Below, piece after piece: positions 1-64,000 of a stretch of 64,000 nucleotides of DNA. Below the pieces are notes generated by a model. That model was given only the letters and a program-made list of their open reading frames with translations. It was not told the DNA's origin and searched no databases. Location of the stretch: the IMG/VR virus record IMGVR_UViG_3300034104_005002, positions 62,001 through 126,000 of that record; one strand, written 5' to 3'. The translations under genes and the position numbers were made by a program. Within the stretch, counting starts at the first letter, position 1. Each line of letters begins with the position of its first letter. The stretch comes from a virus.

Positions 1-1502
1 TCGGTTTGCTGATTTGAGTCACTGATGTCTACTACATCGCCCCGATGAGGAGAAATCACTGCAATACAATCCTTACGATTATTCGCAATTGAAATCAGTT
101 CTTGGGCCTTTGCCTGTGATTCAAATTTATTACCAAGACCAGGACCCATAATTAGATAATCAACCTCAATTTCATCTCGGTTAGAGAAGAGGCGATATGC
201 ACTAACAAGACCACCCAGAGTTGCGGTGTAGCCATCAGTTGGTGTGTAGTTCTTACCACCAGAGAGATTGTAAGTAACGTTTCCTAGGGCACTGAAGGTC
301 TTGTCTTGGGCAGGAAGATTCCATTGACCCTGTGAAGTGGAAAGACCAGTAAAACCAGAGGCAAATCCAGTTTGTACTACTACTTCATTTGGATTAGAAT
401 TGTCTGAAGGGTTATCGCCAGCATAAACATAATTGGAGAACTGGGCGATGTAAATCTTCCAGAAATTCTTCTGCGCAGGATTTACTGCAGAAATTGCATC
501 AGATGCCTTGGAGAGGAACAGATGCTTCTCTATCAGATTACCTTGAATTCCGGTTACGCTACCGCTATCGTCAACAATGGCAACATGAATGGAATCATTT
601 TTGGCACTACGCTCTAGGGCAAACTGAGTAGTGGTTGGTTTAGGAGCAATAGAACTCCATAGAATTCGGCTATTATCCAGCTCAAGGAATTGCTCATCAT
701 ACCAGTCTTTTACTGAACTAGCAGCAAGAGTATGAGTAGTGGTAGCAGAACCTGAGCTGTTTACAACTGAAATGGTATTGCCAGCCAGAATAGAAGCCGC
801 CTGATTTCTTTGCTGATAAGTTACTGGGATATCTACAGTAGTACCAGAGGCAACAACCGAGGTGATTTTTACGTCAAGAGTGGAAGCCCCAACTCCGGTA
901 ATAATACCCTTCAGGTGGCCATTAAAGAGGCTAGTTGACCCGGCTCCGGCAATGACCTGATTAGTAAGAGCAACTGTTACACCAAAACCAACTGATGCGG
1001 CAGATCTGGTAGAAGAGTTTACAGTCAGAATTTGGTCAGCTTTGTCATCAATCACACAAACTTTTAGGCCATTTGCCCAAGTACCAGGAGTCTTGGCAGC
1101 AAAGACGTAGTTGGCCAGATCATCATCATAATTTAGTTCATAATCATCAAAGTTTTTGATTTTTAGAGTCGGTTCTCCGGCAGTAGAAACACCAGCAGCA
1201 TTGCGAATTGCATTCGCAGTAACCAGATTGTCGTCATCAACTCTGGCTACTTTAAGAATACCGCCATAAGATAGATAAGAGGATGCTGAAATCCAATATT
1301 CATATTGAGAGTCTTCATTTTTTGGTTTACCAAAAACGTTGATAAGTTCCTGTTCTGTGGTGATGTCTACTGCTTCTTCGACAGGACCAATTGGAAAAGG
1401 TCCAGCAATAGCGCCAATATTATCTAAAATATTGTCAACACGACCTACTGTGAGATCAACTTCCCTAATTAGAACCCCAGGAGATAATTGAGGTGTAGCC
1501 AT
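1..1502 (-). CDS. 18: Tail sheath protein gp18 (C-terminus beyond the window)
   Basis: This is the contractile tail sheath subunit, which polymerises around the tail tube and shortens at infection. The frame is open from an ATG at 1502 to the window edge, about 500 codons; T4 gp18 has 659, so the C-terminus is missing. The N-terminus reads MATPQLSPGVLIREVDLTV, the usual start of T4-type sheath proteins. An AAGGGAG ribosome site sits just upstream, and a late-promoter-like TCTAAATAA lies at about 1531-1540. It follows gp17 on the same strand, the T4 order 17-18. The assignment is secure from both sequence and position. Confidence 0.93.
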   Translation of the reverse strand, partial: MATPQLSPGVLIREVDLTVGRVDNILDNIGAIAGPFPIGPVEEAVDITTEQELINVFGKPKNEDSQYEYWISASSYLSYGGILKVARVDDDNLVTANAIRNAAGVSTAGEPTLKIKNFDDYELNYDDDLANYVFAAKTPGTWANGLKVCVIDDKADQILTVNSSTRSAASVGFGVTVALTNQVIAGAGSTSLFNGHLKGIITGVGASTLDVKITSVVASGTTVDIPVTYQQRNQAASILAGNTISVVNSSGSATTTHTLAASSVKDWYDEQFLELDNSRILWSSIAPKPTTTQFALERSAKNDSIHVAIVDDSGSVTGIQGNLIEKHLFLSKASDAISAVNPAQKNFWKIYIAQFSNYVYAGDNPSDNSNPNEVVVQTGFASGFTGLSTSQGQWNLPAQDKTFSALGNVTYNLSGGKNYTPTDGYTATLGGLVSAYRLFSNRDEIEVDYLIMGPGLGNKFESQAKAQELISIANNRKDCIAVISPHRGDVVDISDSNQQT

Positions 1503-1530
1503 TTGTACTCCCTTTATATACTTGCTATTA

Positions 1531-1540
1531 ATTATTTAGA
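1531..1540 (-). promoter_or_regulatory. Late-promoter-like box upstream of gp18
   Basis: The minus strand reads TCTAAATAAT in the 50-bp gap between gp17 and gp18. It resembles the T4 late consensus TATAAATA, and the same CTAAATA core recurs before gp8, gp25 and other late genes here. It would give a short leader ending in the AAGGGAG site of gp18. The call is by similarity only. Confidence 0.5.
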
Positions 1541-1552
1541 AAAAAGGAGAGC

Positions 1553-3658
1553 TTAATAACTATAATCCCACAAAGAAACAAGTTCATCCGGAGAAACTAC
1601 ATTCCAGAGTAAATCTTTTTCAACAAAGGTCTCGGGCTCTATTCCGGTTTCTATAAAACCTATTGGTAAAATACTGTCATCTTCTTCACGCTCTTCATTT
1701 TCTTTAAATAATCTTTTTCTTATATCGTCATCAGTGATTTCTCGGAAGTATTCTTGGGTGGAAGCCCAGGAAAAAGTAACAAGACAATCAACCAAGTCGT
1801 CATTTTTCCCTTCTTCGGCCTTAAAGGTATTTGATTTTTGGACAAAGGTGAAGAGTTCGCTGATCGTGTCATAATCTTCAATGATTAATTTATCTGATTC
1901 AAGTAACATTTTTAAATTGAGAGATCCGATTTTCTTCACATTAGCGGACATTTTTACACCATAATCAACTCTGTCTCCACCAAATCCCTGCCCCAAAACC
2001 TGTCCCTTTCTTCCTTTAATAAAACAAGTCAATAGATTTGGATACTCAAGATCATAATGAAGTCCAGTTGCGATCTGATCACCCACATCATTTGTTTCAC
2101 AAAGTACAAATGCCTTATTATAATGTAAACCAGCATCTTTAATGATATATGGAAACATAATTGGTTTAATTTGATTGTCTCTATATTTTGCTACTAATTT
2201 ATAAGACATTTTCGTTATGTCAATAACTGTAAATACAGAATAATCAAGATCAACTCCTCTTGCTACGTCAACATTAATCATATATTGATGGCCTTCTATG
2301 GGATCTTCATAAATATCCAGACCTTTTTTAGATCTTATTGGGGATTTATGAGTCATTGATGACAGTTTTGATGCTGAAACCAGGGTATTTGATGATCCCA
2401 GGAAAGAACATGAAAATTCTTGATCAAAGGCTCTTGCCCCTACTTCTCCACCACCCAAGTTTGCGATGGTTTTTATTTTCCATTTTTCATCTCTTCCAGG
2501 AACATCATTCCAATTAATTTCAAGAGGAACATAATCGTTTAATTTTTTTATTGCCTCATCCCACATTTTATAGAAATAATTTAATCCCTGGGGAGTGCTG
2601 CATATGATAACTTTAGTTTCTTTACCAGAAGAAATAGTAGGATACACGGAATTCATAAAATTGACAGCTATATTATTTGGAACGAAAGCAAATTCGTCTA
2701 GAAAAATAATATTATAAGAACCACCACGAACCGATGATGCTGAGGTAGAGGCTGTGATGATCTTAGAACCATTATCTAATTCCAATGATGTTTTATTCCA
2801 GGACTTAACTCCAGGTTGCATCCAGTTTGGTAAATTTTCAAATGATACTTGAAGCCTAGAGAGAATATCCTTTGCTGATGATGCTTTGTTTGCAAGAATG
2901 GCTATGGATACTTTTTCATTAAAAATAGCATAATGAAGTAGGAAAGAAACGCTAGTAGTGCTTTTCCCAGAATTAATAGTTGGAATAAAATTCTTTCCAC
3001 ATAAAAAAGAGTGGTCTTTATTTTCTACTTCAATACAGGAAACACTAGTTGATTTAACTTCTTTTATTGATTTTAATTCAATAATTTCATTCCAATTATT
3101 TACTAATGTATTAAATTTTGTTCTTTGTAGAGTGATTTTTTCTTTAATACAAGAAATCTGCTCAGCAGTTAATACAATTGGTTTTTCATTTATATAAACT
3201 CGCCAGAAATGATCCTTGTCACAAACAATATCTTCCTCAAAATGTTGACCTTTAAAGGATAATTTATAGCACTTTTCTGTGTTTTTATAACTTACTTTGT
3301 TTATTACTTTTGTTTTATTTCCACTTAGATCATAAACAACATCCCCTATTTTTAGGTCCTTAATTTTGGTATAACCATTTGGTGTTGGAATTGGGGTATT
3401 ATTTTCTAATGGTTGTCTAGGTAGTTTACAAATGGTAAAACGGTTCTCATGAAAAGTTCTGAGCATCTTTTCTTGAAAAGGCCACATATCAAATGGTACA
3501 AGACCATCATCAACGTTAACAATTTTTATATAATTTTTGGCAAAATAAACTGGATCAACCGCACATTTTGCTAATTCAAATAATTGTTCTTGAGAAAACT
3601 CATTGGCAACATTCGCTCTTTTTAAGAGCGGATTGCCCATATAATGTTTATCAGACAT
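1553..3658 (-). CDS. 17: Terminase large subunit gp17 interrupted by a mini-intein
   Basis: This is the ATPase-nuclease that drives DNA into the prohead. The 701-residue frame holds two extein parts (1-82 and 230-701) around an intein (83-229); the spliced product would be about 554 aa, near T4 gp17 (610). The Walker A motif exists only after splicing: RQ at 81-82 joins SGKST at 230-234. Walker B is IIFLDE at 317-322, and the coupling STP is at 354-356. The C-terminal RNase H-like nuclease shows D464 (NVDVARG), E521 (CETNDVG) and Asp residues in KNDDLVD near 619-624. It lies between the 418-aa linker gene and gp18. Unless the intein splices, the packaging motor has no P-loop. Confidence 0.95.
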   Translation of the reverse strand: MSDKHYMGNPLLKRANVANEFSQEQLFELAKCAVDPVYFAKNYIKIVNVDDGLVPFDMWPFQEKMLRTFHENRFTICKLPRQPLENNTPIPTPNGYTKIKDLKIGDVVYDLSGNKTKVINKVSYKNTEKCYKLSFKGQHFEEDIVCDKDHFWRVYINEKPIVLTAEQISCIKEKITLQRTKFNTLVNNWNEIIELKSIKEVKSTSVSCIEVENKDHSFLCGKNFIPTINSGKSTTSVSFLLHYAIFNEKVSIAILANKASSAKDILSRLQVSFENLPNWMQPGVKSWNKTSLELDNGSKIITASTSASSVRGGSYNIIFLDEFAFVPNNIAVNFMNSVYPTISSGKETKVIICSTPQGLNYFYKMWDEAIKKLNDYVPLEINWNDVPGRDEKWKIKTIANLGGGEVGARAFDQEFSCSFLGSSNTLVSASKLSSMTHKSPIRSKKGLDIYEDPIEGHQYMINVDVARGVDLDYSVFTVIDITKMSYKLVAKYRDNQIKPIMFPYIIKDAGLHYNKAFVLCETNDVGDQIATGLHYDLEYPNLLTCFIKGRKGQVLGQGFGGDRVDYGVKMSANVKKIGSLNLKMLLESDKLIIEDYDTISELFTFVQKSNTFKAEEGKNDDLVDCLVTFSWASTQEYFREITDDDIRKRLFKENEEREEDDSILPIGFIETGIEPETFVEKDLLWNVVSPDELVSLWDYSY
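2972..3412 (-). mobile_element. Class 3 mini-intein in gp17 (protein-splicing element)
   Basis: The insert is 147 residues (gp17 residues 83-229), between Q82 and S230, inside the P-loop. It starts with Pro (PLENNTPIPTPNGYTKI), not the Cys or Ser of ordinary inteins. Block B has H150 followed by W152. The block F position normally held by Asp is C208 (VSCIEV). The C-terminus is T227-I228-N229 and the first extein residue is Ser. Trp at B:12, Cys at F:4 and Thr at G:5 are the signature of class 3 inteins, in which an internal Cys starts splicing. There is room for the splicing domain only, so no homing endonuclease. The penultimate His is Ile, as can occur in class 3. Confidence 0.88.
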
Positions 3659-3667
3659 AATAATTAA

Positions 3668-4924
3668 TTAATTTTTACAATTCCAGCGGCGTCTTGCTTT
3701 ACAAATTGGTTTATCTTGAGTTTTAGAGCAACTAATATTATGCATTTCTTGCTGACCTTTGGATCTTGTGCAATAATTAGTCCTTCTCTGCATTCTTTTA
3801 CCAGTTGGATTTTTTTCTGTAACAGCAGTTTGTAATTTAGAACCTGGATTTTCTCTACGGTAAGTATTTACGGCTTTCTGACTCATTCCATCAACTCTGT
3901 CTTTTTTATTAACTTTCTGCCAGTCTTCCTTAACCTGAACAATCGGAGTACTAGAATCCATCTCACAAGGAACATAAGAAATTACTCTAGCTTCTGGATA
4001 AATCTGATTTACCGCATAAGCAATCTCATTTCTTTTTGGAGTTCCAAGTTGTGGGAAGAACATTTGAACCGATAGATGCTTTCCTCGCCAATTGACCAAA
4101 ACTCTAAGAAGCTGACCAGTTTGCATTGGAAGGCGAGTTGTCGCTTCACTCACCGGAACACAATTAGGAACTTTTTTACCCCTTTTCTTTTTAAATCCGA
4201 CCATTTCATAACCTTTCCAACAAGGATCCTCATCTTTGGTCATGTATTTCTTAGCCTCTTCCATCTCAACACTTTTTTCCATCTTATTGAGATGGGTATA
4301 ATAATCAGGAATTTCTTCTAAGTGATGAAGAGCAATAATTTCGGCCTCCCCCTTATCAGTGGTGTGCTCCATTTCAATTTTGATTCCTTTTTTTAATTGC
4401 TTTTCAAGGTATTCAACAGATACTTTATGTTTTTTTGCAATTTTATCTAAGGATTTTGTTTTCTTGATATCTATTCCAGGCTTATCGCCTAGCATTTCAG
4501 AAAGGATTTTATCTACAAGAGATGTTTCTTCTTTGACAATCGGTGGAAGTTGAGTTCCCAATTTTCCTTTGGCCACTTTAGCTTCATTAGGATTTGGAGA
4601 TCGTGTTAGTCCTTCTATTTTTTTTGTCCTGTTTGCGCTAGATTTTACTTTTTCATGCTTTTCTTTATTAATAGTGAATGAAGTATTCTCTTCCATTTTT
4701 ACATCAGAAGCCAAATAATCAGCAATAATATCCAAATAATCACTCGATTTTGTGAGTTTCATCTGCACCCAGGCTGGAAGTTGCATATCCGGTTTTTTAA
4801 TAATCTTCCGAAGTTTTTCTAAAGATTGCTCTATTTTATCCATCTCCACTTTAACCATATACCCTTCATCATCTAATTTTTTTCCTGACTGAATTTCTTT
4901 ATGGTCTTCTGAAAGATTTTTCAT
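3668..4924 (-). CDS. Conserved cyanophage protein between gp16 and gp17 (DUF5661/DUF6321-like parts)
   Basis: This 418-aa protein of unknown function overlaps the gp16 stop by ATGA, so it is translationally coupled to the terminase genes. It is modular. Residues 1-75 are charged and helical. Residues about 137-216 (DKIAKKHKVSVEYLEKQLKKG and EIIALHHLEEIPDYY) resemble DUF5661. Residues 234-258 hold a DPCWKGYEMVG...NCVPV motif common in cyanophage structural proteins. Residues about 270-320 form a short beta-rich part, and residues 340-418 are a Lys/Arg/Cys-rich DUF6321-like end (RRENPGSKLQTAVTEKNP, ICKARRRWNC). The domain names are from memory of these families. The Cys-rich basic end suggests nucleic-acid or metal binding, and the position suggests a role near packaging. 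Confidence 0.75.
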   Translation of the reverse strand: MKNLSEDHKEIQSGKKLDDEGYMVKVEMDKIEQSLEKLRKIIKKPDMQLPAWVQMKLTKSSDYLDIIADYLASDVKMEENTSFTINKEKHEKVKSSANRTKKIEGLTRSPNPNEAKVAKGKLGTQLPPIVKEETSLVDKILSEMLGDKPGIDIKKTKSLDKIAKKHKVSVEYLEKQLKKGIKIEMEHTTDKGEAEIIALHHLEEIPDYYTHLNKMEKSVEMEEAKKYMTKDEDPCWKGYEMVGFKKKRGKKVPNCVPVSEATTRLPMQTGQLLRVLVNWRGKHLSVQMFFPQLGTPKRNEIAYAVNQIYPEARVISYVPCEMDSSTPIVQVKEDWQKVNKKDRVDGMSQKAVNTYRRENPGSKLQTAVTEKNPTGKRMQRRTNYCTRSKGQQEMHNISCSKTQDKPICKARRRWNCKN

Positions 4925-5376
4925 TGTTGATCCTTGTTCTTCTTATTATTTATGGTTTTATTAGGCTTAATTTTCAATTCATTTTTTAATAAATTCAATA
5001 CTTCACTTGTTGTTCCAACAAAAAGTGCATTATTGGTTACATTTCCAGAAGTTTTCTCCTCTTCAAGATCACGAAGTTTCTTCTGGTTTTCCATAAGTTT
5101 TTCTGTAGCATCCGCAACAGTTTTGATTAATTGTCCAACCACTTCAAAAGATCTTGCCGAATCAGTTTCTTGTGCTAATTCTAAAACACTATTAATCGCT
5201 TCTTGTCCCTTTTCGACTAGGGACATTAATGTGGCCCTAGAATACTCATAGTCTGCTGTAATATCAGAAGAACCCTTGACTATTGACTTGGGTTCTACCT
5301 TTTCAATTTCTGTTGAAACAACCTCGCTTTCAATTTCAAAAGTGTCATTAAGAGCCTGGAATTTTTTAGTTGCCAT
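4921..5376 (-). CDS. 16: Terminase small subunit gp16
   Basis: The small terminase recognises DNA and regulates gp17. It has 151 aa (T4 gp16: 164). The central part, about residues 45-105, is helical (MSLVEKGQEAINSVLELAQ, then QLIKTVADATEKLMENQKK), matching the coiled-coil core of T4-type gp16. The C-terminal tail is Lys/Asn-rich. It lies between gp15 and the linker gene, the expected place, and overlaps the next gene by ATGA. Confidence 0.88.
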   Translation of the reverse strand: MATKKFQALNDTFEIESEVVSTEIEKVEPKSIVKGSSDITADYEYSRATLMSLVEKGQEAINSVLELAQETDSARSFEVVGQLIKTVADATEKLMENQKKLRDLEEEKTSGNVTNNALFVGTTSEVLNLLKNELKIKPNKTINNKKNKDQQ

Positions 5377-5378
5377 AA

Positions 5379-6380
5379 TTAATTAAAAACAGAGAGAAAT
5401 CCAAAATTAGAATTCGGGGGAATGAGTATGTTATCTACTGTAGTTATATTTAACAAATCGGAGCCAAGAACATGTAATTGGGGTTTTGTATCAAAAATTC
5501 CTCTTTGAACTCTAATTGTTGTCCCTGTAATTTCTTCGATATAAAGAGTCTCATTATTAATTTGAATAAGAGTATCTTTTGTAAGATTTACAGATTCCTC
5601 TACATCAATAAACTGATCACCAGACAAAACATCTTTAGAAACTTTAGTAACCACCGTTCCTGTATAATTTTGAGTTGCTCTTGGTGTTACTGCAATTCTG
5701 ATATCATTAGAAATAGTAGAAGAATCACTTCCAGCAGCAAATCCAATAGAAACTCTATTAATAATACTGGATTCAATCGAGTCCGAAGAGACTGGAAGAA
5801 ACATATAGGTCTTTGCGGTGAACTTCAAAGTCCAGATAAGAGCCCTTCTATCCTCAAAGTTTCCTTCATAATTATCAGTAATTGAGATATTATCAAGATT
5901 AAACTTAATATCTTTTTTCTCTTGAATTTCTTCTATTGCAACGATTGTAATTGTATAATGTGGTTGAAAATAAGGAAGAATTTGTTCCACAATTTGAAAC
6001 ATATCATCCTCTAACTTAGTAAAAATACTTAATTCAAAATTTACATTATAGGGAACCGGGAGATATGATTTTCTTGGCTTATCTTGTTCATCTTTTGCGG
6101 TAAATCCCCTCATGGTATTTCCTTTTCGTTGGGAATCATAAGAAAGCCCAACAATCTCCATTGACATTCTTGGGGTTGTAATTTGAATTGGCTTACTTAA
6201 ATCGGGCGATTGCTCAAGCCTTGCCAGAAATTTTTGGGTGGGACCATAAGCAAAGGGAACCCTTTGAGTTGATACAACATTTCCTTCATCATTTTTGTGC
6301 TTTATATAGATATTATTAAATAGAGTGCCAAAAGCAATTACAGTTTTTCTTATGGCCTCGTAATAAAAGTGCTCAAACAT
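5379..6380 (-). CDS. 15: Tail sheath stabiliser / tail completion protein gp15
   Basis: gp15 caps the tail and joins it to the neck. Residues 1 to about 215 carry the family core (MFEHFYYEAIRKTVIAFGTL, RVPFAYGPTQKFLARLEQ). The protein is 333 aa against 272 in T4. The extra C-terminal part, about residues 245-320, contains IQINNETLYIEEI...IRVQRGIFDT. A similar InnE...RG pattern also appears in the gp7-like, 1056-aa and 2577-aa proteins of this window, so a shared beta module seems to have been appended. Its start abuts the gp14 stop. Confidence 0.9.
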   Translation of the reverse strand: MFEHFYYEAIRKTVIAFGTLFNNIYIKHKNDEGNVVSTQRVPFAYGPTQKFLARLEQSPDLSKPIQITTPRMSMEIVGLSYDSQRKGNTMRGFTAKDEQDKPRKSYLPVPYNVNFELSIFTKLEDDMFQIVEQILPYFQPHYTITIVAIEEIQEKKDIKFNLDNISITDNYEGNFEDRRALIWTLKFTAKTYMFLPVSSDSIESSIINRVSIGFAAGSDSSTISNDIRIAVTPRATQNYTGTVVTKVSKDVLSGDQFIDVEESVNLTKDTLIQINNETLYIEEITGTTIRVQRGIFDTKPQLHVLGSDLLNITTVDNILIPPNSNFGFLSVFN

Positions 6381-7786
6381 TATGGTGTACCAAAGGGGTT
6401 TCTTTCACTAAAATCTAGAATTTCATTTGCCGCAATTTGAATATCGTCATTTTGTTTATATTTATCAACAATTAATCCTTGCTCTTCTCTCTCATCTACT
6501 GTCAACAATTCTGGAGACTGGCGGATCTGATAAGATGCGCCAGATTCTTGACCAACAATTAATTCTCCTGGTAAAAATTCTCCAGATGAATTTCCAAGCT
6601 GGAGCTGTAAAGTAGTTGCGTTCCAGTCTCTGACCCTTGCTGTCATACTGGAGGCACTTCCAACTACTTCTTCATTGAAAATGTAGGTTCCAAAACCAGA
6701 ACTAAATGGAGACCCTATTACAACTTGTGGAATTGTGGTATAGCCAAGACCAGCATGGCTTACAAGTATTTGTGAAACAACTCCATTATTCAATACTGAA
6801 GTTGCAGAAGCAGTACTTGTTGCGGCTCCGACAAAAGTAACTAGTGGGGAGGAAGAGTATCCAGATCCACCATTGATGATTGTTACAATTCCAACAATAC
6901 CATCGCCAATTGTTGCAAATCCTTCGGCTCCGGCACCACCCCCACCAATAAAAGTTACTCTAGGCGCAACAGTGTAACCAAACCCGGCATTTGTAATTTG
7001 AACTCCCTGAACTCTCTGTAAAGTTTCGTCAGGTTCACAAAGATCAACAATACCAGAAATCATGGTTGCAATACCAGTTGCTGTTTGACCTCCCGGTGGA
7101 GGATCCCCGAATACAACCAGAGGAGCGGAAGAATACCCATCCCCTCTATTTGTAATTGTTACAAACCGAACTCCACCATTTACAATAGTTGCCGATGCAG
7201 ATGCTTGGGATCCAATTCCAATCATTGTATAAACCTCAATGAATCCAGAATCCTTTATATTATCGTCAATATTGATAAATCCAGTATCAATAATTTCATC
7301 TTGATACCTAAAGAGTTCACACCTTAGATTGTAAACATAATTTTTCTGTAACTGATAAAATGGGGTCTCATGTTCAACAAATTTAATTTCAAACAATCTA
7401 TCTCCTAATGGAAACCAAATCAAATCGCCCTCTTTTGGTCTTTCTGGGAGTGGTATTTTTGGATTGGTCTTTGAAAGTGGAGTAATATAGGTTTCGTATC
7501 TTTCTTTTGAAATAATCAAATTTAGGTCCGTATTAGGCTGAATTCCAAACTTACTGAGAAGAACCCCGGCTCCTTCATAACCTTCATAGGTGTCAATATA
7601 GGCCTCGATTGGATATGCAGAAGAAAATTTAGATTCTATAACCTCTCTAATTACAGTTCTTTTTGTGACATATTCTCTAGGAAGATAATAAATATCTATC
7701 CCGTGAATTTGGATCGTTTCTTTTATTAGGTCGTTTATGAGACCCTGCTCGGTTTTTGAGCCCTGAAGAAAGAATGGATTTAACAT
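6380..7786 (-). CDS. 14: Neck protein gp14 with inserted Gly-Ser-Gly-Tyr repeats
   Basis: gp14 forms the neck with gp13. The N-terminus (MLNPFFLQGSKTEQGLINDL, then KETIQIHGIDIYYLPREYV) is typical. The 468 aa greatly exceed T4 gp14 (256). The excess lies at about residues 190-390 as roughly four repeats of the form I-V-I-N-G-G-S-G-Y-x-x-x-P-x-V-x-F. The C-terminal part returns to family sequence and ends SERNPFGTP. The repeats also occur in the gp7-like, 1056-aa and 2577-aa proteins. They may decorate the neck like whisker or fibre modules; that role is inference. Confidence 0.88.
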   Translation of the reverse strand: MLNPFFLQGSKTEQGLINDLIKETIQIHGIDIYYLPREYVTKRTVIREVIESKFSSAYPIEAYIDTYEGYEGAGVLLSKFGIQPNTDLNLIISKERYETYITPLSKTNPKIPLPERPKEGDLIWFPLGDRLFEIKFVEHETPFYQLQKNYVYNLRCELFRYQDEIIDTGFINIDDNIKDSGFIEVYTMIGIGSQASASATIVNGGVRFVTITNRGDGYSSAPLVVFGDPPPGGQTATGIATMISGIVDLCEPDETLQRVQGVQITNAGFGYTVAPRVTFIGGGGAGAEGFATIGDGIVGIVTIINGGSGYSSSPLVTFVGAATSTASATSVLNNGVVSQILVSHAGLGYTTIPQVVIGSPFSSGFGTYIFNEEVVGSASSMTARVRDWNATTLQLQLGNSSGEFLPGELIVGQESGASYQIRQSPELLTVDEREEQGLIVDKYKQNDDIQIAANEILDFSERNPFGTP

Positions 7787-7856
7787 TTTTTACTGAATTC
7801 TTAATTTAGGTAAACTACTGAGAGACTAAAGAATAAAGAGATTTATAAAACATAAA

Positions 7857-8675
7857 TTATCCAACTAAATCGAAACATGGCATCTCATACGAGGAACTCA
7901 TGCGTTCAATAATTATATCAATTTCTCTTTGGGCATCATCATAAATTTCCCGACCATTTAATTCAACCCCACCAGGAAGTTTTACACCTCTAAACTTAAT
8001 AAGATTCTGTCCCCATTGCCTTTTTATGAGGGCCGTTAAGTATGGTTTAAGAAAACTATCATTCCATACTTTTGTTGAATCAGTTGGATCCAGGACTCTA
8101 TAACAATCAATAAGTAAAATATTTCCAGGAGAAACCGTTGCCCAGTCAACATCGATATAAAGTTTAGAGTCTCTTTTATTAAATCTAACCATAGCATCTG
8201 GACTTAAAATCCAGTCCATGTCTTCAAGATATCTCTTGGTCATAAAATAGGTTAAAATATCAGTAGATCCCCAGTAATAAATGTCATTAAGAAACAGTTG
8301 ATATTTAAAATTAAACATTCCATAACCAAGACTCTGACTTCCAAATAATTTAAAGACCTTATTAATACCTATAATATGATCTGGAATTTCAATATAATTG
8401 GAATTTTCTTTATATGTATAGGTTTTTGCAATACCAACTTGGGTGTATGTACCTTCTCCGGTTCTTCCTCTGGCGCGGTCAATATCTTCTTGGGTTATCT
8501 CATATTTTAGAATAGTCTGAGAAACTCCATCAAAGTGTCTTTCTTGGAAGAATTGAACTGCATCATCAACCAGATCATCAATTTGCTCTTCAGCAACATT
8601 TATTTCCAAAACCGGTGCTCCCAGTTTTCTTTTGCAATAATCTACAAGTTCTTGTCTAGAAGATGGTTTTGCCAT
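7857..8675 (-). CDS. 13: Neck protein gp13
   Basis: gp13 is a head-completion and neck protein that acts with gp14 after packaging. It has 272 aa (T4: 309). The N-terminus MAKPSSRQELVDYCKRKLGA and the segment DLVDDAVQFFQERHFDGV are characteristic. It stands directly before gp14 on the same strand, with a 70-bp gap. The gap holds a weak CCTAAATT box that might be a late promoter for gp14. Confidence 0.92.
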   Translation of the reverse strand: MAKPSSRQELVDYCKRKLGAPVLEINVAEEQIDDLVDDAVQFFQERHFDGVSQTILKYEITQEDIDRARGRTGEGTYTQVGIAKTYTYKENSNYIEIPDHIIGINKVFKLFGSQSLGYGMFNFKYQLFLNDIYYWGSTDILTYFMTKRYLEDMDWILSPDAMVRFNKRDSKLYIDVDWATVSPGNILLIDCYRVLDPTDSTKVWNDSFLKPYLTALIKRQWGQNLIKFRGVKLPGGVELNGREIYDDAQREIDIIIERMSSSYEMPCFDLVG

Positions 8676-8680
8676 TTTTT

Positions 8681-8902
8681 TTAACTATTTAATAGTTTTA
8701 AAATTAGTTCTTTGATTTCTTTAACATCACTTCTAATATCATCAACCTGACTTTGCAATTCTTCTATTCTGGCCTTTGAACTCATCTGCCTGATGTAGGC
8801 ATTAACATAATTTTTATATTCTTCGGTATTGTTATTAATAATACCATTAGAATCTACATCTCTTAGAAGATGTTCATTATCCTTTACCTTGATATAAGAC
8901 AT
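8681..8902 (-). CDS. Short coiled-coil virion-cluster protein
   Basis: This is a 73-aa protein between the 2577-aa structural protein and gp13. The C-terminal half (ARIEELQSQVDDIRSDVKEI) is a clear coiled coil with heptad spacing. Small coiled-coil proteins often occupy this place in T4-like cyanophages. It may be a trimeric connector or chaperone; that is inference. Spacing to both neighbours is only a few bases, so it is cotranslated with the late operon. Confidence 0.7.
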   Translation of the reverse strand: MSYIKVKDNEHLLRDVDSNGIINNNTEEYKNYVNAYIRQMSSKARIEELQSQVDDIRSDVKEIKELILKLLNS

Positions 8903-8904
8903 AA

Positions 8905-11900
8905 TTAAATCCTCGGTTTAATGGTTGCGATTGCCCTGAGTTGGCGAATCAGAGGGGGTGTCGCCTGGTTACTACTTGCCATGACAATTTTGATGGCAAA
9001 TGCATTGAAATCAGGAAGATCATCCACTGAATATTCATAATCCTTAAATGTTCTATCTGAAGTTTCTTTGACAAACGAATCTGAAGATCCATCATTCTTA
9101 GAAACATCAATAACTCTCTTAATTCCAAACCCATCGACTACATAATTTTTATAACCAGGAAATAGTTCAAAGGAAGGATTAACATTGGATTCATCATCTC
9201 GGAAAATTTGATAAAGAACCCGAACATCATTTAAATCATTGCGACTTGCACTTAAGATCACCTTGATCGCATTGGCGGGGATTTTCAGACGAGTTGGTTT
9301 TGAAATGTAGATAGCCTCATGAGAATCATTATCTCCTCTCACTAAAGTATCGGTTGAATACGTTGCTAATTCGCCAATTCCATTTGAATTATTAATCAAG
9401 TTTGATGTTAGAGCAACAGAGGTATTAATTGTATCAACAACCGGAGAAACCCTAGTATCATCGGTTGTAAATAGCATTTCAAAAGACAATGATCTATTTC
9501 CAGGAGAGTTAGTAATAAATCTTTCTTCATTTACAGAAGAGCAAATTAATTTTGGCTCCGTGAAATAGGTTTGCGTATCAAGGGGAATAATTTCAAATCC
9601 TCTGTCTATAAATGGCTTTTCATTTCCACCAACACTAGAACCAGTGAAGGTCCTAATTTTGGTTGAAATATTTGTTTTTGCCGGAATAATACTTGCAATA
9701 TTTGGAGTAATTGATTCGTACTGGATGTTATTAGAAATAACAATTCCGCTTTGTCCACCTTGTACATGCTGCCTGAAATAGAGATTGTTTTCTCTGTTAG
9801 TTCCAATTGATTTTCCATCAAAATCGGTATCACTCATGTCAATCTTAATGAAGTAACTATTCAAATCAATCGGGAATTTTCCAGTATTGGCTGAATCTAC
9901 TTCCGCAAAATTGTGAATTTTATTAATTCTTCTCAGTGATACTCCATTAAATTCATACTTATAAACAAAAGTATTATTCGCATATGCAATTGCCTGAGTT
10001 CCATCAACTGCTCTTGTAACACCAGTTAATGTATTCCCGGAAATTGCAGTGTATCTGATGACCTCATTACCGATAATTGCATAACCAGGATTTATTGGAC
10101 TTACTGTCACCCCTTCAAAAATATTGAATCCAGCTGATGATTGAAGTGGAATTGTATTTTGGGTTGATGTAATTTCAGATGATGTTGTAGAATTAGTATC
10201 AGAATTAAGTGGTCTAAAATCATTAATTTCTACATAATTTTCAAATGAATGCATACCATGATTTTGTTGATAGACCTTCATATGAAGACCATCAAAGAAT
10301 TGATCCTCGGTAATGGAAGTTACTGTAATACCTGCTCCAATTGCACTTGATATTCCAGAAGAATTTATAAAGTTGACCGTTGATACCCCAACATTAAAGG
10401 TTCCTTGTACTTCATCGAGAACAAATGTGTTAGGCGATGCAATATTGGTAACGGTAATTCGACCATTAATTCCTAGGCCTTGTCCAAGAGGTGGAATCAG
10501 AAGAGAATCGCCCACCTTATAACCAATCCCACCATTAGTAATATTAATAGAACCAATAACACTATTAGCTACACCAACAGTTGCAACTGCACCTAGACCA
10601 AATCCAGTCTCTGTAACCAGATTAACATTAGTAAAGGTCCCATTAGTATAACCAAAACCAACATTGCTTATGGTTGTTCCGGCTCCTGCGCCAGTTGTGA
10701 TTCTACCAGAAATTCCAATTAGAGTAGCCGAAGCACTACCCTGAGTAATAGTGACACCTTCTTGAACCACAGAAGAATAACCAGTTGAACCTAGACCAAC
10801 AATAATTCTCTTTGTTAGGAATTCAAATTGATTAGGGCCGGTGACGGTTTTCTTACCATTTCCAATATCAAGTTTTGGATTAAAGAATTTTAAAATACCC
10901 TCATTTTTAAACTGTGCCCTATAAATTTTGTATTTTAGATCCTCCAATTGAGATGGTGTCCACACAGTTCCATTCTGGGACTTAAACATACTTCCCAGTG
11001 TAGGTTGTTTGGTTATTCTAATTCTACTTTGAATATCATTTTGACCAAGCTCAGTAACAAATACCCTATAATTTGGGCTGTTTGAAATCAAAACAATTGC
11101 ATATTCTGCTGAAGATTCGCTTGCAATTGGCGCCTGTCTTACTGTTTGTTGTTGAGGACCTTGTAAATAAACAGGAGATGGGAATGTAAATTTGGTTGGA
11201 ACTGAGCCATTAATAGAAAGATTAATCTGATCCGGAGTAAGAGTAACCTCAGAGAAAGGTACTACAATATTACTAGGAACCCCAGCAAGAAGTGGTCTAA
11301 TTTGAAGAGTTACTGGAACATTATCCGAATCACTAGTTTCAAAATAGACATCAACAGAAGTTAGGAATACACCTGTATCTTCAAACACATAGAATGATTG
11401 GGCCAGAGGATCATAAGGTTGTTGAATTTGAACAGAACTAGGGACAACATTTTGAGAAACTGTCGTTGTATTGGTTGTTACATTAGTAATAGTTGTTGTA
11501 TTAATATTTCTTGGTGGAATAATTTTAATGTTTCTTGTAGTGAGAATATTTGTCTCTGCAATATTAGTTATAGCACTAGAAGTAAATTCAGCCTCGGCAC
11601 TACTTTCATTGATTCTTGAATTAGGAATAAATTCGACTAATTTTATTTGATCAAGTGAAGGAGTATCAATTAATATAAAATTATTTTCACCATTAATCCA
11701 ACGGGGATTTCCTCTTACATTTGGATCAGGAACATTAAACGAACCAATTAGGGTTCCGCTATTGTCAGAAAGAAGTCTAATTCGTCGAATGGTAGCAACT
11801 GCACCGGAGGTTCTTCCAATAATTCTCATTCTTGGAGCAACCTGCCCAAAAAATCGAGTCTCTGATGCAAGTTCCATAGATCTAGTATCTACATTAAGAA

Positions 11901-14900
11901 CAGCAGAAGTTTCACTATATGATCGTTCAAATGATTGTTGATTATAAGGATTAAACCTGAATGTTTCAGTTGGGTTGTTAAATCTACCTTCTTTGTGATT
12001 GGGAGTACAAAGTCTAAATGAAACATTTTGGCTGGTAAAAGTCGGATCAGAAACAACAGTCTCACCAACAACAAACTTACCAGAAACCATTTCAACTTCA
12101 AGTAACTTAGGAGTTACATAGTTGCTGATATCTACTCCCTGGAAGAATGGATAAAATCGTGTTCTTGGTTTTAGACCTTTAGAAACAAATTCTATGTTTC
12201 GGTTTCTTAGGTATCTTACTGGCTCAGTATAGTGAGACAGTGAAGATGTCTGAGTCTCGCGCTCAACTATTCTTTCTGGGGTAACGGTGGTAATAGTATT
12301 GGAAGTGCTCTTTGTTGTAGTTGAAGTCTTTCTGGTTTCTGCGATTGTTGGTGGGGTGAATTCCAGTGCTCCACCTCTTCCTGCAAATCCCCCAGCCTGC
12401 ATTCTGTTTATAAATTGATTTGCAACATCTGCGGGAACATATTTGGTCAATAGAGCCAGATCCCCGGTTCTCCAGTGGAGACCATCGATTCTAATAGTAT
12501 TGCCATTTACAATTTCAAGAGTTCTTGTTTCTCCTCTAAAATTCTTACCAATAACAAGTGCTCTTCTACTACCTTGAGATGCCGCTCCAGCAACATCAAA
12601 TTTTCCACCTTGGGCTAATCTTTTCTGGGCATTTCCAATCCAATCAAATGGTTGAATACCGGCCTGAGAATTTGGGGCCTTTCGGAAGACCACATCATTT
12701 TCTGTTACATTATTAACAACCGTTATATTAGCATTTGGTAAGCGGTTAACCGATCTTACTCTGTTAAAACTATTTGTTGTAATAGCCTTTTCATCAACCC
12801 ATGTATCCAATGGAGGGTTTAGATTTAACAAACCAGACCAATATCGAACAAGGAATGCGGTAACACTTTCAGTTTTTGTGGCAAATTGTTGTTCGTGGAA
12901 AACAACCTCATCATAATCAAGGGTAATCAAATCTCCGGTTTTTTTAATTCCAATAGACCCAAGATCACTTACAAAACTCTGGTCAGCATTTGGATCAAAT
13001 GTTTGCCCTATACCTGAAATGGCCTCAGATCCAAGTTGCAAATCTAGGGATGTTGTATAATGTAGTGGTCTTAAAATTTTCTTTTCTTTATCAATTGAAG
13101 ATTTAAAATTTGGATTTTCAAGATCATGGTACGCATGATTCTTAAAATCATCAACAAAGAAGCCAGATTTAAATCGGTCTAGTCCAGTCTCAGCATCTTT
13201 AATAACAAAGTTCTCTGTTTTACTTTCTAGGGCAGAAAGTACAGTAAATTCTTCAACCCTGCTAATTCTTTCTTCAAGAAGAGAGATATCATCCATTCGA
13301 TATCTCTTGTGTTCTGACATATTGACCAGAATATTCTTTACATCATAGACATAGGGAGGAATATTAAGGACCGCAATATCAAAAGCATTTGCCTTGAATT
13401 CCGGAAGTTGTGGAGTATCGGAAGGAGTCCCCTGCACAACCTCAAAGGTTCCATTAGGATTCAGAAAAACTACGTCTATCCTTGGGAGATAATAGGAGTA
13501 TGAAAGAATTAGATTATTTTCTGGGGCAAGAACATAGTTTGAATATTGACCATCAGCCGCAAAGTTTCTTGAAATAAACTCAAATGGAGATCTTGAACTC
13601 GCAGAGTATGGAGCAACTCTTGGCCGCAGGTCAATGTAATCACTTAATCTTACATTATTAATATAAGGAATATTATGCTTGAAATCTTCATTTTGGTAAC
13701 TATTTACTGATACAAATTCTCCGGTATCATTTGCATCAATAGTGTAATTTTGGAAGACGATTTTTAATTTCTTTGATGGTTCAATTACATTCCTTTTTCT
13801 GACAATTCTAGAATAATCTAGAATTGTTTCTCTCTGCCCATCATCAAAAATAAAGTTTTGAGTGACATTATTATCACCTAAAGTTCTTGAAAGAACTGTT
13901 GCTTGAATTTTGGATTCTTTTGACGTAATAATCTCGTCTTCTGCAAATTTAAAAGTGTTGAGATACACATATTCAATCTCATCCACTCCAATTCGGTTGA
14001 TAATTAAACCAACTGCTCCGGATGTTTTTCCTGTAATTTGTTCCCCAATAAACAAGTCTTGGTTACTATTGGTTTGTCCGCTGAACGATCCAAATTGTAG
14101 TTTCGGAAGTTGTGGATCAGAAGTAGAAGATGATTCGTAGACCGCAAGAACTCTAACTACATCTGGCACATTAAGTGAAATCTCATCATCTTGTACTCGG
14201 GTTCCATAGACCTGACTATATGTCAAACCATCATTTAATGTGGTAGTTCCAATACCAGAAGAAGTTAATTTAGAATTACTAATAGTAAGAACATTTGCCT
14301 TATTTAAGGTTTTTGCCTTAGAATTTGGTTTAATATTTTTTACGGTTGCGATTACTGTTGCGGTTCCAGATGCCTTGGTAAGGCCTGTAAACTGCACTTG
14401 CTTTCCAGAATTGCCAACAGGACTAAATTTATCCCGCCTCAGTGGCTCTATGGTCCCATCGGAATATGAAATAAGATACTTATCCTCATCAAAACCATCA
14501 AAAAAGACATCCTCATCAGTTATTGTTAGAAGAATGGTTGATGAAGTAATAGTCTGATTAGAAAAAACTCTTCTTTGGAAAATTTCGCTATTGTCTAGAC
14601 TGATAGAAGAGATATTAGAACGGTTTAATTGAGTCAGTAGTGAAGAATTTTCAGAATAAATTGAAGAAGTTAGTTTTACAATATTGGTTACTGTAACATT
14701 AGAAGAAGGAAGTCTTCCATCACAAATACCCGGAACAGTTGTTATTCCGGTAATGGTAAAACTTCTTCCGGTTGGTGAAATTGATACTATTCTGTTATAA
14801 ACGACATCATCAAGATTTTGAACAGCGTATGAGACAACATCTCCTGCCTTTATAGTTCGTAGAAAATCAGTGCTTAGACCTGAAGATACTGTTGAAATTC

Positions 14901-16638
14901 CAGTCGATGCGGCAGTAATATTAAACAGAGAACCAGATGGGGCAATAAGAATTTTATTTTCTAAAACAAGATCCGCATTAAAAGTGTTCCCACTAAAAGT
15001 AGAATATATGGATTTAATATCAGAAGTTGAATAATCCTCTACACTACTAATAAGTCTTCCATTATCAATTCCATTGATTGTAATTGGTTCGTTATTTGAA
15101 AATTGACCAGAGACCTGATAAAGAAGTAGTTCTTTACTATTTGATGTATTTTGATATAAGAATCCAGAAGCATTACTCCGTTTTCCTTTAATTAGTGCAG
15201 GAGTTGCCTGTGTGATTTCAGTAGTCAGAGTAATTTTGGTAAATGTCTGAATATCGAATAGTCTTAGATCAAGAATACTTGTATTGTCAGAATACGAACT
15301 TTCAGGAACATAATCATAAACTCTTGCCACACCAATAGTAGTACCAACCGCAACTGATTTGTTGGCCCCAAGTCTACGATCAATCAAACTAACAGTAGTA
15401 TCGGTCTTAATCCCGATATAAGGAGCCCCATAAACATTGTTGAGAGCGATCAATTGACCAGCATTATATGGAATAACCTGCCTCTCTAGTGTTTTTGTTT
15501 CCCTCGTCTTAGGAACTTCTAAGAGTCTAGGGGAAATTGTTTCAACGTCATAACCATTAACATAGGCCTTTCCTGGGCCAATTTCATACACCATCACATC
15601 TTCTGATGGTGTATTTCCATTTACGGTTCTTTGTTCCTCAAAATAGATACCATTTGTTAAGGTCCTATCATTCAGGGAATCTCTTACGAATAGCGTAAAT
15701 GGCCTTACATAATAGTCACCATTAGTTTCAGCAGTTCTTCTTGCAAGCTCATCCCTGATAAGACTATATTGAGCATTTCTTTCAAAAAACTGAGGCTGAC
15801 CATTAATTACCCGAAGAATTTCAACAAAATTATCCGGATTATCATTTATATTATATTTTTTAAGTTCTAGTTCAATTTGAAATCTATCAGCACCTGGAGC
15901 CGCATAATTAGAAAAACCTTGAGAATTATCATAAAGAGTTTCATCTTCTAGAGCATTTACCACTCTTTCAATAATATTGAAGCCAACTCTGTAAGATGGC
16001 TGAGTTCCATATTGATCAAGAAGAATTCGCTGCGAATTTACTCTTGCAAAAACCCCCCTTACAAAATAAACACCAGAGGCGACATTTACAGCCGAACCAT
16101 CTGAGGTTGAATTTGCCGCAATTGTTGTGACAATTTCTTGACCAGCCTGAATGGTGATTCCGGAATATGTAATTGAATTTTCTGTGATTATTGATTCACC
16201 ATCTAGAAAAACCTTGTTTTCAAAGTTTGGCCCACCGCTTTCTAGATATTGAACGTAAAGAGTATAATTATTTCTTTCTGATAGTCTTTGATCTAAAACA
16301 TAAACAACCTTTGCACTGACTCCACTTAGAGATCCTCGGATTGTTTTTCCTAGAATTTCATTAAAATATGCAGAAACTGGAATTCCATTGAATTGGGGCT
16401 CAATTTCCACCGCATGAAATGGATTATCAATTGAAAGCTGACCTGGGATTACAACGGATCCTTCTTTAAAAATATGATTCCCAAACTGCTCTACTTGATT
16501 TTGTAGAATAGATTGGAGACTATTTAATTCTCTTGCCTGAACAGGTTGAGTTGGTTTAAATAGAACCTTGTAGTAATTCTTATCCGCATCAAAATCATCA
16601 AAATATGGAGATACGTTTAGATTGGTTTCCTGTGGCAT
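8905..16638 (-). CDS. Giant virion structural protein with DUF4815-type N-terminus
   Basis: This 2577-aa protein is probably a baseplate-proximal or tail-fibre-related structural protein. The N-terminus (NVSPYFDDFDADKNYYKVLF, then KPTQPVQARELNSLQSILQ) is the DUF4815 type found in cyanophage tail proteins. Most of the chain is Ser/Thr/Asn/Val-rich beta sequence. A Gly-rich repeat (NVGFGYTNGTF, INITNGGIGYKVGD) lies near residues 1985-2035, and an InnE/RG-like module (GNEVIRYTAI...VTRAVDGT) near 2200. Thr-rich stretches near 1640-1700 may be flexible linkers. It sits two bases downstream of the gp8 gene. A fibre-like role is inferred from size, composition and position. Confidence 0.82.
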   Translation of the reverse strand: MPQETNLNVSPYFDDFDADKNYYKVLFKPTQPVQARELNSLQSILQNQVEQFGNHIFKEGSVVIPGQLSIDNPFHAVEIEPQFNGIPVSAYFNEILGKTIRGSLSGVSAKVVYVLDQRLSERNNYTLYVQYLESGGPNFENKVFLDGESIITENSITYSGITIQAGQEIVTTIAANSTSDGSAVNVASGVYFVRGVFARVNSQRILLDQYGTQPSYRVGFNIIERVVNALEDETLYDNSQGFSNYAAPGADRFQIELELKKYNINDNPDNFVEILRVINGQPQFFERNAQYSLIRDELARRTAETNGDYYVRPFTLFVRDSLNDRTLTNGIYFEEQRTVNGNTPSEDVMVYEIGPGKAYVNGYDVETISPRLLEVPKTRETKTLERQVIPYNAGQLIALNNVYGAPYIGIKTDTTVSLIDRRLGANKSVAVGTTIGVARVYDYVPESSYSDNTSILDLRLFDIQTFTKITLTTEITQATPALIKGKRSNASGFLYQNTSNSKELLLYQVSGQFSNNEPITINGIDNGRLISSVEDYSTSDIKSIYSTFSGNTFNADLVLENKILIAPSGSLFNITAASTGISTVSSGLSTDFLRTIKAGDVVSYAVQNLDDVVYNRIVSISPTGRSFTITGITTVPGICDGRLPSSNVTVTNIVKLTSSIYSENSSLLTQLNRSNISSISLDNSEIFQRRVFSNQTITSSTILLTITDEDVFFDGFDEDKYLISYSDGTIEPLRRDKFSPVGNSGKQVQFTGLTKASGTATVIATVKNIKPNSKAKTLNKANVLTISNSKLTSSGIGTTTLNDGLTYSQVYGTRVQDDEISLNVPDVVRVLAVYESSSTSDPQLPKLQFGSFSGQTNSNQDLFIGEQITGKTSGAVGLIINRIGVDEIEYVYLNTFKFAEDEIITSKESKIQATVLSRTLGDNNVTQNFIFDDGQRETILDYSRIVRKRNVIEPSKKLKIVFQNYTIDANDTGEFVSVNSYQNEDFKHNIPYINNVRLSDYIDLRPRVAPYSASSRSPFEFISRNFAADGQYSNYVLAPENNLILSYSYYLPRIDVVFLNPNGTFEVVQGTPSDTPQLPEFKANAFDIAVLNIPPYVYDVKNILVNMSEHKRYRMDDISLLEERISRVEEFTVLSALESKTENFVIKDAETGLDRFKSGFFVDDFKNHAYHDLENPNFKSSIDKEKKILRPLHYTTSLDLQLGSEAISGIGQTFDPNADQSFVSDLGSIGIKKTGDLITLDYDEVVFHEQQFATKTESVTAFLVRYWSGLLNLNPPLDTWVDEKAITTNSFNRVRSVNRLPNANITVVNNVTENDVVFRKAPNSQAGIQPFDWIGNAQKRLAQGGKFDVAGAASQGSRRALVIGKNFRGETRTLEIVNGNTIRIDGLHWRTGDLALLTKYVPADVANQFINRMQAGGFAGRGGALEFTPPTIAETRKTSTTTKSTSNTITTVTPERIVERETQTSSLSHYTEPVRYLRNRNIEFVSKGLKPRTRFYPFFQGVDISNYVTPKLLEVEMVSGKFVVGETVVSDPTFTSQNVSFRLCTPNHKEGRFNNPTETFRFNPYNQQSFERSYSETSAVLNVDTRSMELASETRFFGQVAPRMRIIGRTSGAVATIRRIRLLSDNSGTLIGSFNVPDPNVRGNPRWINGENNFILIDTPSLDQIKLVEFIPNSRINESSAEAEFTSSAITNIAETNILTTRNIKIIPPRNINTTTITNVTTNTTTVSQNVVPSSVQIQQPYDPLAQSFYVFEDTGVFLTSVDVYFETSDSDNVPVTLQIRPLLAGVPSNIVVPFSEVTLTPDQINLSINGSVPTKFTFPSPVYLQGPQQQTVRQAPIASESSAEYAIVLISNSPNYRVFVTELGQNDIQSRIRITKQPTLGSMFKSQNGTVWTPSQLEDLKYKIYRAQFKNEGILKFFNPKLDIGNGKKTVTGPNQFEFLTKRIIVGLGSTGYSSVVQEGVTITQGSASATLIGISGRITTGAGAGTTISNVGFGYTNGTFTNVNLVTETGFGLGAVATVGVANSVIGSINITNGGIGYKVGDSLLIPPLGQGLGINGRITVTNIASPNTFVLDEVQGTFNVGVSTVNFINSSGISSAIGAGITVTSITEDQFFDGLHMKVYQQNHGMHSFENYVEINDFRPLNSDTNSTTSSEITSTQNTIPLQSSAGFNIFEGVTVSPINPGYAIIGNEVIRYTAISGNTLTGVTRAVDGTQAIAYANNTFVYKYEFNGVSLRRINKIHNFAEVDSANTGKFPIDLNSYFIKIDMSDTDFDGKSIGTNRENNLYFRQHVQGGQSGIVISNNIQYESITPNIASIIPAKTNISTKIRTFTGSSVGGNEKPFIDRGFEIIPLDTQTYFTEPKLICSSVNEERFITNSPGNRSLSFEMLFTTDDTRVSPVVDTINTSVALTSNLINNSNGIGELATYSTDTLVRGDNDSHEAIYISKPTRLKIPANAIKVILSASRNDLNDVRVLYQIFRDDESNVNPSFELFPGYKNYVVDGFGIKRVIDVSKNDGSSDSFVKETSDRTFKDYEYSVDDLPDFNAFAIKIVMASSNQATPPLIRQLRAIATIKPRI

Positions 16639-16640
16639 GA

Positions 16641-18221
16641 TTAAAACTGTAGAATTACCTTAATGTCTTCTTTTTGATTCTGAGATCTTGTAATAGCCGG
16701 TCTATTATCAACATAAATGACAGATCCAGAATGTTTTTTGACCTCTGGATTTGCCAGGCCATTAATGAATGATTGACCTAATCTATATGTCCTATTATTT
16801 ATGGTGGTTGTTATGCCAGGATTTGCAATAGAACCGAAAGAGGTATCAATATTTAAATCAATACTTCCACCAGAAATTGTGACACTGCCACCGGTTGCCG
16901 GAGTTGCAGTAAATTTTTCTAGATTAAATCCATATGTCGCTGATGTTTGAATTCCTGCTGTAGTAAATCCGGCTAGTGTTTTGTCTTGCCAATACTTAAG
17001 AACTCCAGTGTTTCTATCATAAGATACCACTCTTCCAACAGCCGTGACACCTAGACCAACCGTCTGGGTGATAAAGGAATCTGGGATGAAGGTTGCTGAT
17101 TGATAATCACTCTGATTTGTAATTCCAACAAGTTTAATTGCATTGAGAGCACTTACTTTATCATCTGTGAGAACCTCCGAGGAATCAAATCTAAGAGGAT
17201 TTTCTACTATACCAATCCTGGCGATTTCATTTCCAGTGATAAAATCCGGGTTATCAAAATCATTTTCAATTCTAGAATAAACTGAAACATAAAATGCTCC
17301 TAGTTCATTATAAATATCAAAACCATGTCCCCCTTTTGGTGGAATAATCACATCAAATTGTGGTAGAGTCGTTGGATTTGGGAGTCCCCCAGCCTGAATG
17401 TCAATTCTTCCATAAGTATAATTTTGTCCACCATTCGCTACGAAGACATTTTCTACCTGAGCATTATTGTTAAACGTGATTGTGACTAGACCCTCAGAGC
17501 CATCACCTTTTATTGGAACATTTCGGAAAACTCGGTTCCGGATTCCTGAAACATTACTGTAATCACCTCTATTTGTAACAGTACAAATTTTGATTTGACC
17601 ACTATTCTCCGCATTATTCTTAATTAAAAACGACTGCTCATCCTCCCCCCAATTTTGTGGGGTTGGAATGAAGTTTATACTATCAAAACGAATAATATCA
17701 GTTGCACTTAAAGTGTAAAGATACTTCCAAATATAACCATCTACTCCGGTTCCGACTGCTCTAGGTTCTAGATCTGTAAATTTTGGTTCAAACTGAGATT
17801 GCCTCCCACCTGGATTTTCTGGTGAAATCCCATTGTTTAAACAAATATAAACCTGATAGTTACTATTTACAACATAATAATTAGAGGAATATAAACTAGT
17901 CGCTCCAGAAGGAATAGTGGTTTTTGTTCGACTTACATCATGACGATACATATCATAAGTAATTCCACTTTCCCATCTAATTTTTCTGACTGCCTGGCGA
18001 ACATCAGTTGAAAAAATCTTCTTTAGAGCAATCATTGTATCCCAATAGTCGGATTCTTGCTCAAAACTATCCTTAGGCGCCAATGGGGAAATATTCCAGT
18101 CAGCATAATAATCAGAAGGATTAGGAAGCCCAATAAAACTGTAGTAGTTTGTAGTTGCGGCAGTTTCAACAAACTGTTTGGCTCTCAGAATTCTTAGATT
18201 ATCAGTTATAATTGCAGACAT
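16641..18221 (-). CDS. 8: Baseplate wedge protein gp8
   Basis: gp8 is a structural subunit of the baseplate wedge. The 526-aa chain starts MSAIITDNLRILRAKQFVE and contains YWDTMIALKKIF, VRKIRWESGITYDMYRHD, SGATSLYSSNYYVV and GVDGYIWKYLYTL, all typical of gp8 in T4-like phages. It is longer than T4 gp8 (334 aa), with extra beta-rich sequence after about residue 230. A CTAAATAG late-promoter-like box lies 20 bp upstream. Confidence 0.92.
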   Translation of the reverse strand: MSAIITDNLRILRAKQFVETAATTNYYSFIGLPNPSDYYADWNISPLAPKDSFEQESDYWDTMIALKKIFSTDVRQAVRKIRWESGITYDMYRHDVSRTKTTIPSGATSLYSSNYYVVNSNYQVYICLNNGISPENPGGRQSQFEPKFTDLEPRAVGTGVDGYIWKYLYTLSATDIIRFDSINFIPTPQNWGEDEQSFLIKNNAENSGQIKICTVTNRGDYSNVSGIRNRVFRNVPIKGDGSEGLVTITFNNNAQVENVFVANGGQNYTYGRIDIQAGGLPNPTTLPQFDVIIPPKGGHGFDIYNELGAFYVSVYSRIENDFDNPDFITGNEIARIGIVENPLRFDSSEVLTDDKVSALNAIKLVGITNQSDYQSATFIPDSFITQTVGLGVTAVGRVVSYDRNTGVLKYWQDKTLAGFTTAGIQTSATYGFNLEKFTATPATGGSVTISGGSIDLNIDTSFGSIANPGITTTINNRTYRLGQSFINGLANPEVKKHSGSVIYVDNRPAITRSQNQKEDIKVILQF

Positions 18222-18240
18222 TGGTTATGATTTTTATTAG

Positions 18241-18248
18241 CTATTTAG
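18241..18248 (-). promoter_or_regulatory. Late-promoter-like CTAAATAG before gp8
   Basis: The minus strand reads CTAAATAG at the end of the 1056-aa gene and about 20 bp before the gp8 ATG. It matches the box before gp18, gp25 and the 57.96-kb gene and resembles the T4 late consensus TATAAATA. It would allow gp8 and later genes to be transcribed independently of the upstream baseplate genes. Confidence 0.5.
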
Positions 18249-21200
18249 ACCAAATAATCAAGGTATTTTAGAGGATTAAGCCTCTGAATTACTGTAGAAG
18301 TGGTAATTCCTGGTGCATAGTAATCAAATTCGCTAGATCCAGATTTAGATACATTATATATTCTTCCCCAACTATAATCACCATAATATCCACTTCCAGC
18401 CACCCCAACAAGAGAAGAGTTATTATTGACCTTAACAACGACCTCACTCACTGTTGTTAGTCCAACACCAATTACAACTTTTTGCTTTGTTGTGGTAGAA
18501 ACTACCTGATAAACATTGTCTATAAACTGAGTAGAAATACCTATTACGTTATTTCCAGAATCCAATGAAGAAATAGTGGAACCAACAGAAGTATTGCTCA
18601 CATAGAAATAATAACCAGTAGAAATTCCACTTGAACCAGAAATTCCGGCTCCAACTTGATTGATGGTCGAATTTCTTAGATAGGATTCTTTTGGAATATA
18701 AAGATCAAATATGATAGATCCTGTAGTAGTTCCAATTCCAGAAATAATACCAAAATCTCCTTGATAAGAGACTTCTTCTGCAATTTCAATTATCTGTCTT
18801 GGTGATTCTACAATAACATAAACAGGGGAAGTTGAAGTATAACCAAACCCTGAATTAATTATATTCACTGAAGTGACAATTCCACTAGAATTTATTTGAG
18901 CTGTTGCAGTTGCCATCGCAGTTGTCCCCAATCCAACTGGAGGTGAAATTGAAACTTGTGGGGTCGAGAAATACCCAAATCCTGGTTTATCAATATTAAT
19001 TGATGAAATTGTTCCAGCGACAGAAACAACAGCCGACAATAAACATTGTTCCTGTACTGCTTGAGAGATTATTCGTATGTTGTTCGTTACAGGAGATTCA
19101 TTTGCATTATCAAAAAATGTTTTGACATTATCAACGAATATTTCACTAGAAGTGCTACCAATACCAGAAATTGCAAATGCGGTTGGATAGATTAGTGATT
19201 CATAGATTATCCTGTCTTTGGTAACTAGAATTCCAGAGATAAATTTATCAACATTTTGAGGGCACCATTCAACAGGACGAACTTCATCATCTACTGAAAT
19301 TCCTTGTCTATTATAAATATTAGTTCTTGCGGTATCCGCAGAAATAATGTCTTGGACAGTTCTTGAATTTTGATCTCTAAATCGATCTACATTATCAAAT
19401 ATAGTAAGAGTGTCCCCAATTTTAACGGTCTCAATCACTTCTCTGAGTTCAGTATCTACATTATCAGTTCCACCATAAAACAGAATTGTAGATTTTGAAC
19501 CAATTCTTGGTGGTTCTTTAAATGTTAAAATACTACCACCATCAAATTCATAAGACTCTCTTGGAACTTGTAGTACTGTATCGATAAAAACCAGAAGAGA
19601 GTTTTCTACATTTAAATCAGATCCAACTTTAGCAAGAATGGCAGTTTGCTGTCCATTTAATCTTAGAGAAAATGCTCTTCTTCTTCCATTAAACTGATTA
19701 TCTATTGGGTCAAAAATAATCAACTCTCCAATTGTTCTAACTGTAGAATCATCATTAAAGATTTTATCAACGGTGATTTTAAATTCTTTGAAGTTTGCGC
19801 TGCTAGTAGTTGGAATTCCAGCAATAGTTAATATATCTCCTCCCTGATAACCATAACCAAAATTATCTAAGGTAAAATCGATAACACTAGAGCCCTGTCC
19901 CACTACTATGTTAATTCTTGCTTCCGTTCCAACTCCAGAAGATCCCGATGAATAAATCAAAGGAATATTTGAATATGTTAGAGGCGCATCAAAATAAACA
20001 CTTGGAGGGTTTGTAGAAGTGTAACCAGAACCTGGATTACTAATTACAACTGTTGTGATTCCACCACTTGAAATGGTCGCAGTCCCGATAATTTCTAGAT
20101 CTACTCCGACTACGTTACTATAACCAACCCCAACGTTGACTGTCTGAATACCACTTCGATAACCAGAACCACTATAACCAATTGAGATTGATCGAATTGT
20201 CCCTGCAGCGGAAACGATTGCAGTACCACCTGCAGAAATCAGAGGCTGATAACCGAATCCTTCAGTAGAAGCAACAGAAAAAATGATACCTCCTCTAGGG
20301 AGTTCAGTCAAATTAACGTCATATTCTGCAAAATTTGTGTTGCCTGTAAATGTAATGGAAGTGACTCCAACATTTTCTTCTAAAACATAGGCCCCCTGAA
20401 TAGGGTTGCCAGTTAATCTAGAGGGTGGTTGGAATACATCATTAATTGTGAGAATTGTATTGTCTGTAGAAATTCCAGTGACATCACTTTCATTTACTTT
20501 AAGATTAAAACTTTTAGTCAGTCCATCAAACTGTTGTGAAATATCATCAAAGATGTAATTGGTATCATAAGGTCCCTTATCGGTATTTTTTATTCCAGAT
20601 CTCAAAAAAACCCTTCCACTGAAAGTAGATCCATTAGTTAGACCATTTTCTAAATCAAAGAAATTACCATAGGGCGGATATGTAAAATGAATAAAGCTAT
20701 CTACAATATTATAATTCCCTTTAACTTTTGTTACAACAGAATTTGAAGTGTGGGAAACCCCAACAGTCCCTAGAAGCTCCCTTTCAAAAAATAGATTATT
20801 AGTTGTCCCTACTCCAACTGAAAGAACTCTAAAATATTCATCGTCAATTTTAAATAACTCACCGCCTTTAAAAATATTGGGATTATTTACAGGAACTGAT
20901 AGATCAGAATCATTTATTGATTCCAAAATAAAGGAAGTAATTGCTGTTGATACGATAGGATCTTGAATAATATTGTTGAGTGTAATAATTGTATTTTTAT
21001 TTGGATCTTTAGATGATATTGAGTGATTGCCAGATCCGTAATCATCTAAATCAAGATAAATTGGTTCGGCCAGAAGAGAATCTTCTTTTGTTGCGGATAC
21101 TCTTATGGTTGAAACATCAACTTTCACTGCATAAAGTTTAGATGGTAGAATATCAGTTGTTATACCAGAAATTACAGTGGGAATGATTTTAATTGGTGAA

Positions 21201-21415
21201 ATGTCTGATTTATAAATCAGCTCTTCCCCGGTTATAAAATTGTGTTGAGTAAAGATGAACCAATCTTCTGTCAAATTTATAAATGATGAAGAATTTCCAA
21301 GAAATTCTCTAGAAAAAATAAATCTATCGTTTGATTTAAGTTCAAACGCAGTCCCACCAGAGAACTCACCGCTAACATATTCACCATAACCAGAAGAAAA
21401 GGAAATATTGCTCAT
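18245..21415 (-). CDS. Large baseplate-cluster structural protein (1056 aa)
   Basis: This virion protein of unassigned number lies between the gp7-like gene and gp8, coupled to both sides (ATGA overlap with the gene before). It is nearly all beta-type sequence rich in Gly, Ser, Thr and Ile. GxGY repeats occur near residues 410-450 (YSGSGYRSGIQ, NPGSGYTSTNP) and 815-860 (KPGFGYFSTPQ, NSGFGYTSTSP). An InnE/RG-like piece (FKIDDEYFRVL...FFERELLGTVG) is near 195-220. A baseplate or short tail-fibre role is inferred from position. Confidence 0.75.
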   Translation of the reverse strand: MSNISFSSGYGEYVSGEFSGGTAFELKSNDRFIFSREFLGNSSSFINLTEDWFIFTQHNFITGEELIYKSDISPIKIIPTVISGITTDILPSKLYAVKVDVSTIRVSATKEDSLLAEPIYLDLDDYGSGNHSISSKDPNKNTIITLNNIIQDPIVSTAITSFILESINDSDLSVPVNNPNIFKGGELFKIDDEYFRVLSVGVGTTNNLFFERELLGTVGVSHTSNSVVTKVKGNYNIVDSFIHFTYPPYGNFFDLENGLTNGSTFSGRVFLRSGIKNTDKGPYDTNYIFDDISQQFDGLTKSFNLKVNESDVTGISTDNTILTINDVFQPPSRLTGNPIQGAYVLEENVGVTSITFTGNTNFAEYDVNLTELPRGGIIFSVASTEGFGYQPLISAGGTAIVSAAGTIRSISIGYSGSGYRSGIQTVNVGVGYSNVVGVDLEIIGTATISSGGITTVVISNPGSGYTSTNPPSVYFDAPLTYSNIPLIYSSGSSGVGTEARINIVVGQGSSVIDFTLDNFGYGYQGGDILTIAGIPTTSSANFKEFKITVDKIFNDDSTVRTIGELIIFDPIDNQFNGRRRAFSLRLNGQQTAILAKVGSDLNVENSLLVFIDTVLQVPRESYEFDGGSILTFKEPPRIGSKSTILFYGGTDNVDTELREVIETVKIGDTLTIFDNVDRFRDQNSRTVQDIISADTARTNIYNRQGISVDDEVRPVEWCPQNVDKFISGILVTKDRIIYESLIYPTAFAISGIGSTSSEIFVDNVKTFFDNANESPVTNNIRIISQAVQEQCLLSAVVSVAGTISSINIDKPGFGYFSTPQVSISPPVGLGTTAMATATAQINSSGIVTSVNIINSGFGYTSTSPVYVIVESPRQIIEIAEEVSYQGDFGIISGIGTTTGSIIFDLYIPKESYLRNSTINQVGAGISGSSGISTGYYFYVSNTSVGSTISSLDSGNNVIGISTQFIDNVYQVVSTTTKQKVVIGVGLTTVSEVVVKVNNNSSLVGVAGSGYYGDYSWGRIYNVSKSGSSEFDYYAPGITTSTVIQRLNPLKYLDYLV

Positions 21416-24400
21416 GGAATTAATGTATCGGATCTTCTAAATCGTGAAATTAAATTACTAAAAACCCTAACTTCATAATCAGAACTACTAAAGGGGGTAA
21501 AATATATTTCTAAATCGCCATTGACATTTGAATATTCTACTTCCAATTGTCCTATTGAATTTTGTATATTTAGATCACCAAATTCCACTGAATATATTTC
21601 TTGATTTGAACTATTTAACATGGTTAATAATTCCGTATAATTGATAGAACTTGAATTATTATCTTGAATTAATATTTGATGCGAACCTGCCTTAAAATCA
21701 TTATCATAAGAATAAATCAGGGTTTTTGAAGTAGTAGCCACGCCAACATAAGAACTATCTAATTTATTTCCACTAATAATAAAAGAACTAGTGCTAGTAG
21801 ATGTTGTACCTGAGATTTCAATAGACAAAGAATTTACTTCATACGGCGCGGAGCTGTTCGGTTCTACATCAATTTTAACTTCTGAATTTTCTAGGTAAAT
21901 ATTATATGATCCCACACCAGAAGGATTTCCCATATTTAAACCACCATAAGAATTATAAATTACATTTGTCCCATCATGAACATAGTTTATTTCATCAGAA
22001 TAATAGTTTCCATTTTCTTTATCGGAATATACAATAAGAACCTTTGCTGCAGATTTTGAATCTGGAATACTTAATATTGTATTAGTACTTGTCCCAACTC
22101 CAACTGTTTTGTGTGAATTAATTTGTACAACATCACCTAAAGAAATGGAACCAAGTTCATCATCAGAATCACTGATATTGAATGAAAAACTATTCACAGA
22201 GTAGACTTTATTAGAAATATCAAATGGGAAAAATTTAAGATTAATATTTAGACCATTAACCTCGGCGTTGAATGTTCCTAATTCCTTTATGGAATCATTT
22301 ACAGCATATTGATTTATTGACACAATGATGTCATCGTGCAAGAGATTAATCAAAAGAGACTGAGAATCCTGAGGATCAATTCTATCAAAAATGTGAATAG
22401 TGTACTTTTTAAATCTATATAAAAATTTATTAAAAGTATCAATATCTACATTATTTTCTCTTATAACTGGTAAAAATTTATCAGAAATATCGTCAATGAG
22501 AACAACTTTATTACCAACTGATTCAATATAATTTTGGATTCTTTTATTATTAAAGTAGATTTCATTTGAACTTGTTACACCATCAATATCAAAATAATTT
22601 TCCGTGACCAAATCAAAGTCATAGACACAATTCACATCTAAAACATTTTGAATATCATTGATAACCTCAACTGTTCCAAGACCTTGTTCCGTGTTGAAAC
22701 CAACATTATCGTGAGTCGTGTTGATTAAAAGATTTCCAAATTTTTTAAAACCAGCAGTGTGATTTAATGAATCAACGGTATCAGTCCAATCCACATATTG
22801 TTCTTCGGATCTTAAATCATATGAAAAATATTGATAATAATCACTATCATGCAGTCTTTGAAGAGAATCATTTAAGAACCCTACATTGCTATTCCAGCCT
22901 TTTTGTACGACTGAACTTGGTTCAATATCAATATATGCTTCCGGTAAATATGCATAAGTAACCTCGGAATAGTTCTTGCTTGTTACTCCAAAAATTATAT
23001 CATCAGTATTGATCTTATCTACTGAAATTACCTTGAGAATAGAATTATCAACATCCCAATTAATAACTTCACCAATCTTATTAGAAAGAGTTCTAAATTT
23101 TTCACCCCGAAGATAAATATTGGTTTTTAGTTTAATATCGAAAGAGGGTAGATATTTCTGAGGAATAGCGAAACCACTAGTATAGAAATCATCTACTGTT
23201 CCTGGATTTATTTGATCTAGGGCGAATGTAAAATTAGCCAGGCCACCAATATTAGCATTTCCGGAAAGAATTTCAAAATATTGATACCCATAATTACTTG
23301 AATTATAGCCAGAACCACTAATGGCAGAAACTCCTTCAATATAAACAAATTCGCCAGTAGAAAATGGAAATTCATCAACACTATTAAAAGGATTTTTTAA
23401 TTGAACCGTTACAATTTTTGTTCCGGAGTTAAAAGTGATTGCGGAAATTTCAAACCCATTATCATTATTTACTGGAATTATTTCAGCACCATTATCTGTA
23501 ATTTTATTTGTATTTTGAATTATTTTAACCAGATTTGAATCTAGATCATAATCTAACTCCGCAGTATGAGGGATTCTCGTTGTTTTATCAATCAGAATTA
23601 AATCTGGAGCAAATGAATATCCAAATCCTCTTTCAGTTACTGTAACTGACTCCAACTGGAACAATCTCTCAATTCTTAAAATTTGAGGAAGATTTGCCTT
23701 TGGTCTAATTGTATAATCAACAGTATAATCAAAACCAATATCTAACTTCTTAGTATTTTCAATTTGGCCAATATCGCTAGAAATTGGATTTATTACAGCA
23801 TCAGTTCCAGATTGTGTTTCAATTTTATCTATTACTGGCAGGGTATTTGAATATTCTATATTAGTTACTTTAATATTGTGAATAGGTCCAATAGCAGTCT
23901 TAGAATTTGTTGTGTAAGTTATTGAATTTTGATAAGAATTTGCCTCTGGATAATCAAAAAGTTCATAAGAGAAAGTGGTGGAGCCAACTGAAATGATTTC
24001 ATGTGGCCCAGAATATTTGCTATCTATTTTTTGTAAACCAAAGGCCTCAATTTGCTCTAAGTCAAAAGATATTTCTCTTTTAATGACCGGGGCTTCCGAA
24101 GTTGGGATGATAGCATAATATAAATTATCTTTAATATTTTCAGTGGTTAATTTATATTTTGCGGTACTATCAATTCCAACTATTCCTTCTTGAGCCAGAT
24201 TATATGTAAAGTACTCATTAATCAGGTCTTTATCTTCATATAACCTTAATGTAAATGCCGGAAAGATTTCCCCAGAAATTGTATAAGAAAGTGAGGAATC
24301 AGAAACATCAAAAATAATATTTTGATTTTTAATAATTTCTATTTTTGGATTTATTGAATAGAAGAAACCCGAACCGGAAGAAGTCAGATTAATTTCTTCT

Positions 24401-27400
24401 AGTGGGGGTGTCACCGCATCATAATAGGAATTGGCCAGTTTAAACTGATTTTTAGTGATGGGAATGACATAATACATTCCCTGGCCTGTTAATCCACCAA
24501 TAGGAGAGGTTTCATTATAAATTACTTTTTCGCCAAGTCTAAATTTATGATTATTTGATGTAATAACATTAGTTAAAACATCAATAGAATCTATGAATCT
24601 TTTATTGACACAGAATCTTCGATTATGATCATTATAAAAAATACTGTAACTTGTGGTAATTCCACTTACAACATTAACATTTACTTGGTCAAGAAGACTT
24701 AAACCGTGATTGGAATTTGTGATTACATTTACTTTATTATTTGAAATATTTGCAATAAAATTACCCTCAAAATTTGTTTTGAAACTATGATTATCACTGG
24801 TTCCTATTGAAACAAAACTTAATTCATTTCCTGATTGTCTTGTGGTGGAAATTGAAATGAGATCGTTGTTAATTTTGTTTACAAATAGTTCCTGATTTTC
24901 TAGGAGGGTAGTCGTCCCAATTCCACTAAATGAAACTTGAATTGGACTGCCACCGTTACTGGAATAGAATAGAGAATTTCCAGAAACTAGTTGGTGATTT
25001 TCTAGTAGTATAGTCTTATTAGGAATAGTGAGGAATGTAACACCAAGACCAGGATTTGAGAAAAATACAGTAGAAATACCTACTGTTCCAATTCCTAAAG
25101 ATTCTACTGGATTAAAATAGTATTCCCGATTCAATTTAAAATTATAATAAGTAGAAATACCTATATTAAATGTAAGTTTTCTTGAATCTTCAGAAAGAGT
25201 TGTATTTATTGGGTAAGTAGAAATGCCCACCGAAGACCCACCATATCCTCTCTGCACTTTAATTCTAGATGCTTTTGAATCAATTGAAAGAACTCTTACT
25301 TTTTCGTTATTAATGATAAAAACATCATTCTCTTTAAGTGGGAAATTTAAATTACCATCTACACTAAAATATGTGACGAATCCAGTAACAGCCCCCGGTT
25401 CAACAGGAGCCGATAGTGACAGAGTAGTTTGAACCGGAGTTGCTTTTATTTTTTTGTTGAGTTCAAATTCTGAATTTAGTCTAAAGGGGGTAGTGGTTTC
25501 TATATTATGTGGATTTTCAAAAAGGCCGATATGTGAGTTTTTAAATGGAATGATTTCTAGACCAGAAAATGTTGTATGAGAAACACCAATTGAATAAACC
25601 CCGACACCTTGAATTTCATTAACTCTCGCAATTGTCCCATCACTTAAAGTAATAGAATCTTCAACTTTATAATTACTTCCAGATTCAACAATTTCAAAAC
25701 CATCAACAAAAGAAGTTTTGGTTTTTATGATCTCTAGAGATTCTTCTTTTATTTTATTCGGATTTAAGAGGAATTCATATCTACTGGTATCATTTAATAG
25801 TTTATATGGGGTGGTATTTCTTAAAATCTTATTTCCCAGATCTTCAAACTTGTCAATTTGTGATGTTTTTTTATTTTTATATGTTGGACCAATAATATAA
25901 GGAAACACTGGAGTAAAATAATTAAAAAATGGCCCAGAACTTGCAACAATATTTGAAATGGTGCAGAAGTACGCATAGGTTCCTTGGGGAAATTCTGGAG
26001 TAATACAGAATCTTCCATTATTCTCATCGAGGTCTCCACTACCATCAAACAAGTAATCATCCACAAAAAAGCCAATAGGGAAAATAGATAATGGGGGTCT
26101 ATTTTCTTGACTTAGTTCAGTTGTGGTTTTTATTCTATAGCTAGATTTAAGAGCCCTTACCTGTCCAGAATTTCCATTTGCATAACTATAGGGTCCGTAG
26201 ATGGGATTTCCATCATAGGCCCAGCCAATAAGGGGGGAATGTGCATTTGAGGCAATTTCTTTCCCCTGAACAACGTTTAAATCTCTGACATTTACATTTC
26301 CGACTTTTCTAAGTAGGGATCTTCTTAGTGATCTTGGAGCATAAAGATGGGTATATTCAAGAGAATTCACGTTTCTTGCCAAGAAACCATCATCTTTTGT
26401 TATATTTTCACCCGATATTAATTTTTGTACTAGATTGACTCTTCTTGAGGCTATATTTACATTAAACTTTGCATTAAAGCCTTTTGGAATTACAGAAATA
26501 ATAGTATTATCTGGATTAAGATTTTGTCCACCATTAACAACAATTACTTGAACTAATTTTCCTTCAACAATAACAGGAGTTAAATTGACCCCGGTATCCA
26601 CCGGACCAACAACTAATTCTGGAATTTGCTGGTATCCACTACCAGAGGAGTTGACAATTACTCTAGAGATAGAACCGTTTACGATAATTGGAGTTACTTG
26701 GGCATTTCTTCCTTCTTGTATAATTAAATTGGGCTTTCTTTGATAATTTAAAATATTTGCTGAACCATAATTCTGCCCGCCTTGATCTATTTGGATAGAT
26801 TGAATTTTACCAGAAAATACCGGCTGAATTTGCCCTCTAAAATCTTGCCCCAAAAAAGAGGAAATACCTATTCTTCCAGAAAGCTCTACTTTAATTTCGG
26901 GATAATTTAGATAATGATTTCCAGAAGGTAATGATAAAATATCTACATACTTTTTCTTTTTATAATTGACATCGGCTCTTTCAATTGAAGAGGTATCTGA
27001 AAGTCTAATTTGATCGTTATCAATGACAGTAACGTAATATTGAGTAGTCTGGGCAAGACCAACAATTGGTGATCCAGAAGTCTTGTATTCAACAATCTCA
27101 CCAGAAACATATCCATGATTATTAATAATCAAAGAATCTGATGCAGTATTAATTCCAACAATTTTTACTCTCTTATTTTTATACCCGGAACCAGAATTTG
27201 TGACTTCTATTCTTGAAATTTTTTTCTTTGAACTAATCGAAGTCAATGAATGAATTCCGGTCCCAATTCCACTTAAATTAATTGGGGCAGATTGATCAAG
27301 AGCAAAGTATAACTGAACTCTTTTTGCATCAAGAGGCTTTACATAGTATTTTGAGTTTGTATCAATACCTATAACATTCTTTTGGTTGTCGGTTCTATAA

Positions 27401-29838
27401 ATAACCTCTTCATTATCTGCAAATTTGTGATCCTCGGTAAATACAATAATGTCATTTATAGTATCAACCGCTGTCTCTGAATTAAATTCAACAGAATGAA
27501 TAAATGAAACCAATTTTACTGTGGCTTCGGCACCCGCACCATTTCCGCCTGTGATTTTAATTTGTGGAACATCAAGATAATCAAACCCTGGATCAATTAC
27601 ATCAATTCTCTCAAGAGAGCCCTCAACCGCAACAGATAATGAGGCCCCAGTGCCAACTGTGTCAACAACATTTATTGTGGGTGGTTGAATTACATTGTAA
27701 CTATCACCACCATCTAGAACATCAACAGATGTAATAGGTCCATAGAAAGATGAATCTTCTGATTTAAAGTTTGAAATTTCAACCCCATTAATTAGAATAC
27801 CAACAGTTCCGGATTCAGTAACCTCTTCTTTGTCCTTTAAGATAGGAGATTCTAATTTTTTAATGATATTTTGTGGTCGAAGTGGAAGCCTATTGAAATT
27901 TAAGTCATTAAAACCTAGGGGCTCAAGAGAACCATTTGAGATTTGCCCAGAGAAGACAACAAATTCATTAGAAATAATATTTTCTGGGCTTTTTGCTAGT
28001 CTTATTGTATCTATAGAAACAACAAAAACAATATAAGAACCATCCGTTGCGATTGAATTTTGGTTTTTAAGAACAACAGATTCCCCTGTAAACAGGCCGT
28101 GTGGTCTGGAAAATACTATCTGATTTAGGCCATCATAATCACCAGAAGGAATGGTCAGAGTAAAATCGTTGATTTCAAGAGGAAATCCTAGATATGTTGG
28201 GAGAGACGGCGACGAAACATAAACACTCTTATCATAATCAGTGTAAATGTTTTGAACATTTGAATTAAAGATGCTTATATTAGAATATTTTTCAGACTGG
28301 ACATTTACTTTTGAAATATTCTTTCTTATGGTATAAGATAAAATCTCGCTTAACGGACCAGTACCCGTGATAATTACGATTTTCTCATTTTCTACAAAGT
28401 TTATGGTTCCATTATAGTTTGAATCATCAGAGGCGTAGAGAGTAAAGGAATCGCCAATTACGAAATTATGTTCATCAAAAAGAGAAACCCTATAAGAAAA
28501 ATTAGAAGAATCTTCTATTATAATTGCCTGAACATCATAGGTAACTGAAATATTAAAGAACCAGTTGTTAGCCTTCAGTTCGGAAATGTCTTCGCCTAAA
28601 GTCTTGATTTTAATTTTTTCTTTTGGCTCATAATAGAAGGTATTGTCAATATAATCAATATCACCAAGTACCCCATTTACAAACAATTCAACTCTATTTC
28701 CATTGTTATCCAATCCATAAATCAAATTATCAATTTTAATTTCTGATTTTTCTGGAATAGTATTTGAAATACCAGAACAATCTAAAAATTGATTTAAAAC
28801 CTTACTTTGATAAGATACTGTTAAAATTGTTCCATCTTCTAGGTTGATTTTTAACTCACCAGAATCTGGAAACCCAACAGTTGAATCAACATCAATATGG
28901 GCTGATCCTGAATTAACTCTAGAAGTGGATAATGTTTTGGGGTGAATACTGAATTCACTTTTTACTGTACCAGATGCATCCACATCTCGATTATAATCAA
29001 AATCAAGACTAATAATAAAATATTCTTTATTGTCTCTTATGATCTTGGTGGCCTCAATAACCGTCCCCTGGGCTGGTTCTATGGATGAAGTAGCATCCTG
29101 ATAAAGAGTGGAATTGATCAGACCATAAGGATCGCCAGAAATAACCTCCACTACGAGGTCCTTGGTGACCCTATACTGGGCATCTGATGGGCGAATTAGA
29201 AAATCTCTTGGCTTGATAACATCAACAGGCTTACCATAAAGAGCCCCGAACAACATTCTAAAAGATTCATCAGAACCCTTAGAAGAATAAAAAGACTTGG
29301 CATTTTTTGCAAAATTAGATGCATTTAGACCGGAGAAGAATTTTCTATCTTCAAATCCCGGAATAATTTTCTTTTTGGTTTGTATTGCAAATTGCTGAAG
29401 ATATAGGGCACTCAAATTTAAAACAATAGATTCACTTGAATGTCTCTCACTTTCTGATTCAGAAAATTCTAGGAACTTTCTATCAAGTTTCGTAATTCCA
29501 CTAAATCCTCTGACACAACCGATAAATTGAGTCTCTGATTTTGATTTATAAAAGATAATTTCATTATTGATTTTAATTAGACCATTATTATCCGGAAATC
29601 CTTCTGTGGAATCAGCAGTAATTGTGGTATCATTAAAACCGACATTTTGATCTAATATTGCCTCTAATCGAATATTAAAGACTACATCTAGATCAATATT
29701 TTTATCTAAATTTTGAATAAGTTCTTCCGATTTGTCGGAAAGATAATATTGACGAAGGAATTCCGAAAATAGAGGATATTCTTCTCTTACAAAAAGTGGT
29801 AATTGGGAATCTACAATCGTTGAAACGGGAATTCTCAT
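21412..29838 (-). CDS. Giant baseplate wedge protein, gp7-like, with YHYH domain (2808 aa)
   Basis: It immediately follows gp6 with an ATGA overlap, the position of gp7 in T4-like phages, but is more than twice the length of T4 gp7 (1032). The N-terminus (RIPVSTIVDSQLPLFVREEY, FLRQYYLS) is typical of cyanophage baseplate proteins here. Residues about 1200-1318 form a YHYH-type domain: IGWAYDGNPIYGPY, then GDLDENNGRFCITPEFPQGT and YPYIIGP-like sequence. GxGY-type repeats lie near 713-790 and 1020-1140, and an RGYGG-containing InnE/RG module near 1500-1540. The rest is beta-rich. I infer a wedge core with many appended surface modules; the gp7 label rests mainly on synteny. Confidence 0.78.
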   Translation of the reverse strand: MRIPVSTIVDSQLPLFVREEYPLFSEFLRQYYLSDKSEELIQNLDKNIDLDVVFNIRLEAILDQNVGFNDTTITADSTEGFPDNNGLIKINNEIIFYKSKSETQFIGCVRGFSGITKLDRKFLEFSESESERHSSESIVLNLSALYLQQFAIQTKKKIIPGFEDRKFFSGLNASNFAKNAKSFYSSKGSDESFRMLFGALYGKPVDVIKPRDFLIRPSDAQYRVTKDLVVEVISGDPYGLINSTLYQDATSSIEPAQGTVIEATKIIRDNKEYFIISLDFDYNRDVDASGTVKSEFSIHPKTLSTSRVNSGSAHIDVDSTVGFPDSGELKINLEDGTILTVSYQSKVLNQFLDCSGISNTIPEKSEIKIDNLIYGLDNNGNRVELFVNGVLGDIDYIDNTFYYEPKEKIKIKTLGEDISELKANNWFFNISVTYDVQAIIIEDSSNFSYRVSLFDEHNFVIGDSFTLYASDDSNYNGTINFVENEKIVIITGTGPLSEILSYTIRKNISKVNVQSEKYSNISIFNSNVQNIYTDYDKSVYVSSPSLPTYLGFPLEINDFTLTIPSGDYDGLNQIVFSRPHGLFTGESVVLKNQNSIATDGSYIVFVVSIDTIRLAKSPENIISNEFVVFSGQISNGSLEPLGFNDLNFNRLPLRPQNIIKKLESPILKDKEEVTESGTVGILINGVEISNFKSEDSSFYGPITSVDVLDGGDSYNVIQPPTINVVDTVGTGASLSVAVEGSLERIDVIDPGFDYLDVPQIKITGGNGAGAEATVKLVSFIHSVEFNSETAVDTINDIIVFTEDHKFADNEEVIYRTDNQKNVIGIDTNSKYYVKPLDAKRVQLYFALDQSAPINLSGIGTGIHSLTSISSKKKISRIEVTNSGSGYKNKRVKIVGINTASDSLIINNHGYVSGEIVEYKTSGSPIVGLAQTTQYYVTVIDNDQIRLSDTSSIERADVNYKKKKYVDILSLPSGNHYLNYPEIKVELSGRIGISSFLGQDFRGQIQPVFSGKIQSIQIDQGGQNYGSANILNYQRKPNLIIQEGRNAQVTPIIVNGSISRVIVNSSGSGYQQIPELVVGPVDTGVNLTPVIVEGKLVQVIVVNGGQNLNPDNTIISVIPKGFNAKFNVNIASRRVNLVQKLISGENITKDDGFLARNVNSLEYTHLYAPRSLRRSLLRKVGNVNVRDLNVVQGKEIASNAHSPLIGWAYDGNPIYGPYSYANGNSGQVRALKSSYRIKTTTELSQENRPPLSIFPIGFFVDDYLFDGSGDLDENNGRFCITPEFPQGTYAYFCTISNIVASSGPFFNYFTPVFPYIIGPTYKNKKTSQIDKFEDLGNKILRNTTPYKLLNDTSRYEFLLNPNKIKEESLEIIKTKTSFVDGFEIVESGSNYKVEDSITLSDGTIARVNEIQGVGVYSIGVSHTTFSGLEIIPFKNSHIGLFENPHNIETTTPFRLNSEFELNKKIKATPVQTTLSLSAPVEPGAVTGFVTYFSVDGNLNFPLKENDVFIINNEKVRVLSIDSKASRIKVQRGYGGSSVGISTYPINTTLSEDSRKLTFNIGISTYYNFKLNREYYFNPVESLGIGTVGISTVFFSNPGLGVTFLTIPNKTILLENHQLVSGNSLFYSSNGGSPIQVSFSGIGTTTLLENQELFVNKINNDLISISTTRQSGNELSFVSIGTSDNHSFKTNFEGNFIANISNNKVNVITNSNHGLSLLDQVNVNVVSGITTSYSIFYNDHNRRFCVNKRFIDSIDVLTNVITSNNHKFRLGEKVIYNETSPIGGLTGQGMYYVIPITKNQFKLANSYYDAVTPPLEEINLTSSGSGFFYSINPKIEIIKNQNIIFDVSDSSLSYTISGEIFPAFTLRLYEDKDLINEYFTYNLAQEGIVGIDSTAKYKLTTENIKDNLYYAIIPTSEAPVIKREISFDLEQIEAFGLQKIDSKYSGPHEIISVGSTTFSYELFDYPEANSYQNSITYTTNSKTAIGPIHNIKVTNIEYSNTLPVIDKIETQSGTDAVINPISSDIGQIENTKKLDIGFDYTVDYTIRPKANLPQILRIERLFQLESVTVTERGFGYSFAPDLILIDKTTRIPHTAELDYDLDSNLVKIIQNTNKITDNGAEIIPVNNDNGFEISAITFNSGTKIVTVQLKNPFNSVDEFPFSTGEFVYIEGVSAISGSGYNSSNYGYQYFEILSGNANIGGLANFTFALDQINPGTVDDFYTSGFAIPQKYLPSFDIKLKTNIYLRGEKFRTLSNKIGEVINWDVDNSILKVISVDKINTDDIIFGVTSKNYSEVTYAYLPEAYIDIEPSSVVQKGWNSNVGFLNDSLQRLHDSDYYQYFSYDLRSEEQYVDWTDTVDSLNHTAGFKKFGNLLINTTHDNVGFNTEQGLGTVEVINDIQNVLDVNCVYDFDLVTENYFDIDGVTSSNEIYFNNKRIQNYIESVGNKVVLIDDISDKFLPVIRENNVDIDTFNKFLYRFKKYTIHIFDRIDPQDSQSLLINLLHDDIIVSINQYAVNDSIKELGTFNAEVNGLNINLKFFPFDISNKVYSVNSFSFNISDSDDELGSISLGDVVQINSHKTVGVGTSTNTILSIPDSKSAAKVLIVYSDKENGNYYSDEINYVHDGTNVIYNSYGGLNMGNPSGVGSYNIYLENSEVKIDVEPNSSAPYEVNSLSIEISGTTSTSTSSFIISGNKLDSSYVGVATTSKTLIYSYDNDFKAGSHQILIQDNNSSSINYTELLTMLNSSNQEIYSVEFGDLNIQNSIGQLEVEYSNVNGDLEIYFTPFSSSDYEVRVFSNLISRFRRSDTLIP

Positions 29839-31733
29839 CGTCTAATAATTTTTTCTTCTAGGTAACTTGATGTAGATATGTAGTTTGATCCTGTGATGTC
29901 TGCGCCGGATGAGATATTGTCAACAATCATGTTTACGGTACTATTTGAGGTATCCAATTGTAAATAGAGATCCTGTAATCCAATCACATCATTGGATCTA
30001 GGAATTGCTGCAATTTCTATAATATTATCAAAACCAAACTTTTTAACAGTATCTCTAATATTTATTGGGTATAAAATTATTTCTCCTTTGGTGTAATGAA
30101 TTTCACCTACGTTTCTTCTAACGATATTAATTGATTCATCATCAGAAAGAGTAAACAGATAGAGACTTCCAGAATCATTAGAAGAAGGAAGGTCGGCCAA
30201 GTAAACGACTGAATTGATCCCAGGAATATAAAAACCAGAGGATTTTATATTATTTCCATTTTGATTTCTAATATGAAACGCATTTCCATAACAAATTTCA
30301 TATGTGGCGAATTTATTGACCTCCACTTTCAAGTTTCTTCTAATTTTGATCTTTGTGATGTTAGAAGTAATTGCCTCGGATGATTCATCAATTAAATTAA
30401 GAAATTTACTATACTTAAATCTTCCACCATATTTGTTTAATTCGGTTGATTTTGCATAAGACTGAATAATCTCAATCAAATTGGACCTTAGGGCCTCTGG
30501 GGAGACCGTAAAATTGGGATTATAGTAAACAGACGTGTCAAATTCGATATAAAGATACTTAAGATCAATAATTTCAGGAACAATTCCGGCCACTGCATAC
30601 TTTCTGAGAGCAGCTTTAATGTTATCTTTTACATTATTTGATAAGAATTCGCCATTTATGGGCTTTATACTGATAAAAACCTTACCAAATTGAGGTGGAG
30701 TCAGGTTTTCACCTCCAAAGGCCGAAATTGACTCGACTTCGGGATAAATTTGAGGTACTATGGCCTCATAATCAGCCGCCGTGACAGCCCGATTTTGGGC
30801 CGAATAGAGCCTCGGGGCGTATCTTTTGATAGAATCTAGGCTTTCGATGGATTTTCCACCAAATGCAGGGGTGTTGACGGTGATTCTGGAGATGTCATTG
30901 TTAACAATGCCTCCATTATTATCAAAAATACGACCAGAAAATGAAAAAGACCGAGCACCATTAGCCTCTTCACCTGATGATGTTAGGTAAGTTATGTCAA
31001 TATAGTTATTATTTTCTAGTTTTTTGCCAAAAATACCATCACCAAAGAAAATTTCATAATATTCATCCTCAATTTCTTGAATAAAGAACACTTTTGAATC
31101 AGATCTGACCTCAAAAATATCCCTACTAAGGTTATACTTAGAAGAAAAGTTTGATTGCTCACTTTCTCTTACAGTAACAGAAATCAAAGAAGTGTCAATT
31201 CCAATATTTGAAAGAATAAATCTCCGATTTCCAGAAAAAGTGAAGTTTTCTACAATAAAATTACCTTCATAAACCGTGATATTATCAAAAAAGGCCAGAC
31301 CATCAACAACCGGAACAGTAATATCATCTAAAATTGAAAAAGTAAAGTTTCTTCCATTAAATTGAGAAGAAGAAACCGCCACGGTTCCTCTTTTAAGAGT
31401 CAGAGTTAAAGGATTAGTAGTTAAATTATTGGTATCTACAAAAAATGAAATATTAGCCCGCGCTGCGGTTCTGGATCTTGGAAGATAGCCAATCTCTTTG
31501 GCCCTAGAGACGACATTTTCTCTTAGAGTAGCACTATCAAGAAAGACCTCATTTGCAATCGCATTTGCATTATAAGAATTGATGTAGGTATTATAGGCCA
31601 GAGTATTGATCAGAATACTAAAATTAGATCCTTCAAAATCATAATCAGTAAATTCTGAACTGGCTCTTAGATAGTCTCTAATAGAAACCTTAATTTGATC
31701 AAAATCTAGATTAGTAAACTGAGTAAGAGCCAT
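29835..31733 (-). CDS. 6: Baseplate wedge protein gp6
   Basis: gp6 forms the dimer ring that ties the wedges together. It has 632 aa (T4: 660). The segment KRYAPRLYSAQNRAVTAADY, followed by EAIVPQIYPEVESISAFGGE, is the conserved gp6/baseplate J-like core. The N-terminal part (FTNLDFDQIKVSIRDYLRA) is typical of cyanophage gp6. It overlaps the gp25 stop (TAATG) and the gp7-like start (ATGA), so it belongs to one tightly coupled wedge operon. Confidence 0.93.
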   Translation of the reverse strand: MALTQFTNLDFDQIKVSIRDYLRASSEFTDYDFEGSNFSILINTLAYNTYINSYNANAIANEVFLDSATLRENVVSRAKEIGYLPRSRTAARANISFFVDTNNLTTNPLTLTLKRGTVAVSSSQFNGRNFTFSILDDITVPVVDGLAFFDNITVYEGNFIVENFTFSGNRRFILSNIGIDTSLISVTVRESEQSNFSSKYNLSRDIFEVRSDSKVFFIQEIEDEYYEIFFGDGIFGKKLENNNYIDITYLTSSGEEANGARSFSFSGRIFDNNGGIVNNDISRITVNTPAFGGKSIESLDSIKRYAPRLYSAQNRAVTAADYEAIVPQIYPEVESISAFGGENLTPPQFGKVFISIKPINGEFLSNNVKDNIKAALRKYAVAGIVPEIIDLKYLYIEFDTSVYYNPNFTVSPEALRSNLIEIIQSYAKSTELNKYGGRFKYSKFLNLIDESSEAITSNITKIKIRRNLKVEVNKFATYEICYGNAFHIRNQNGNNIKSSGFYIPGINSVVYLADLPSSNDSGSLYLFTLSDDESINIVRRNVGEIHYTKGEIILYPINIRDTVKKFGFDNIIEIAAIPRSNDVIGLQDLYLQLDTSNSTVNMIVDNISSGADITGSNYISTSSYLEEKIIRR

Positions 31734-32125
31734 TATCGTGTTGAAACTAGGGCCAAGGTTAACTGTTGAGGTGGAACATCAATTCCGATGATATCATAGG
31801 TCAATCTTACATTAAATGCATTGTTATCAAAATCTGGTGTAATGATGACTTCTCTGACATTTATTCGGGGTTCATTTGTAAGGGCATTTCGTACCTCACT
31901 TTCAAGTGCGGTTGAGGTGAAAGAGTCCATATTCTCAAATAGAAGTCTGTTTACAGAACTTCCAATATCGGAATATGGAATCTCACCGATCTGAGTAAAA
32001 ATTAGATTACGAACGGACCTGGAGATGGCAGTTTCATTTTTAATAGCAATCGCATCCTTATTCAAGGGATTAATTTGAAAGGTTGCACTGATATCTTTAA
32101 ACTGCCTACTGGTCCGAATTGCCAT
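31733..32125 (-). CDS. 25: Baseplate wedge protein gp25
   Basis: gp25 is a small wedge protein of the T4 gp25/GPW lysozyme-like family that nucleates sheath assembly. It has 130 aa (T4: 132). The family segment is IGEIPYSDIGSSVNRLLFEN, followed by ALESEVRNAL and a VRLTYDI-type C-terminus. It opens the wedge operon together with the 64-aa gene just upstream. Confidence 0.93.
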   Translation of the reverse strand: MAIRTSRQFKDISATFQINPLNKDAIAIKNETAISRSVRNLIFTQIGEIPYSDIGSSVNRLLFENMDSFTSTALESEVRNALTNEPRINVREVIITPDFDNNAFNVRLTYDIIGIDVPPQQLTLALVSTR

Positions 32126-32130
32126 TTTTA

Positions 32131-32325
32131 TTAGGTATTTAGAGTGAGTGAATCCAGGCCATAATCCCAGGCATCAAAAAGTTCGGTCTCTTTTTGTTCC
32201 TCTTCTTTTTTGAATTTTTCATCAGTAACTTCTCTTAGAAGTTTCTTTTTTTCTGGTTTATAATCAGTTACAAGAGAAGTGGTTCCCCACATTTCTTTCA
32301 TGAATTGTGCATTACGATCAGTCAT
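32131..32325 (-). CDS. Small conserved protein before gp25
   Basis: This 64-aa, highly charged protein (MTDRNAQFMKEMWGTTSLVT, then Lys/Glu-rich sequence, ending in GLDSLTLNT) has a strong AAGGAGA ribosome site. It begins the late minus-strand baseplate operon and ends 5 bp before gp25. I do not recognise its function. Its position suggests an assembly factor, which is inference. Confidence 0.7.
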   Translation of the reverse strand: MTDRNAQFMKEMWGTTSLVTDYKPEKKKLLREVTDEKFKKEEEQKETELFDAWDYGLDSLTLNT

Positions 32326-32387
32326 TGATTTGTCTCCTTAAATTGAGTTTTAAGAGAAACTTTTTGGGTGGTTTCTGAATCACCAGT

Positions 32388-32411
32388 GGTATTTAGGTCG
32401 ATACTAAATAG
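32388..32411. promoter_or_regulatory. Back-to-back late-promoter-like boxes between divergent late units
   Basis: On the minus strand CCTAAATACC (about 32388-32397) faces the gp25 operon. On the plus strand ACTAAATAG (32403-32411) faces the three genes that start at 32437. The two boxes are only a few bases apart. Both match the CTAAATA core found before other late genes here, so the baseplate operon and the capsid-targeted trio may be switched on together late in infection. Confidence 0.5.
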
Positions 32412-32436
32412 TTTTATGTGTAAGAAATTTTTTAGG

Positions 32437-32880
32437 ATGAAACCCTATCAGCAGTTTATTTTAGAGGTGGCCCCACAGAGAATGAAGAGAGTTATATTTT
32501 ATCATGGGACTTCTCCAGAGGCTTCAAAAAAAATAGAAAAATCTGGTTTTAATTCTCCTGAAGTTTATGCATCAACAAGCAGTGGAATTGCCCGGTCTTT
32601 CGGTAGTAGACACGGAAAGGGTGTAAAAACTCTTAAGTTTAATGTCCCTAAAAAGGCCGTCAAAGAAACTCCACCAGGAAAGGTTGTAAAGACAGATGGC
32701 CAAAGAGGAACCACTGTATGGGGAAAAGATGAGTATTCTGTTGCAATGGATAGGGATTATGCTAAAAAGCATATAACAAAAGATTCAGACGGGGTGGTTC
32801 ATGCTCCTAAAGTTCCAGTAGAATATAGACGCCATTCACCGTTTAAACAAAGAACTAAAATTAGGCCTAAGAAAAAATGA
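32437..32880 (+). CDS. Putative capsid-targeted ADP-ribosyltransferase-like protein
   Basis: I take the ATG at 32437 as start, giving 147 aa that begin MKPYQQFILEVAP. This resembles the T4 internal-protein capsid-targeting sequence MKTYQEFIAEA, and ILE before V fits the I/L-x-E cleavage site of the gp21 prohead protease. The rest has an ADP-ribosyltransferase-like pattern: FYHGTSPEASKKIEKSGF with Y22-H23, VYASTSSGIARSFG with Y44, and a later KDEYSVAMDRDYA with E99, a possible H-Y-E triad. In T4 the capsid-targeted Alt is an injected ADP-ribosyltransferase. It overlaps the next gene by ATGA. An upstream in-frame start exists but would bury the signal. Confidence 0.6.
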   Translation: MKPYQQFILEVAPQRMKRVIFYHGTSPEASKKIEKSGFNSPEVYASTSSGIARSFGSRHGKGVKTLKFNVPKKAVKETPPGKVVKTDGQRGTTVWGKDEYSVAMDRDYAKKHITKDSDGVVHAPKVPVEYRRHSPFKQRTKIRPKKK

Positions 32881-33431
32881 AAACATATTATCAATTCTTA
32901 GAAGAGGCCACCAAACGAATTAAGGTCTTAAGAACTAAACATTATACTACACCAGAAAATCAAAAAGAAATTTTACAAAAAGGATTTAAAGATTCTCCAT
33001 CTTCTGGGACTTATCATCCTCAGGGGAAGTCTGTTGTTTATACTACACCATCATCAAGAGTTGGTAATGATTACGGAACAAGGCCCGTAAATTTAAGAAT
33101 GGTGAATCCTAAGGTCCATTCTACAAGTTCACCTAAAGAATATAGACAAAATTTAAAGTCCTGGATGAGAGGTGCATCAGATGAAGATGTAGTCACTGAT
33201 AAAAATAGACCACTTGATCCAAGAAAACAGGCAAAATCTGCAATAGATAGAGGCGAAAAAATTGTCAGAGTTCCTGATGCTCATGAAAATCCGATGAGAA
33301 AAGTACCAAAGGGATCATACATTATGGTTAATAAAGACGTTGCAAATAAGTCAATAGATAAAAATCCACCGCCAACAATAAGGTCATCTGATAAACCAAA
33401 AAGAACCAGGATCTCGCCAAAAAGAAAATGA
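32877..33431 (+). CDS. Second capsid-targeted protein, ART-like but lacking the catalytic Glu
   Basis: This 184-aa protein starts MKTYYQFLEEATK, a close match to the T4 capsid-targeting peptide with a possible gp21 cut after LEE. The next part, LRTKHYTTPENQKEILQKGF and SVVYTTPSSRVGNDYG, follows the same H...Y pattern as the preceding protein (H22, Y55). The segment GSYIMVNKDVANKSI aligns with DEYSVAMDRDYAKKHI upstream but has Ser where the Glu would be. It may be a paralogue that lost or changed activity. The C-terminus is very basic. It overlaps both neighbours by ATGA. Confidence 0.62.
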   Translation: MKTYYQFLEEATKRIKVLRTKHYTTPENQKEILQKGFKDSPSSGTYHPQGKSVVYTTPSSRVGNDYGTRPVNLRMVNPKVHSTSSPKEYRQNLKSWMRGASDEDVVTDKNRPLDPRKQAKSAIDRGEKIVRVPDAHENPMRKVPKGSYIMVNKDVANKSIDKNPPPTIRSSDKPKRTRISPKRK

Positions 33432-33841
33432 AGACTTATAAAACCTTTCTTTTAGAGGTCAAAAATATTAGAAGAAAGAAAGAAAATCTAAAAGTGGATA
33501 TCGAGGCCGAAAGAGGTGAGTTTGAGCGGTATCCAGATTCTAAGAACCTTATGAAAAGGGCCAGGACATCGCCGGTCAAAAAATTATCCGACCAAGAAGT
33601 ATCCAAATTAACAAATACCGATGCCGCCGATATTAGGCCAGGAGCCCAAGGAAGGAGAAATGTGCGTAGGCTGGCCAAACAATATGGCAGAGACATCAAT
33701 AGGGTTATTCAACAAGTGAAAAGTAAATCCGACGAGCCGTCAATTGCAACAAAAGATGGTGAACTTATTGCCGGAAATACCCGGGCCATGGTAAGAAGAT
33801 CTCTTGGTAGACCAGTCAAAGCCTTGGTTGTTAAAGATTAG
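33428..33841 (+). CDS. Third capsid-targeted protein with ParB/sulfiredoxin-like end
   Basis: This 137-aa protein starts MKTYKTFLLEVKN, again matching the T4 capsid-targeting sequence, with LLE before V as a possible gp21 site. Residues about 100-135 (PSIATKDGELIAGNTRAMVR, then RSLGRPVKALVV) carry the GxLIaGntR motif of ParB/Srx-fold proteins, which bind nucleotides or DNA. The middle is basic (GAQGRRNVRRLAKQYGRDI). It ends the plus-strand trio and converges with the minus-strand gene at 33838, the stop codons overlapping. Confidence 0.62.
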   Translation: MKTYKTFLLEVKNIRRKKENLKVDIEAERGEFERYPDSKNLMKRARTSPVKKLSDQEVSKLTNTDAADIRPGAQGRRNVRRLAKQYGRDINRVIQQVKSKSDEPSIATKDGELIAGNTRAMVRRSLGRPVKALVVKD

Positions 33842-34323
33842 TCCCCAACAATCTCTTTATAATAATCGTCTGACCAATAAGAATAATAATCGGTCTTCTT
33901 TAATATTTCCCTAAACTTTCTTAGTTTCTCTTTAGGCTGTCCTAATATTAGATTATACTTTCCATTATTGGTCTGAACTCCGTTAATAAAGGTATCATAA
34001 GAGGCGCAATCCTCGAAGAATAGCCAGTTGTTATATTTTTTATTATAGAAGTCAACCCACCAATTAATGGCCTCTAGATCGGTTTCTTCTACAATATAAA
34101 TTACAACATCAAAATCATTAATCGGATATATTTTATCAATATCAATTTTTAGAATTTCATAATTGGCTTTTTTAGAAAATGGGCATATAGAAAAGCCCCC
34201 GAGTTCTGGACGAATCTTGGAGACGTTTTTTATCCATTCTTTTATGTCAGCCCTTTCCTTGTCCCCTATATTTTTTAGATGCTCCGTTTCTACTTGATGC
34301 GGCGTATTTGGTGTTTCGTCCAT
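33838..34323 (-). CDS. Conserved hypothetical protein with GGFSICPF motif
   Basis: This 161-aa soluble protein is mixed alpha/beta. A GGFSICPFSKKA motif near residue 41 recalls the CPFA motif of DUF1415-type proteins, a weak resemblance. Hydrophobic strands (FDVVIYIVEET) suggest a compact fold. It is the last gene of the HNH operon and overlaps the end of the 44-aa gene by 77 bp in another frame, so its true start may lie further in. Confidence 0.6.
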   Translation of the reverse strand: MDETPNTPHQVETEHLKNIGDKERADIKEWIKNVSKIRPELGGFSICPFSKKANYEILKIDIDKIYPINDFDVVIYIVEETDLEAINWWVDFYNKKYNNWLFFEDCASYDTFINGVQTNNGKYNLILGQPKEKLRKFREILKKTDYYSYWSDDYYKEIVGD

Positions 34324-34381
34324 TACCCTGACGGCTTTTTTTCTCGACTGGTTGAATTTCTTGTTTCTTGGTGTTTTTCAT
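34247..34381 (-). CDS. Small basic protein (44 aa)
   Basis: A GGAGG ribosome site lies 5 bp before the ATG. The product starts MKNTKKQEIQPVEKKSRQGN and ends ASKKYRGQGKG, with strong Lys/Arg/Gly bias. Its start directly follows the TAA of the 43-aa gene. It overlaps the start of the 161-aa gene in another frame. Basic Gly-rich tails like this often contact RNA or DNA; the function is unknown. Confidence 0.55.
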   Translation of the reverse strand: MKNTKKQEIQPVEKKSRQGNGRNTKYAASSRNGASKKYRGQGKG

Positions 34382-34513
34382 TTAGACCTCCTCAATTTCA
34401 ATGTCTTCTTCGTTTACTTTATCGTCCATGGCCAATTCTAAAAGAATTTTAGTGATCTCCTCGTCAGAGATGTTTTTATAGATTGGTCTTCCTTTATATA
34501 GGATGTTTATCAT
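34382..34513 (-). CDS. Small acidic protein (43 aa)
   Basis: The start overlaps the HNH stop codon (ATGA) and the stop abuts the next ATG, so it is coupled on both sides. The product starts MINILYKGRPIYKNISDEEI and has an acidic end (EEDIEIEEV). This small fold recurs in cyanophages as proteins of unknown function. Confidence 0.6.
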   Translation of the reverse strand: MINILYKGRPIYKNISDEEITKILLELAMDDKVNEEDIEIEEV

Positions 34514-35661
34514 AGTTTGGTGATTTTTACAATATTTTTGTGTTTATGTTGCTTTCCTTGAATCATAGACCATAGAGAACCCCTTGAATATCCTCTTTCT
34601 CTGCAAAACATATTCAGATTCACAAAAATTTCTTTTGTTTCATCAACATAGGTTACCTCATATTGTTTCGCAACATAGTACATAGTTTCTGGATCTCCAC
34701 CTTTTGCAGAATTAGCACTTGATGTCATCCATTGAAGATTGGACGGATGATTATTTAATTTATTCCAGTCTATGTGATCAACAGTATCAAATTCATCGGG
34801 GTTTGAATTTTCAACAAGTTGTTTTGCAACGAGTCTGTGAACCTTTTGGATGATCTTCTTCTCACCGGGAAGTTTCATGTTTAATTGATAATATCCAGTC
34901 TTATGAACATGTTGAGATGTTTCTCTAACAAAGTTCTCTGATAGAACCATTTCGTTTTTAACCGGTTTCCATTTACTAAAGATTCTTACTTGTTCTGAGG
35001 GATCATCTTTTTTATAAACAATATAATACCCAGGCCAATCATCTAGTTCAACAGTATCATAACCAGAAAGATCAATTTTTAATTCTTCTTTTTTCCTAGA
35101 ACGGCCCTTTATATTCCTTTCAATTTCATTAAAGGCAATAATTCCATTATATTCTAGAATTTCTCCTTTACGAAGTTTATATATGGACTCCTCTGAAAGG
35201 TTGTTCTTTTCTAGAAACTCAAGAAATCCTGTTACAATTTCTTTACGTCCATCTAGGTAAACGACTTCAAATTGTTTCGTTTTTCCCTTGGCCCGATTAA
35301 TGTTTACGGCAAAGAGTTTATAGTCATTGTCTGAAACCCATTTTAGGTTCGTTGGATGGCAATTATAAATGTTGTTGTCTTTATGAATGACTCTATTATA
35401 ATTTCTTGGATTATCAATCAGGTAGGATGCAACAAGAGTATCTAAGTAGACTCTCACCTTTTTACCCATGGTTGCGATAGTGACGTATAGTCGGTCCCTA
35501 TCGTCTGCGGATTTTAAGGGTCTTGAGTACGTTAAATCGATGACCGCAGGAGTCTGTCCGGTCTTTCTCCAGTTACTATGAATTGTTACAGGAACAGATG
35601 GATCATTCTCGTCATATGAGAAGTAGTAGCCATCGTGTTCTTTTATGCGAATTTTGTTCAT
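34510..35661 (-). CDS. HNH homing endonuclease with duplicated NUMOD4-HNH-NUMOD1 units
   Basis: This free-standing homing-type nuclease comes in two tandem units. In the longer reading frame from 35742, unit 1 has VIHKDNNIYNCHPTNLKWV (119-136) followed by a NUMOD1-like helix pair (158-205). Unit 2 has VDHIDWNKLNNHPSNLQW (321-338) followed by VTYVDETKEIFVNLNMF (about 363-379). I chose the ATG at 35661 (383 aa) because the frame's first codon, a TTG, is the -35 box of a consensus promoter and the next ATG is in its -10 box, so neither would be on the transcript. The start remains uncertain: AAGGAG lies 25 bp upstream of it. Confidence 0.82.
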   Translation of the reverse strand: MNKIRIKEHDGYYFSYDENDPSVPVTIHSNWRKTGQTPAVIDLTYSRPLKSADDRDRLYVTIATMGKKVRVYLDTLVASYLIDNPRNYNRVIHKDNNIYNCHPTNLKWVSDNDYKLFAVNINRAKGKTKQFEVVYLDGRKEIVTGFLEFLEKNNLSEESIYKLRKGEILEYNGIIAFNEIERNIKGRSRKKEELKIDLSGYDTVELDDWPGYYIVYKKDDPSEQVRIFSKWKPVKNEMVLSENFVRETSQHVHKTGYYQLNMKLPGEKKIIQKVHRLVAKQLVENSNPDEFDTVDHIDWNKLNNHPSNLQWMTSSANSAKGGDPETMYYVAKQYEVTYVDETKEIFVNLNMFCRERGYSRGSLWSMIQGKQHKHKNIVKITKL

Positions 35662-35701
35662 GTCTATATAATATGGATTTACAAATCTCCTTCTTGCGGA
35701 A

Positions 35702-35742
35702 AGAGACCTGGACATTATAGCCCAGGTCTCTAGATTTGTCAA
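35702..35742 (-). promoter_or_regulatory. Consensus sigma70 promoter embedded in a 10-bp dyad
   Basis: On the minus strand a TTGACA (35737-35742) is followed after 17 bp by TATAAT (35714-35719), a perfect match to the bacterial consensus. The -10 box lies in the 10-bp loop of a perfect inverted repeat, AGAGACCTGG (35702-35711) and CCAGGTCTCT (35722-35731). The dyad would suit a repressor bound over the -10 box, or a hairpin at the very 5' end of the transcript. It drives the HNH operon. Confidence 0.75.
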
Positions 35743-35821
35743 GTGTTTGTTGGATTTTTATGGGGAGTATTCGGTACTCTGATTGGTTTTATAAGTTAGA
35801 AATTTACTAAATAGTTAGAGG

Positions 35822-36814
35822 TTAGAGCACACGGATTTTTTCGTGTCCTACTCTGATTCTTGGATCAACTAGAATATCGATACCCAATTTTTTTGCATCC
35901 AGGTTCATTGACACATCTTCGCCGCAATAGTCTTGTACGCCATTCTCAAACTTCTGAAGTTTTGGACCCCACCAAGGATATTCCATATTCTCAAAAACAC
36001 CCTTGGATACCATCATCCAACCACCACCGACATAATCAACAGAAAAAGGCTTCTTTCTCTTAGAAATACTTTCGGCGGTCTCATGATTCATAATACCCCC
36101 ATTCTTCATAAAATCATCGGCCTCTAGCCAATGAGCAACAGAAGTAGTAAAACCGTTCTCGGTCATATAATAACCACTGACAATTGGATTGACATTCACC
36201 ATAAGACGCCGAACCCGCTCTTTTCGTACATTAAAATCTGACTTGTGCATAGATTCAAGTTCCTCATCAGAAACTTCCCATAGAGGATATTCTTCCTTAT
36301 CAAATTCTTTTTCAGAAGGAACGTCCTTTACTGCAAGATCACACAATTGCCAGAATTTTTCAGAATTAAAAACAATGTCATTATCGATCCATAATTGCCA
36401 ATCATATTCTAGTTTTCCTTGCCAGGGTTCTTGCCAGGGACCACTTGTGACATTCGCGCCAAGAACCTTACATCTTGCAAAGTTCACCATAGAAGAATAA
36501 TCCTGAGAAATTTGAATTCCCATTCCATTGTTCACTAGATCAAAACATAGTTGAACAAAACTTTTTAGAAATGCATAAGAACAAGATCTTCCAGGAAGAC
36601 AGAAAACGATTTTCTTACCCCTCATCTTGGCTTTTACTTTATTATAATATTCATTAAGTTGTTGCTGGTATTGTTGTAGTTCTGGTAAGAACGACTCTTG
36701 TTTAGACGAATTTTTTTGAATTTCTTCAGAAAGTCTTTTGATATGATTTTCTAGATCCTGAAAATCAAGATTATCTGATGTATTTTTTGATTTAACTGTG
36801 AAACCTCGTGGCAT
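35822..36814 (-). CDS. GT-A glycosyltransferase-like protein
   Basis: This 330-aa protein probably transfers a sugar, to phage DNA, virion or host surface. After an N-terminal coiled coil (residues 18-65) comes KIVFCLPGRSCSY, then a nucleotide-sugar fold with LWIDNDIVF (DND 144-146, the DxD metal site), VGGGWMMVSKGVF (262-274), CGEDVSMNLDAKKLG with acidic E299-D300, and H324 in RVGHEK. This order is that of GT-A/GT2-like enzymes. The ribosome site AGGAG is 10 bp upstream. A long leader from the promoter at 37100-37128 may precede it. Confidence 0.78.
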   Translation of the reverse strand: MPRGFTVKSKNTSDNLDFQDLENHIKRLSEEIQKNSSKQESFLPELQQYQQQLNEYYNKVKAKMRGKKIVFCLPGRSCSYAFLKSFVQLCFDLVNNGMGIQISQDYSSMVNFARCKVLGANVTSGPWQEPWQGKLEYDWQLWIDNDIVFNSEKFWQLCDLAVKDVPSEKEFDKEEYPLWEVSDEELESMHKSDFNVRKERVRRLMVNVNPIVSGYYMTENGFTTSVAHWLEADDFMKNGGIMNHETAESISKRKKPFSVDYVGGGWMMVSKGVFENMEYPWWGPKLQKFENGVQDYCGEDVSMNLDAKKLGIDILVDPRIRVGHEKIRVL

Positions 36815-37099
36815 TTTAATATTCTCCTAATAATTAAGTTAAATTCGCGTCATTTTTATGAGCCGACTATTTATGACGATTTTTACCCGGCGGAAATTTT
36901 TTGGTTTATGGGAAACAAAAAGTGAATTTTGATTTGACCTTTTTATGTAATTTTACCCGGCCGGGATTTTTTTATAAGACGTAAATTGGTTCGGGTTTTT
37001 GGTGGAAAATGGGGGTTTTATGTAATTATGGGATAATGGGGGTGGATTTGGGGTTTTATTTTAAAAGGCTTTGATTTTTATGGTTAGGCCCAGGCCGCG

Positions 37100-37128
37100 A
37101 TCATAACACACCCCGCCCATACTGTCAA
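37100..37128 (-). promoter_or_regulatory. Sigma70-type promoter for the glycosyltransferase leader
   Basis: The minus strand has TTGACA (37123-37128), a 17-bp spacer and TATGAT (37100-37105). Transcription would start near 37093 and run about 280 nt before the gene at 36814. It is one of several near-consensus host-type promoters in 35-42 kb. Confidence 0.7.
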
Positions 37129-37152
37129 CTGCTCGTAATAAACTGTAATAAT

Positions 37153-37189
37153 ATCACGAACCCACGAAGATTAGGGGTGAGTTCGTGAT
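37153..37189. terminator. Hairpin after the 77-aa gene
   Basis: ATCACGAAC (37153-37161) pairs perfectly with GTTCGTGAT (37181-37189) around a 19-nt loop, just after the stop of the gene at 37200. There is only a weak T-rich tail, so it may be a terminator or an RNA-protecting stem. Confidence 0.5.
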
Positions 37190-37199
37190 ACTAACTGTG

Positions 37200-37433
37200 T
37201 CAGACTCGATGACGCAAACCAGCAGGCAATTGTCGGTTCCTACGTGTTAGCTCCATCCCATAAGTACAGGCCTGGTCGATGTAGTAACCTTCCCTTACAT
37301 TATTCCAGCCCTTCATATTGCGGGCCGCAGATTGACAGTCTTTGATAACATGAACCAGACTGTAACAATCTAACACTTTAGCATGATCTTCCCACCGTTG
37401 GAAGTCTGCTGGAGTGGCGTATTCTGTGGCCAT
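37200..37433 (-). CDS. Hypothetical protein (77 aa), GC-richer segment
   Basis: The product begins MATEYATPADFQRWEDHAKV and ends GLRHRV. It is soluble and helical with many Arg and Trp. I use the ATG at 37433; three more codons precede it in frame. Codon use is richer in G+C than in the structural genes. Function unknown. Confidence 0.55.
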   Translation of the reverse strand: MATEYATPADFQRWEDHAKVLDCYSLVHVIKDCQSAARNMKGWNNVREGYYIDQACTYGMELTRRNRQLPAGLRHRV

Positions 37434-37504
37434 TGTTAACACTGGGAGATAGGAGGTTTGAGAGAATTAGGGGAGAGACTGTGCCCTCCCCTGATGTACC
37501 TAAC

Positions 37505-37912
37505 TCAGATAATTTCGCTCACGATCTCATCACCGCCAAGCGTACATGGCTCGCCATCGATATAATCAACCGGCTGAAATGATGGGCATACGCTCCATGT
37601 TTCCGTCTCAATAAAGTGGTTCAGAGCAAATTGGGCAAACAATTTTGCGCCACTGTTTTTATAAAACTGCCCCATGCAATAATGCAACTTATTGGTATCA
37701 ATCCGGTTAGGATAAACCATAACAACCTCACAGAAAAGCAAGCCCTGTTGCCTACCCTCACCGATGCGGAATGATACCTCAAACTTGTATCCACCAACAG
37801 CGTAGAAGTGTACACAATCGGTGTAGATTCCACCGATGTCATCATCAGCAGGCGGCCACGTAGAGTAGGCTTCCCAGTTGAGAGTGTAACGGTTGAGAGT
37901 GGCGGTTGTCAT
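37505..37912 (-). CDS. Hypothetical protein (135 aa)
   Basis: It starts MTTATLNRYTLNWEAYSTWP and is a mixed alpha/beta protein with several aromatic and Cys residues (LLFCEVVMVYP, TWSVCPSFQP). It has no recognised motif. The start at 37912 is preferred over an upstream ATG because it follows the usual short leader. G+C is higher than in the left arm. Confidence 0.55.
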   Translation of the reverse strand: MTTATLNRYTLNWEAYSTWPPADDDIGGIYTDCVHFYAVGGYKFEVSFRIGEGRQQGLLFCEVVMVYPNRIDTNKLHYCMGQFYKNSGAKLFAQFALNHFIETETWSVCPSFQPVDYIDGEPCTLGGDEIVSEII

Positions 37913-38088
37913 CGGATCGGCTCCGGTTGTTTGACCCTTTAATAATCCCACGTTTCGGCTCGCCGTTCTGTATCAACCGCTACCGTTTCCATGATTCGAC
38001 TGATAAGATACGCTGATGGCCGTTTGGTATCACCCGATACAGTGGCCTGGCCTGATCTGTCCTAGTATTGTTTCAACAAAATAAAAAG

Positions 38089-38190
38089 AGCGGGGGCGCC
38101 GCAATGATATAAAACAAGACACTTAATCTGCCATAAAATAATAAAGTATAAAGAACAAATAAAGACCCCAGAGTATAAAGAACTCTAGGG
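38089..38190 (+). ncRNA. Repeat-family RNA candidate, copy 1 (divergent)
   Basis: The copy has the family hairpin (GCG...CGC, 38091-38102), the core ATGATATAAAACAAGACACTT and a variant ATCTGCC end, then a two-way hairpin at 38166-38190 whose loop has AGTATAAAGAACT. No clear -35/-10 pair precedes it, so it may be a decayed copy. The minus-strand gene at 38209 ends just beyond. Confidence 0.4.
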
Positions 38191-38208
38191 CCACTGATTG
38201 TTATTAAC

Positions 38209-38610
38209 TCATGCGGGCAAACTATAAGCAATCATCTCATTTGTGCCCTTGGGCTGTAAACGAATCACCCCATCTTTGACAGTTCGATTACATTTAACAT
38301 TGGTAAGTTGAGTCAGTTCCCGCACTTTACGGGCAATACTCTGGTGGTTTTTAGTAGTCGTAGTGAACGAATATCCCCACACGGGCTGTAGTCCGGCTGG
38401 GGTAATCTCGGCCACGTCTATTTTAATGCGGAACATTTCACCTTTGGCAATGAGAACATTCTCATAATACTCGGTAAATTGTAGCCGCTCGCTGCCATCC
38501 TTGCGGGTTCCAATATAACCAGCAGAGCGAACAATGATAGCATTGCTGACACCAGCAGCACGGCAGGCCTCACGGTGGGCCAGGAGAGCGGTTCCGGTGA
38601 GTTTGATCAT
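38209..38610 (-). CDS. Hypothetical protein (133 aa)
   Basis: The product begins MIKLTGTALLAHREACRAAG and ends MIAYSLPA. It is a basic beta-rich protein with a KRKD-like nucleic-acid-binding flavour (KGTNEM, CNRTVKDG), but nothing I can name. A weak TACACT -10 box lies about 35 bp upstream. Its 3' end is followed by the hairpin of RNA copy 1, which can serve as its terminator. Confidence 0.6.
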   Translation of the reverse strand: MIKLTGTALLAHREACRAAGVSNAIIVRSAGYIGTRKDGSERLQFTEYYENVLIAKGEMFRIKIDVAEITPAGLQPVWGYSFTTTTKNHQSIARKVRELTQLTNVKCNRTVKDGVIRLQPKGTNEMIAYSLPA

Positions 38611-38721
38611 GGGTTGTTCCCTTGACTGCTCCCATAGTGTAGCAGCTCTAGAGGCTAGTGGCGAGGTTTTAACGATTAGCGGTGCTTATGGGTCTGATAA
38701 AATATGTTTATGAATAAAACC

Positions 38722-38750
38722 TTGACTTTATGGGTCACTGCTGCTATACT
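38722..38750 (+). promoter_or_regulatory. Plus-strand sigma70 promoter of RNA copy 2
   Basis: TTGACT (38722-38727), 17-bp spacer, TATACT (38745-38750), followed by ATAAACAAC. No plus-strand gene follows, only the repeated element. The TATACTATAAACAAC stretch is shared by four copies of the family. Confidence 0.72.
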
Positions 38751-38756
38751 ATAAAC

Positions 38757-38868
38757 AACAAAAGAAAACAAAACGCAAAAGCGTGATAATATAAAACGGG
38801 ACACTTATCCTGCACTTTTTTATTATTATAAAAAACAAAAAAAAACCTGGAAGTATAAAACCTCCAGG
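38757..38868 (+). ncRNA. Repeat-family RNA candidate, copy 2
   Basis: A 110-nt plus-strand unit: A-rich start, small hairpin ACGC-aaaa-GCGT, core ATATAAAACGGGACACTTAT followed by CCTGCAC, a T/A palindrome (TTTTTTATTATTATAAAAAA), and a closing hairpin CCTGGA...TCCAGG (38846-38868). On the other strand this last hairpin is followed by nine T residues and terminates the gene at 38882. The hairpin arms differ from other copies but keep pairing, which argues for RNA structure. Confidence 0.55.
38846..38868 (-). terminator. Intrinsic terminator of the gene at 38882
   Basis: On the minus strand the stem CCTGGAG/TTCCAGG is followed by a run of nine T residues with one G nearby. It lies 14 bp after the stop of the 105-aa gene. 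Confidence 0.75.
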
Positions 38869-38881
38869 TGGTTGATTATAA

Positions 38882-39199
38882 TCAGCAGGTTGGATGTTTC
38901 TTATTCTCCCACCGATCATAATGCGCGTCGATTACTTCCTGCAACGGTTCGTAATCAGTATAATCGGCGGCGATTACACCGGGTTCATTACCCAGAACCA
39001 GGAAGATTGCCACCTTTTTATTGTTATGTTGAAGCCGCAATGTGGATTCGTCTGTAGCCACAGTTTCCTCCAAGAACTCAGTCTTGGATACATCCGAATA
39101 TCGAATATTTTCCTCTCCATTGTTTACACTCAAAGGTGTAAATCCGGCCCGTTTGAGGGACTTAAGCAGGGAGCGGACTTCAGGGTGGTAGTCGTTCAT
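38882..39199 (-). CDS. Hypothetical protein (105 aa)
   Basis: It begins MNDYHPEVRSLLKSLKRAGF and has an alpha/beta pattern with VAIFLVLGNEPGVIAADYTD in the middle. A GFTPLSVNNGEE turn resembles phage and cyanobacterial proteins of unknown role. A minus-strand promoter TTGACG-17 bp-AATACT (39224-39252) directly precedes it, and an intrinsic terminator follows at 38846-38868, so it is probably a single-gene transcript. Confidence 0.65.
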   Translation of the reverse strand: MNDYHPEVRSLLKSLKRAGFTPLSVNNGEENIRYSDVSKTEFLEETVATDESTLRLQHNNKKVAIFLVLGNEPGVIAADYTDYEPLQEVIDAHYDRWENKKHPTC

Positions 39200-39223
39200 G
39201 GGGTGAATCCCTTTGACCCTTTA

Positions 39224-39252
39224 AGTATTGCAGACCCAGGCCGATCCGTCAA
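39224..39252 (-). promoter_or_regulatory. Sigma70-type promoter of the 105-aa gene
   Basis: The minus strand has TTGACG (39247-39252), 17 bp, AATACT (39224-39229), about 30 bp before the ATG at 39199. The plus-strand promoter of RNA copy 3 begins 38 bp away, pointing in the opposite direction. Confidence 0.6.
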
Positions 39253-39289
39253 GACCCCAAACGATCAGAAATGCTTATGGGTCCAGGGC

Positions 39290-39318
39290 TTGACAATACT
39301 GGAAAAGTGTTTTATACT
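39290..39318 (+). promoter_or_regulatory. Plus-strand sigma70 promoter of RNA copy 3
   Basis: TTGACA (39290-39295), 17-bp spacer, TATACT (39313-39318), then ATAAACAACAAAAG. This is as close to consensus as any promoter in the window and points into the repeated non-coding element, not to a gene. Confidence 0.78.
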
Positions 39319-39324
39319 ATAAAC

Positions 39325-39452
39325 AACAAAAGAAAACAAGCGGAGGACCGCAATAACATAAAACGAGACACTTATCCTTCTTTTTTATACTATTTTTTAT
39401 ACTAAACAAAAGTGACCCGTAAGTATAAAGAACTCGCGGGTCACTGTTTTTT
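39325..39452 (+). ncRNA. Repeat-family RNA candidate, copy 3
   Basis: The unit has the A-rich start, hairpin GCGGAGGACCGC (39340-39351), the core AACATAAAACGAGACACTTA with a TCCTTC end, and a strong closing hairpin AGTGACCCG...CGGGTCACT (39411-39445) followed by GTTTTTT on the plus strand. With the promoter at 39290-39318 this is a complete transcription unit of about 130 nt. The first 60 nt are nearly identical to copy 4. Confidence 0.62.
39411..39452. terminator. Two-way terminator between RNA copy 3 and the 59-aa gene
   Basis: A 9-bp perfect stem AGTGACCCG/CGGGTCACT with a 17-nt loop. The plus strand continues GTTTTTT and the minus strand TTTTGTTT, so it can stop transcription from both sides. 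It starts five bases after the stop of the minus-strand gene at 39451. Confidence 0.75.
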
Positions 39453-39630
39453 ATACTACTTCAGTTAGTATAATTTCCTTTGCGTACCAAAGTTGAACCA
39501 ATGCATCATCCAATTCTTTAATCTTAGAATCAAAAGTAGCATCTTTAGTGATAGACGCGCACCGGATCAATTCTCTACGGCGATCAAGTAAAGCCATGCG
39601 AATACAATAACCGCTAAGTGTGACAGACAT
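39451..39630 (-). CDS. Small protein (59 aa)
   Basis: This short frame runs from ATG at 39630 to TAA at 39451. The product begins MSVTLSGYCIRMALLDRRRE and has a helical C-terminal half (SKIKELDDALVQLWYAKEI). It ends exactly at the two-way terminator, which supports a real gene. Function unknown. Confidence 0.55.
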   Translation of the reverse strand: MSVTLSGYCIRMALLDRRRELIRCASITKDATFDSKIKELDDALVQLWYAKEIILTEVV

Positions 39631-39664
39631 AACTATAAAGAATGAAGGAAAGTTGGTAAATTAA

Positions 39665-39864
39665 CTAGATCAAGGTGAGAAATTCTTTTTCGTCATATCC
39701 CCCAGAATCCATAGCGTCTTCCAGTTCTGTAACTAGCCCGTCAAAATCTTCACTAGGGGCAAGATGTTGGTCAGAACATCAACTAGGCTACCATATTCTT
39801 CGCGCAAATTATCAAGATACTCCCCACGATTAGCAAAACCGTTGTTCTGATAGGGGCAAGACAT
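39665..39864 (-). pseudogene. Frameshifted small gene
   Basis: From ATG at 39864 the frame reads MSCPYQNNGFANRGEYLDNL and stops after 43 codons at 39733. The next frame continues coherent acidic sequence, APSEDFDGLVTELEDAMDSG then GYDEKEFLTLI, to a stop at 39665. Together they look like one conserved small protein of about 66 residues broken by a single-base change near 39750. A sequencing error or programmed frameshift cannot be excluded. Confidence 0.5.
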
Positions 39865-39962
39865 GAGAGGCGTTCCCTTGGTTGACTAGTCAACTGTAAC
39901 CCATAAAAACCAGACGATCACCGTACCTTGTGCCACTTAAACAACTGGCACAATTAAAATAA

Positions 39963-40346
39963 TTATCCTTGGAAGTTAGGAACACTAAAACCAAACTCAA
40001 ACTTGAAAACTATAATGTTAAGAACATCGAAAATCTCTCTTAGTTTTTCCTTGGCCAATGGGTGCTCTAAAGCATATTTTTCACAAGGATAAAGATCATC
40101 TTCGTCTAGCTCTAAAAGATCCTCATTAACATCTGGAATCTCGTCAGACTCATGGAAACTCAGATCATATTTCTCATTACAAAAGAATATCTTACCCATA
40201 CCTACCACAAAAGTTAGATCATTCTCTTTACAGAATGGAACAACAGTTGATTCAAAGTATTGTTCTGCAATTGCATCAATTTCCTTATAAGCCCTATTTT
40301 CAATCTCCTCAAGTTGTTTGGCTATTTTGTCAGAGATAGTGGCCAT
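39963..40346 (-). CDS. Hypothetical acidic protein (127 aa)
   Basis: It begins MATISDKIAKQLEEIENRAY. The N-terminal third is helical, then come strands (DLTFVVGMGKIFF), an acidic loop (DVNEDLLELDEDDLY) and a hydrophobic end. A TGACCA-18 bp-TATACT promoter (40373-40402) and a cassette stem-loop (40410-40432) lie upstream. No recognised function. Confidence 0.65.
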   Translation of the reverse strand: MATISDKIAKQLEEIENRAYKEIDAIAEQYFESTVVPFCKENDLTFVVGMGKIFFCNEKYDLSFHESDEIPDVNEDLLELDEDDLYPCEKYALEHPLAKEKLREIFDVLNIIVFKFEFGFSVPNFQG

Positions 40347-40372
40347 TGGAGAATTGTCTGGTTGACTGGATT

Positions 40373-40402
40373 AGTATAAGGGAGATAATGGGTTGGTGGT
40401 CA
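40373..40402 (-). promoter_or_regulatory. Cassette promoter (TGACCA-18-TATACT)
   Basis: The minus strand has TGACCA (40397-40402) and TATACT (40373-40378) 18 bp apart, 27 bp before the ATG at 40346. The same spacing and -35 box recur before genes starting at 43084, 53485 and 54173, each time next to the repeated stem-loop. Confidence 0.6.
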
Positions 40403-40462
40403 GGGCCTTGTGACACTTATGGAACTGGCACACCATCAGTCACGATTAAGGTTTTTATGGAT

Positions 40463-40590
40463 TATACTATAAACAACAAAAGAAAACAAGCGGAGGACCG
40501 CAATAACATAAAACGAGACACTTATCCTGCACTTTTTTATTATTATAAAAAACAACAAAAAAGAGTCAGAATTAACTAACTCTTTTATAC
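40463..40590 (+). ncRNA. Repeat-family RNA candidate, copy 4
   Basis: TATACTATAAACAAC begins at 40463. The hairpin GCGGAGGACCGC, the core and CTTATCCTGCACTTTTTTAT follow, then the closing hairpin AAGAGT...ACTCTT (40561-40584) with TTTTATAC on the plus side and TTTTTTG on the minus side. The -35 region is poor here. The first 60 nt match copy 3 almost base for base, showing recent duplication. Confidence 0.52.
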
Positions 40591-40596
40591 GAATTA

Positions 40597-40848
40597 TCAA
40601 TAATTCAATACCTCATTAGCATTATCTTCGGCCTCTTCAGTTGTAACAAATGGGCCAAAAAACTCAGAATTAGGAATACAACCAGGAGAACAAACTGCCC
40701 AATAGTAACCTGGTTCATACAAATTATCACCAGAAGTTTCACGCAATCCTTCGGCTTCATTATGTTGATCACAATCGGATTGTGAAAACCAAGTGATCCA
40801 AACCGGGGTGGACCCTTCGTTATCAGTGTGTTGGATGGTGGTTTGCAT
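40597..40848 (-). CDS. Hypothetical protein (83 aa)
   Basis: The product begins MQTTIQHTDNEGSTPVWITW and contains several aromatic and acidic residues (GYYWAVCSPGC, FFGPFVTTEEAEDNANEV). The pattern with a C-terminal TTEEAE helix resembles small phage proteins of unknown role. Upstream are a TATACT box and an inverted repeat AAGGGGAC/GTCCCCTT (about 40896-40916). The RNA copy 4 hairpin serves as its terminator. Confidence 0.6.
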   Translation of the reverse strand: MQTTIQHTDNEGSTPVWITWFSQSDCDQHNEAEGLRETSGDNLYEPGYYWAVCSPGCIPNSEFFGPFVTTEEAEDNANEVLNY

Positions 40849-40934
40849 GGTCGTGTCCGGTTGACTTGCTTAGTATAGGGTGAGAAGGGGACCATAAACA
40901 GTCCCCTTGTGCCAGTTGTTGAACTGTCTATTGT

Positions 40935-41603
40935 TTAATAATCCCAGCCGTTTTCGTCTTTTATGTATACATTACATGACGAAAAATCGACACATAAAGT
41001 AGCAGTTTGTCCCTCAATTGCATCACTAAGGAAATTATCCGCTGCCTTACGAATAGATGTAAACAAATGATCATAAGAATACATATTAGAAAATCTTTTC
41101 TTAAACATCTGATAACCCTTACAGATCCATCCAACGATGGAATCAATATCATAATCGGCCAATTCTTCTTCACCATATTCACCATCAGACCATTCATCCA
41201 GGGCCTCAATTATACCTTCTCTTACGTTTTTCCTGAGTTTATCCATAATCCACTGATCCTGCAGATACGAATTACACTTATCAATTTTTGTAAAATCATA
41301 ATCATCACCATTTAATGAGGCAGTGAGTAGAGACTGAATATCACTACTTACATCATCAATCGAGGCTGATCTATAACCTCTAGAATTATATCCACACGCA
41401 ACTCTCCCGGCAATATAACCGCCAATCGCCATAAGCTCATCAGTATAACCACAAGAGTGTGGCTTTACAGTATGTTCTAGAATGTCATGGGCAACAACTA
41501 GCCCATCCAATCCTGGCTCAAAATAATTACGACCAGTATCTACAACTATACCTAGTCCACCGTATTCTTCATGCTCTTTAATAACCAGAGAATACTTTTT
41601 CAT
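40935..41603 (-). CDS. Hypothetical protein (222 aa)
   Basis: I choose the ATG at 41603 (MKKYSLVIKEHEEYGGLGIV) over one 42 bp upstream because the latter would lie at or above the transcription start of the promoter at 41628-41656. The protein has an HDILEHT motif (LVVAHDILEHTVKPHSCGYT), with two His and a Glu that could bind metal, followed by a helical C-terminus. It resembles large-phage proteins of unknown role; I cannot name it. Confidence 0.65.
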   Translation of the reverse strand: MKKYSLVIKEHEEYGGLGIVVDTGRNYFEPGLDGLVVAHDILEHTVKPHSCGYTDELMAIGGYIAGRVACGYNSRGYRSASIDDVSSDIQSLLTASLNGDDYDFTKIDKCNSYLQDQWIMDKLRKNVREGIIEALDEWSDGEYGEEELADYDIDSIVGWICKGYQMFKKRFSNMYSYDHLFTSIRKAADNFLSDAIEGQTATLCVDFSSCNVYIKDENGWDY

Positions 41604-41627
41604 GGGAGGAATCCCAGCGACTTCTAA

Positions 41628-41656
41628 AGAATAAACCACCACCACCGATAAGTCAA
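41628..41656 (-). promoter_or_regulatory. Sigma70-type promoter of the 222-aa gene
   Basis: The minus strand has TTGACT (41651-41656), 17 bp and TATTCT (41628-41633). The predicted start near 41621 leaves an 18-nt leader before the ATG at 41603, which decides the gene start. Confidence 0.65.
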
Positions 41657-41736
41657 GACCTTTACTGATAAGATTATCTGATTGGACCCATAAGCAGGAA
41701 TGATCACCAGAGGCCCCCAGGAGCCCGCCAGAGGCG

Positions 41737-41850
41737 TTATAATGGTCTTAAGACAACCACACAAGCGCAAGGGCGTTATTACATAAAACTAGAAACTACT
41801 CCTGCAATTTTTTATTATTATAAAAAGAAAAGAGAGAATAAATCTCTCCT
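41737..41850 (+). ncRNA. Repeat-family RNA candidate, copy 5
   Basis: A TATAAT-like box (41738-41743) precedes the family hairpin GCGCAAGGGCGT, the variant core ATAAAACTAGAAACTACTCC, TGCA, and the T/A palindrome. The closing hairpin AGAGAGAATAAATCTCT (41831-41847) has T tails on both strands. The core differs from copies 2-4 by the same changes as copy 6, so there are two subfamilies. Confidence 0.45.
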
Positions 41851-41858
41851 TTATATTT

Positions 41859-41987
41859 TTAGACGCGCCCAACGTAATGCTGAACGCCAGATTCCAAAGT
41901 TAATTTAACCGCCAGCTCCCAGGCCTCGTTTATATCCTGGGGAGCACGAAACAACTCCCACTGATTAGCACGGTAAATGATAATCAT
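41859..41987 (-). CDS. Small protein (42 aa)
   Basis: ATG at 41987, four bases after the preceding stop (TGAATTATG). The product begins MIIIYRANQWELFRAPQDIN and ends YVGRV. It stops just before the hairpin of RNA copy 5, which would terminate the transcript. Function unknown. Confidence 0.55.
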   Translation of the reverse strand: MIIIYRANQWELFRAPQDINEAWELAVKLTLESGVQHYVGRV

Positions 41988-41990
41988 AAT

Positions 41991-42191
41991 TCAGGCAGCC
42001 AGAATAAGGTTTGCAACTATTTTTTCACCAGGCAATTCTTGGAGTTTATTATAAACAGCCTCGAATTGTTGAACCATGTTCAGATAATAAGCCGACAGAT
42101 GTGGGCTATTATCATAAACTGCCTGCTCTTCATCACACAAGACTGAAATAATGTCCAGGATTTCACCAGAGGTTAGAGTGATTTGAGTCAT
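41991..42191 (-). CDS. Small helical protein (66 aa)
   Basis: It begins MTQITLTSGEILDIISVLCD and is wholly helical. The longer in-frame start at 42305 is rejected because it lies upstream of the TACAAT -10 box near 42262. Coupled with the 42-aa gene downstream. Confidence 0.6.
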   Translation of the reverse strand: MTQITLTSGEILDIISVLCDEEQAVYDNSPHLSAYYLNMVQQFEAVYNKLQELPGEKIVANLILAA

Positions 42192-42351
42192 GGGAAACAG
42201 GAGTTGTAGAGATTTTAGTGGTGGGTTTTCATCACACGTTACGTTGGTGATGACCCTTTTATTGTAAAGGGAGAGAATGGATGATTGGTCAGGACCTTGT
42301 GCCACTTAAACAACTGGCACACCATCAACCACGGTCCAGGTTTTTATAGTT

Positions 42352-42450
42352 TATACTATAAACAACGCAGGGGCGTGATTACATAAAACGAGAAACTACT
42401 CCTGCACTTTTATATTATTATAAAAAACGGGAGAGATTTATTCTCTCCTT
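42352..42450 (+). ncRNA. Repeat-family RNA candidate, copy 6
   Basis: TATACTATAAACAAC is followed directly by the hairpin ACGCAGGGGCGT, the variant core ATAAAACGAGAAACTACTCC, TGCAC and the T/A palindrome. The closing hairpin GGAGAGATTTATTCTCTCC (42430-42448) has T-rich tails both ways. Shorter than copies 2-4 because the A-rich 5' part is missing. Confidence 0.5.
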
Positions 42451-42456
42451 TATACT

Positions 42457-42609
42457 TCAGATCCTCCCTACACAAACTGGATTTTGTGAGTTTAGATCGA
42501 GCATAAGAATAAATCTATACATCGTCGTTGACATACAAACAAACAGAAAAGCTCCCATGACTAAACAAACAAAAATGGTACGAATGGTTGAAAAATTAAT
42601 TTGTCCCAT
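42457..42609 (-). CDS. Small membrane protein, paralogue A (50 aa)
   Basis: It begins MGQINFSTIRTIFVCLVMGA with one membrane segment (about residues 10-26). The leader and start (GTTTTTGTGTTGACC on the plus strand, ATGGGAC at the start) are nearly identical to those of the gene at 42822, so the two genes are probably duplicates that diverged. A TACAAT box lies upstream and a hairpin follows at 42430-42448. Confidence 0.55.
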   Translation of the reverse strand: MGQINFSTIRTIFVCLVMGAFLFVCMSTTMYRFILMLDLNSQNPVCVGRI

Positions 42610-42660
42610 GGTGTTTTTGTGTTGACCCTTTTATTGTAAAGGGAGAGAATGGATGATTGG

Positions 42661-42822
42661 TCAGGACCTTGTGCCACTTAAACAACTGGCACACTCCGTA
42701 ACTTGATTTGATTGCAATAGATTCATTTTAATAAGAGCCGCATCAAATGCAGATGTAATTAAAACGAAAATAACCGAAAAAACAAAAATAACACAAAAGT
42801 CCTTAAAAGTAATTGGTCCCAT
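42661..42822 (-). CDS. Small membrane protein, paralogue B (53 aa)
   Basis: It begins MGPITFKDFCVIFVFSVIFV with one membrane segment. The N-terminus and upstream DNA match paralogue A. Its last residues are read through the repeated stem-loop at 42671-42693, which shows the cassette was inserted at or over the gene's end. Confidence 0.5.
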   Translation of the reverse strand: MGPITFKDFCVIFVFSVIFVLITSAFDAALIKMNLLQSNQVTECASCLSGTRS

Positions 42823-42874
42823 GGTGTTTTTGTGTTGACTGGTTTATTATAAGATGTGGTGAAATTGGTTTTTA

Positions 42875-43084
42875 TTAAATATCCTGAAACCCCCTACCAC
42901 TAACAAGAGCTATCTGGTCAGCATCTTCCGAAACAAGAAAAATCTGGGAACTGCCAATAATGTCTATACGAGTGCGTCGAGGATAATCATCATGTTCGGC
43001 TATTTGCTGAATAAAGAGTATTTTATTTGGATCTAGGTAAACTGGCTCACGAGTTTGCCAATCGGTTAATTTAAGAAATTCCAT
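42875..43084 (-). CDS. Hypothetical beta-rich small protein (69 aa)
   Basis: It begins MEFLKLTDWQTREPVYLDPN and continues KILFIQQIAEHDDYPRRTRI, a pattern of strands with a C-terminal acidic helix that resembles FlbD-like small proteins. That resemblance is weak. A TGACCA-18 bp-TATAAT promoter (43112-43141) lies directly upstream. Confidence 0.55.
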   Translation of the reverse strand: MEFLKLTDWQTREPVYLDPNKILFIQQIAEHDDYPRRTRIDIIGSSQIFLVSEDADQIALVSGRGFQDI

Positions 43085-43111
43085 TGACGATAATGGTGTA
43101 ATGACTAGCTT

Positions 43112-43141
43112 ATTATAAGGGAGATAATGCGTGACTGGTCA
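43112..43141 (-). promoter_or_regulatory. Cassette promoter (TGACCA-18-TATAAT)
   Basis: The minus strand has TGACCA (43136-43141) and TATAAT (43112-43117), 18 bp apart. The repeated stem-loop lies just upstream at 43149-43172. Confidence 0.6.
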
Positions 43142-43249
43142 GGGCCTTGTGACACTTAAACAACTGGCACACTTATGCCCTTCTCCGCGTTACTAGCAAC
43201 TAGAATAAACTCAGTCGATAGGAGACACCCACCCGCTCAAAATTAAATC

Positions 43250-43346
43250 AGCGAAGGGTCGCAATGATATAAAACTGGACACTTATCCTGCCATATTATA
43301 TTTTTATAAAGAATAGAAAAAAATCCAGAGTATAAACACCCTGGAT
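43250..43346 (+). ncRNA. Repeat-family RNA candidate, copy 7
   Basis: The hairpin GCGAAGGGTCGC, core ATGATATAAAACTGGACACT, TATCCTGCC, a T/A-rich stretch and the closing hairpin ATCCAGAGTATAAACACCCT-GGAT (43323-43346) are present. No good promoter precedes it. The minus strand reads seven T residues after the hairpin, a terminator for the gene at 43359. Confidence 0.42.
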
Positions 43347-43358
43347 TAGATTTTTATG

Positions 43359-43637
43359 TCATTCTTTCAGATGACAAATATCAGCATGATTGAACTTCTT
43401 AATCATAAGAAAACTGATACGAATTGGTTGCTCTGCAAGATAAAACCACACTCCAGTTTCATCAATTCCAATTTCACCATCAACCGATGATAGGTCTACA
43501 CAATCACCTCCATCATTATCAGCAATGTATGGGGAATCATCCATATCATAACCAACAAAGTAAAGAGTATCATTCAAGACTACAGCATAGGCCTCTGCCA
43601 AAAGATTATGGAAAGTATCAAGAGAAATTGTTGCCAT
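43359..43637 (-). CDS. Hypothetical protein (92 aa)
   Basis: From the ATG at 43637 it reads MATISLDTFHNLLAEAYAVV and is an acidic beta-rich protein (YIADNDGGDCVDLSSVDGEI). An upstream in-frame ATG would fall above the TACACT promoter box near 43670. Terminated by the hairpin of RNA copy 7. Confidence 0.6.
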   Translation of the reverse strand: MATISLDTFHNLLAEAYAVVLNDTLYFVGYDMDDSPYIADNDGGDCVDLSSVDGEIGIDETGVWFYLAEQPIRISFLMIKKFNHADICHLKE

Positions 43638-43721
43638 TTGTGTCTGGTGTGGTTGACTCATACAGTGTAACCCATAAGAACCGGTCCCAGTGGACAGTTC
43701 ATAAAGTGACACATACAACAA

Positions 43722-44352
43722 ATACCCCTAAAGATTTTTGGATTTTTTATCCAAACTGGGGCAAACCTAGTATTTTATTGTATAATACACGATGTTCGAC
43801 TTTCTTATAAACTTTAATACTTTATCCCGTAGGAGTATGTAAGAGGTTTATAATAAAGAGAGAACAATTGTCTTTTGTTTAGAACAGTGACCGAATCAAT
43901 GATTCCTGGGTGTTCATTATAAAAAACAATTCTTATCACAATTATATTTAGCATCTTTATGTGGTGGACAGTTGCGAAAGTGTCTGTTTTTTATGATCTT
44001 TTCTGTTTTTTATGATATAATTGTGGGTTGTGTATTTTATGCAGGCCAATACTACTACATAAAAAAGACTAAATTATAAATTATAAAATATAAAATATAA
44101 AATATAAAATAATACAGATATACTACTACATAAAAAAGACTAAATTATAAAATATAAAATAATATAGACATAAAAACAAAATAATACAGATATACTACTA
44201 CATAAAAACAAAATAATACAGATATACTACGAAATAATACAAATAGTACAAATATATTATACACGAATACTAAAAAATTGCCGTAAGGACGTATATTCGC
44301 CCAAATTTTAGACTGCCATAAAAATAAATAACTAGGTTAAGGAATTATAACA
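43722..44352. repeat. AT-rich intergenic region with nested direct repeats
   Basis: This 630-bp region between minus-strand genes and a plus-strand HNH gene has no convincing ORF. At 43963-43985 it has the family stem-loop followed by a T run on the plus strand. From 44050 to 44240 it is built of direct repeats: an about 7-bp ATAAAAT repeat, and longer units of the form AATACAGATATACTACTACA with ATAAAAAAGACTAAATTATA. A TATAAT box at about 43782 points right. It could be a replication origin or a recombination product; the sequence does not decide. Confidence 0.6.
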
Positions 44353-44931
44353 ATGAACAATCTAAAAGAAGTCTCTAAAATAGAAGGTCTTGAAGATTTC
44401 TCTGGGTATTTTGTAGATATTCATGGGAATGTATATTCCAACAGACAGAAAAATAAAGGACTAAAAAAGAAAGCATTTTTTAAGAGTGGAATAGGTCCCA
44501 GTTATAACAAAGTTATACTATGTGGAAAGAATGGTGTAACAAGAGCCTTTTACGTGCATATACTGGTAGGGAAACTTTTTATTCCTAAAAGTAATCATAG
44601 AAAATACTTCATTCACAGATCAGATGATGTTTACGATAATTCACTGGAAAATATCATAAGCGTAGATAAATACCGCGTTAAAAAGGATCATAAGATGGGG
44701 CGGCCACGCACCAGACCGGAAATGATAAATGATCTGGAAAAAGAATCCATCCTATCCGATAAATTAGTGGCCGAATTGAAACTTTTTTATAAGGCAGCAG
44801 TGATAAAAGGAGCCTATCAGGGTAAAGAATTTGACTTTATAGATGAAATGGTTACAGAATTGATGGATATGTACGCGAATCAGAGAGGTTTAAAAAAAAT
44901 CCTTCATCAGATTCGACAGGAGGAAGGGTAG
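44353..44931 (+). CDS. NUMOD4/HNH-type homing endonuclease
   Basis: This 192-aa protein has a NUMOD4-like N-terminus (EGLEDFSGYFVDIHGNVYSN) followed by VHILVGKLFIP and a degenerate HNH core, FIHRSDDVYDNSLENIISV (compare HxDgnk.NN..NL.W). The first His and last Asn are kept. The C-terminal 80 residues are helical and could bind DNA. It is one of very few plus-strand genes, and its AT-rich codon use and repeats upstream fit a mobile element. A ribosome site AAGGAATT precedes the ATG by about 6 bp. Confidence 0.72.
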   Translation: MNNLKEVSKIEGLEDFSGYFVDIHGNVYSNRQKNKGLKKKAFFKSGIGPSYNKVILCGKNGVTRAFYVHILVGKLFIPKSNHRKYFIHRSDDVYDNSLENIISVDKYRVKKDHKMGRPRTRPEMINDLEKESILSDKLVAELKLFYKAAVIKGAYQGKEFDFIDEMVTELMDMYANQRGLKKILHQIRQEEG

Positions 44932-44966
44932 CGGTCTGGGATCGAGAAAAAGTGAAAGAATCCCTT

Positions 44967-45089
44967 TTATGGGAGGCTGTCTAACATTTTCCAATGAGTC
45001 ACATTTTGAACAATATAAGCATCAGGACCTTTCATTATCCAATAATCTGCTCCCATTTCAAGATCAACTTGCTCATTGTCCTTTTCCAT
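44967..45089 (-). CDS. Small protein (40 aa)
   Basis: ATG at 45089, product MEKDNEQVDLEMGADYWIMK ending in LDSLP. It is acidic with a hydrophobic end. It is part of a run of tiny frames between the HNH gene and the 94-aa gene; a real gene or a decayed one. Confidence 0.35.
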   Translation of the reverse strand: MEKDNEQVDLEMGADYWIMKGPDAYIVQNVTHWKMLDSLP

Positions 45090-45153
45090 CAGTGAAAATA
45101 ACTTCTATAGATCGCCATTCATTGGACATTTACTGGGATCCAATTGTTCATAA

Positions 45154-45324
45154 TCAAGAATAGTAATTTTCAAGAGCAATTTCTACCTCGTTAGAGTTTA
45201 TTCCATGAACATAATTGTATGCCGCACGTAAATAAAAACCACTCCTAATCCCCTCGCCTTTTTTCATTGAAGAAACTGCCTCGTCTAACATATAAACGAG
45301 TTTCAAATCATGGGAAGATTTCAT
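45154..45324 (-). CDS. Small helical protein (56 aa)
   Basis: ATG at 45324, three bases after the previous frame's stop region. The product begins MKSSHDLKLVYMLDEAVSSM and is a helix-rich protein ending EIALENYYS. It looks coding from its amino-acid composition. Function unknown. Confidence 0.45.
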   Translation of the reverse strand: MKSSHDLKLVYMLDEAVSSMKKGEGIRSGFYLRAAYNYVHGINSNEVEIALENYYS

Positions 45325-45326
45325 AA

Positions 45327-45452
45327 TCAAGCAGAATAAATTTCAGGATAGAAATACCAAGTACCTTTATTATCATCTACCAATCTAAGATCAAATCCAT
45401 ACTTATCTGCAACTGCCTTTAATTCTTGTTCGGCGGATTTGAACAGTTGCAT
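45327..45452 (-). CDS. Small protein (41 aa)
   Basis: ATG at 45452; product MQLFKSAEQELKAVADKYGF followed by DLRLVDDNKGTWYFYPEI, a small helix-then-strand pattern. Another frame (ATG at 45474) overlaps its start, so the true start may differ. Function unknown. Confidence 0.45.
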   Translation of the reverse strand: MQLFKSAEQELKAVADKYGFDLRLVDDNKGTWYFYPEIYSA

Positions 45453-45467
45453 CTGGAGGATAATAAT

Positions 45468-45752
45468 TCATAGTTTTTGAATAATTTTTGCTGCCTTAAT
45501 TGCGAGTTTATCGGTTTTTGCATTTGTTTTCAAGAAAACATTTGCCTCAGGTGCATTTTGTTTGATTGGTGTTACCTTGCGAATTGGTGTGGAATTAGTG
45601 GCCAGTTGCCTCAGAATAACATCGGCCATTTGTTCTACTTTTTGTTCGTGGGCGACTTTAATTTTGTTCTTACGCCTAAGGGCGTCATTCATAACTCTCC
45701 CCTCTTTAATCAGTTGACTCACACGTTGGCGGCGAAGTTCTAGGGTGTTCAT
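45468..45752 (-). CDS. Basic helical protein (94 aa)
   Basis: It begins MNTLELRRQRVSQLIKEGRV and is strongly helical and basic (RRKNKIKVAHEQKVEQ), ending LAIKAAKIIQKL. This could be a nucleic-acid-binding small protein. The repeated stem-loop at 45814-45835 with a TACAAT box downstream forms its promoter. Confidence 0.6.
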   Translation of the reverse strand: MNTLELRRQRVSQLIKEGRVMNDALRRKNKIKVAHEQKVEQMADVILRQLATNSTPIRKVTPIKQNAPEANVFLKTNAKTDKLAIKAAKIIQKL

Positions 45753-45812
45753 TTGAGTGGTTGTGAACTGAGGTTATTGTAGCAGGTAGAATAGTCTGGT
45801 GAGTCTGGCGCT

Positions 45813-45836
45813 TGTGCCAGTTTGGTGACTGGCACA
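45813..45836. repeat. Repeated stem-loop (best copy, perfect 8-bp arms)
   Basis: GTGCCAGT and ACTGGCAC pair perfectly around TTGGTG. It lies between the helicase stop and the promoter (TACAAT near 45778) of the 94-aa gene. The same element, with varied arms, recurs in about 25 intergenic spaces from 39.9 to 63.9 kb. Confidence 0.75.
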
Positions 45837-45866
45837 TTATAAAAAGGAAAGGGATCTCTCTTATAA

Positions 45867-47339
45867 TCAATCCTCTACAATAACCTTGGTCAGATGGTGC
45901 TTTGCGCGAGTTACCTGAACATAAAGAAGATTATCTTCTTGTTGTAATTCCCAGTCCTGTTTGGCCCATTTGGACGGAGAATAATGATTCATTCCCAGGG
46001 AGAATACTCGATTCCATTCCCTACCTTTGGACCTATGAATCGTGGACAATACAAGAATCTTTTTATTCTCGGTATCATCAAACAATTCCCGAATCTTATT
46101 GATTAGAGTAGAAATAGGATCATCAAATGCACACTGATCAATAAAGACCATAAGTGTTTCTACCTGATCCTCGATTACCTGACACTTGGTATCATTTCCT
46201 TTTTCTTTATACTTTTGAATCTCTTTTTCCTTATAAATTTCTAACTTATTGATCAGGGTCTTGACGGTGTTTACCTTCCACCTTGTTGCAAGTTTGATTA
46301 GACCTTCACCGATCTTTCTTCCTTCTACCTTACAAGGAATTTTGTTTCGGATAAGATTATAAGCAACCTCCACAAGAGGCTTAGTATTGCGGCAGATGAT
46401 TGCATCCTCTTGAATTACAAGTTTGGCGAGATCTTTTAGGGTACATTCGTCTACAATTCCATCCGGGGAATCGGGGTGAGATTCAACATGCGAAACAAAT
46501 TTTTGGGCCTCTTTTACTACATTTTTGGGGCAGCGGAATGTCACAGAAAGAGGCAGCTCAACTGCATTAAAATCTTTCTTGATTAGATCCAGGGCATTAG
46601 AATCGGCGCCCGTAAATCCATAAATTGCCTGATGTGGATCACCAACCGCAATAAGCCTACCAGACTTTTTAAGCATCATTTTAACTAATGCCCTGCGAGT
46701 TGCATTAGTATCTTGGGCCTCATCAAGAAAAATATAATCGTACTGCCAGATTTTGAGCCTGTTGCGAATCGGCAGATAAATCATGTCTGCAAAATCCACC
46801 ACACTTGTAATCTGGTTAGAGATACTAAGAAGATATTGACACGCATCTACAGCAGTATCATCAGAAACAGTGGTCGGCAGATTATCCCACAGATCATAAT
46901 GATCAAACATCTGGGTCCAATTATTATAATCATCGTCGATACATGCACCGATTCCGACTTCTTTGGCCATTGCAACAGCAGATGTCACAAATGGGCGCAG
47001 GATTTCGTGCTCATTATTAAATTCTTCCCTGGCCAGATTTTGTAACTTATTTCCGTCTACACTGATTCTGGAATAGGCCCTTCTAAGAGCACCAAAACCG
47101 AAACTATGAACAGTGCCCACCTTTACATCTTTATTGATATTCTGTTGGTTTACTCTACATTCAATTTCTTTTGCAATTGCCTTATTGAATGCACAAAAGG
47201 CGGTGGTGCCTTTTGTTACTTTTAACATTTCAATCAGCGTGCTTGTCTTACCAGCACCCGCGACGGCAGAAAGTATAATCGATCCCTTCCCACTCTCGAC
47301 TTCGTTAATGGCGACAGACTGTTGGGGTGAAAGTTGCAT
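45867..47339 (-). CDS. Superfamily 1 (UvrD-type) DNA helicase
   Basis: This 490-aa ATPase unwinds DNA. All motifs are visible: Walker A AVAGAGKTS (25-33), Ia GTVHSFGFGAL (75-85), II FLDEAQD (204-210), III GDPHQAIYGFTGAD (233-246), IV TFRCP (267-271), V TIHRSKGREW and VI LLYVQVTRAK near the C-terminus. It is shorter than UvrD itself and closer to the phage versions used in replication or recombination-dependent repair. The upstream cassette (promoter TACAAT and stem-loop at 47403-47424) is duplicated from that at 45.8 kb, nearly base for base. Confidence 0.9.
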   Translation of the reverse strand: MQLSPQQSVAINEVESGKGSIILSAVAGAGKTSTLIEMLKVTKGTTAFCAFNKAIAKEIECRVNQQNINKDVKVGTVHSFGFGALRRAYSRISVDGNKLQNLAREEFNNEHEILRPFVTSAVAMAKEVGIGACIDDDYNNWTQMFDHYDLWDNLPTTVSDDTAVDACQYLLSISNQITSVVDFADMIYLPIRNRLKIWQYDYIFLDEAQDTNATRRALVKMMLKKSGRLIAVGDPHQAIYGFTGADSNALDLIKKDFNAVELPLSVTFRCPKNVVKEAQKFVSHVESHPDSPDGIVDECTLKDLAKLVIQEDAIICRNTKPLVEVAYNLIRNKIPCKVEGRKIGEGLIKLATRWKVNTVKTLINKLEIYKEKEIQKYKEKGNDTKCQVIEDQVETLMVFIDQCAFDDPISTLINKIRELFDDTENKKILVLSTIHRSKGREWNRVFSLGMNHYSPSKWAKQDWELQQEDNLLYVQVTRAKHHLTKVIVED

Positions 47340-47414
47340 GATAGGGGTGTCCCTGAACTGAGGTTATTGTAGCAGGTAGAATAGTCTGGTGAGTCTGGCG
47401 CTTGTGCCAGTTAG

Positions 47415-48035
47415 TCAGGTGTCCAAAAGAGACTTGATTTTGTTTTTAAGTTCTTTAAGTTCTTTTTCTAATTCCTGAATTTTCTTGTCCTTATCATCAA
47501 GAACTTCTTTCTTTTCAAGAATTGTATTCTTTACATTGGCGCCCCAAAGATTGGCGCCCACAAGATTGGCGCCCCCAAGATCGGCGCCCTCAAGATTGGC
47601 GTACTGAAGATCGGCGCCCCGAAGATTGGCGCCCCGAAGATTGGCGTCCCGAAGATCGGCGCCCCGAAGATCGGCGCCCCGAAGATCGGCGTCCCGAAGA
47701 TTGGCGTCCCGAAGATCGGCTATCCCAAGATCGGCGCCCTCAAGATCGGCACCCACAAGATTGGCGTCCCGAAGATTGGCACCCACAAGATCAGCATCCC
47801 CAAGATCGGCGCCCACAAGATTGACCCCCCGAAGATTGACCCCCTCAAGATTGGCGTCCCGAAGATTGGCACCCACAAGATCAGCATCCCCAAGATCGGC
47901 GCCCACAAGATTGGCGCCCTCAAGATTGGCGCCCCGAAGATTGAAGTACTGAAGAATGGCGCCCACAAGATTGGCGTTCCGAAGATTGGCGCCCCATCCA
48001 ATAGTGTACTCTTTTCCGTTAATGGTTTTTTTCAT
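47415..48035 (-). CDS. Pentapeptide-repeat protein with C-terminal coiled coil
   Basis: It has 206 aa. Residues about 15-170 are A(N/D)LxX pentapeptides ([19 protein letters not shown]-type), which fold into a right-handed quadrilateral helix; some such proteins mimic DNA and protect gyrase. The end (residues 175-206) is a charged coiled coil, [20 protein letters not shown]. The gene itself is a run of 15-bp DNA repeats, which also leaves long meaningless frames open on the other strand. A gyrase or DNA-mimic role is inference. Confidence 0.88.
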
Positions 48036-48139
48036 GGCTGGTTTGGTTGAACTGAGACTATTGTAAGTCTAGGAAGGTGGTCAGAGGTTGGCGCTTGTGC
48101 CAGTTTGGTGACTGGCATATTATAAAGAGCAGAGAGAAA

Positions 48140-48691
48140 TTATCGTAGCTTATTTCTATAAAATTCAATCACCCATTTTTGAATCTGAATAATAGCCTCG
48201 TCCGGTACTTTATAATCAGGATTGTCACCTGATTCAGATTGATAATTATTCATTTCAGTATAAAGGTCCTCCCAATAAACCTGACCTTGGGGTGAACTAT
48301 GCCATGTAAACATAGTGACAAGATCCAAAAAATTTGGACAATCTAAGAATGACAGGGCACGATCTAGTATAAAATCTTTAGGGAGTGTATTCTCTTTTTC
48401 TTCTTCTTTCAGTCGTTCAATTTCTTTTTGAAGATCCTCGACTTGTTGCTCTAGTTTTTGATACTTTTTCATGGGTTTAATTTTGATAATGTTGCATGGA
48501 GAGAATGGGTAACGATCAGACTGATAAAAACCATCAACAGTAAATGTATCAAAATTTTTCAGTCCAACTTTATAATTAAGTTCAGTTTCTCTATAGCTGA
48601 TTTTATAAGTCACGACTCCGACAATTTTTTCTCCACATTGTAGAGTTGCCTCTACTTCTTGACCTACAAACTTAGAAAGATCAATTTTCAT
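48140..48691 (-). CDS. Hypothetical protein (183 aa) with coiled coil
   Basis: The ATG at 48691 overlaps the previous stop (TGATG). The N-terminal 70 residues (DLSKFVGQEVEATLQCGEKI) look like an SH3-like barrel. A coiled coil follows (LEQQVEDLQKEIERLKEEEK, about 80-99), then a helical domain. The function is unknown; other copies of this plan occur in cyanobacteria and their phages. Confidence 0.6.
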   Translation of the reverse strand: MKIDLSKFVGQEVEATLQCGEKIVGVVTYKISYRETELNYKVGLKNFDTFTVDGFYQSDRYPFSPCNIIKIKPMKKYQKLEQQVEDLQKEIERLKEEEKENTLPKDFILDRALSFLDCPNFLDLVTMFTWHSSPQGQVYWEDLYTEMNNYQSESGDNPDYKVPDEAIIQIQKWVIEFYRNKLR

Positions 48692-48915
48692 CACCAGTCC
48701 CGATCATCAATTGGCATCCATTCAATATCCATTTCTTCAAGAATATCAATTGTAATCTCTTCTTCAAGAAGAGAAATTTCTGCACGACAGATACAATCTG
48801 CATATTCTGGTGGATCATAAAGTGTGGCCCCAGAAACCATTACTCCATCCTCAATAATTGCCTCCACGATGAAGTAATTATCTCGTGGAGTGATAGATTC
48901 AATTGATTTGATCAT
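48691..48915 (-). CDS. Acidic small protein (74 aa)
   Basis: The start ATG overlaps the stop of the 51-aa gene (ATGA). Product MIKSIESITPRDNYFIVEAI, acidic and beta-rich with two Cys (ADCICRAEI). The C-terminus reads IEWMPIDDRDW. Function unknown. Confidence 0.6.
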   Translation of the reverse strand: MIKSIESITPRDNYFIVEAIIEDGVMVSGATLYDPPEYADCICRAEISLLEEEITIDILEEMDIEWMPIDDRDW

Positions 48916-49067
48916 TTGTCTTGAGAATAAAGAACCGAATAGTGATTTGCCAGTTCTACTGCAGTCGCAGTCACCGGATCGCCACGAAAAAGACACATTT
49001 CTTCATCCTTATAAGCAACCCAGATAGTTTGCTGGGTTTGAATGTCAGAGGCAAGAATGAAAGACAT
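48912..49067 (-). CDS. Small protein (51 aa)
   Basis: The start at 49067 shares a base with the stop of the upstream gene. It begins MSFILASDIQTQQTIWVAYK and ends NHYSVLYSQDK. Together with its neighbours it forms a coupled string of four small genes. Confidence 0.55.
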   Translation of the reverse strand: MSFILASDIQTQQTIWVAYKDEEMCLFRGDPVTATAVELANHYSVLYSQDK

Positions 49068-49252
49068 CAGCAATCGTAGATTTTGTTGAAATTGTATTGT
49101 TGCCGGAACCATTCTTGCTCATATTCCTCAAAAATAGGAAGATCAACAAGAAAATTGTAATGCTGCGCCCAAAAATTACAAAGCCATGGAATCATCGCAT
49201 TAAGATCATTTCCATGAAGCGCAAGAGAGAAAGAATAAAGTTCGTTGTCCAT
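49067..49252 (-). CDS. Small protein (61 aa)
   Basis: It begins MDNELYSFSLALHGNDLNAM and has many aromatic residues (WLCNFWAQHYNFL). Possibly a small folded domain; no function recognised. The -10 region of its promoter lies about 20-25 bp upstream. Confidence 0.55.
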   Translation of the reverse strand: MDNELYSFSLALHGNDLNAMIPWLCNFWAQHYNFLVDLPIFEEYEQEWFRQQYNFNKIYDC

Positions 49253-49331
49253 AGTGTGATTTGCTTGGGACTTCCTTATTATGATGGATGGTGGGCTGGT
49301 TTGGGTGGATCAGTGGACAGTTTGGGAAGTG

Positions 49332-49592
49332 TCACACTTCTTTAACTTCTTTAAGAGTCAAACCATCACCAATCTGCATTGCATAATGAATTTCATTAAA
49401 ACTATGCGCAATTGATTCAAAAATCATAGAACTAGTAGGTTCCTCTCCTCCCCAAAATTCACTATCAGTTTTATATTCAAACGTAATTGTAAAAGTTTTT
49501 TCCACTTTTGAATTCTCTTCTTTAATTCGATCTTCTAGCTGGGCTAGTTGATTTTTGATAGAGGCAATTTGTTGCTGAATAGAAAGAGCCAT
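49332..49592 (-). CDS. Hypothetical protein (86 aa)
   Basis: The N-terminal coiled coil (IQQQIASIKNQLAQLEDRIK) is followed by a short beta part (FTITFEYKTDSEFWGG). Not recognised. It lies just upstream of a stem-loop cassette and is followed by a terminator-like dyad at 49312-49335. Confidence 0.55.
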   Translation of the reverse strand: MALSIQQQIASIKNQLAQLEDRIKEENSKVEKTFTITFEYKTDSEFWGGEEPTSSMIFESIAHSFNEIHYAMQIGDGLTLKEVKEV

Positions 49593-49600
49593 GATAAAAA

Positions 49601-50014
49601 TTAGATAAAAGTATCCTCATAAGGATCATAAGAAGTTCCGAACTTTTCGGCCACGGACATTTTTAGATCATTAAATTGTTCCTGTACTGCTAAAATTGTT
49701 TCGCGCATCTGATTTTCAATTGAATCTGTTTTTTCTTTGAATAGTTCTAGAGCCCTATAATTAAGAGTCCCCTCTTGACGTTTGTACCAATAATTAACAA
49801 CTTGTTCTAGATCAATCTCCACACCATCAATTGTAAGAACCACATCATATTCATCTTTAGGTGTAGTTGGTTCAAATAGTTCTTGTTCAAGAAGCTCTAC
49901 AGCCTTAGCTACTCGGTTTTGGTTTTTTTGATCCAGAATAACAAAACAATCAAGAATAAATAGACCAAGTGGATCACCATTAAGAGATGTAACACGTCGA
50001 TTAGAGACTTTCAT
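49601..50014 (-). CDS. Hypothetical helical protein (137 aa)
   Basis: It begins MKVSNRRVTSLNGDPLGLFI and contains a helical core (AKAVELLEQELFEP, MRETILAVQEQFNDLKM). Two helices flank a region with DVVLTIDGVEIDLEQVVNYW. Function unknown. TATACT about 30 bp upstream of the ATG is the likely promoter. Confidence 0.58.
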   Translation of the reverse strand: MKVSNRRVTSLNGDPLGLFILDCFVILDQKNQNRVAKAVELLEQELFEPTTPKDEYDVVLTIDGVEIDLEQVVNYWYKRQEGTLNYRALELFKEKTDSIENQMRETILAVQEQFNDLKMSVAEKFGTSYDPYEDTFI

Positions 50015-50080
50015 AGGAATTGGTTGAACTGAGATCAGTATAAAAGAGAATTGATTGTTGGTGGTAGGTCAGTGGACAGT

Positions 50081-50473
50081 TCACAGACTGTCACGCTTGC
50101 CATAAAGATACAAATAATCGTCGAGAATAACTGGGGAAATTGAGAGAAAAGTGTCCAGTAATTCCTGATCACCATTAACTAAATTATAAAAATCTGAATA
50201 CTCATTTGCCATATATGTCCTGTGATTATAATTCATTGTTGCAATATATTTTACTTCTTTATTCTTGTCTGCTGTCAATACATCTAAAAACTCAATTGGT
50301 AGTTTTCGATTTAACGCAAGACCAAAACGAACATGAGAATTCCTATATTTTAGAAATTCTCGCATCTCACAATAAAATTCAGTGGTCTTGGCCTCCTCAA
50401 ACTTTTTAGAAATGTTCTTAAAATAGAAATGCACTGCGACAGGTGGAAGAATCAATAAAAATAGTTCAATCAT
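50081..50473 (-). CDS. Hypothetical membrane-anchored protein (130 aa)
   Basis: I start at 50473 (ATG overlapping the upstream stop by 8 bp); the longer frame lacks a ribosome site. The N-terminus MIELFLLILPPVAVHFYFKN is a membrane segment; the rest (FYCEMREFLKYRNSHVRFGL) is helical. Function unknown. Confidence 0.5.
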   Translation of the reverse strand: MIELFLLILPPVAVHFYFKNISKKFEEAKTTEFYCEMREFLKYRNSHVRFGLALNRKLPIEFLDVLTADKNKEVKYIATMNYNHRTYMANEYSDFYNLVNGDQELLDTFLSISPVILDDYLYLYGKRDSL

Positions 50474-50726
50474 AATTGGGTAAGAAAGTAATGACTCGAT
50501 GGGTGCCAGGTTTACTATATTTTGGAGACCGTTTGGATAGTTTAATCCATTTCTCAATGTATGGTTCTAGACCGAGAGATTTTAGTTGCCTACAAAAATC
50601 ATGGGCTGTATTATATCTACGAAACCACCTATAATTGGCTGACCTTTCAAAATTATATTTGGGTGAAATATCAAAAAATTCTCCACCCTCACACCTGACT
50701 TCGTAATAATAATTTCTTTTATGCAT
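50466..50726 (-). CDS. Basic small protein (86 aa)
   Basis: It begins MHKRNYYYEVRCEGGEFFDI and is rich in Tyr, Arg and Lys (NYRWFRRYNTAHDFCRQL). Small Tyr/Arg-rich proteins of this type often bind nucleic acid. The role is unknown. It overlaps the next gene by eight bases. Confidence 0.5.
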   Translation of the reverse strand: MHKRNYYYEVRCEGGEFFDISPKYNFERSANYRWFRRYNTAHDFCRQLKSLGLEPYIEKWIKLSKRSPKYSKPGTHRVITFLPNYD

Positions 50727-50730
50727 TATA

Positions 50731-51030
50731 TTAACCTAATTCATAACCAAGAAGGATAAGTCGTTTATCGCACCATTCTCGGCAAGGTGGATAAAATCCA
50801 TAAATTTCTTTTTTTTCTGCATCACCAGATCCCCCTACGCCTCTCGGCCCATATCTCCATTTTTTGTAATCTTCTGACCAACATTTACTATCATCATAAG
50901 GGGAAATTCTAATCCTGGCGGTTTTCTCAATAAATGCTACCCTATTCTTAACTTCATTTGGATCTGTTCCTTCTATTGCCCTAAAACAAGAATAGCCGTC
51001 TAATGTAATCCAGGAAGTAGTTTTAATCAT
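50731..51030 (-). CDS. Hypothetical protein (99 aa)
   Basis: The start ATG at 51030 is preceded by GGAGGG at 6 bp, a strong ribosome site. The product begins MIKTTSWITLDGYSCFRAIE and ends ILLGYELG. The middle is Gly/Lys-rich (YGPRGVGGSGDAEKKEI). Unknown. Confidence 0.55.
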   Translation of the reverse strand: MIKTTSWITLDGYSCFRAIEGTDPNEVKNRVAFIEKTARIRISPYDDSKCWSEDYKKWRYGPRGVGGSGDAEKKEIYGFYPPCREWCDKRLILLGYELG

Positions 51031-51032
51031 AT

Positions 51033-51545
51033 TCAACCCTCCAGCATAATAGATTCAAGAGTTCCATCCTCATAAATGGATTCTGCAATGTTTGCCTCAA
51101 TATCGTCAGATTCCCGGTATTTGTCTACATAGGCTGCAAGAACAGCACCAATCTGGTTATGATCCCAGGTGGAAATTCGACCCCATTCTGAAATGCGATT
51201 GGGATAATGAGAAATAAATCCACTACGAGAAGTGAACATTTGCCTTACCTTGTTATTCAATGTGGTGCCTCTTACGGCACACAAAATCTTGGCAAAATCA
51301 GAACGGCTGATCTCTGCAAAGATTCGATCATTCATAAAATTATATTCTTTGGGTGAAATTAGTTCTTCATATTCAATAGAAACATCCATCCACTCGGCTA
51401 GTTTTTTGACATATTCTTTTGCATATTCCTCAAATACATTTCTCCAATCACTTACTTCGGCCTCTCGCATTTCAAGAACATCATCCATGTAGGAATTATG
51501 AATAGATCCATAAAAACCAGAGAAAGGAATCAGAGAAGAAAACAT
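51033..51545 (-). CDS. Hypothetical protein (170 aa)
   Basis: It begins MFSSLIPFSGFYGSIHNSYM and has a central helical segment followed by a more acidic end. TACAAT about 25 bp upstream and the repeated stem-loop form a cassette promoter. No function recognised. Confidence 0.6.
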   Translation of the reverse strand: MFSSLIPFSGFYGSIHNSYMDDVLEMREAEVSDWRNVFEEYAKEYVKKLAEWMDVSIEYEELISPKEYNFMNDRIFAEISRSDFAKILCAVRGTTLNNKVRQMFTSRSGFISHYPNRISEWGRISTWDHNQIGAVLAAYVDKYRESDDIEANIAESIYEDGTLESIMLEG

Positions 51546-51611
51546 GGTGTTTTTTTGAACTGTGATTATTGTAAGGCTAGAATGGTCTGGTGGTGGTGGG
51601 TCTTGTGCCAG

Positions 51612-51914
51612 TTATTCAGGTGTCACAGGATCGGTGACATACTTATTTCCATTCAAAAATTCAATCAACTTTTGTTTCCATACATCATAACCATTTGAAA
51701 AAAGATGTTCTTCAGGATTCAAAACAACACCTAGGCCATAAAGAAGATCATCAATAAAAGTAAAATCATTATAATTTTCATAACCATACTGATTAGGATA
51801 AGTCTCCATGTATTGTTGAAGATACTTCACCATAAGAACCATCCTCTTTTTCCTATATTCTGGATCTTTTTTATCCAGAGCAATTAGTTGATCGACAATT
51901 TCGTAAGTTTTCAT
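51612..51914 (-). CDS. Hypothetical helical protein (100 aa)
   Basis: It begins MKTYEIVDQLIALDKKDPEY. It is helical and basic in the N-terminal half (YRKKRMVLMVKYLQQYM). The stop codon lies inside the repeated stem-loop (51604-51627), so its last residues (VTPE) come from the element. The match of its first residues to a capsid-targeting peptide is too weak to call. Confidence 0.55.
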   Translation of the reverse strand: MKTYEIVDQLIALDKKDPEYRKKRMVLMVKYLQQYMETYPNQYGYENYNDFTFIDDLLYGLGVVLNPEEHLFSNGYDVWKQKLIEFLNGNKYVTDPVTPE

Positions 51915-51980
51915 GGAAGATTAGTAACTGAGATCAGTATAGAGTAAAAATGGTTAGATGGAATGGGTGGTTGTGCCAGT

Positions 51981-52358
51981 TTATGAGGTGCCTACTTTTG
52001 ATTCTTCAAGATATTCTTTTGCACATTGTATAATAAATTCCTCTAAAAAGATGGACATCAAAACCACAATACCAAGAAGAATGTGCCCTTGATAAACAAG
52101 TACCCCGATGATTGTAAAGTAAAAAAATAATTCTACTGTGGGAAAGTAATACCTGTTCAATTTGCTTGTAGTGTAATAAATTGAACAGGCTTTTTTGCTA
52201 GTTGCAACAATTAGACCAAAAACAAAGCCAACCCAGATAATAAATCTTAAGACATTCAAAAATCCTGTATTATCTTGAAAAGTACCTTCATAAGTAAGAG
52301 CCGACATCGTGACTGGATTAAGTATGATGTACTTTATGGTGTTGAGAAGTTTTTTCAT
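51981..52358 (-). CDS. Membrane protein (125 aa)
   Basis: Two membrane segments are visible: VLRFIIWVGFVFGLIVAT (about 32-49) and FFYFTIIGVLVYQGHILL (about 78-95). It begins with MKKLLNTIKYIILNPVTMSA and ends with an amphipathic helix. A small two-segment membrane protein of this kind could be a holin-like or membrane-disruption protein; that is inference. It overlaps the upstream 38-aa gene (ATGA). Confidence 0.55.
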   Translation of the reverse strand: MKKLLNTIKYIILNPVTMSALTYEGTFQDNTGFLNVLRFIIWVGFVFGLIVATSKKACSIYYTTSKLNRYYFPTVELFFYFTIIGVLVYQGHILLGIVVLMSIFLEEFIIQCAKEYLEESKVGTS

Positions 52359-52471
52359 TTTTCGGTGGTGGGAACGTCAATAATAATGATCTCTTGATTG
52401 TTATTCAGGTATTCAATTTGAACAACTTTTGGAGTGATCTGGACTTTGCCGATAATCAGTGAGCGGTTCAT
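52355..52471 (-). CDS. Small protein (38 aa)
   Basis: ATG at 52471 to TGA at 52355, which overlaps the next start. The product begins MNRSLIIGKVQITPKVVQIE and ends IIIIDVPTTEK. It is short but well placed, coupled to the membrane protein. TATACT lies about 25 bp upstream. Confidence 0.5.
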   Translation of the reverse strand: MNRSLIIGKVQITPKVVQIEYLNNNQEIIIIDVPTTEK

Positions 52472-52538
52472 GGTTGTTTGATTGAACTGAAGTCAGTATA
52501 AAAGAAAATTGGGGCCAATGGTCGGCCCCTTGTGCCGC

Positions 52539-52811
52539 TTATTCAGGTGTCACACCTAATTTATCATAAGTATCAAAACTACAATAATCTCCCTCTAATT
52601 CTTCTGGTCTAGCAACATCTAGAAACATTTGATAGGTATAAAAATCAAATGTCGATGATGGGGCAACAAAATTATAAAAAGGATCTCCATCCCTGTATGC
52701 TAAATCCGGTAAATTCCAATTAGCCCCAAAATATTTACAACCACTACACCTAGATTCGCCATAAATTTCCTGACTTTCACAGGTAATACATCCACCATGA
52801 AAAATAGTCAT
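52539..52811 (-). CDS. Cys-rich small protein (90 aa)
   Basis: From the ATG at 52811 it reads MTIFHGGCITCESQEIYGES followed by RCSGCKYFGANW: two CxxC pairs that could bind a zinc ion. The stop lies in the repeated stem-loop (52531-52554), which contributes the last residues GVTPE. It closely follows the GP88-like gene. Confidence 0.6.
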   Translation of the reverse strand: MTIFHGGCITCESQEIYGESRCSGCKYFGANWNLPDLAYRDGDPFYNFVAPSSTFDFYTYQMFLDVARPEELEGDYCSFDTYDKLGVTPE

Positions 52812-52813
52812 TT

Positions 52814-53485
52814 TCACCCAACAATCTCATTAACTGTTTTCTTGGCAGGAGAATGAGCCGGGAATGCAATAATAAAATCCCGATCAACATTTGCACAAAG
52901 ACCACACGTAGCGCAATTCACATTATCATGAATAGTGGCTGGGCAGGTAATAACTTTTCTGCCAGATTCTGTTTGATAAAACCTCTCGGTCTTATCAGAA
53001 GGAACAACCGCAACTGCCGGAATTCCATATTCAGACATTACCTTGTCTGCAACTTCTACTGATTCAGTAGAAGCATTGATTGCAAAACCCCTGGCATTAG
53101 CGTTCTCAATGCAGATGCGATTGTGCTCATTAAGAATATGGTGAGTATAGGTGTAGCCCCTTTTATTTGTATTGGCCGTGATCAACTTTTTGAGTTTGAT
53201 GTAATCAATGTTTCCGTCATTATGAGGCAGGTCCCCGGATTGATTATGACGCCACAATTGATTTTTAGGGAGCCTCGCAATTTGTTTTACAAAATCGTCC
53301 CAATCGGTTCCCCTTTCTTTGTTAGAAACCTTGCGCCAATGGATCGCAACCGGGCCATACTTTGCATAACAACCTTTATCATAAAAAGGACAGGTTGTGG
53401 GGCAAGTAGAACGCTCAGAAGTAGAAACCGGAATGTTTCCGGTCTTGCCATTTTTAGATGCAATTGTAAGAGCAACCTGGGTCAT
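52814..53485 (-). CDS. GP88/DUF7227-like Cys-rich protein (223 aa)
   Basis: From ATG at 53485 (SD AAGGGA) it begins MTQVALTIASKNGKTGNIPV. The motif CPTTCPFYDKGCYAKYGPVA (C...C...C...YAK) is the signature of the GP88/DUF7227 phage family, followed by DLPHNDGNIDYIKLKKLI. C-terminal Cys pairs (CATCGLCAN) may bind a second metal or iron-sulfur cluster. Family members are of unknown function; a metal-dependent enzyme is likely. The promoter is CGACCA-18 bp-TATTCT at 53514-53543. Confidence 0.7.
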   Translation of the reverse strand: MTQVALTIASKNGKTGNIPVSTSERSTCPTTCPFYDKGCYAKYGPVAIHWRKVSNKERGTDWDDFVKQIARLPKNQLWRHNQSGDLPHNDGNIDYIKLKKLITANTNKRGYTYTHHILNEHNRICIENANARGFAINASTESVEVADKVMSEYGIPAVAVVPSDKTERFYQTESGRKVITCPATIHDNVNCATCGLCANVDRDFIIAFPAHSPAKKTVNEIVG

Positions 53486-53513
53486 GGGGTAAAAATCCCT
53501 TAACGACAAATGT

Positions 53514-53543
53514 AGAATACAGCAGGATTAGTGGGTCTGGTCG
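53514..53543 (-). promoter_or_regulatory. Cassette promoter (CGACCA-18-TATTCT)
   Basis: The minus strand has CGACCA (53538-53543) and TATTCT (53514-53519), 18 bp apart. The leader ATTTTTACCCCATGACC is identical to that of the gene at 54173, which has the same promoter, so the two 5' ends derive from one cassette. Confidence 0.6.
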
Positions 53544-53568
53544 GGTGCTTGTGCCAGTTAGTCAGGTG

Positions 53569-53803
53569 TCATACCCATGTAACAAAAATGCTTCTAGTGT
53601 ATTTGTTATAATTCCACAATTTAAACCCTTCATCATTTAAATAGGCAATAATAATATCAACCTCTTCTTGTTCGATATTGTCTATTTCACAAGAAATAAG
53701 ACCACCTTCTGCGGCAAGTCTAAGAGATTTTTGACCTTTTCTATGGTTAAATTGTCTTGAAAAGAAAGTTGTAGCAGATCGTAAGAAAGTGTCATAATTT
53801 CAA
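53569..53803 (-). pseudogene. Conserved-looking ORF without a canonical start
   Basis: One frame between the stop at 53569 and about 53800 is open and coding-like: it reads NYDTFLRSATTFFSRQFNHR, then SLRLAAEGGLISCEIDNIEQ and ends in RSIFVTWV. No ATG, GTG or TTG opens it. A short ATG (53795) starts in another frame and stops after about 37 codons. This looks like a frameshift or loss of the start, so I list it as broken. Confidence 0.4.
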
Positions 53804-53872
53804 TTAGTTATAAAAGGTAGAAATTACTTTAAGTTGTTCTTTAGTAACCTGAAAATTGTAGGTTTTGGTCAT
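53804..53872 (-). CDS. Very small ORF (22 aa)
   Basis: ATG at 53872 closely follows the stop of the 99-aa gene. The product is MTKTYNFQVTKEQLKVISTF then YN. It could be a real leader peptide or an N-terminal fragment of the broken frame that follows it. Low confidence. Confidence 0.3.
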   Translation of the reverse strand: MTKTYNFQVTKEQLKVISTFYN

Positions 53873-53873
53873 T

Positions 53874-54173
53874 TCAGTTGTCTTCTTGATTGCGGAATAC
53901 TTCTACAAACTCTTCTGCTGCCGCAAAGGACATTTCAGCAAACATTCGATAGGTGGTTCTATTTTCCACAAGTTCACCATAAGTATCATCGTGGTGAAGG
54001 AGGTCGTGATACTCTTTAACCATTTGTTGATAGATTTGTTGACCCAAATCAACTAGAACATCACCAACTTTGGCGGTTTCGATGGTTGATGTCCCTTTGT
54101 AGTTATACGGTTGTTGTTTGAGATCAAATTCCAGTTCTTGAATTTTGGTTTGGAGTTGTGTTTTGGTGGTCAT
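53874..54173 (-). CDS. Helical protein (99 aa)
   Basis: It begins MTTKTQLQTKIQELEFDLKQ. The first 18 residues are nearly those of the 53-aa gene at 54880-55041, so the two share a duplicated 5' end. The rest is helical (GQQIYQQMVKEYHDLLH, MSFAAAEEFVEVFRNQE). Promoter CGACCA-18 bp-TATACT at 54202-54231. Confidence 0.62.
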   Translation of the reverse strand: MTTKTQLQTKIQELEFDLKQQPYNYKGTSTIETAKVGDVLVDLGQQIYQQMVKEYHDLLHHDDTYGELVENRTTYRMFAEMSFAAAEEFVEVFRNQEDN

Positions 54174-54201
54174 GGGGTAAAAATCCCTTGTCAACAAAGA
54201 T

Positions 54202-54231
54202 AGTATAAAAGAGAATTGGTGGGTCTGGTCG
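54202..54231 (-). promoter_or_regulatory. Cassette promoter (CGACCA-18-TATACT)
   Basis: The minus strand has CGACCA (54226-54231) and TATACT (54202-54207), 18 bp apart, just below the stem-loop at 54239-54260. Confidence 0.6.
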
Positions 54232-54256
54232 GGTGCTTGTGCCAGTTAGTCAGGTG

Positions 54257-54580
54257 TCACGGCTCCAGCAATTCTCTTTGTTCTGGAGTGAGAGATTCTA
54301 AGAATTCTTTACGTTTTTTGGCCTTGGATTCTCTGGCTAATTGTTTTTCAATTTCTTTGTCAAAGTAATCTACCATATCATCATAGGTATAATCGCCAGC
54401 ATCCCAGTCTGAAGTATTATCGTTTTTTATGAAAACCATTTTGTAATAATAATCTTTATTACCCTGCCAATCATAATAGAGATTTATTTTATAACCTTCA
54501 TCATTTTGAACAAAATCAGTACTAATTCCCAATTTTTCGGCCTTCGTTAGAAAATTTAGGATTTGTGTTGCAGTAATCAT
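54257..54580 (-). CDS. Hypothetical protein (107 aa)
   Basis: It begins MITATQILNFLTKAEKLGIS and contains strands with aromatics (YKINLYYDWQGNKDYYYKMV) followed by a charged helix (KQLARESKAKKRKEFLESL). It may bind RNA or DNA through the helix; unknown otherwise. Its stop lies in the repeated stem-loop. Confidence 0.55.
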   Translation of the reverse strand: MITATQILNFLTKAEKLGISTDFVQNDEGYKINLYYDWQGNKDYYYKMVFIKNDNTSDWDAGDYTYDDMVDYFDKEIEKQLARESKAKKRKEFLESLTPEQRELLEP

Positions 54581-54598
54581 TTTAAGTTGGGGATAAGT

Positions 54599-54787
54599 TT
54601 AAGATGCAATAGACCAATTCAAATCATTTGTCAGATTAACCCAAAAAAAGTATGAACCATTTGATGATCTTAAAAAGATCCTATTGTCTTTGTGCTGTTC
54701 CACAATGCAAATAGGATCTCGATTCATCATATTGGCCAGGCGATTCTTGGCCTTTTTAGATTTTGCGATTACAGTAACAGTTTCCAT
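54599..54787 (-). CDS. Small basic protein (62 aa)
   Basis: It begins METVTVIAKSKKAKNRLANM and ends FFWVNLTNDLNWSIAS. The N-terminus is basic with an SKKAKNRL motif; unknown function. Confidence 0.55.
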   Translation of the reverse strand: METVTVIAKSKKAKNRLANMMNRDPICIVEQHKDNRIFLRSSNGSYFFWVNLTNDLNWSIAS

Positions 54788-54879
54788 CAGTTTGTGGCAA
54801 GAATCAGGTTTGCGACTCTATTTTCTCCAGAAAATTCTTAGAGTTTATCATGAAAATCCCAAGTATCAAGTATCAAAAT

Positions 54880-55041
54880 TCAAGGTTTAATAAGTAACAC
54901 ACCGGAAGGAACGCCCACAGAACGCGAGCGCCTTGATACTACCACCGCTAAAGATCTGGCAGCAAGCATCTGTTGTTTGAACTCTTGAAGCTCGGATTCC
55001 AGTTCTTGAATTTTGGTTTGGAGTTGTGTTTTGGTGGCCAT
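54880..55041 (-). CDS. Truncated paralogue (53 aa)
   Basis: ATG at 55041 begins MATKTQLQTKIQELESELQE; after about 25 residues it diverges to unrelated sequence ending SVGVPSGVLLIKP. The first residues and their DNA are near-identical to the gene at 54173, so the 5' end of that gene was copied here and joined to other DNA. Confidence 0.45.
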   Translation of the reverse strand: MATKTQLQTKIQELESELQEFKQQMLAARSLAVVVSRRSRSVGVPSGVLLIKP

Positions 55042-55125
55042 GGCTAAAAATGTTTAACTGAGATCAGTATAAGGCGTAAATGGTGGTCTGGTGGTGAATT
55101 AGTGGACAGTTATGAAAGTGTCTAC

Positions 55126-55500
55126 TTAAGAAAGAAGATTTTTAATTTCCAGAATGAACCACACTTTCGGGGCATTATGAATTAGAATTAGATCATGAAT
55201 TTTAGAGCCTAGTCCGCCAACACTAAAAATTAAAAAAATTATAGGAAACGTAATAAATATAAGAATTTCACTATTATGCTCTCTTTTTGCTAGTTGAACA
55301 ATGAATCCAATACTCACCAATAGTCCAATAATAAAAACAACTAACCCAATCGCATAAAAAGTGTTAATCCATAGACCATAAGAAATATATTGTTGGGCAA
55401 TGTCTGGAAGTTGAGCAAAAGAAAAGTCTTTAACTTCTCCCACCGAAGTCATAATCTCGGCAAGAATTTGAGAAACTTGAGCCTGAAGTTGGTCGTTCAT
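55126..55500 (-). CDS. Membrane protein (124 aa)
   Basis: Two membrane segments are visible (IGLVVFIIGLLVSIGFIVQL and IFITFPIIFLIFSVGGLG), after a soluble N-terminus MNDQLQAQVSQILAEIMTSV. A small protein of this shape may act at the host membrane. The function is unknown. Confidence 0.55.
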   Translation of the reverse strand: MNDQLQAQVSQILAEIMTSVGEVKDFSFAQLPDIAQQYISYGLWINTFYAIGLVVFIIGLLVSIGFIVQLAKREHNSEILIFITFPIIFLIFSVGGLGSKIHDLILIHNAPKVWFILEIKNLLS

Positions 55501-55547
55501 AATTTAATTAGAAAAAGGTTGGTTGTTGTGTTAGTTCTTTAATTACC

Positions 55548-55811
55548 TTAACAATCACATTTGTCAAGAACCCGTTCAATTTGCCTTTTCAAAATTGATT
55601 TTCCGCAAACAATACCCATTGATTTTCTGCAAACAATACCCTCATTATAGATCAAGCAAAAAAGAGTCTTAAACGCATCAGAAGTTAGTAATTCATCTGA
55701 AAAATGTTCACCTGATTTCAAAACAAAAATCACGTCTCCAGATGGTATATCAATGAACTCAACAAAACCATATGCTGAAATAACTTTAAGATTGTCAAAA
55801 GTTAGTTCCAT
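55548..55811 (-). CDS. Hypothetical protein (87 aa)
   Basis: Start at 55811 (ribosome site GAGGA 8 bp upstream): MELTFDNLKVISAYGFVEFI. Near the end a short tandem duplication is visible (GIVCRKSM then GIVCGKSI). Function unknown. Confidence 0.5.
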   Translation of the reverse strand: MELTFDNLKVISAYGFVEFIDIPSGDVIFVLKSGEHFSDELLTSDAFKTLFCLIYNEGIVCRKSMGIVCGKSILKRQIERVLDKCDC

Positions 55812-55975
55812 AAAAAGTGATTCCTCAATCAACAAAGATAATTTAGCATGAAGTCTAAAATGAGTCAATAGTCCTTATGACGATTTTGTTATTGTCACAT
55901 GGTCGCTTGACTTTTATTCTGACTTCCAGTAGAGTTGGTTTGTTCCGAAGATGCGGGAGCTATATTCTATATTAA

Positions 55976-56404
55976 TTACTTTTTATTAATAATTTTATTG
56001 TATTCTTCAAGTGTAACATGTCCTTTAACAATAGGAAAATTACTACTGATTATCGCTTTTTTATTGTCGTCTCTTTCGACTGGTTCAAGTAGAATATGTC
56101 CAGGTATCCAATAAGGCCATTGGATTCTGTTATTATATGCTGTTCTAGATAATTTAGTATACTCCAACTTAGTACATTTTTGGGGTGAATGAATATACTG
56201 ATTATCTCCAACCTTTTTATATGGCTGGGTAAAATGAATAATTTCAACATTAAGTGGTTCAGTATATTGTTCCAAAGAAATTTTAAACAGCTGACCAGTC
56301 CTATCCCATTTAGTCATAGACGGTATACGATACACCCAAATCTTTCCATTTTTATCAGTATCTTTTTCTGTTGGCCATTTTTCGTCAATAGAAATGAGTT
56401 TCAT
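55976..56404 (-). CDS. Hypothetical protein (142 aa)
   Basis: From the ATG at 56404 it reads MKLISIDEKWPTEKDTDKNG and then beta-rich sequence, IWVYRIPSMTKWDRTGQLFK, ending VTLEEYNKIINKK. Not recognised. The AT-rich space upstream contains a plus-strand promoter at 56457-56485. Confidence 0.55.
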   Translation of the reverse strand: MKLISIDEKWPTEKDTDKNGKIWVYRIPSMTKWDRTGQLFKISLEQYTEPLNVEIIHFTQPYKKVGDNQYIHSPQKCTKLEYTKLSRTAYNNRIQWPYWIPGHILLEPVERDDNKKAIISSNFPIVKGHVTLEEYNKIINKK

Positions 56405-56456
56405 AATAAAGAATAGTGAGTGGTTAGTGTGGATTTTAAACAATTGACCCTAGGAC

Positions 56457-56485
56457 TTGACAGGATCCATAATCAGTGATACAAT
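56457..56485 (+). promoter_or_regulatory. Isolated plus-strand sigma70-type promoter
   Basis: TTGACA (56457-56462), 17 bp, TACAAT (56480-56485) on the plus strand. No plus-strand gene follows; the transcript would be antisense to the 41-aa gene and pass the inverted repeat AAATCACC/GGTGATTT (about 56502-56533). Confidence 0.55.
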
Positions 56486-56499
56486 ACTGACCTCCTCGA

Positions 56500-56625
56500 T
56501 CAAATCACCCTAAACTTTCTTTTAAGGTGATTTAACGCTTGTTTTCTTGCTTTTATCTTGTTTTTAGAAATTCCCCGAGTTTTCTTTTTCTTCTCGGAGT
56601 TGTGTTGCCAATTGGGAGTGTTCAT
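56500..56625 (-). CDS. Small Lys-rich protein (41 aa)
   Basis: ATG at 56625 to TGA at 56500. Product MNTPNWQHNSEKKKKTRGIS ending LKRKFRVI, with about a dozen Lys and several Arg. The inverted repeat at its 3' end and the antisense promoter downstream are unusual. It could be a nucleic-acid-binding peptide. Confidence 0.5.
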   Translation of the reverse strand: MNTPNWQHNSEKKKKTRGISKNKIKARKQALNHLKRKFRVI

Positions 56626-56635
56626 GACTTTTTAA

Positions 56636-56944
56636 CTATTTAACAAGAAGAAAGTTATTCATTCCGTATGTAAATACTTTATTTCTATTATTTTTAAAAG
56701 TTAAAACAATATCATAAAGATCATCTAGATCTTCATCATCAAGATCCTCATGAAACCACCCATAAATGTACATTTTTAGTTCATTATTATCTTCAAACAA
56801 AATATCCCTGATTTCATCAACTTCCCAAAATATAGAAATACCATACTCATCTAGCCTATGAGAAAGACTATTCATAAAACCCAAATTGCCCAGTTTTTCC
56901 ACGGCTCCAATGAGCCAAATAGTTTTCTGTTCCTGAGTGGCCAT
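56636..56944 (-). CDS. Acidic protein (102 aa)
   Basis: It begins MATQEQKTIWLIGAVEKLGN and has an acidic centre (EDLDDEDLDDLYDIVLTFKN). The middle may mimic DNA or bind metal. Unknown function. Confidence 0.55.
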   Translation of the reverse strand: MATQEQKTIWLIGAVEKLGNLGFMNSLSHRLDEYGISIFWEVDEIRDILFEDNNELKMYIYGWFHEDLDDEDLDDLYDIVLTFKNNRNKVFTYGMNNFLLVK

Positions 56945-57015
56945 GACGAAAATTGTTTAACTGGAATCAGTTTAAACGACAGTGATGGGTTGGGTGATTA
57001 GTGGTGGACAGTTCC

Positions 57016-57198
57016 TCAACCGACCCAGGTGATAATTCCCCTTTTCATCCACCCCTTTTTTGTGATTTTACAATCAGGAGTTTCAGGATCTCGATACCAT
57101 CCATAAACGCCCTTTTCAATAAAACTTTGCCTCAATTCTCTAGAGAGTTGTTCTTGCTCAATTTCCTTAATCGCGGCCTTAATTTCTTTTTTATCCAT
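57016..57198 (-). CDS. Small protein (60 aa)
   Basis: From ATG at 57198: MDKKEIKAAIKEIEQEQLSR, a helix, then GVYGWYRDPETPDCKITKKG and WMKRGIITWVG. The GW/KKGWMKRG end resembles that of the protein at 57265 (EGQKGWIKNGKFTVGDW), so the two genes share a C-terminal beta motif. Confidence 0.55.
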   Translation of the reverse strand: MDKKEIKAAIKEIEQEQLSRELRQSFIEKGVYGWYRDPETPDCKITKKGWMKRGIITWVG

Positions 57199-57264
57199 TG
57201 TTTTGTGATGAATTTCAACGATTATAAACAAAAAATGCCCCGTTGAAGGACATGAGTGGACAGT

Positions 57265-57633
57265 TTACCAATCGCCTACTGTAAATTTACCATTTTTAAT
57301 CCATCCTTTTTGGCCTTCTTTATTGGTTGCTCTAATTCCTCTCCCTCTGGTTCTTTCTTTATACAGTTCGTCTGATGTTTTTTGTCTCCCGGCTTCTTTT
57401 TTTTCTTGTTCTTTCTTTCTTTGTTTTTGTAACCTTTCTTGATAGTCTGAATCACCATAAGACTTGCTCATTCCAAGTTTTGGAGTTACGGCCTCAAGAA
57501 ATTGTTTGTAGGTCTTCTTTGTATTTTGCCTCAGGTCCTCAACTTCCTTGCGGTTAAGGTCTAGGGTGCGGTCACCGGCCTCGGATCCGGCTTTTTTGAT
57601 TGTTTTAATTATTTCTTGGGATCTTTGGGTCAT
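57265..57633 (-). CDS. Basic protein with internal capsid-targeting-like peptide (122 aa)
   Basis: It begins MTQRSQEIIKTIKKAGSEAG, overlaps the previous gene (ATGA) and contains KKTYKQFLEAVTPKL at residues 39-53, matching the T4 capsid-targeting peptide but not at the N-terminus. The middle is a charged helix and the end a small beta motif (KEGQKGWIKNGKFTVGDW). It belongs to a short late unit with the CTAAATAG promoter at 57980-57987. Confidence 0.58.
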   Translation of the reverse strand: MTQRSQEIIKTIKKAGSEAGDRTLDLNRKEVEDLRQNTKKTYKQFLEAVTPKLGMSKSYGDSDYQERLQKQRKKEQEKKEAGRQKTSDELYKERTRGRGIRATNKEGQKGWIKNGKFTVGDW

Positions 57634-57959
57634 TTTACTTCAAATGTCTGTCTGGTTACTTTTCTTTTTGTGGTTGGTTTGGAATTATCACCTAAAGTTA
57701 CTCTAGGGGTGGATTGTCTATTTCCAGTGGAAGTAATTCCACGTTTACCTTCATAAGGACCGCCTGGGCCATATAATCTCTGTTGAATTGTTTTAAGTGC
57801 TTCTTGATCTTTTTTGGGTAATGGTTGGCCCTGTGTATAGGAAAGTTTTTCGTCGATTGTGTCTAACCATTCGTCACTCATTGCCTCATAAATATGAATT
57901 GCGCTTTTTACATCAGATGCGAAACCTTCTTGCATCAAAAATAGAATAACTTCTTCCAT
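57630..57959 (-). CDS. Conserved late cyanophage protein (109 aa)
   Basis: It begins MEEVILFLMQEGFASDVKSA and continues IHIYEAMSDEWLDTIDEKL, a helical pattern recurring in T4-like cyanophages near structural genes. The second half is basic and flexible (GKRGITSTGNRQSTPRVTLG). It directly follows a late-promoter-like box. Confidence 0.65.
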   Translation of the reverse strand: MEEVILFLMQEGFASDVKSAIHIYEAMSDEWLDTIDEKLSYTQGQPLPKKDQEALKTIQQRLYGPGGPYEGKRGITSTGNRQSTPRVTLGDNSKPTTKRKVTRQTFEVK

Positions 57960-57979
57960 TAGATTGTAAGTATTTTCTA

Positions 57980-57987
57980 CTATTTAG
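57980..57987 (-). promoter_or_regulatory. Late-promoter-like CTAAATAG
   Basis: On the minus strand, 21 bp before the ATG at 57959 and directly after the terminator at 57990-58014. It repeats the pattern seen before gp8 and gp25, which marks this as a late transcription unit inside an early/middle region. Confidence 0.5.
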
Positions 57988-57989
57988 AC

Positions 57990-58014
57990 AAAAAAAGAGG
58001 CCCTATGGGGCCTC
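57990..58014 (-). terminator. Intrinsic terminator
   Basis: On the minus strand GAGGCCC and GGGCCTC pair around CATA and are followed by seven T residues. It separates the upstream genes (58.0-62.5 kb) from the late unit at 57.3-57.96 kb. Confidence 0.85.
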
Positions 58015-58066
58015 AGAGTTTCAAACAAGAATTAATTGGCCCTTTACATTCATGGGCCGGAATATC

Positions 58067-58129
58067 TCAATCACCCATAATTCCAATAAGATCAAGAGAA
58101 ACAATGATTGCGATTTTAATGTAAAGCAT
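58067..58129 (-). CDS. Tiny hydrophobic ORF (20 aa)
   Basis: ATG at 58129 overlaps the preceding stop (TAATG). Product MLYIKIAIIVSLDLIGIMGD, which could span a membrane. A GGCCC/GGGCC inverted repeat follows near 58039-58059. It may be real because it is coupled, but it is very short. Confidence 0.35.
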   Translation of the reverse strand: MLYIKIAIIVSLDLIGIMGD

Positions 58130-58365
58130 TAATCTGAAAAAGAAGAAAGCGGTGTAATTTGGCCAAATGGATTTCGTAAAAACTCTTTAATATCCAATTC
58201 TACACCATCAAGATTTGTGATCTTAATTTCTTCTATTTCTGCCCCATCTTGTGGCCGATAGTTATGAGTCAACTGCCAATAAAGATCAGAAATACCTAAT
58301 GGGTCTCCAAGAACAGTCACATATTTAAATGGGTCATTTTTTCTGCTGTAAGAGAGTTTTAGCAT
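58129..58365 (-). CDS. Hypothetical protein (78 aa)
   Basis: It begins MLKLSYSRKNDPFKYVTVLG and contains beta strands with an acidic helix (EIEEIKITNLDGVELDIKEF). Not recognised. It lies downstream of the 92-aa gene. Confidence 0.55.
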   Translation of the reverse strand: MLKLSYSRKNDPFKYVTVLGDPLGISDLYWQLTHNYRPQDGAEIEEIKITNLDGVELDIKEFLRNPFGQITPLSSFSD

Positions 58366-58383
58366 TAATCTGTTGATTTATGA

Positions 58384-58662
58384 TCAGAAGTTAAAGGTGT
58401 TTCCGTTTGAGGTGATAGAAATTACACGATTGACATCAAAAGACCGCCAGGCTTTTTCACCTTGATCTTTTGCAATCTTAAAATCCCTCACGCGAATAAT
58501 GTCAGGGTTGGTGGAATTAGTGCCGGTTCCTACAATTTCTTGGCGATCACGCGGGTTAAATTGGATCTTGCGGGATTCGCCGTTCTTTTTTACAAATTCT
58601 ACAGAGATGATAGTGGAACCAGATTCCTTAAGAAATTCACGGATAGTTTCTGCGCGGTTCAT
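58384..58662 (-). CDS. Small beta-rich protein (92 aa)
   Basis: It begins MNRAETIREFLKESGSTIIS and continues VEFVKKNGESRKIQFNPRDR, similar to DUF2693-type phage proteins (weak). The end (RVISITSNGNTFNF) completes a small beta fold. Function unknown. Confidence 0.55.
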   Translation of the reverse strand: MNRAETIREFLKESGSTIISVEFVKKNGESRKIQFNPRDRQEIVGTGTNSTNPDIIRVRDFKIAKDQGEKAWRSFDVNRVISITSNGNTFNF

Positions 58663-58761
58663 AATGAATAAAAGTTTGTTGGTGAATTCAGGGCTTTCCC
58701 CCTGATGAACCTATTATGCCAAGGGAAAGGGGGGCATGGAAGCCCCCAGTGGCCAGTTTGT

Positions 58762-59094
58762 TTATCGGCCCATCGCAGACCGAATCTTCATTTCAATCCG
58801 TTCATCGAGTTTGGCCAGGATATAGTTCTCAAGCTGAGAATCCAGACTATTTTTGATGTCAGTTGAAACCATTTCAGTCATTGCCGGAATCTGATAGCGT
58901 TTTAGATAATTAGTCATTCTCTTTGAGAATGGGTCAGACTTAAAGTATTCCTCGACTGCATTATTCATCGAGGTTGTATCTGGTTTGGCGGTCTGAATTT
59001 CTTCATAAAGATAACGAAGAGCATTCAACAGATTAGAAAATTCGACCAGTTGATCGTTCACGTTCACTAGAGCCGGGACAGTGGTTGTTTCCAT
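58762..59094 (-). CDS. Helical protein in the Ubl-conjugation cluster (110 aa)
   Basis: This all-helical protein begins METTTVPALVNVNDQLVEFS and ends LAKLDERIEMKIRSAMGR. It is the last member of the cluster, six bases after the E1-like gene. I do not recognise it; it could be a target or an adaptor of the system. The start is TTTATTATG, the same leader type as the other cluster genes. Confidence 0.6.
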   Translation of the reverse strand: METTTVPALVNVNDQLVEFSNLLNALRYLYEEIQTAKPDTTSMNNAVEEYFKSDPFSKRMTNYLKRYQIPAMTEMVSTDIKNSLDSQLENYILAKLDERIEMKIRSAMGR

Positions 59095-59100
59095 AATAAA

Positions 59101-59814
59101 TCAAGAAATAGAGGTGGACAGAGTGCGGCCATTAAAAAACATTCCGCTTTGTTGAGGATTAAGCACCCCATCAAGGAAGTTTTGAATCACCGAGAGAGTA
59201 ATCGCGGCAGCAAAGAAATTTGCCGAGATCAATTGAGGCCTAGAAGGTGTACTCAGAGCACAGGATCCCTTTTCTGGGATGCTGTCAATAGGGTTACTGA
59301 TGTTGGGATAAGCAATACTAGGATCCATTCCAACACGTTCACCATTACATTTACCAAACCAAAGAGTCTGGCCCTGTACTGATTCCGTGCCGTCACTATT
59401 ACCTGGGGTAATAAAGAAAAAATCTTTATCAGAACAGGTAGTAGAGATTGCCTTTAGAACATCATGTCGAGTTGCATCATTGTCAACAGAACAAACAATC
59501 AGAGGAGACTCTGCTCGCTCCAGAAGAGGAATGAAAGAAGTCATTGAAATAAAATCTTCCTTGCAGTCAACATTTTCTAGACCTTGAAAGGCACAGAAGT
59601 CTACCATTGCGCGGGCCTTGTTCATGCCAATTTGTGATGGGCCTACAATTTGACGAGTTTGGTTGTGCTCTTCAAATTCATCACCATCAATAAAAACTAC
59701 TTTGGCGTTTTCTGTGGCCGGATGGTGCGCAACAAGACGGGCAATAGGTGATGCAAGATAGCCGCCAGTGCCACCTACTCCTACAATAAAAACGGTGTCA
59801 GGATTGAAATTCAT
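59101..59814 (-). CDS. E1/ThiF-like adenylating enzyme
   Basis: This 237-aa enzyme is predicted to bind ATP and activate the C-terminus of a ubiquitin-like protein. The N-terminus has the Rossmann ATP loop VGVGGTGGYLAS (12-23), then FIDGDEFEEHNQTRQ with the conserved Asp, Asn and Arg, GMNKARA (Lys), and SVDNDATRHDV (the Asp of the adenylation site). A candidate catalytic Cys is in EKGSCALSTPSRPQLISANF near the end, followed by AAAITLSVIQNF. That end resembles the PRTRC-system ThiF. It lies between the PRTRC-B-like gene and the 110-aa gene. Confidence 0.82.
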   Translation of the reverse strand: MNFNPDTVFIVGVGGTGGYLASPIARLVAHHPATENAKVVFIDGDEFEEHNQTRQIVGPSQIGMNKARAMVDFCAFQGLENVDCKEDFISMTSFIPLLERAESPLIVCSVDNDATRHDVLKAISTTCSDKDFFFITPGNSDGTESVQGQTLWFGKCNGERVGMDPSIAYPNISNPIDSIPEKGSCALSTPSRPQLISANFFAAAITLSVIQNFLDGVLNPQQSGMFFNGRTLSTSIS

Positions 59815-59883
59815 GATTTAAGGTGAACTACTTTGCAAGTATAAAGGAGAAATGGGAGTGAGAAGCGAGGAGATGGACAGTTT

Positions 59884-60924
59884 TCAGGCTGTCACAAAGG
59901 ATTCATCTAGCTGGCCAATTAGGTATCCTTCAGAAGAAATATACCATTTGCGGCCCACCGCATCTTCTTGAGTAGTGTAACCAAAATAGACCGAATCTTC
60001 TTTTTGAATTGTAGAAGTTTTTGCTGGAATGATCATTACATGCGGAGCTTCTGGAATTGGAGTAAATCCGGCCATCAACATCGTAAAGAATGCCTGAACG
60101 TCCTGATCTGCATCAATCATAATCAGACAATCATAACCAGAACACAAGAATTTATGATCCGATTTATGGTAATTACCACATTCTATAGAATCTTTTAGGG
60201 CATTGATATTTTCTGTAAATCTAGCGAGCCTAAGAAGATCATTATTGAAATTTGACTGAAAGTAGGAACTAACAATTCCCCGAAGATTCGCCGGAGAACT
60301 CACTTGCCCCCAACAGATTTTTCCATATATGTATCCAGTTTCATCTCTCTGGTCTGAACTGTAAACATTTGCCGCAGCAAATGAAGATGTCTGATAAATT
60401 ACACCCTCTTCATAATAACCGGCCCGGAGGTGGGCATTATCTCCTTGGTAAACTTTTTTAAAACGAGGTGGGGTTCCTTTATAATTCAGTTTAATATCAA
60501 AGACCATATTGGAAATGGAGATTTTCTTTTCCTCTTTGGGTTTAGATTCATGGCCTTCCATACAGTGTTGGCCTGTATAACCATCCCACCATACGTCACA
60601 TTCTGTTTGATTTTCCCTGGCATTCCTAAAGAATTCTGTTGACTCGTTTTCATCATAGCTGCCGTCTTCTGCAAACACATTTGGATATGTGGTTTTCAGG
60701 TATTGAGTGGTTCGTCGCGGGCAATACTGGCAGTGATTGCTATAAAAATCTTCATATTCGTTATAATTTGGATCAACTTCGCCAAATTCAGAATAATTTT
60801 CAGGCATCCAGGCCCTAATTGTAAGGGCCTGGGAATCTACCCGATAGGAAATAAATTCCGCTTCAGAGGGAAGCAAGTGAGTGTTTACTTTGGCCGGATT
60901 TGTGGGAAAAATAGGATTCATCAT
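59884..60924 (-). CDS. PRTRC-B-like / putative E2-type protein (346 aa)
   Basis: The centre (ANVYSSDQRDETGYIYGKIC, then WGQVSSPANLRGIVSSYF) follows the PRTRC-B pattern NVy...G.iCwG......l...yF.S.F. The Cys at 204 (KICWG) is the candidate active-site Cys of an E2-like conjugating domain. An N-terminal Cys/His group (NHCQYCPRR, 63-71) may bind metal, and GYDCLIMIDADQDVQAFFTM lies in the last third. It overlaps the JAB gene by four bases (ATGA), so the two products are made together. The identification rests on motif and neighbourhood. Confidence 0.68.
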   Translation of the reverse strand: MMNPIFPTNPAKVNTHLLPSEAEFISYRVDSQALTIRAWMPENYSEFGEVDPNYNEYEDFYSNHCQYCPRRTTQYLKTTYPNVFAEDGSYDENESTEFFRNARENQTECDVWWDGYTGQHCMEGHESKPKEEKKISISNMVFDIKLNYKGTPPRFKKVYQGDNAHLRAGYYEEGVIYQTSSFAAANVYSSDQRDETGYIYGKICWGQVSSPANLRGIVSSYFQSNFNNDLLRLARFTENINALKDSIECGNYHKSDHKFLCSGYDCLIMIDADQDVQAFFTMLMAGFTPIPEAPHVMIIPAKTSTIQKEDSVYFGYTTQEDAVGRKWYISSEGYLIGQLDESFVTA

Positions 60925-61871
60925 ACCTCCGCAAATTGGTGATCTTCGATGTAAACAGAAAGCAAGGCCATAAGTTCTTCAATCTCTTCTGGGTTTCCTT
61001 TGTTTTGTTTTAGGAAATCCTCGATTACGTCTTCAATTTGATGGAGTTTAATAGACTCTTTTTCAGGTGTTTGATAGCCCTGAAATTCATCCCAAAGCTC
61101 ACTAAAATCTCCATTGATATTGTCCTTAAAACCAAATGGAGACTTGTAATTGTAACCATTCCAATTGGTTCTTTGATTGGAGGAGTATTTGGTGACTACT
61201 GGTTTAGAATAATCAACATAATCAAGAACGTCTTCATGGAAAGTAAACCCTTCAAGTGGTTCGGTTTCAATAAGATCTTTATGGGGGATCTTAAAGCGCC
61301 GACCATTTGCCACAACAGAAGAAGCAATAGCGTAAGTCCGATCTTTGGCACTAATGGATCCAACTACAATATGAATTCCAGGATCTCCCAGTTCATACTT
61401 ATCATCGGTGCCCGAAAAGAAGGCTTGCATAGTGTTGTGGCTGTGGGAAGATCCAACAGGAATCCAGCCAATCGGAGGATAACTTGTAATGACTTCTCCA
61501 GTCTCAATGTCAATAGCATCATCAAATCTATCAACCCTCACAGATGTGGCAGATACTTTCTGTTTGGGAACAAGAATCCGATAAAGAGAGGGATCTTCTT
61601 CGCTGCGAAGAATACGAACCGAAACTTCTACATTAGAAGGAACTTTTTCAATAAAGTGAAAACAAAGCTGCACCCACCGTTGCCACAAATCCGCCGGGAT
61701 TTTGTGAATGTCTTCATTAAGAGTGAATGATTCTAGATCTTCTTTGGAAATAATTACGTTGGCATCTGGATCATCGGTGGGGCGAATGTACGTTCCCCAA
61801 CCACCAGTATAAAGTTCAAAACATCCATGCTTGGCGGTTCGTAGAATCTTTGGGATTTCTTGTGTTTCCAT
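60921..61871 (-). CDS. JAB/JAMM metalloprotease (PRTRC-A-like)
   Basis: This 316-aa protein is predicted to remove or trim ubiquitin-like tags. Residues 143-156 read HSHNTMQAFFSGTD, an exact H-x-H-x7-S-x2-D JAMM motif (H143, H145, S153, D156) after a beta-strand segment GWIPVGSS; an upstream Glu (about E91-E92) could complete the site. About 140 residues precede this core. An intrinsic terminator lies just before its start (61892-61917), so expression may depend on readthrough from the Ubl gene. Confidence 0.85.
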   Translation of the reverse strand: METQEIPKILRTAKHGCFELYTGGWGTYIRPTDDPDANVIISKEDLESFTLNEDIHKIPADLWQRWVQLCFHFIEKVPSNVEVSVRILRSEEDPSLYRILVPKQKVSATSVRVDRFDDAIDIETGEVITSYPPIGWIPVGSSHSHNTMQAFFSGTDDKYELGDPGIHIVVGSISAKDRTYAIASSVVANGRRFKIPHKDLIETEPLEGFTFHEDVLDYVDYSKPVVTKYSSNQRTNWNGYNYKSPFGFKDNINGDFSELWDEFQGYQTPEKESIKLHQIEDVIEDFLKQNKGNPEEIEELMALLSVYIEDHQFAEV

Positions 61872-62236
61872 AATAAAGAGAAGAAGTTTACAAAAAAGGC
61901 CCTTGTTTCAGGGCCTTTGTGGTTTTTGGACTGTATCAGCCGATAGATTTTTGCTAACTTGCGTTAACAATGCACAAGTAATTACTTACTTGAGGGGCTA
62001 TCTCCCAAAGCCTCAAGAATTCTTGAGACGCTGTTGTTTTTGTGTTTTAAGTACCAACTAGCTTCCAGAGGGCTCAACTAGCCTGGATTTTGTTTATAGG
62101 ATTTTTATAGTTAACTTGGCTCTCGTCAACTGTTGAATTTTACTTCAACAAATCTATTTAATAAAGTAAAAACCTATTGATTATAGGATTTTATTTGTTA
62201 GCTAATGTTTATTTTTGTTAATAAAACACTAACTGT
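61872..62236. other. Structured non-coding region between Ubl and JAB genes
   Basis: No convincing gene lies in these 365 bp. It contains an intrinsic terminator at 61892-61917, the 16-bp palindrome CTCAAGAATTCTTGAG (about 62015-62030), a 14-bp CAAGTAATTACTTG palindrome (about 61974-61987), a GTTGAATTTTACTTCAAC hairpin and CCTAT...ATAGG followed by T residues on the minus strand (near 62170-62190). GCTAGTTG repeats occur twice. It may be a regulatory RNA or a remnant of inserted DNA. Confidence 0.5.
61892..61917 (-). terminator. Intrinsic terminator/attenuator before the JAB gene
   Basis: The minus strand has AAGGCCC/GGGCCTT around TGAAACAA, followed by six T residues, about 20 bp before the ATG at 61871. 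There is no room for a promoter between it and the gene, so it either limits or regulates expression of JAB, E2-like and E1-like genes. Confidence 0.8.
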
Positions 62237-62503
62237 TTATGAACCCTTGCTTTCGCTTGTGATAGCACCACGCACGGTTTCACCGGGCCGAGGCTGAGTG
62301 TCCGAAGGGACAGATTCGCCATTGATCACATAGGTAGTGATTCGGGCCACATCTACACCAAGACTAGAGCCATATTCAGCAAAGAGTTGTGAAACAGACT
62401 TGCCGCGAGCATTTTCAAAAGGAACTTGCACGCTTTCGGTGTTCACGGTAAGGACAACCGGAAGGCTGGTGTCCATGGTACGAACGTTTTGGAGAAATTG
62501 CAT
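62237..62503 (-). CDS. Ubiquitin-like (beta-grasp) protein
   Basis: This 88-aa protein is predicted to be a tag. From the second Met (residue 10) the pattern is beta-beta-alpha-beta-beta: LPVVLTVNTESVQVPF, an alpha region VSQLFAEYGSSLG, ITTYVINGESVP and a last strand ETVRGAITSESKGS. The end is KGS, so a Gly could be exposed by removal of the last Ser, which a JAB protease might do. It opens the minus-strand cluster that continues with JAB, PRTRC-B-like and E1-like genes. The short length and order match the PRTRC-C role. Confidence 0.7.
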   Translation of the reverse strand: MQFLQNVRTMDTSLPVVLTVNTESVQVPFENARGKSVSQLFAEYGSSLGVDVARITTYVINGESVPSDTQPRPGETVRGAITSESKGS

Positions 62504-62626
62504 AATAAAGTAAAAGAGGTAAACGACAGTTGGTTTGTTGTGGTGTGAGGTGTCCCCCTCACCGACCTTTATAAGATAACAGGGGCTGGAGGGCTTTTTG
62601 GCGCCCTTGGGCCAGTTTGAGGAGTG

Positions 62627-62863
62627 TCACATCGTCTTCCAATAATCAGGATTCTCTTCCACATAATTATTGAAAACTTCCAAACATTCTGCAACAGAGA
62701 ATTCATGAATAGCAGATGTTTCGGAAAAAGAATTCCAATAAGGAGATTTTAGGTAAATCCAAATGCCATCATTGTTCCAACCACTTCTTTCATCTGAAAT
62801 AAAATCCACCCTCGGATCATTCTTTATATTTTTTAAAGTTCTGGCTATTTTAAACTTAGTCAT
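62627..62863 (-). CDS. Hypothetical protein (78 aa)
   Basis: From ATG at 62863 (overlapping the previous stop) it reads MTKFKIARTLKNIKNDPRVD followed by GIWIYLKSPYWNSFSET and a helical end. The pattern recurs in cyanobacterial and phage proteins of unknown role. It overlaps the previous gene by ATGA. Confidence 0.6.
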   Translation of the reverse strand: MTKFKIARTLKNIKNDPRVDFISDERSGWNNDGIWIYLKSPYWNSFSETSAIHEFSVAECLEVFNNYVEENPDYWKTM

Positions 62864-63077
62864 AATTACCCCAGTTTTCTCTGACAAAAATAAGAAATTC
62901 TTCGATTTTTTTATCATTATAAAATGGATCTAGTTTTCTGTTTTCCACAATAAAACAAACCAGATTTGGCTGTTTTTTAGAAAGAACATAAAGATAAATC
63001 TGCCCCCATCTCAATTGAGGATACCACGCATCGTACTCGTTTACTACATCCCTTAAATAGTGGTTAAATTCAGTCAT
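62856..63077 (-). CDS. Hypothetical protein (73 aa)
   Basis: The start ATG lies inside the end of the HNH gene (ATGACTGA overlap). Product MTEFNHYLRDVVNEYDAWYP ending FVRENWGNYD. A small soluble alpha/beta protein, not recognised. The overlaps on both sides indicate a coupled operon. Confidence 0.6.
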   Translation of the reverse strand: MTEFNHYLRDVVNEYDAWYPQLRWGQIYLYVLSKKQPNLVCFIVENRKLDPFYNDKKIEEFLIFVRENWGNYD

Positions 63078-63621
63078 TTTTAAGATTGATAAAGGCATTG
63101 TTGTTTATTTTGTAGCATGAACCACGTTCACTGATGATAAAAATTTCAGGATTTCCTGTATAAGGATTGACATCAATTCGGTCAATAATGCCCTTATATA
63201 TCCACTTTTTACACTTTAACCAAAGTTCTTTTCCAGAGATATTTCCTTTATAATCAGTAAAACGAACTAGGCCAAGAGTGTTTCCTTTGTTAACATTACA
63301 CTCTAAACACATTGTCTGATAGTTTTCCAATGTGTCCTTACCACCTAATGATTTGGGTTTAATATGATCAATAGTGATCTCCATATCATCTTCAGAGAGA
63401 ATGCGCCAGAAAATTCTATTGTTATCTTTTAAATCCTTACACTTTTGTAGCCTGGACGCAGATCGTCCACATGAAACGCAAGTATGTCCAAGTTTTTTAA
63501 GAAGTTTAATTCTTTTGGCTGTTCCAAAAAATCTAGAAGAATAAATCTTTTCGGACTGAATCACATCATCAAAAGAAAGTTCCTTAACTATTTGAATTTT
63601 AGGAGATTTCTTTTTTGGCAT
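63070..63621 (-). CDS. HNH endonuclease
   Basis: The 183-aa protein has a classic HNH/zinc-ribbon core: CVSCGR (first CxxC), ITIDHIKPKSLGGKDTLENY with the catalytic DH, and MCLECNVNKGNTL (second CxxC and the final N). The surrounding sequence is basic. Its role could be homing or DNA restriction; the isolated position near other HNH genes suggests homing. It is coupled to two small genes. Confidence 0.82.
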   Translation of the reverse strand: MPKKKSPKIQIVKELSFDDVIQSEKIYSSRFFGTAKRIKLLKKLGHTCVSCGRSASRLQKCKDLKDNNRIFWRILSEDDMEITIDHIKPKSLGGKDTLENYQTMCLECNVNKGNTLGLVRFTDYKGNISGKELWLKCKKWIYKGIIDRIDVNPYTGNPEIFIISERGSCYKINNNAFINLKND

Positions 63622-63625
63622 TGTT

Positions 63626-63832
63626 TCAGAAAAGCAATTGGTTAAGAATCTGGTGCTTCAATGGTGTTGGGGTGTATGTATCCAATATAATCAGTTGAGA
63701 ATATCTGGTTTCACTTACTTTCGCAAACATGTAGTCTTTCAGAGCCTTTCCTGACATCCAAGAATCAAAATTGTGTATGTTCATGTATTCTGAGTTCTGT
63801 GGATTTTTGAGATCAACAACAAGAAGTTTCAT
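63626..63832 (-). CDS. Hypothetical protein (68 aa)
   Basis: It begins MKLLVVDLKNPQNSEYMNIH and ends in a strand-helix pattern (QLIILDTYTPTPLKHQILNQ). The fold could be Rossmann-like but is very short. It lies four bases upstream of the HNH gene. Confidence 0.55.
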   Translation of the reverse strand: MKLLVVDLKNPQNSEYMNIHNFDSWMSGKALKDYMFAKVSETRYSQLIILDTYTPTPLKHQILNQLLF

Positions 63833-63911
63833 GGGATTGTTTAGATGTACTTAGTCATTATAAACAAAAAGGCCACCCGAGGGCGGCCTGAGTGGTCAGT
63901 TTGAGAATTGG

Positions 63912-64000
63912 TCACTTTGTAGTGACAAAATCCTTGTCAGAGAGTGAGAGAATAGGCGCCCCATTGATAAGAATTTTTTGGATACTACCATTCTTCATTG
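63912..64000 (-). CDS. C-terminal fragment of an unknown gene
   Basis: Open from the window edge to the stop at 63912. The visible end reads MKNGSIQKILINGAPILSLS then DKDFVTTK. The ATG at 63999 could be internal or the true start. A cassette-type stem-loop follows. Confidence 0.4.
   Translation of the reverse strand, partial: MKNGSIQKILINGAPILSLSDKDFVTTK

Follow-up and report, generated by a model that had tools for sequence, protein, structure and literature searches.

An apparently new structured RNA family at the borders of exchanged gene modules in T4-like freshwater cyanophages

Hypervariable phage regions contain many small unknown genes, whose exchange without disruption is for the most part unexplained. 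The window analyzed here, 64,000 nucleotides long, spans bases 62001-126000 of a viral record of 161,054 bases. It contains seven copies of a single element at 38.09-43.35 kb, all on the plus strand amid minus-strand genes. The original prediction had placed a seven-copy family opposite to the gene direction at 38.0-43.4 kb, which agrees with this result. The question is what this element is and why it recurs between the genes.

Genome and copies of the element

Tail sheath stabilizer, neck, and baseplate proteins were present in the genome, which identified the phage as a T4-like myovirus. The 1056-aa baseplate protein had 95 matching records, every one a cyanophage by name, with Synechococcus phage B23 as the best match (57%). 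Judged by sequence, the closest isolate to the genome is B23, a freshwater phage whose host is a subarctic freshwater member of the Synechococcus-Cyanobium complex (PMC7171214). B23 lacks psbA (PMC7171214), and a search of this phage for psbA did not find it.

A covariance model search of the complete 161-kb genome gave seven true copies, all in this region. The 20-nt core at three or fewer mismatches had 6 matches in the window, compared with 0.00 in 100 shuffles. The copies and their model scores are as follows.

Copy 1, 38063-38192, plus strand: -10 TAGTAT 38063-38068; hairpin 38090-38102 (GCGG GGGCG CCGC); core 38109-38131; closing hairpin 38164-38192, mainly a minus-strand terminator; 48.8 bits.
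Copy 2, 38722-38869, plus strand: -35 TTGACT 38722-38727; -10 TATACT 38745-38750; hairpin 38773-38784 (ACGC AAAA GCGT); core 38791-38813; closing hairpin 38845-38869; 71.3 bits.
Copy 3, 39290-39455, plus strand: -35 TTGACA 39290-39295; -10 TATACT 39313-39318; hairpin 39340-39351 (GCGG AGGA CCGC); core 39358-39380; closing hairpin 39412-39444, T tract on the plus strand; 67.4 bits.
Copy 4, 40463-40590, plus strand: -10 TATACT 40463-40468; hairpin 40490-40501 (GCGG AGGA CCGC); core 40508-40530; closing hairpin 40559-40586; 75.9 bits.
Copy 5, AAACTACTCC sub-family, 41738-41855, plus strand: -10 TATAAT 41738-41743; hairpin 41765-41776 (GCGC AAGG GCGT, one G-U); core 41783-41805; closing hairpin 41828-41852; 63.7 bits.
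Copy 6, AAACTACTCC sub-family, 42352-42450, plus strand: -10 TATACT 42352-42357; hairpin 42365-42376 (ACGC AGGG GCGT); core 42383-42405; closing hairpin 42429-42449; 67.9 bits.
Copy 7, 43201-43350, plus strand: possible -10 TAGAAT 43201-43206; hairpin 43251-43262 (GCGA AGGG TCGC); core 43269-43291; closing hairpin 43322-43347; 66.4 bits.

Both predicted core types, ACACTTATCC and AAACTACTCC, were present, and TATACTATAAACAAC was common to four copies (38745, 39313, 40463, and 42352), as had been described. The T/A palindrome assigned to the unit was not found throughout: in copy 1 and several relatives, the AT-rich stretch contains no palindrome. The claim that no plus-strand gene follows any copy is probably right, yet a 142-aa plus-strand ORF (38894-39322) follows copy 2. 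Since this ORF overlaps a minus-strand ORF and its ATG is not kept in relatives (CTG or TTG), it is probably no gene.

The search of other phage genomes with a covariance model, which had been proposed as a check, found the element in relatives, including B23. The copy number in relatives was 3-11. The element occurred in IMG/VR contigs G001-G007, L058, and L059, most with 5-11 copies; in a further fragment, G012, with six copies; and in more distant phages of 258 kb and 224 kb, with three copies each. In B23, four copies were clear, a fifth scored 37 bits, and two were recognizable by eye only; none is annotated. No convincing copy was found by the covariance model in S-CRM01, Bellamy, S-PM2, S-SM2, P-SSM2, SynMITS9220M01, or DSL-LC02, and the weak matches of 13-18 bits in marine phages, S-SM2 and S-PM2 among them, were taken as chance. 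Core matches in L055-L057 and L060-L066 were set aside as apparent coincidences within coding sequence, and so were the sub-family II pattern matches in L097-L112 (7 of 16 loci inspected). The family had been predicted as a small RNA that was not recognized, and no Rfam 15 family matched by gathering score or by E-value search. A search of the available literature found no description of the element. The covariance model provides a searchable form of an RNA family absent from Rfam.

Hairpin, core, and promoter

Covariation was examined with about 80 copies in total. Hairpin bases varied yet paired in all seven copies of the window. Among 41 distinct copies whose loop has 4 nt, the four stem pairs were formed in every copy (100% of cells), and the observed pairing or covariation score was reached by none of 500 shuffles. 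Two stem pairs varied on both sides: the outer pair was A-U in 17 copies, G-C in 17, and G-U in 7, and the inner pair was C-G in 24, G-C in 16, and A-U in 1. The 41 copies had been picked for gap-free alignment, and a second count was hence made over all distinct helices. The 14 distinct helices, those of a divergent sub-family included, formed 54 of their 56 inner pairs, with a maximum of 49 of 56 in 20,000 shuffles. The main helices were ACGC/GCGT, GCGG/CCGC, GCGC/GCGT, GCGA/TCGC, GCGC/GCGC, and ACGG/CCGT. Those of the divergent sub-family were AGAGC/GCTCT, GAGCC/GGCTT, GAGGT/ACCTT, GAGGC/GCCTC, AGAGG/CCTTT, and AGAGG/CCTCT; two further helices in the count were imperfect. The predicted compensating changes therefore hold with more copies.

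The conserved stem is short (4-5 bp). The loops are mostly purine and vary (AGGA, AGGG, AAGG, AAAA, AGAA, GGGCG, and 6-nt loops). On the 3' side of the hairpin follows an almost constant stretch ending in CCTGCA. The core consensus is A.AYAAAACNNGAnACTnnYCCTGCA, which is mostly unpaired, with UCCU in most copies. A loop-core pseudoknot (AGGA with UCCU) was rejected since AAAA and AGAA loops occur with the core unchanged. The folding z-scores of the predicted transcripts were -1.9 to -5.8, and the closing hairpin is part of the cause.

Two near-consensus promoters, TTGACT-17-TATACT (38722-38750) and TTGACA-17-TATACT (39290-39318), were located as predicted. The claim that the element has its own promoters extends to many more copies, among which the plus-strand promoter is conserved. 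The best promoter score in 58 distinct upstream regions averaged 8.7 on the plus strand; the reverse strand gave 4.6 and shuffled sequences 4.9 (Wilcoxon p about 3e-9). The -10 was placed 17-22 nt upstream of the hairpin in 37 of the 58 regions, which predicts a start about 10-15 nt upstream of the hairpin. Many copies have no convincing -35, and an extended -10 (TGCTAGACT) is present in many of these. The idea of an N4-type hairpin promoter was abandoned, as the -10 precedes the hairpin. The conserved promoters support rightward transcription of the element, which would be a repeated small structured RNA gene read from host-type promoters (sigma-70-like or extended -10). In the predicted RNA, an A-rich leader some 13 nt long is followed by the hairpin, the core, an AT-rich part, and a second hairpin that the convergent gene has in common with it.

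The closing hairpin had been described as having T tails on both strands. In 55 distinct right flanks, the mean number of T in the 8-nt tail was 5.0 on the minus strand and 2.8 on the plus strand, so that the minus-strand tail was confirmed while the plus-strand tail was weak. The better U tail suggests that the closing hairpin serves chiefly to terminate the convergent minus-strand gene; in many copies, the 3' end of the RNA may lie elsewhere. The claim of own terminators was accordingly retained only in part. A unit that solely terminates minus-strand transcription or insulates neighboring genes, and whose plus-strand signals arose by chance, would fit the good minus-strand U tail. It does not account for the promoter conservation on the plus strand or for a core located outside the terminator, and is highly improbable. 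Of the original reading as a new small-RNA family, covariation, promoters, and the lack of an Rfam match stood; the terminators did so only partly. The element is apparently a new RNA family, and its copies, orientation, covariation, plus-strand promoters, and module borders are properties read from sequence.

Module borders and exchange

In 63 of 73 units, the ORF behind is divergent and the one ahead is convergent. Most remaining units apparently reflect ambiguous ORF choice or contig ends; the one real exception is the G005 unit L051:8573-, which points at a same-strand helicase gene. The parts of a joint are, in order, a minus-strand gene and that gene's promoter, motifs resembling operators, the plus-strand promoter, the RNA, the shared hairpin, and the end of the next minus-strand gene. 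This arrangement could suit cis-antisense action, in which plus-strand transcripts pass the weak closing hairpin and silence the convergent gene while the 5' hairpin stabilizes the RNA. A convergent gene is ahead in most cases and the plus-strand U tails are weak, both in line with such action; it has no need of a core that is constant across copies facing unrelated genes, and is quite unlikely.

The modules between the copies are as follows.

Module A, 38132-38790, minus strand: ORF 38209-38610 (133 aa; B23 homologue, 55% identity); between copies 1 and 2; block-swapped among relatives.
Module B, 38814-39357, minus strand: ORF 38882-39199 (105 aa); between copies 2 and 3; Z-O instead in G007; module I inserted before B in G003.
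Module C, 39381-40507, minus strand: ORF 39963-40346 and a smaller ORF; between copies 3 and 4; module O inserted before C in G003 and G006.
Modules D, E, and F, 40531-43268, minus strand: ORFs 40597-40848, 40935-41645, 41991-42305, and 42875-43084, and small ones; between copies 4-7; P-Q instead of D in G003 and G006.

Left and right flanks were clustered separately, and modules (unit to unit) were clustered by a similarity threshold. There were 45 combinations among 25 left-flank and 32 right-flank types, and a single left type occurred with up to 6 right types. The module strings were ABCDEF in G000, ABOCPQE in G006, AIBOCPQE in G003, AZOCDEF in G007, GHIBJK in G001, IBJR in G004, GSTOUVWXY in G005, and LAMDN in G002. 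The sole difference between G003 and G006 was one module (I, 945 bases). The flank combinations and strings indicate that the units are the borders of exchange: the elements flank single-gene modules, which are inserted, deleted, or swapped intact among relatives. This border role is the strongest property of the elements and was absent from the original prediction. In this case the module borders can be seen, and a conserved predicted RNA gene lies at them.

These phages carry a RecA-family gene. No tyrosine integrase was found in G000, G007, G005, or B23, the first three of which may be incomplete. Homologous recombination between units would therefore be the simplest mechanism. Copies may recombine through the phage RecA/UvsX-like recombinase, leading to module swapping. 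The RNA gene would keep the joint conserved, and the conserved joint would let modules recombine without breaking genes.

Promoter-early stem-loop (PeSL) cassettes of T4-type phages were reportedly described by Arbiol in 2010 and Comeau in 2014. In a PeSL, the conserved promoter drives an adjacent downstream gene on the same strand. As joints, the present family is closest to PeSL elements. In the account of a citing paper, PeSLs are intergenic repeats of a promoter plus a stem-loop, located where T4-like phage genomes are variable and serving as gene-shuffling points (PMC4503421). The present element likewise combines a repeated intergenic host-type promoter and a stem-loop terminator in a variable region of a T4-like phage, and borders shuffled genes. 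It differs from PeSLs in that the conserved promoter faces away from the genes, toward a convergent ORF in the 63 units above, and precedes a structured RNA with a constant core and no gene after it. The same paper judged the PeSL density of S-PM2 too low to account for its ORFanage (PMC4503421), whereas in this family every module is bounded by a unit.

The element could be a PeSL-like DNA joint only, with promoter-terminator repeats kept because they allow modules to recombine and supply each new gene with a promoter and a terminator, and with plus-strand RNA as by-product noise. Whole-module exchange at units, the hyperplastic early-type region of a T4-like phage, and strong minus-strand terminators are all in line with this. 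The compensatory hairpin changes, the stronger plus-strand promoter at fixed spacing, and the constant core are left unexplained, which makes this explanation rather unlikely.

Proposed function and related systems

A constant core, a covarying hairpin, and a promoter in many copies with differing neighbors suggest an RNA that acts at a distance from where it is encoded. The elements are probably multicopy small-RNA genes with a trans-acting RNA, which double as homologous-recombination joints between modules. The RNA would be made during infection and would act in trans, most likely through pairing of the UCCUGCA core with target RNAs, probably those of the host. In viruses of freshwater Synechococcus-like cyanobacteria, an apparently undescribed RNA family would thus also be the joint of a gene-shuffling array. 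Isolate B23 makes RNA expression, binding partners, and joint-driven exchange directly testable.

Trans pairing is suggested by analogy with the cyanobacterial sRNAs Yfr1 and Yfr10, which pair through UCCU. Yfr1 is 54-69 nt long and nearly universal in cyanobacteria (PMC2190773, PMC6778093). It consists of a stem-loop, an unpaired stretch with ACUCCUCACAC, and a hairpin (PMC2190773), and its target binding is lost when UCCU is mutated (PMC6778093). The phage RNA shares with Yfr1/Yfr10 the 5' stem-loop and a conserved unpaired stretch containing UCCU, and may also have a 3' hairpin. In this two-hairpin layout, the 5' hairpin of the element is well supported and the plus-strand tail of the 3' hairpin is weak. 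The phage RNA differs from Yfr1 in its core (CNNGAnACTnnYCCTGCA), multiple copies, and lack of an Rfam match, and the Yfr1 undecanucleotide ACUCCUCACAC was absent from the phage core. The RNA may therefore work like Yfr1 but is no member of it.

When the core was paired with ribosome-binding regions of the phage itself, the mean was -7.70, compared with -7.64 (sd 0.62) for shuffled cores, so there was no excess. This lack of enriched complementarity to phage mRNA would also suit a protein decoy, in which the purine-loop hairpin and core titrate a phage or host RNA-binding protein, as would the high copy number, the conserved purine-loop hairpin, and the constant single-stranded core. The loop, however, varies in sequence and length, and its GGA motif is not constant; a decoy is considered rather unlikely.

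The module array also resembles integron arrays, in which promiscuous single-gene cassettes with repeated hairpin-bearing sites between them are exchanged whole. It differs from them in the integrase result above and in joints that carry promoters, and homologous recombination explains the exchange best. It can be proposed tentatively that the array is an integrase-free cassette system, in which 3-11 host-directed regulatory RNA genes facing away from the cargo supply, through their selected sequence, the homology for the gain, loss, and exchange of single-gene modules.

Known structured or small RNAs of T4-like cyanophages include CfrI, wcaG, manA, PhotoRC-II, glnA, and abiF RNA (PMC12197685, PMC9964418, PMC2864571). 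These are single cis-regulatory, antisense, or Rfam-listed RNAs, whereas the present element has no Rfam model. A second structured RNA lies at 43.8 kb of the window. Pairing of the core with GTAGGAGTA of this RNA was considered and rejected, since the RNA's own stem accounts for how B23 and this phage differ there (ATACT/AGTAT versus ATTCT/AGAAT).

A second structured-RNA candidate

A second conserved structured-RNA candidate was located beside the small-RNA-like units.

43804-43935 (+): second RNA candidate in the window
L067:18794-18925: coordinates of the candidate in locus L067

The candidate was common to B23 (the closest isolate, a freshwater Synechococcus phage), the related phage contigs G003, G006 and G007, and locus L086. 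Compensating changes were found in two stems: ATACT/AGTAT was replaced by ATTCT/AGAAT in one, and GAAC/GTTC by GAAG/CTTC in the other. AGTGACCGAATCnATGATTCCTGGGT was invariant. The candidate had no match in Rfam.

Repeated motifs and a helicase gene near the array

Several further elements were observed in and around the array of units.

38671-38694, 39260-39283, 41661-41705 (last inverted): ATCAGCAnTGCTTATGGGTC-like motif, upstream of several units
39926, 40406, 40905, 42295, 42667, 43145: palindromic motif GTGCCACTTAAACAACTGGCAC, intergenic
44035-44231: imperfect AT-rich tandem repeats (ATACTACTACATAAAAAAGACTAAATTATAAAATATAAAA), adjoining the array
45867-47339 (-): UvrD/Rep-type helicase gene

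The ATCAGCAnTGCTTATGGGTC-like motif was also carried by B23 and locus L092. The repeated palindrome is an operator-like site. The helicase was 70% identical to its B23 counterpart; its next nearest relatives were from Bradyrhizobium and Brevundimonas phages (41–44%), and no cyanophage other than B23 was among the closest.

Atypical units

Units at two loci departed from the usual form.

L051:8548-8763: two opposed units 115 bp apart, phage G005
L047:3003 (-): degenerate unit, hairpin broken (AACC/GCGT), core intact

The reversed G005 unit lies upstream of a 494-aa ORF on the same strand, probably encoding a helicase, and is the sole unit that could act as a 5' leader.

Follow-up and report, generated by a model that had tools for sequence, protein, structure and literature searches.

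Research on the conjugation of ubiquitin-like (Ubl) proteins in bacteria has for the most part dealt with host defence or presumed defence: Bil and CBASS Cap2/Cap3 are host antiviral systems and Bub is a putative one, and all follow a Ubl/E1/E2/JAB logic (PMC11354881, PMC13373217, PMC10097602). Related parts occur in the operons of type 6d described by Iyer et al. in 2006 (PMC1779556) and in PRTRC cassettes, which comprise PRTRC_A (JAB), PRTRC_B (E2), PRTRC_C (Ubl) and PRTRC_ThiF. In the 6d operons the Ubl has a conserved C-terminal Gly, the E2s carry a conserved Cys and an absolutely conserved downstream His, and an alpha-helical protein is also encoded (PMC1779556). Phages may likewise carry a Ubl and a JAB, as do the tails of lambdoid and T1 phages (TAPI and TAPK, respectively), which are without E1 or E2 (PMC1779556). 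Here, we describe a virus-borne five-gene cassette, outside the tail gene cluster, in a 64,000-nucleotide stretch of viral DNA (hereafter, the window). By its sequence, the cassette looks like a complete miniature Ubl tagging kit, consisting of a tag, an activating enzyme, a transfer enzyme, a trimming protease and a helper. Such a kit would reverse the direction known from host defence. We found no description of the cyanophage version of this cassette in the open-access literature searched, although one may exist.

The locus and its relatives

The cassette spans positions 58762-62503 on the minus strand and contains the genes for the Ubl, the JAB, an E2-like protein, the E1 and a helical protein, in this order. 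A preliminary description of the window had proposed these five adjacent genes in a T4-type cyanophage, and all five ORFs were located with the coordinates and order claimed. The assignment of the virus is supported by its terminase, neck and baseplate wedge genes; its wedge protein gp6 is 80% identical to gp6 of Synechococcus phage B23, the nearest isolate by this protein, which appears to be without the cassette. The cyanophage markers psbA and psbD are absent from the virus record. A DNA-level search of the cassette region against annotated phages and a tblastn search with the E2-like protein among phages gave no match.

The same gene order recurs in about 10 distinct IMG/VR phage lineages, the window included, with protein identities of roughly 40-86% and pN/pS values mostly of 0.16-0.56, which shows that the five ORFs are real genes and not chance. 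The cassette genes are under purifying selection, although it is looser for the helical gene (pN/pS as high as 0.89 for the most distantly related pairs). All catalytic residues of the E1 and the JAB, as well as Cys204 of the E2-like protein, are invariant among the relatives, and each genome carries one Ubl and one E1. Of two scans of genome contigs, the first yielded no confirmed relative and the second only Alicyclobacillus relatives, of the Bacillota type.

Parallel cassettes are found in Bacillus phage vB_BauM_KLEB27-3 (gp194-gp199) and on the Bacillota plasmids pN497-ZHONG, pAD3, pTHECO01 and pMU3262, which are 110-240 kb long. They share with the cyanophage cassettes KG-ended Ubls (tandem, free or JAB-fused), a Prok-E2_D-type protein with a Cys, a JAB with HSHxxM and an E1 with the same invariant residues. 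Their tandem Ubls (Prok_Ub, 5e-27) end in VKG followed by M or in TKG, and the Ubl-JAB fusions run on past ...SKG or ...KKG. However, their E1s are only 23-27% identical to the cyanophage E1, they often contain a poly-Ubl or a Ubl-JAB fusion, and their helical proteins are different ones that end in acidic-DFI.

The five encoded proteins

The Ubl gene (62237..62503, minus strand) encodes 88 residues. The AlphaFold model of the protein (pLDDT 79.7), compared with the PDB using Foldseek, matches the beta-grasp fold as had been claimed, with a best E of 2.3e-3, a probability of about 1.0 and TM scores of 0.46-0.60; nearly all of the top matches are TGS, SUMO, ISG15, NEDD8 or Ub-type domains. The protein of the window ends in ESKGS, and each readable C-terminus among the relatives is ESKG or ENKG followed by 0-2 residues (nine rows: KGS, KG, KG, KGF, KGVY, KG, KGLG, KG, KG). 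Thus, the ending KGS noted in the preliminary description is present in the window, but it is merely one of several variable tails behind an invariant K86-G87 (G87 codon at 62243-62245), and Ser88 varies or is missing in relatives. A KG tail with 0-2 further residues is what a substrate for JAB trimming would be expected to have, and it parallels the conserved terminal Gly of the 6d Ubls. Profile scores were weak (Pfam Ub-Mut7C 0.0038 for the window; ThiS 0.0062 for locus L004). Profile-profile comparison of the cyanophage Ubls with the Bacillota Ubls gave no alignable link (1.3%, inside the shuffle range); the assignment is based on fold, tail and context.

The JAB/JAMM metalloprotease gene (60921..61871, minus strand; 316 residues) carries the motif HSHNTMQAFFSGTD at 61404-61445, which reads H143-S-H145-x7-S153-x2-D156 and thus corresponds to the full JAMM/MPN+ pattern HxH-x7-S-x2-D. 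These four residues are invariant in 8 sequences and the Bacillota JABs share the motif; hhalign comparison with the latter gave a probability of 98.8 and an E of 4e-17. The E1/ThiF-like adenylating enzyme gene (59101..59814, minus strand; 237 residues) contains a GxGGxG stretch at 59764-59781 and a candidate catalytic Cys, C185, at 59260-59262. It matches Pfam ThiF above GA (2.1e-8), in support of the earlier assignment, and residues G12, G14, G15, G17, D43, D45, N51, Q55, K66, D111, N112 and C185 are invariant across 14 rows, Bacillota included. With the 14-row family profile, the closest solved structures were UBA5 and the NEDD8, SUMO and Ub E1s. The protein consists of one ThiF domain, no rhodanese-type domain was found in it, and it also matches the PADLOC E1-E2 and BilD models weakly; in its compact, single-domain build it differs from the E1s of Bil, Bub and CBASS.

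The best NCBIfam models of both enzymes are PRTRC families, yet with scores well below the curated cut-offs: the E1 scored 46.4 bits (E 3e-12) against PRTRC_ThiF (TIGR03736, cut-off 144.75 bits), and the JAB scored 24.7 bits (E 1.5e-5) against PRTRC_A (cut-off 101.8 bits), with Prok-JAB at 3.6e-5. Direct hmmscan matches of the cassette proteins to PRTRC_B and PRTRC_C were not obtained, nor was one to TIGR03737 in the genome, in a search run without a positive control. The ParB_N domain, detected in 10 of 14 genomes as a positive control, was absent from the three phage records G000 (perhaps a fragment), G002 and G003. Since the scores are below the cut-offs and no ParB was found, the cassette is, judged by its profiles, PRTRC-like and not a PRTRC member; the kinship suggested earlier stands for the E1 and the JAB, as a remote one.

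The E2-like protein gene (59884..60924, minus strand; 346 residues) has a candidate catalytic Cys, Cys204, in ICWG (codon 60313-60315), as previously pointed out for KICWG, and an invariant C65xxC68...C109...C121 set (60562-60732), a possible zinc site. All five Cys are conserved in 11/11 sequences, and C185 of the E1 is retained in 11/11 cyanophages and in 14/14 sequences with Bacillota, so no candidate Cys has been lost in relatives. The E2-like and helical proteins had no meaningful direct match in Pfam, PHROGs or NCBIfam, PF14460 included for the former. However, hhalign comparison of the 7-row E2-like family with the Bacillota Prok-E2_D family aligned Cys on Cys (probability 89, E 2.4e-6; score 49 versus 25 for the best of 200 column shuffles). 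Several of these Bacillota relatives are PF14460 members above the cut-off, and Bacillota proteins linked by profile to the E2-like protein match PRTRC_B at 18-51 bits. The AlphaFold model has a pLDDT of 70 overall and of less than 50 around Cys204, and it matched no E2 in the PDB or BFVD, the latter comparison being uninformative; a Tupanvirus E2 was discarded as a structural match, its E of 2.8 being at chance level. The PRTRC-B-like, E2-like nature proposed earlier is therefore half borne out, with the profile link in its favour and no E2 match from the uncertain model, and the putative kinship to E2s is one of profile homology. In contrast to the PRTRC/6d E2s, the protein is longer, has the additional four-Cys site and lacks a conserved His past the Cys: across 11 sequences, the segment from C204 to the FNNDL stretch has no conserved His, and only L001, L037 and L039 show a scattered one. 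The Bacillota E2_D rows do not have a conserved His past the Cys either.

The fifth gene (58762..59094, minus strand) encodes the small helical protein of 110 residues, which diverges fast and keeps its position after the E1 in all loci. No sequence link to the alpha-helical proteins of the 6d operons emerged.

A putative viral Ubl pathway and its alternatives

From the computed gene content and order, the purifying selection, the conserved residues, the predicted fold of the Ubl and the profile kinship of the E1, the JAB and the E2-like protein, we infer all of the chemical steps, the targets and the purpose of the cassette as follows. It is probably a viral Ubl conjugation/deconjugation system, remotely similar to PRTRC (Iyer type 6d). 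The JAB would clip off the 0-2 residues past KG, leaving ...ESKG-COOH as the new end, and could also cleave conjugates. The compact E1 would use ATP to adenylate the C-terminal Gly of the Ubl and then form a thioester on C185, from which the Ubl would be received by Cys204 of the E2-like protein and passed to target proteins. The four-Cys set, a possible zinc site, may bind the E1 or substrates, and the helical protein may be an accessory, perhaps a substrate adaptor. The cassette would act in the infected cyanobacterium, most likely on host proteins, in takeover or counter-defence; a phage might in this way tag host or defence proteins, as eukaryotic viruses exploit ubiquitin.

That the cassette forms a working viral pathway of Ubl conjugation, with a divergent E2, is the most likely reading because the cassette is kept as a unit in about 10 lineages with an invariant E1 ATP site and Cys, JAMM motif and KG tail, because the variable residues past KG are mirrored in Bacillota Ubls and fusions and the Ubl matches the beta-grasp fold, and because the E2-like protein aligns Cys on Cys with Prok-E2_D, the five-part content is that of 6d and the E1 has no rhodanese-type domain. 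Against it count the uncertain model at Cys204, the missing E2 match, the absence of the downstream 6d His and the lack of a profile link to the Bacillota Ubls. Whether a group of large cyanobacterial T4-type phages has a self-sufficient Ubl pathway with its own E2 subfamily, covalently tagging proteins during infection, we judge to be evenly balanced; the putative traits of this subfamily would be the ICWG catalytic Cys, no conserved His and the invariant four-Cys zinc-like site.

The weak Ubl matches to ThiS and Ub-Mut7C, the E1 matches to ThiF models and the failure to recover an E2 fold structurally would also suit a sulfur-carrier system, in which a ThiS/MoaD-like Ubl, activated by the E1 as a thiocarboxylate, thiolates a small molecule, tRNA or protein, the JAB merely matures the Ubl, and the Cys protein acts as a sulfurtransferase rather than as an E2. 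Clusters of ThiS/MoaD, JAB and E1 are known in sulfur assimilation (PMC1779556). We consider this doubtful, as profile comparison ties the E2-like protein to Prok-E2_D, the best NCBIfam model of the E1 is PRTRC_ThiF, its solved neighbours are UBA5 and other protein-conjugating E1s, and an unsystematic look noticed no rhodanese-type partner beside the cassette. It is also improbable that the phage tags nothing itself and that the JAB and a competing Ubl/E1 disarm host Ubl antiviral systems such as Bil, type II CBASS Cap2/Cap3 and Bub. Those systems do attach Ubls or cGAS-like enzymes by E1/E2/JAB chemistry (PMC10097602; PMC13373217), and the E1 has its weak matches to the PADLOC E1-E2 and BilD models; however, an E1 that is catalytically intact by sequence, a Cys-bearing partner and purifying selection go beyond the needs of a decoy, and no similarity of the Ubl to Bil/CBASS-like Ubls was detected. 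The parallel cassettes on large Bacillota plasmids would suit a PRTRC-like module of plasmid origin that aids genome persistence or partition (pseudolysogeny), which we regard as very unlikely given the virulent T4-type virion genes and the absence of ParB_N from the three phage records. If the cassette is a conjugation system, then its compact five-gene set, with one Ubl and one E1 per genome, makes the type 6d/PRTRC logic testable.

Intergenic features

Between the Ubl and JAB genes, the window contains an intrinsic-terminator-like hairpin, AAAGGCCCT-gaaaca-AGGGCCTTT followed by TTT (61895..61918, minus strand), located 3' of the former and 5' of the latter; a scan also picked it up and listed it on the plus strand. 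Folding and comparison revealed a stable hairpin in this gap in 9/9 loci, with a T-rich tail in about seven of the nine. The structure had previously been taken for an attenuator before the JAB, a reading that we set aside: the position is occupied in each of the nine loci by a hairpin of unrelated sequence, which fits a terminator downstream of the Ubl gene better. The Ubl would then have a transcription unit to itself, ending at this terminator, and could therefore exceed the enzymes in amount.

The sequence TTTATTATG is present at three gene starts; with 4 occurrences in the whole window versus 2.1 expected, its number is not unusual and it was set aside. The stop codon of the JAB gene and the start codon of the E2-like gene overlap by exactly the four bases claimed, ATGA at 60921..60924 on the minus strand, which may be read as translational coupling. 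The gap between these two genes varies by locus, being -4 in the window, -1 in L004 and +2 in L001 and L002.

Organization and conservation of the cassette

The window sequence contains the five minus-strand genes of the cassette (58762-62503) exactly as in the preliminary description, including the overlap of the JAB and E2-like genes, which is ATGA. Scans of IMG/VR yielded relatives with E1 identities of 61-81%. Gene calling with local HMMs recovered the order Ubl-JAB-E2-E1-helical in every locus uncut by a contig end (L001-L004, L016/L034, L035, L036 and L037/L039); in L015/L038, E2-E1-helical was present. Three records (161, 258 and 284 kb) were searched in their entirety, and each contained one Ubl and one E1. 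Nonsynonymous changes were fewer than synonymous ones in all cassette genes, with the tightest constraint on E1 (pN/pS 0.18-0.36) and the loosest on the helical gene.

A strong hairpin, of a different sequence in each case, separates Ubl from JAB in all nine loci compared and is accompanied by a T-run in about seven. JAB and E2 overlap or lie 2-17 nt apart in most loci, and the E1-helical spacing is 2-7 nt in five. Since the hairpin recurs and the enzyme genes are tightly spaced, Ubl is predicted to be a separate unit followed by the enzyme genes, an arrangement that would allow an excess of the modifier. GGAGG is found just 5' of the E2-like start, and the other cassette genes have no obvious Shine-Dalgarno sequence. 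The start codons of the Ubl, JAB and helical genes are spanned by TTTATTATG (62501-62509, 61869-61877 and 59092-59100, minus strand), a start context that recurs in L001 and L004.

In relatives, free-standing homing-endonuclease-like ORFs (YIYKITFEEVPYYYYGVHKEK, NUMOD-like repeats) are found between the genes of the cassette and close to it (L016, 5877-6764 and 9865-10863; L004, 8701-9366; L015, 7207-8112). In L036, a 42-aa fragment (9708-9836) repeats the E1 C-terminus about 1 kb 3' of the intact gene, which suggests duplication or gene conversion.

Ubl, JAB and E1

Sequence searches with Ubl gave weak beta-grasp matches only. Its AlphaFold model (pLDDT 79.7) matched TGS, SUMO, ISG15, NEDD8 and ubiquitin in Foldseek (probability about 1, best E 2.3e-3). 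All eight distinct Ubl sequences have ESKG or ENKG in the tail; after it come S, F, VY or LG, or no further residue, the glycine itself being terminal in four. The KG is common to the Bacillota counterparts: VKG|M joins the tandem Ubls of gp199 of the Bacillus phage KLEB27-3, plasmid Ubls have TKG, and others end in KKG or continue from KG into a JAB domain within one polypeptide. From this shared tail pattern, which is the best evidence, we infer that KG is the mature end of Ubl, freed by JAB. The gp199 of KLEB27-3, a cultured phage (L025, 751-1458; Prok_Ub 5e-27), has four tandem near-identical units ending in VKG and is a polyubiquitin-like phage gene.

E1 matched Pfam ThiF above its cut-off; its top NCBIfam model was PRTRC_ThiF (3e-12, below cut-off). 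The nucleotide loop, D43, D45, N51, Q55, K66, D111, N112 and C185 were unchanged in all 14 sequences, whose sources are cyanophages, Bacillota plasmids, one Bacillus phage and one faecal phage contig. Among solved structures, the family profile best matched UBA5, a compact E1 that carries its Cys within the adenylation domain. JAB matched Prok-JAB and PRTRC_A, both below threshold, and aligned with the Bacillota cassette JABs at a probability of 98.8% in a profile-profile comparison; its JAMM motif is invariant. Group I introns (Rfam RF00028) split the JAB gene within this motif in L001 (4046-4286; about 4056-4347 by the splice rule) and L002 (4078-4318). In L001, where the intron lies between HSH and NTM, T is the last base of the exon and G that of the intron, in line with the group I splicing rule.

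The E2-like protein

None of the libraries searched named the E2-like protein. Profile alignment of its seven-row family with nine Bacillota-type cassette proteins gave an E of 2.4e-6 (probability 89%) and placed Cys204 on the CWG cysteine, with an S-x-FN-x-DL stretch behind it; no more than half this score was obtained in 200 column shuffles, and reversing the profile gave a background score. PF14460 (Prok-E2_D) was matched by five of the nine Bacillota-type proteins, four of them above its cut-off, and PRTRC_B weakly by four. Cys204-Trp205, C65, C68, C109 and C121 are invariant across 11 cyanophage sequences. The last four cysteines suggest a candidate zinc site, which the Bacillota proteins lack. 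Against the profile link and the invariant cysteine stand an AlphaFold model that is poor near Cys204 and has no E2 match, and the lack of the histidine placed downstream of the Cys by Iyer et al.; we therefore call the protein E2-like with moderate confidence. In four divergent viral contigs (L040, L043, L047 and L048) an E2_D-like domain lies inside proteins of 777-860 aa near or adjoining JAB-E1, and a second ThiF-like ORF lies downstream.

Relation to known systems and viral setting

Type 6d operons comprise Ubl, JAB, E1, an E2-like protein and an alpha-helical protein, and occur in beta- and delta/epsilon-proteobacteria, Bacillus, Anabaena and Bacteroides (Iyer, Burroughs and Aravind 2006, PMC1779556). 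The window cassette holds the same five kinds of part, but its E2-like protein lacks the 6d E2 histidine, the curated PRTRC cut-offs are not reached, and no ParB was found. It is a divergent relative rather than a filed member and is predicted to work like a 6d system. The open-access literature searched contained no description of a phage cassette of this kind. Because KLEB27-3 bears the Bacillota form and other, divergent JAB-E1 loci occur among IMG/VR contigs (L040-L048), phage carriage may extend beyond cyanophages.

The window lies within a 161 kb IMG/VR virus record, which encodes T4-type terminase, neck and baseplate wedge proteins. Its gp6 is 80% identical to that of Synechococcus phage B23, with other cyanomyoviruses ranking next, and among annotated phages the gene after the cassette (58384-58662) matched only Synechococcus phages. 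A cyanobacterial-type tmRNA lies near the cassette in the related phage contig L036 (2624-2882, RF01851, 104.8 bits). The assignment to a T4-type cyanophage therefore stands, despite the absence of psbA and psbD from the virus record. The cultured relative B23 carries the neighbouring gene, but nothing in it matched E1 or E2; hence the cassette is accessory.

Active protein tagging in the infected cyanobacterium is the best reading of these sequences. A structural role like that of TAPI/TAPK is less likely, because the cassette lies among small accessory genes distant from the tail cluster. Host takeover or counter-defence, both putative roles, is more probable than plasmid-like maintenance. 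Elsewhere in the window, positions 34510-35742 encode an HNH endonuclease-like protein (phrog_59).
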